Assembly: GCA_030037185.1 (NCBI GenBank)
Contig: JASHRR010001081.1
Location: forward strand, 1 to 7,006
DNA from: Xanthobacteraceae bacterium
Lineage (GTDB): Bacteria > Pseudomonadota > Alphaproteobacteria > Rhizobiales > Xanthobacteraceae
Reading direction: 5' to 3'
DNA: 7,006 nucleotides
The translations under genes were made by a program, and so were the position numbers. Every line of letters begins with the position of its first letter. Within the stretch, counting starts at the first letter, position 1. Below the pieces are notes generated by a model that saw only the letters and a program-made list of their open reading frames with translations, ran no database searches and had not been told where the DNA came from. This document shows, one piece after another, positions 1 to 7,006 of this stretch.

Positions 1-1
1 C

Positions 2-862
2 GACCGATTGGTGATTACGGTGGGCAAGTTCAGCGTGGTCGACATCTTTGACGCGAATAGGTACGCGCACGATCCGCGCAACGATTTTCTGAACTGGTCG
101 CTCGTCGACACCGGAACCTTCGATTACGCCGCCGACTCCTGGGGCTATACCTATGGGGCAGCGGCGGAGTGGTATCGCGGCAACTGGGCGCTGCGCGCCG
201 GCCTATTTGATCTGTCGGTCGTACCCAACAGCGCCGAACTCGACCCCACGTTCAGACAGTTTCAGATGGTCTATGAAATCGAGCACCGGCACGAATTATG
301 GGGTGAGCCCGGCAAGATCGCGTTGGATGGCTTCCTAAGCCGCGGCCGGATGGGCAGCTACGACGACGCACTCGCGCTCGCAGTGGCAACCGGAACCACG
401 CCCAGCACCGCTGACGTACGTCATTACACCAGCCGTCCAGGTATCAGCCTGAATTTCGAGCAGCAGCTGGTGCCGAATATCGGCCTGTTCGGCCGCTTCG
501 GCTGGGCTGACGGCAATATCGAGCCTTACGAGTTCACCGACATCGACCGAACCGCGTCCGCGGGCCTATCGCTCGGCGGCAAGCTCTGGGGACGACCCGA
601 CGACACCATCGGTATCGCAGGAGTGGTGAATGGCATATCCAGTGCCCATCAGGCCTATCTCAATGCCGGCGGCCTCGGGATTTTGGTCGGCGATGGGCAA
701 TTGCCGCATCCGGGTCCAGAACAGATCCTGGAGACCTACTACAGTCTGCCGGTCGGTTCGTGGAGGGTAACTCCGGATTATCAGTTCATCATCAATCCAG
801 GCTACAACCGCGACCGTGGTCCAGTCTCGATTCTTTCCCTTCGATTGCGGACGCAGTTTTGA
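2..862 (+). CDS. OprB-family carbohydrate-selective porin, C-terminal part (5' end outside window)
   Basis: Outer-membrane beta-barrel porin of the OprB type, which lets sugars diffuse into the periplasm. The open frame is already running at base 2 and ends with TGA at 860-862, giving about 286 residues; full OprB-like proteins in rhizobia are roughly 450-500 residues, so the N-terminal third lies upstream. The first residues carry the family signature GKFSVVDIFDANRYAHDPR, followed by FLNWSLVDTGTFDYAAD and an Asn/Trp-rich strand region (AAEWYRGNWALRAGLFD). Alternating polar/hydrophobic strands continue to the end, with GLFGRFGWADG near the middle. The protein ends in Phe (RLRTQF), as expected for the BAM recognition signal of outer-membrane barrels. 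The TTG at base 8 is not a credible start because the family match extends upstream of it. No frameshift is seen in the visible part. Family assignment is strong; the transported substrate is unknown. Confidence 0.87.
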   Translation, partial: DRLVITVGKFSVVDIFDANRYAHDPRNDFLNWSLVDTGTFDYAADSWGYTYGAAAEWYRGNWALRAGLFDLSVVPNSAELDPTFRQFQMVYEIEHRHELWGEPGKIALDGFLSRGRMGSYDDALALAVATGTTPSTADVRHYTSRPGISLNFEQQLVPNIGLFGRFGWADGNIEPYEFTDIDRTASAGLSLGGKLWGRPDDTIGIAGVVNGISSAHQAYLNAGGLGILVGDGQLPHPGPEQILETYYSLPVGSWRVTPDYQFIINPGYNRDRGPVSILSLRLRTQF

Positions 863-1004
863 AGAATCCGAGCAATGCAAATCGGGCCTGAGTGTTCGCA
901 ATGGTTCTTGTGTGACGAGGTCCACATGGCGATGCGCAACTGCGAGCAAATCTTTGGTGGTTGCGAACGGCGAGGCGTCCGCGGCTCGGTAGAATGAGTG
1001 TCGT

Positions 1005-1049
1005 GGACCGGCGGTCCCCAGCCGCTGACTGACCGCGTCAGCCCGGTCC
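1005..1049. repeat. Nested inverted repeat / potential cruciform
   Basis: GGACCGG at 1005-1011 is perfectly complementary to CCGGTCC at 1043-1049, and inside it GCTGAC at 1024-1029 pairs with GTCAGC at 1037-1042 around a 7-base loop. GGACCG at 1005-1010 can alternatively pair with CGGTCC at 1012-1017, so two mutually exclusive folds are possible. There is no T-run after it, so a standard intrinsic terminator is not supported. It could help end porin transcription or be a relic of a repeat element. Confidence 0.5.
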
Positions 1050-1158
1050 GGGAACCGAAGTTTGTTATCATTCGAAGTCCGCGCAAAGCGGATCCCGCCG
1101 AACGCGCGACGCCGGATGAACATTCAACCATCGTTGTTAGACGAAGCGTTCTTTGATT

Positions 1159-1192
1159 CAGACCTCCTGATCTCATGACCTCAGGAGGTCTG
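1159..1192. repeat. Perfect 12-bp inverted repeat with 10-base loop
   Basis: CAGACCTCCTGA at 1159-1170 is the exact reverse complement of TCAGGAGGTCTG at 1181-1192, separated by TCTCATGACC. It lies a few bases past the stop of the minus-strand barrel relic, so it could have been that gene's terminator hairpin. Neither strand shows a following T-tract, which weakens this reading. An operator or a repeat-element end are alternatives. Confidence 0.65.
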
Positions 1193-1195
1193 TGA

Positions 1196-1383
1196 TTAGT
1201 TTCCCGTCATTGGCTCCAGCCTGTAATTCAAGCCCATGCGGAAAATATTTTCGTTGAGACCCGCCGAAGGGCTGGTGCCTTGGCCGATCGAGACGCCGCC
1301 GGTAACGTACGGCAAAAAGCGGTCGAATGCATATCCAAACTGTGGCGCGCAGTTGAGAGCCGCCGGCTCTTGAACTCGCAACT
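1196..1383 (-). pseudogene. Relic of an outer-membrane beta-barrel protein (RopB/Omp25-like)
   Basis: Decayed C-terminal fragment of a rhizobial surface barrel protein. Read on the minus strand, one frame gives SCEFKSRRLSTARHSL (about 1383-1336) and the next gives GYAFDRFLPYVTGGVSIG, together resembling the usual 'CE.K..WLATARGRLGYAFDRFLPYVTGG' segment of this family. The join needs one base restored at about 1335 (TTGGATAT in place of an expected TTGGGATAT). After VTGGVSIG the sequence jumps almost directly to NENIFRMGLNYRLEP, the final-strand motif, so roughly 60-80 residues of the last strands look deleted. The stop is at 1196-1198. The N-terminal half, including any signal peptide, is absent; the fragment ends where the plus-strand deacetylase relic begins. 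Family call rests on motif memory; pseudogene status is clear from the frameshift and deletion. Confidence 0.65.
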
Positions 1384-1391
1384 GAGCGCGC

Positions 1392-1911
1392 AAGAATTCG
1401 CAGAAATGCGGGCATCTGACACCCGAAGCGCAACGCGCCGAAATCCGCGAGGTCAATCGGATCGTCAAGGGGGTGATTGGCGAGCCGCCGGTCGGCTTGG
1501 TAAGCCCCGGGGCCACCATACCGGCGAAAACTCAGCATTCCGGCGGAGGAGGGTTACATCTGGTCGGCTGACCAGTCCGACGACGGTCTGCCCTGTGTTG
1601 TCGAGGTCGGTGGCAAGCGCATGGTGATCGTTGCGAAACATTGGTTCTTCAACGATTGGCGCCCCTGGAATGGCGGTGCCGGTAACGGCGAGATGGCGTT
1701 TCATGCGTTCAAGGACGGGTTTGATTTCGTGCGCGAAGAGGCGCTTCGCGGCAAGCCCGGGCGCATTGATGCCCTGGTCTACGCCGAGCTCAGCGGCCGG
1801 CCCTACATGGCACACGCCTTCGAGAAGATGATCCGCTACCTTCACCAGCATGATAAGCTCGTCTGGCTTCCAACCCACTCGAGAACGCCGACTACATGCT
1901 GACCATGCCAA
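1392..1911 (+). pseudogene. Relic of a polysaccharide deacetylase-family protein, C-terminal half
   Basis: Three consecutive reading frames join into one NodB-fold-like deacetylase C-terminus. First frame (to about 1530): HLTPEAQRAEIREVN, then IVKGVIGEPPVGLVSPGAT, the segment where such enzymes carry the [TE]G..P.G..SPG motif. Second frame (about 1531-1880): LSIPAEEGYIWSADQSDDGL, VVEVGGKRMVIVAKHWFFND and, later, RGKPGRIDALVYAELSGRPY followed by MIRYLHQHDKLVWLPTHSR. Third frame from 1881: ENADYML, matching the usual 'W..TREEIADY' ending. Two frameshifts (near 1530 and near 1880) break it. The N-terminal half with the metal-binding Asp/His motifs is missing, so it cannot be an active enzyme. 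The intact protein would hydrolyse N- or O-acetyl groups or, in the allantoinase-like branch, ring amides. An ATG at 1621 opens 93 codons but sits inside the domain and is not a real start. Confidence 0.7.
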
Positions 1912-1959
1912 CTGTGTCGAGTTTTATGCCCCATTTGGGTAGGGCACTGCGAGGACCAA

Positions 1960-2310
1960 ATGCCGTTCGCGTTCCCGACCGGTGGCGGCAGAATGATCGT
2001 CGGTATCGCGGCGAGCTGCGGGCCGCACAGCGGGCCGCAAGCCTCGATATATTCTGCCGCCAAAGCTGCAATCATCGTCTTCAGCCAATCGCTTGCCCAG
2101 GAAGTCGACCCACACGGCATTCGGGTCAACTCAATCGCACCCGGTAACGCCGAGGCTCGCTGGAAAAAGCCCGAGCCTGTGCGCAGTCCGCTTGGCCGCG
2201 CAACGACCGGCGATGATATCGGGCGCGCGGTCGCCTTCCTGCTCTCCGACGACGCAAGCCACATCACCGGAAGGTGCCTCGACCTCTCCGGTGGCACGAC
2301 GCTACATTGA
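1960..2310 (+). pseudogene. Truncated short-chain dehydrogenase/reductase (SDR), C-terminal half
   Basis: The 116-codon open frame holds only the catalytic and C-terminal part of a classical NAD(P)-dependent SDR. Visible are YSAAK (Y31, K35, the Tyr-x-x-x-Lys pair), QSLAQEVDPHGIRVNSIAPG (strand after the active site), a PLGRATTGDDIGRAVAFLLS segment, and the family ending HITGRCLDLSGGT. The cofactor-binding TGxxxGIG Rossmann region and the NNAG motif, about 110-130 residues, are absent and were not found upstream. Counting back from Tyr31, the usual catalytic Ser position falls on Ala18, with Ser19 beside it, so even the active site may be damaged. A GAGGA at 1951-1955 precedes the ATG, so the fragment could be translated, but a half-SDR is unlikely to work. 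It ends 56 bases before the amidase start and may once have shared its transcript. Confidence 0.72.
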
Positions 2311-2355
2311 GACTGCGCTCAGCGCGCGACGCGCCGGCCACCGCCGGCCGGAAAC

Positions 2356-2362
2356 GGAGGAG
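2356..2362 (+). promoter_or_regulatory. Ribosome binding site of the amidase gene
   Basis: GGAGGAG lies four bases before the ATG at 2367. It decides the start: the open frame continues upstream to 2274, overlapping the SDR relic, but only the 2367 start has a Shine-Dalgarno sequence and places a signal peptide at the N-terminus. Confidence 0.8.
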
Positions 2363-2366
2363 AGTC

Positions 2367-4337
2367 ATGTGGAGTAAACCCACTGCCACGGTGGCGATCG
2401 TGCTGACCGTATGCGTCGTGGCTTCGGCGGAAGCGCAATCGCCTGCCGCAACCAGTGTGAAAAAATTCGAAGTCGTCGAAGCGACCATTGAGGATATACA
2501 AAGCGCCATCAAGGCAAGGCAGATCACGGCCACCGAGTTGCTCGGCATGTATCTGGCACGCATCAAGGCCTTCAATGGAACTTGCGTGAATGAACCGCAG
2601 GGAATTCTCGGCCCCGTCACACCGATCCCGCACGCCGGAAGCATCAACGCGCTGATGACGCTCAATCTGAGGCCTGCGGCGCGCAAGGCGTGGGGCTTTG
2701 ACAATCGCAAGGCCCGCAGCATGACCGACCAGGTCGACGACGACCCGAACAAGCCGGACGCGCTCGAGGTGGCGGCCGCGCTCGACGAGCATTTCACCAG
2801 AACGGGCCAGTTGATCGGCCCGCTACACGGCGTAGTGTTGAGCATCAAGGACCTGCTCGATACCTACGACATGCGCACGACGGGCGGCGCAGACGCCGAC
2901 TATGCCGATGACCGTCCGCCGCGCGACGCCACCCTGGTGAAGCGCCTACGGGAGGCCGGCGCCATCATCCTGGCGAAGGCCAATCTCGGCGAATATGCCT
3001 CCGGCAGCCGCAGTGCGTTTGGTGGAACCATGTGCAATCCCTATGACACCGCACGCGATGTCGGCGGCTCAAGCGGAGGCTCGGCATCGTCGGTCGCGGC
3101 GAACCTCGTAACGTGCACGATTTCGGAGGAAGGCGGCCCATCGATCCGCATGCCCTCGAGATTCAACAACGGGGTGGGCCTCTCGCAGTCGCAGGGACTG
3201 GTCAGCCGGGATGGAATGATCGGTGGCGGCGGCCTCAACGATCGAAACGGCGCGGCCTGCCGCACCGTGCAAGACGTTGCCCGCATCCTTGACGTCATCG
3301 CCGGCCATGATCCCGCCGATGACCTGACGGTCTACAGCGTCGGCCGGATTCCGAAAGGCGGTTATGCTCAGTTCGCAAGAGAAACCCGCCTGCAGGGCAT
3401 CCGAATCGGCGTCGTTCGCGAGTTCATGGACAAGAAGCTCTTCACCGCGGCTGACCATCAGTCGATCGATATCATCGACACAGCCGTCGACGACCTTCGC
3501 AAGGTCGGCGCCACAATCATTGATCCCGGCGAGGGCGGCACGCTGTTTCAAGGCTGCATTGACCAGCACATCCCCCGCAACCTCAACGCGCTCTTCATCC
3601 GGCAGTTTCCGGCGCTGTTCCCGGACGGTGCCGACCACATCTCGGCTCTGGTGGAGCTCTACGCCGATCCGTCGCGCGTTCCGGCCAAGCTGACGATCCG
3701 CGATTTCGGCAAGACTGGGGATGCGCTCGGCGAGAGCAAGTATTACTTCAACCGCTATCTGAGGAAGCGCGGCGACGGGAAGATCAAGAACCTGACCGAC
3801 CTCATCAACAAGTCGCACTACTATACCGACGAGTTCGGCAGGGACACCAGGTTCCGCGATGTCAAGACGGTCCTGCAGGAGACCAACAAGGCCACGACCC
3901 TCGATCTGCGGGACCGGGATTTTGGGCGGCTGGCGATCCAGCAGACCGTGATGGAATGCCTAGCTGTGCTCGATCTCGATGCCGTGACCTATCCCACGGG
4001 GAATATTCCGCCGGCCCTCATCAAGGCCCCCGTCGAGCCGGAGGTCAACGGCCGATCGCATCAGGCCTGGACGCTGCTCGGGACCATGGGTTTTCCAGCC
4101 ATCACTGTCCCGGCGGGATTCACCACCGAAGTCTTCGATCGTGTTCGCGATGCCGGTGCTCCCGGCGGCACACGCCTGGTCGGGCCGGTTCCGGCAAGCC
4201 TGCCGGTTGGGATCGATTTCCTCACCATGCCGTTCGGCGAACCCATGCTTTTCCGGATCGCCTCGGCCTACGAGGCGGCCACGCATCATCGCACGTCCCC
4301 GCCGGAGTTTGGGCCTTTGAACCAACCGAAGAACTGA
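2367..4337 (+). CDS. Secreted amidase-signature family hydrolase
   Basis: Intact 656-residue serine amidase that should hydrolyse a carboxamide to acid and ammonia or amine; the substrate cannot be read from sequence. Residues 1-23 form a signal peptide: a Lys, a hydrophobic run IVLTVCVVAS, and an AEA cleavage site before QS, so the enzyme is probably periplasmic. The amidase domain spans roughly residues 40-640. The Ser-cisSer-Lys triad is visible: Lys161 in VVLSIKDLLDT, the cis-Ser in GGSSGGS (S235/S236), and nucleophile Ser259 in EEGGPSIRMPS. Pro258 between the Gly pair and Ser differs from the textbook TGGSIR and appears typical of a subgroup that also carries QGLVSRDGM downstream. At about 656 residues it is longer than GatA-type amidases (about 480-500), with extra N-terminal and central segments (e.g. 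near residues 75-135). No frameshift or internal stop. It stands alone as a healthy gene between pseudogenes and an insertion sequence. Family call is firm, specific function unknown. Confidence 0.92.
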   Translation: MWSKPTATVAIVLTVCVVASAEAQSPAATSVKKFEVVEATIEDIQSAIKARQITATELLGMYLARIKAFNGTCVNEPQGILGPVTPIPHAGSINALMTLNLRPAARKAWGFDNRKARSMTDQVDDDPNKPDALEVAAALDEHFTRTGQLIGPLHGVVLSIKDLLDTYDMRTTGGADADYADDRPPRDATLVKRLREAGAIILAKANLGEYASGSRSAFGGTMCNPYDTARDVGGSSGGSASSVAANLVTCTISEEGGPSIRMPSRFNNGVGLSQSQGLVSRDGMIGGGGLNDRNGAACRTVQDVARILDVIAGHDPADDLTVYSVGRIPKGGYAQFARETRLQGIRIGVVREFMDKKLFTAADHQSIDIIDTAVDDLRKVGATIIDPGEGGTLFQGCIDQHIPRNLNALFIRQFPALFPDGADHISALVELYADPSRVPAKLTIRDFGKTGDALGESKYYFNRYLRKRGDGKIKNLTDLINKSHYYTDEFGRDTRFRDVKTVLQETNKATTLDLRDRDFGRLAIQQTVMECLAVLDLDAVTYPTGNIPPALIKAPVEPEVNGRSHQAWTLLGTMGFPAITVPAGFTTEVFDRVRDAGAPGGTRLVGPVPASLPVGIDFLTMPFGEPMLFRIASAYEAATHHRTSPPEFGPLNQPKN

Positions 4338-4382
4338 GTTTGTCCACCGGCCCGCCGGCCGACCCCCCCTACATGAAGCGAT

Positions 4383-4411
4383 TTTCCACTGGGGCGTGGC
4401 CATCATATAAT
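4383..4411 (+). promoter_or_regulatory. Sigma-70-like promoter at the left end of the IS110 element
   Basis: A perfect TATAAT at 4406-4411 stands out in GC-rich surroundings, with TTTCCA at 4383-4388 as a partial -35 (TTGACA expected) and an ideal 17-base spacer. In IS110 elements the -10 lies in the left end and the -35 is supplied by the right end after circularisation, so the weak -35 here may be host flank. It sits directly before the folded leader and about 190 bases before the transposase start. Confidence 0.5.
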
Positions 4412-4413
4412 TT

Positions 4414-4578
4414 GGCGCTGTCGGCACGGAGGTCGTTGCTTCTTGGTGCGGGAGAGCCCGTTTACCAGTTGACCTTTGGCACCTCGAACACCCCCACTGA
4501 AGCCAAGCGGCGGCACCGCCGCTGCCGGAGCCCGTTTTCTAGAGTTCATTCGTGAGAGGTCCCCACGCCGACAGCGCC
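4414..4578 (+). ncRNA. Candidate IS110 bridge RNA
   Basis: GGCGCTGTCGGC at 4414-4425 is the exact complement of GCCGACAGCGCC at 4567-4578, giving a 12-bp stem that closes a domain of about 165 nt; two more U-G pairs can extend it. Inside are two arms. Arm 1 (4428-4477): GGAGGTC with GACCTTT, an internal loop, TTGGT with ACCAG, then CGGG-AGAG-CCCG. Arm 2 (4481-4560): ACCTC with GAGGT and GAAC with GTTC, enclosing a perfect AGCGGCGG-CA-CCGCCGCT hairpin at 4506-4523. IS110 elements are known to encode a bridge RNA of about 180 nt in this position, with loops that recognise target and donor DNA. The position, size and multi-arm fold fit. I could not run a covariance model; the start from TATAAT would fall near 4417-4419, slightly inside the stem, so the exact 5' end is uncertain. 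Confidence 0.5.
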
Positions 4579-4598
4579 GGTGTGAAAGGGGAAAGACG

Positions 4599-5846
4599 AT
4601 GGACGTGATGCATGAGCGGGGTGGCCGGTCTTGACGTGCACAAGGAGACGGTCGTCGCCTGTGCACGGATCGTGGCCGAACGGCAAGGCAACCCGGGAGT
4701 GCCGCACATTCGACACGACGACGTCCGGTCTCCAGGCCTTGCTGACTTGGCTGACGGAGAGCGGGTCCACCCATGTGGGGATGGCGGCGACCGGGGTCTA
4801 TTGGAAACCGGTGTGGAATATCCTGAGCGATGCCACGTTCGAGCCGATGCTGGCCAGTGCGGCACACATCAAGAACGTTCCCGGCCGCAAGACGGACATG
4901 AACGACGCCATGTGGATCGCCGATCTGGTGAGTTGCGGATTGGTCAAGGCAAGCTTTGTTCCGGAGCTCCGGGAGCTGCGTTCGCTGCTGCGTGGCCGCA
5001 AGCAGCTTACGCGCGAGCAGACCAGCCACGTCCAGTGATTCAGAAGACCCTGGAAGAGGCCAACATCAAGCTCGACTCAGTGATCAGCGATGTCATGGGC
5101 CTCAGCGGCCGCCGGATTCGAGGCGATGATCAAAGGTGTCAGAGATCCGTTCAAGTTGGCCGATCTCGCCCACCACCAAATCAAGGTGAGCCGCAAGCAG
5201 CTGTACGATGCGCTGCATGGTCGGTTGACCGATCACCATCGGTTCATGTTGCGGCTCTATTTGCGGCAGCACGATGCTTTGGCGGACGCGATTGCAGAGA
5301 TCGATCAGCAGGTCGATGCTGCGATTCCCAAGATGGACGCGGAGATGGCGGCCGCTCAGGCCACCTTTCGCACCCTGATGAGTCTTTTATGCACAATACG
5401 AAGTGTCAGCGATTTGGCGGCGAAAACCATCCTCGCCGAAATCAGCGTATGGGGCGTTTCCCGACCGCGGGTCAGCTGCTGGCGTGGGCCGGCATGTGTC
5501 CGGGGCAGAACGAAAGTGCCGGTAAACGCAAGTCATCGCGCCTGCGCAAAGGCTCCCCCTCGCTCAAGACGTTGCTGGTGCAGTGCGGTTGGGCAGCCTC
5601 TCGCAAGAAGGACAGCTACTACAAGGCGCAGTTCAACCGCCTGCGCGGCAGGCATGGCGCGAAGAAAGCGATCTGCACCGGGGCCGCTTCGATGCTCACA
5701 TGTTGAAAAACGGCACGGAACACCGGGATCTCGGTGCCAACCAGTTCGATCGCCGTTCCACCGAAATCAAAGCCAGGCGCCTGGCAGCCCAGATCGCCAA
5801 GCTAGGCTTCGAGGTCGAGATCCGCCCGCTGCCGGAAGCCGCATAA
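4599..5846 (+). pseudogene. IS110-family transposase, multiply frameshifted
   Basis: DEDD (RuvC-like) transposase/recombinase relic. The natural start is ATG at 4599 (MDVMHER), preceded by AAAGGGGAAAG; an extra G in the G-run at 4618-4621 already shifts the frame. Pieces in order: GLDVHKETVVACARIV; then, after a shift near 4675, KATRECRTFD, GVYWKPVWNILSD, PGRKTDMNDAMWIADLV and SFVPELRELRSLLRGRKQLT; a stop at 5036-5038; IQKTLEEANIKLDSVISD; shift near 5118; AMIKGVRDPFKLADLAHHQI to AKTILAEIS; shift near 5447; FPTAGQLLAWAGMCPGQNES and GKRKSSRLRKGSPSLKTLL; shift near 5700 with a small deletion; then HMLKNGTEHRDLGANQFDRR to the TAA at 5844-5846. About six lesions, so no full protein is made. The usual MEATGVYW motif reads MAATGVYW, removing the likely catalytic Glu. 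The C-terminal SAGK serine motif is retained. Confidence 0.9.
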
Positions 5847-6070
5847 CACAAGCCGCATGCACCGTTCTAGTGGCAACCCAATCATCCCGAAAGATCCGAT
5901 GCCTGAAGTTCGATCGTGGGTTCGAGCCCGCCAAATCGCATGGGCCAAGAGCGGGAGGCTAAGGCCATGAAATCGAGGGGAAATTTCTTCCCTCAGATTC
6001 ATTTCAAGCCACGGATTCCGGAACGCCCGCCCTATGATTCGAAGATTTTGCTTGCCACGGTAACCTCATC
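5847..6070. other. Non-coding flank right of the IS110 transposase
   Basis: Probably holds the element's right end and host flank. A 35-codon frame starts at ATG 5967 after a good GGGAGG (5953-5958) but ends at a TGA just before the winged-helix relic and has no recognisable domain; it may be that relic's decayed N-terminus (YDSKILLATVTSS resembles the family's stretch before TYDD). GGGTTCGAGCCC near 5918-5929 recalls a tRNA T-arm, but no tRNA can be folded around it. Confidence 0.4.
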
Positions 6071-6335
6071 ATGACCTACGACCTACAAGATGATCAGGTT
6101 GGCGACCGCATAAGTAAACAAAAACGCCATCGCCCTCGGCCTGCGCCAACTCGAAGCTCTGGGGATGCTCGCCACGAACCGTGGCAAATGGTCAATACAT
6201 GAAAGCGAACGCCGTCCCACTCGATACCGCTTGCCACGGGTTCCCGGTCATAACGGCGGGGAACCGACCAAGGAATACTGGAATTCAGGTCTAGGGGGGT
6301 CTAGGGGCGAGGTGAAACGACGCTCGAAGGGCTGA
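6071..6335 (+). pseudogene. Relic of a small rhizobial winged-helix (HTH) protein
   Basis: Two frames join into one family-like sequence. From 6071 the frame gives MTYDLQDDQVGDRISK; one frame over, from 6123, it continues NAIALGLRQLEALGMLATN, then RRPTRYRLPRV and EPTKEYWNSG, ending at TGA 6333-6335. This resembles a common small rhizobial protein whose pattern is 'VTYDDF..YG..R.AI..GLRQLEALGF......RRP..YRLTY.....PTNEW', a winged-helix DNA-binding fold found on islands and plasmids. A frameshift near 6115, where the downstream frame has a TAA, breaks the gene, and the N-terminus cannot be placed. The intact protein is usually annotated hypothetical or HTH; a regulatory or replication role is only inferred. 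Confidence 0.55.
6288..6307. repeat. Tandem 10-mer, two copies
   Basis: GGTCTAGGGG occurs twice back to back (6288-6297 and 6298-6307) near the 3' end of the winged-helix relic. It is perfect but short; a local slippage duplication in decaying DNA is the simplest reading. Confidence 0.6.
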
Positions 6336-6792
6336 AGGAGAAGCGCAAAGACCCGTCAGACCCGGAAGTTGAGAGTCATCCTCGAGTTCGAGCAGATCTA
6401 ACCCGCCCTTCCACGTCAAAACAGGACGCAAGCGTGATAGATTCCAACCGGTACCAACTCGTTACCGCCGCGCCAATCGTCTCGTGCATGAGGCCAACCT
6501 CGCCTACCAGTTCAATGCAGGGTCACACACATGGTCCGCCCTGGCAGCACCGTGCAGCTCCGCGCGTTGCTCGACGAGCAGCTGATAGGCCAGTGCAATG
6601 AAACTGCTGAACCGACTGCGCGGAAGAAGAAAGCGACGGGTGCCGGAAAGATCGCGCCAGCGGTCGTGTTGAGCGGGGCGAACCTGGGGCCGTTCAAGGT
6701 AGAGGATGACCTCCAGCTGAACGCCGTGGGCGGCCGAGTGAATTTACGGCACAGCGTGGCACCTATATTCGTGAATAAGGAAGAGGGAGACG
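6336..6792. other. Stretch without a supported gene; possible coding remnants
   Basis: Fragments with protein-like composition occur in different frames, for example RYRRANRLVHEANLAYQFN at about 6459-6515 and, from an ATG at 6531, VRPGSTVQLRALLDEQLIGQ and later APAVVLSGANLGPFKVEDDL. The 6531 frame is open to 6977 (148 codons) but has only a weak CAGGG before it and overlaps the better-supported membrane protein gene by about 185 bases in another frame, so its 3' half is probably spurious. I recognise no family. These may be pieces of one decayed island gene. Confidence 0.3.
6777..6789 (+). promoter_or_regulatory. Ribosome binding site of the 6793 membrane protein gene
   Basis: The purine run AAGGAAGAGGGAG ends three bases before the ATG at 6793, with AAGGA about 11 bases away. 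It supports this start and argues that the overlapping frame from 6531 is not the real gene here. Confidence 0.6.
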
Positions 6793-7005
6793 ATGAAGAA
6801 TCTATTTCACAACGCAACCCAGCTCTGGCTTTGGCTCTTTGCCATTGGCGCAATCGTGAGCCTTTACGACAGCCACACCTTAGCGCCAATCATTGGCATA
6901 TGGCTTTGGCCACTGGGGCTTATCTACATCGCCGTGATCGCCGCCTGCCTGGCAGGCATTTGGACAATGAGGAATGACAGGGTGAAGAAGAATGGACAAG
7001 GCCGC
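6793..7005 (+). CDS. Small two-helix inner-membrane protein, 3' end outside window
   Basis: Starts at ATG 6793 after a purine-rich ribosome binding site and is open for 71 codons to the window edge, with no stop. Two hydrophobic segments are clear: about residues 11-24 (LWLWLFAIGAIVSL) and about 31-57 (APIIGIWLWPLGLIYIAV onward). They are joined by a short polar loop, YDSHT, and followed by a basic tail with MRNDRVKKNGQG, which by the positive-inside rule puts the C-terminus in the cytoplasm. Trp is frequent at helix ends. No family is recognised; small proteins of this kind are common on rhizobial islands. It looks undamaged, unlike most of the DNA before it. Confidence 0.6.
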   Translation, partial: MKNLFHNATQLWLWLFAIGAIVSLYDSHTLAPIIGIWLWPLGLIYIAVIAACLAGIWTMRNDRVKKNGQGR

Positions 7006-7006
7006 T

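Follow-up and report, generated by a model that had tools for sequence, protein, structure and literature searches.

Comparison of a non-coding leader in a 7,006-nt stretch of DNA from a Xanthobacteraceae bacterium (contig JASHRR010001081.1, hereafter the window) with its counterparts in related insertion sequences indicates that it very probably represents the bridge RNA of a dead IS110-family element (~4339-5870), in which arm P2 would form the target loop and arm P3 the donor loop. A preliminary description, made from the letters of the window alone, had proposed such an RNA; the proposal is borne out by matches of guides to flanking DNA and to the right end of the element, and by covariation of the fold. 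The same comparisons suggest that the order in which the RNA of intact relatives reads the two target halves is the reverse of that known from the family's best-studied member.

Boundaries and relatives of the element

The ends of the element, its core dinucleotide and the features discussed below are given in Table 1. AG was found as the core at both the left and the right junctions of the alphaproteobacterial elements; since the scan for right ends demanded AG, the independent evidence for this core comes from the left junctions and from three Sphingobium copies. In Firmicutes relatives the cores, read by eye, are A/T-rich. Boundaries drawn from the Sphingobium copies alone were rejected, the AAAGTAG common to these copies being target and not element. 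Alignment with relatives establishes a left end at 4337-4339, upstream of position 4414; a left end downstream of that position is what the preliminary description had named as refuting a bridge RNA. The non-coding part of the right end amounts to 24 nt in the window.

Table 1 Features of the IS110-family element and of its leader in the window
Feature	Position	Strand	Basis
IS110-family element	~4339-5870	+	Left-end and right-end comparison with relatives
Left flank (left target half), ending in core AG 4337-4338	4331-4338	+	Alignment of left ends
Left end (LE), non-coding, 260 nt, up to transposase ATG at 4599	4339-4598	+	Left-end consensus in relatives; three Sphingobium copies at different sites
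Place of left subterminal inverted repeat (GAAAC-type box in relatives), altered in window	4375-4379	+	Comparison with relatives
TATAAT, predicted -10 box	4406-4411	+	TATNNT at same spacing in 9/16 leaders
Closing stem P1, 5' strand (GGCGCTGTCGGC), conserved part 4417-4425	4414-4425	+	16-leader alignment
Predicted bridge RNA, ~160 nt, with predicted ends	4417-4575	+	Fold, covariation, covariance model, -10 box
Arm P2, 5' strand, partner 4471-4474	4431-4434	+	Alignment pair count
Putative right-target guide (RTG), complementary to right-flank top strand; 6/8 Watson-Crick and one wobble with 5869-5876	4436-4443	+	Guide-flank tests in two sets
Inner hairpin of P2; five counted pairs invariant in 16 leaders	4444-4460	+	Alignment pair count
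Left-target guide (LTG), same sense as left flank in relatives; unmatched to the window's own	4461-4468	+	Guide-flank comparison, free scan
Arm P2, 3' strand	4471-4474	+	Alignment pair count
Arm P3, 5' strand, partner 4556-4560	4481-4485	+	Alignment pair count
Inner hairpin of P3; two-sided changes in all five counted pairs	4508-4524	+	Alignment pair count
Left-donor guide (LDG), same sense as the element's right end	4535-4542	+	Guide-right-end comparison
Arm P3, 3' strand	4556-4560	+	Alignment pair count
Closing stem P1, 3' strand (GCCGACAGCGCC), conserved part 4567-4575	4567-4578	+	16-leader alignment
IS110-family transposase pseudogene	4599-5846	+	ORF list, domain matches, alignment with relatives
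Right end (RE), finishing in TAG, core AG 5869-5870	5847-5870	+	Right-end comparison with relatives
Right flank (right target half)	5871-5878	+	Right-end and flank comparison

The left core overlaps the stop codon (4335-4337 in the list of open reading frames) of an ORF that occupies 2274-4337 directly upstream of the element and, going by a short match to an annotated amidase, looks like an amidase; an uninterrupted (empty) site of the window's insertion was not found in the genomes and plasmids searched with this amidase-like gene. The gene matched one plasmid, over 8% of the query, and 134 of 242 genomes of one genus, the matches listed all being weak and short. Upstream of the latter, at 1960-2310, lies an ORF among short ORFs in several frames which, by eye and going by a motif, resembles the C-terminal part of a short-chain dehydrogenase. 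Downstream of the element, positions 5915-5935 (GTGGGTTCGAGCCCGCC) resemble a tRNA T-arm by eye; ARAGORN found no tRNA in the window.

In 29 elements, the longest match between subterminal inverted repeats measured 4-10 bp, with a mean of 6.24 compared to 5.10 in shuffled sequences, and none of 20,000 shuffles reached as high a mean. Many of these repeats are of 5-6 bp, near the shuffled mean, and three of the 5-letter ones lie away from the conserved box; repeats 10 letters long occur at loci L037, L019 and L125. Their placing is unequal, ~30-40 nt from the left tip and 12-17 from the right. At locus L088 (positions 2930-3000), the right end is duplicated in tandem over 30 bp, which yields two candidate ends, and a sequence like the expected repeat follows the second copy only.

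Matches of DEDD_Tnp_IS110 (PF01548) and Transposase_20 (PF02371) to separate pieces of the broken gene downstream of the leader confirm the earlier assignment of the element to the IS110 family; intact relatives of the element encode transposases of ~410-423 aa (423 aa in several). When species genomes were scanned with the N-terminal piece of the transposase, 73 loci were obtained, 16 of them in records titled Alphaproteobacteria or families thereof (L001-L014, L065 and L068), and the leader itself gave matches above the nhmmer inclusion threshold in 14 loci. Further genome searches, in each of which the centre genome is counted, returned matches in 24 of 391 genomes (five at E < 1e-20, the rest short), 12 of 347, 1 of 347 and 3 of 385; a search with the RNA model matched 2 of 33 genomes, and a plasmid search with the leader alone gave no match. 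Close relatives came from records titled Acetobacteraceae, Rhodopila, Azospirillaceae, Telmatospirillum, Sphingobium and Caulobacteraceae, and from one Bradyrhizobium MAG. On the records searched, the lineage of the element is sparse and not specifically rhizobial. Its earlier description as a rhizobial IS110 lineage was too narrow, as relatives are spread over other families of Alphaproteobacteria and the RNA is also present in Acidobacteria and Firmicutes records.

Fold and covariation of the leader

The TATAAT hexamer, the exact 12-bp complement, the two arms and the inner hairpin that had been pointed out in the preliminary description are all present in the sequence; the arms occupy 4431-4474 and 4481-4560, and the hairpin lies near 4506-4524. 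Folding of the window leader gave -80.2 kcal/mol over 191 nt with a z-score of -2.88, 2 of 200 shuffles folding as well, a moderate signal from a single sequence. RNAalifold applied to 16 leaders returned a closing stem round two arms, each with an inner hairpin. The 31 named pairs of this fold were formed in 92.8% of 488 cells of the alignment, compared to 34-46% when the partners were slid by 1-3 columns. Two-sided changes affected 13 of the 31 pairs, a number reached by none of 500 shuffles, and 36 cells, compared to 10.8 in shuffles and above all 500 of them. The compensatory pairs are distributed between arm P3 (3), the P3 hairpin (5) and the closing stem (5); the inner hairpin of P2, being invariant, is uninformative on covariation either way. 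Covariation in related leaders, the check that had been proposed for the fold, is thus observed. The window forms every one of the 31 modelled pairs, with G-U at two of them.

The perfect 12-bp closing stem of the preliminary description exists in the window, but its conserved part is the inner 9 bp. Two of the three outermost pairs are unpaired in 10/16 and 12/16 sequences and the remaining one in 4/16, and all 12 pairs form only in the window and in L010 among the 16 leaders; the 12-bp stem was accordingly rejected as a conserved feature. A TATNNT hexamer is found 5-6 nt ahead of the conserved stem in 9 of the 16 leaders, two other rows being too short to show it, compared to 0.8 expected from shuffles. 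The transcript therefore probably begins at the first bases of the stem.

An Rfam scan of the window gave no match up to E 1. A covariance model built from 18 alphaproteobacterial leaders, three rows of which (L122, L124 and L139) are without part of the closing stem, was run on 45 loci hand-chosen as distinct elements outside the model, and 21 of these gave a match to the RNA with an E-value of 0.01 or lower. Seventeen of these 21 matches came from Acidobacteria, Firmicutes or, in one case, Brocadia records, and all except that at L024 lay upstream of the transposase on its strand (20/21).

Guides in the two loops and alternative readings

The variable stretch that follows the inner hairpin of P2 and ends in AG repeats the letters just outside each element's own left end. 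Across 24 elements, truncated leaders (L120 and L123) and those with an unparsable guide or flank (L065, L127 and L138) being omitted, this left-target guide agreed with the left flank at 5/5 letters in 17, at 4/5 in four, at 3/5 in two and at 0/5 in one, the window. With the place of the guide fixed by the pattern used, 19 distinct guides matched 82 of 95 letters, where the shuffled mean was 32.7 and the best of 200,000 shuffles reached 60. A free scan of whole leaders put the best match at this same place alone in 18 of the 24 elements, tied in five and elsewhere in one, again the window; among the 145 places scanned it scored a z of 9.3, the next best scoring 2.6. The shuffles leave shared ancestry in, which matters least for flanks; given that the flank lies outside the element, shared ancestry is unlikely to produce the match. 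The three copies in Sphingobium sp. 15-1, which share 1,430 identical bases and are inserted at unrelated sites, are all preceded by AAAGTAG, the letters of their own guide.

The guide TTGCGAG is carried by L013, L088, L111, L091 and L065, and the four of these whose left flank is covered by the sequence (all but L065) sit behind TTGCGAG at a palindromic repeat. In the four genomes with TTGCGAG-guided elements (G001, G002, G335 and G053), the uninterrupted 30-bp target repeat was found in 42, 198, 26 and 6 copies at up to 3 mismatches, and the reversed-pattern control in none. IS621, for comparison, inserts at REP elements. Separately, the left flanks of several copies (L001 2577-2668, L112, L089 and L090) resemble the right end of a sister element (GTTTCTTGTTAG, GTTTCTTTCTAG); L112 and L089 lie on contig C679 of genome G139, where three consecutive matches share a strand. 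In such cases it seems that a copy's target guide fits the donor end of another copy, which would lead to tandem stacking.

In the donor arm, the variable stretch after the inner hairpin of P3, likewise ending in AG, repeats the element's own right end. Counting the obligatory AG, this left-donor guide shared an unbroken match of 7 letters or more with the right end in 17 of 20 elements, and 15 distinct guides scored 110 compared to a shuffled mean of 60.5, the best of 200,000 shuffles reaching 89. A right-donor guide of the expected kind was not found in comparisons of the left end with leader segments, and the tip of the left end displayed no complementarity to the donor arm in the single comparison completed. 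In the same sense, the left end matched the 5' side of the donor arm in the non-alphaproteobacterial set (0/10,000 shuffles as high; 19 elements) but not significantly in the alphaproteobacterial set (p 0.087; 20 elements). Two further signals, each from one of 20 tests, were a same-sense match of the left end to the left-donor segment in the non-alphaproteobacterial set (p 0.0002) and a match of the reverse complement of the left end to the left-target segment in the alphaproteobacterial set (p 0.0023). With both sides of these comparisons belonging to an element of shared ancestry, the signals may reflect descent rather than pairing. The same-sense match of P3 5' letters to the left end ~20 nt inside the tip (e.g. 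CACAACGAA) is visible in L036, L028, L044, L020, L048, L055, L062 and L019, and is possibly either an unusual right-donor guide or a product of common descent.

The 5' side of P2 was compared with the right flank in two sets of elements. In 17 alphaproteobacterial elements, own pairs scored 82 compared to 72.5 in shuffles (p 0.0014; 0.005-0.019 without the core letters), using the first of the two right-end copies of L088; with this right end corrected, the values became 0.0006 and 0.009-0.016. L138 was left out of the first test, and L011 and L111, with fewer than six matching right-end letters, were left out as well. In 21 Firmicutes and Acidobacteria elements, the right ends and guide positions of which were hand-chosen and six of which are related Acidobacteria, own pairs scored 85 compared to 72.8 (p 8e-5). 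Other segments also gave low values: an upstream segment (p 0.03-0.04) and the left-guide side (0.048) in the first alphaproteobacterial test, 0.02-0.04 in the corrected one, and two segments (0.006 and 0.02, each in one of three settings) in the Firmicutes and Acidobacteria set, the latter two being taken as chance among 21 tests. In the main settings, the 5' loop of P2 was the sole segment below p 0.01 in both sets. The right half is apparently read loosely, since the right flanks of the three Sphingobium copies all differ. The letters compared thus also favor a right-target guide 5' of the P2 hairpin, if more weakly. With this guide 5' and the left-target guide 3' of the P2 hairpin, the order would be right guide, hairpin, left guide, and since the left-donor guide too follows its hairpin, the reversal seems to extend to both loops.

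That the RNA instead follows the order of IS621, with its left guide 5' and its right guide 3', and that the apparent reversal is a misreading, is very unlikely. The right-target signal is indeed short and moderate, and values of p 0.02-0.05 were in some settings also obtained on the 3' side of the inner hairpin; yet the strongest signal of all, that of the left-target guide, lies 3' of the invariant P2 hairpin, where the free scan places it as well, the left-donor guide is likewise 3' of its own inner hairpin, and the 5' loop of P2 alone stands out in both sets in the main settings. A stable stem-loop directly ahead of the transposase ATG would also fit an mRNA-leader regulator of the transposase, acting by attenuation or by masking of the start site, in place of a guide RNA. 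Loop letters that track DNA outside the element would, however, be needless for such a regulator, and with the guide letters following each element's own flank this explanation was rejected as extremely improbable.

The copy in the window is a relic as judged from its letters: its transposase is broken, its left-target guide unmatched and its subterminal repeat, of which 4 letters only are left, unrecognisable. Compared to the intact relative L010, its coding region harbors eight indels, six of them frame-shifting, in agreement with the earlier statement that the element is dead. The complete failure of its left-target guide, the only one among the 24 elements, indicates that the copy has decayed or been displaced; any of three events would account for it, namely rearrangement after insertion, mutation of the guide and insertion off target. 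The last 6 of the 8 letters of its left-donor guide still match the right end (5865-5870). The preliminary description had held the RNA to be better preserved than its own transposase, which was not upheld: at sites invariant in eight relatives, the window is substituted at 8 of 88 in the leader and at 31 of 528 in the coding region, where 11 more are deleted (42/528 altogether; no leader deletions), and its leader is less identical to each of the eight relatives than its coding region is. Selection on the window's RNA for use in trans by an intact relative, which the complete set of modelled pairs and a right-target guide still fitting the right flank would favor, is thus very unlikely in the face of a leader hit at invariant sites at least as often as the coding region and of a left-target guide that misfits its flank. 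We see no sign of this RNA having been kept after the protein died.

A left-end RNA with apparently turned loops

By analogy with characterized systems, we infer transcription, RNA ends, recombinase binding, a circular form and recombination as follows. Transcription of the RNA in living relatives would be driven from the -10 box and begin at the first bases of the closing stem, which would hold P2 and P3. The 3' side of P2, repeating the left target and core AG, would pair with the bottom strand, and its 5' side, complementary to the right target and core, with the top strand. P3 would serve as the donor loop, its 3' side repeating the right end of the element, and the recombinase would use the RNA to join the RE-LE junction of the circular element to the target at the AG core.

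As described for IS621 in PMC11208160 (Durrant 2024) and PMC11208158 (Hiraizumi 2024), a DEDD transposase is preceded by an RNA in the left end, which has one target and one donor loop and carries left guides in top-strand sense that cover the dinucleotide core. In IS621, however, the left guide (A50-U58) precedes the stem loop and the right guide (G77-G80) follows it, whereas here the inner hairpins are followed by the left guides and, in P2, preceded by the right-target guide; the core is CT in IS621 and AG here. Unlike that of IS621, which uses the RE-LE junction, the promoter here is probably independent of this junction, since the -10 box is situated 67 nt inside the left end. The transposase is of 423 aa compared to 328 aa for the solved IS621 chain, the best-matching stretch falling in the C-terminal part.

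Similarly to the seekRNA of ISEc21 (IS110 type; Siddiquee 2024, PMC11187229), the guide RNA derives from an upstream non-coding region; the top-strand match lies 3' of the bottom-strand match in ISEc21, but 5' of it here. The latter order is that given in PMC11187229 for the IS1111 members ISEc11, ISPa11 and ISKpn4, the right-target side of the likeness being moderate here. In some relatives the subterminal inverted repeats (up to 10 bp) exceed the length of those in the IS110 group, for which PMC11208160 gives 2-3 bp, compared to 7-17 bp in IS1111. In contrast to IS1111, in which a transposase of 330-350 aa is followed by an RNA in the right end, the RNA here is in the left end, the transposase is of ~410-423 aa, and the repeats are unequally placed relative to the tips. 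No text on loop order in the long-transposase IS110 subgroup was found in the literature searched; a figure of six further structures in PMC11208160 (ISPpu10, ISAar29 and ISHne5 among them) may show the reversed order.

On the sequences compared, this lineage thus has the guide order of IS1111 in the position, the left end, of IS110. The bridge RNA is real and well supported; with the copy in the window dead, its interest lies in the layout in living relatives. Whether the long-transposase (~410-423 aa) IS110 lineage of Alphaproteobacteria, Acidobacteria and Firmicutes represents a third bridge-RNA layout, combining a left-end RNA, both loops turned as in IS1111, a closing stem and subterminal repeats of intermediate length, seems to us evenly balanced; such a layout would stand between the two groups, whether as an intermediate that still lives or as a solution reached separately, and in place of the IS621 scheme the donor loop may read the left end via the same-sense segment ~20 nt inside the tip. 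IS110 and IS1111 carry their guide RNAs at opposite ends and read them in opposite order, and their origin from a common ancestor is the question at stake. A left-end RNA with the IS1111-type order would mean either that loop order and RNA position change independently or that this lineage is a link between the two groups. It would also provide another likely type of programmable recombinase, with an AG core and with guides that can be read from natural insertions, 19 distinct target guides being already at hand.
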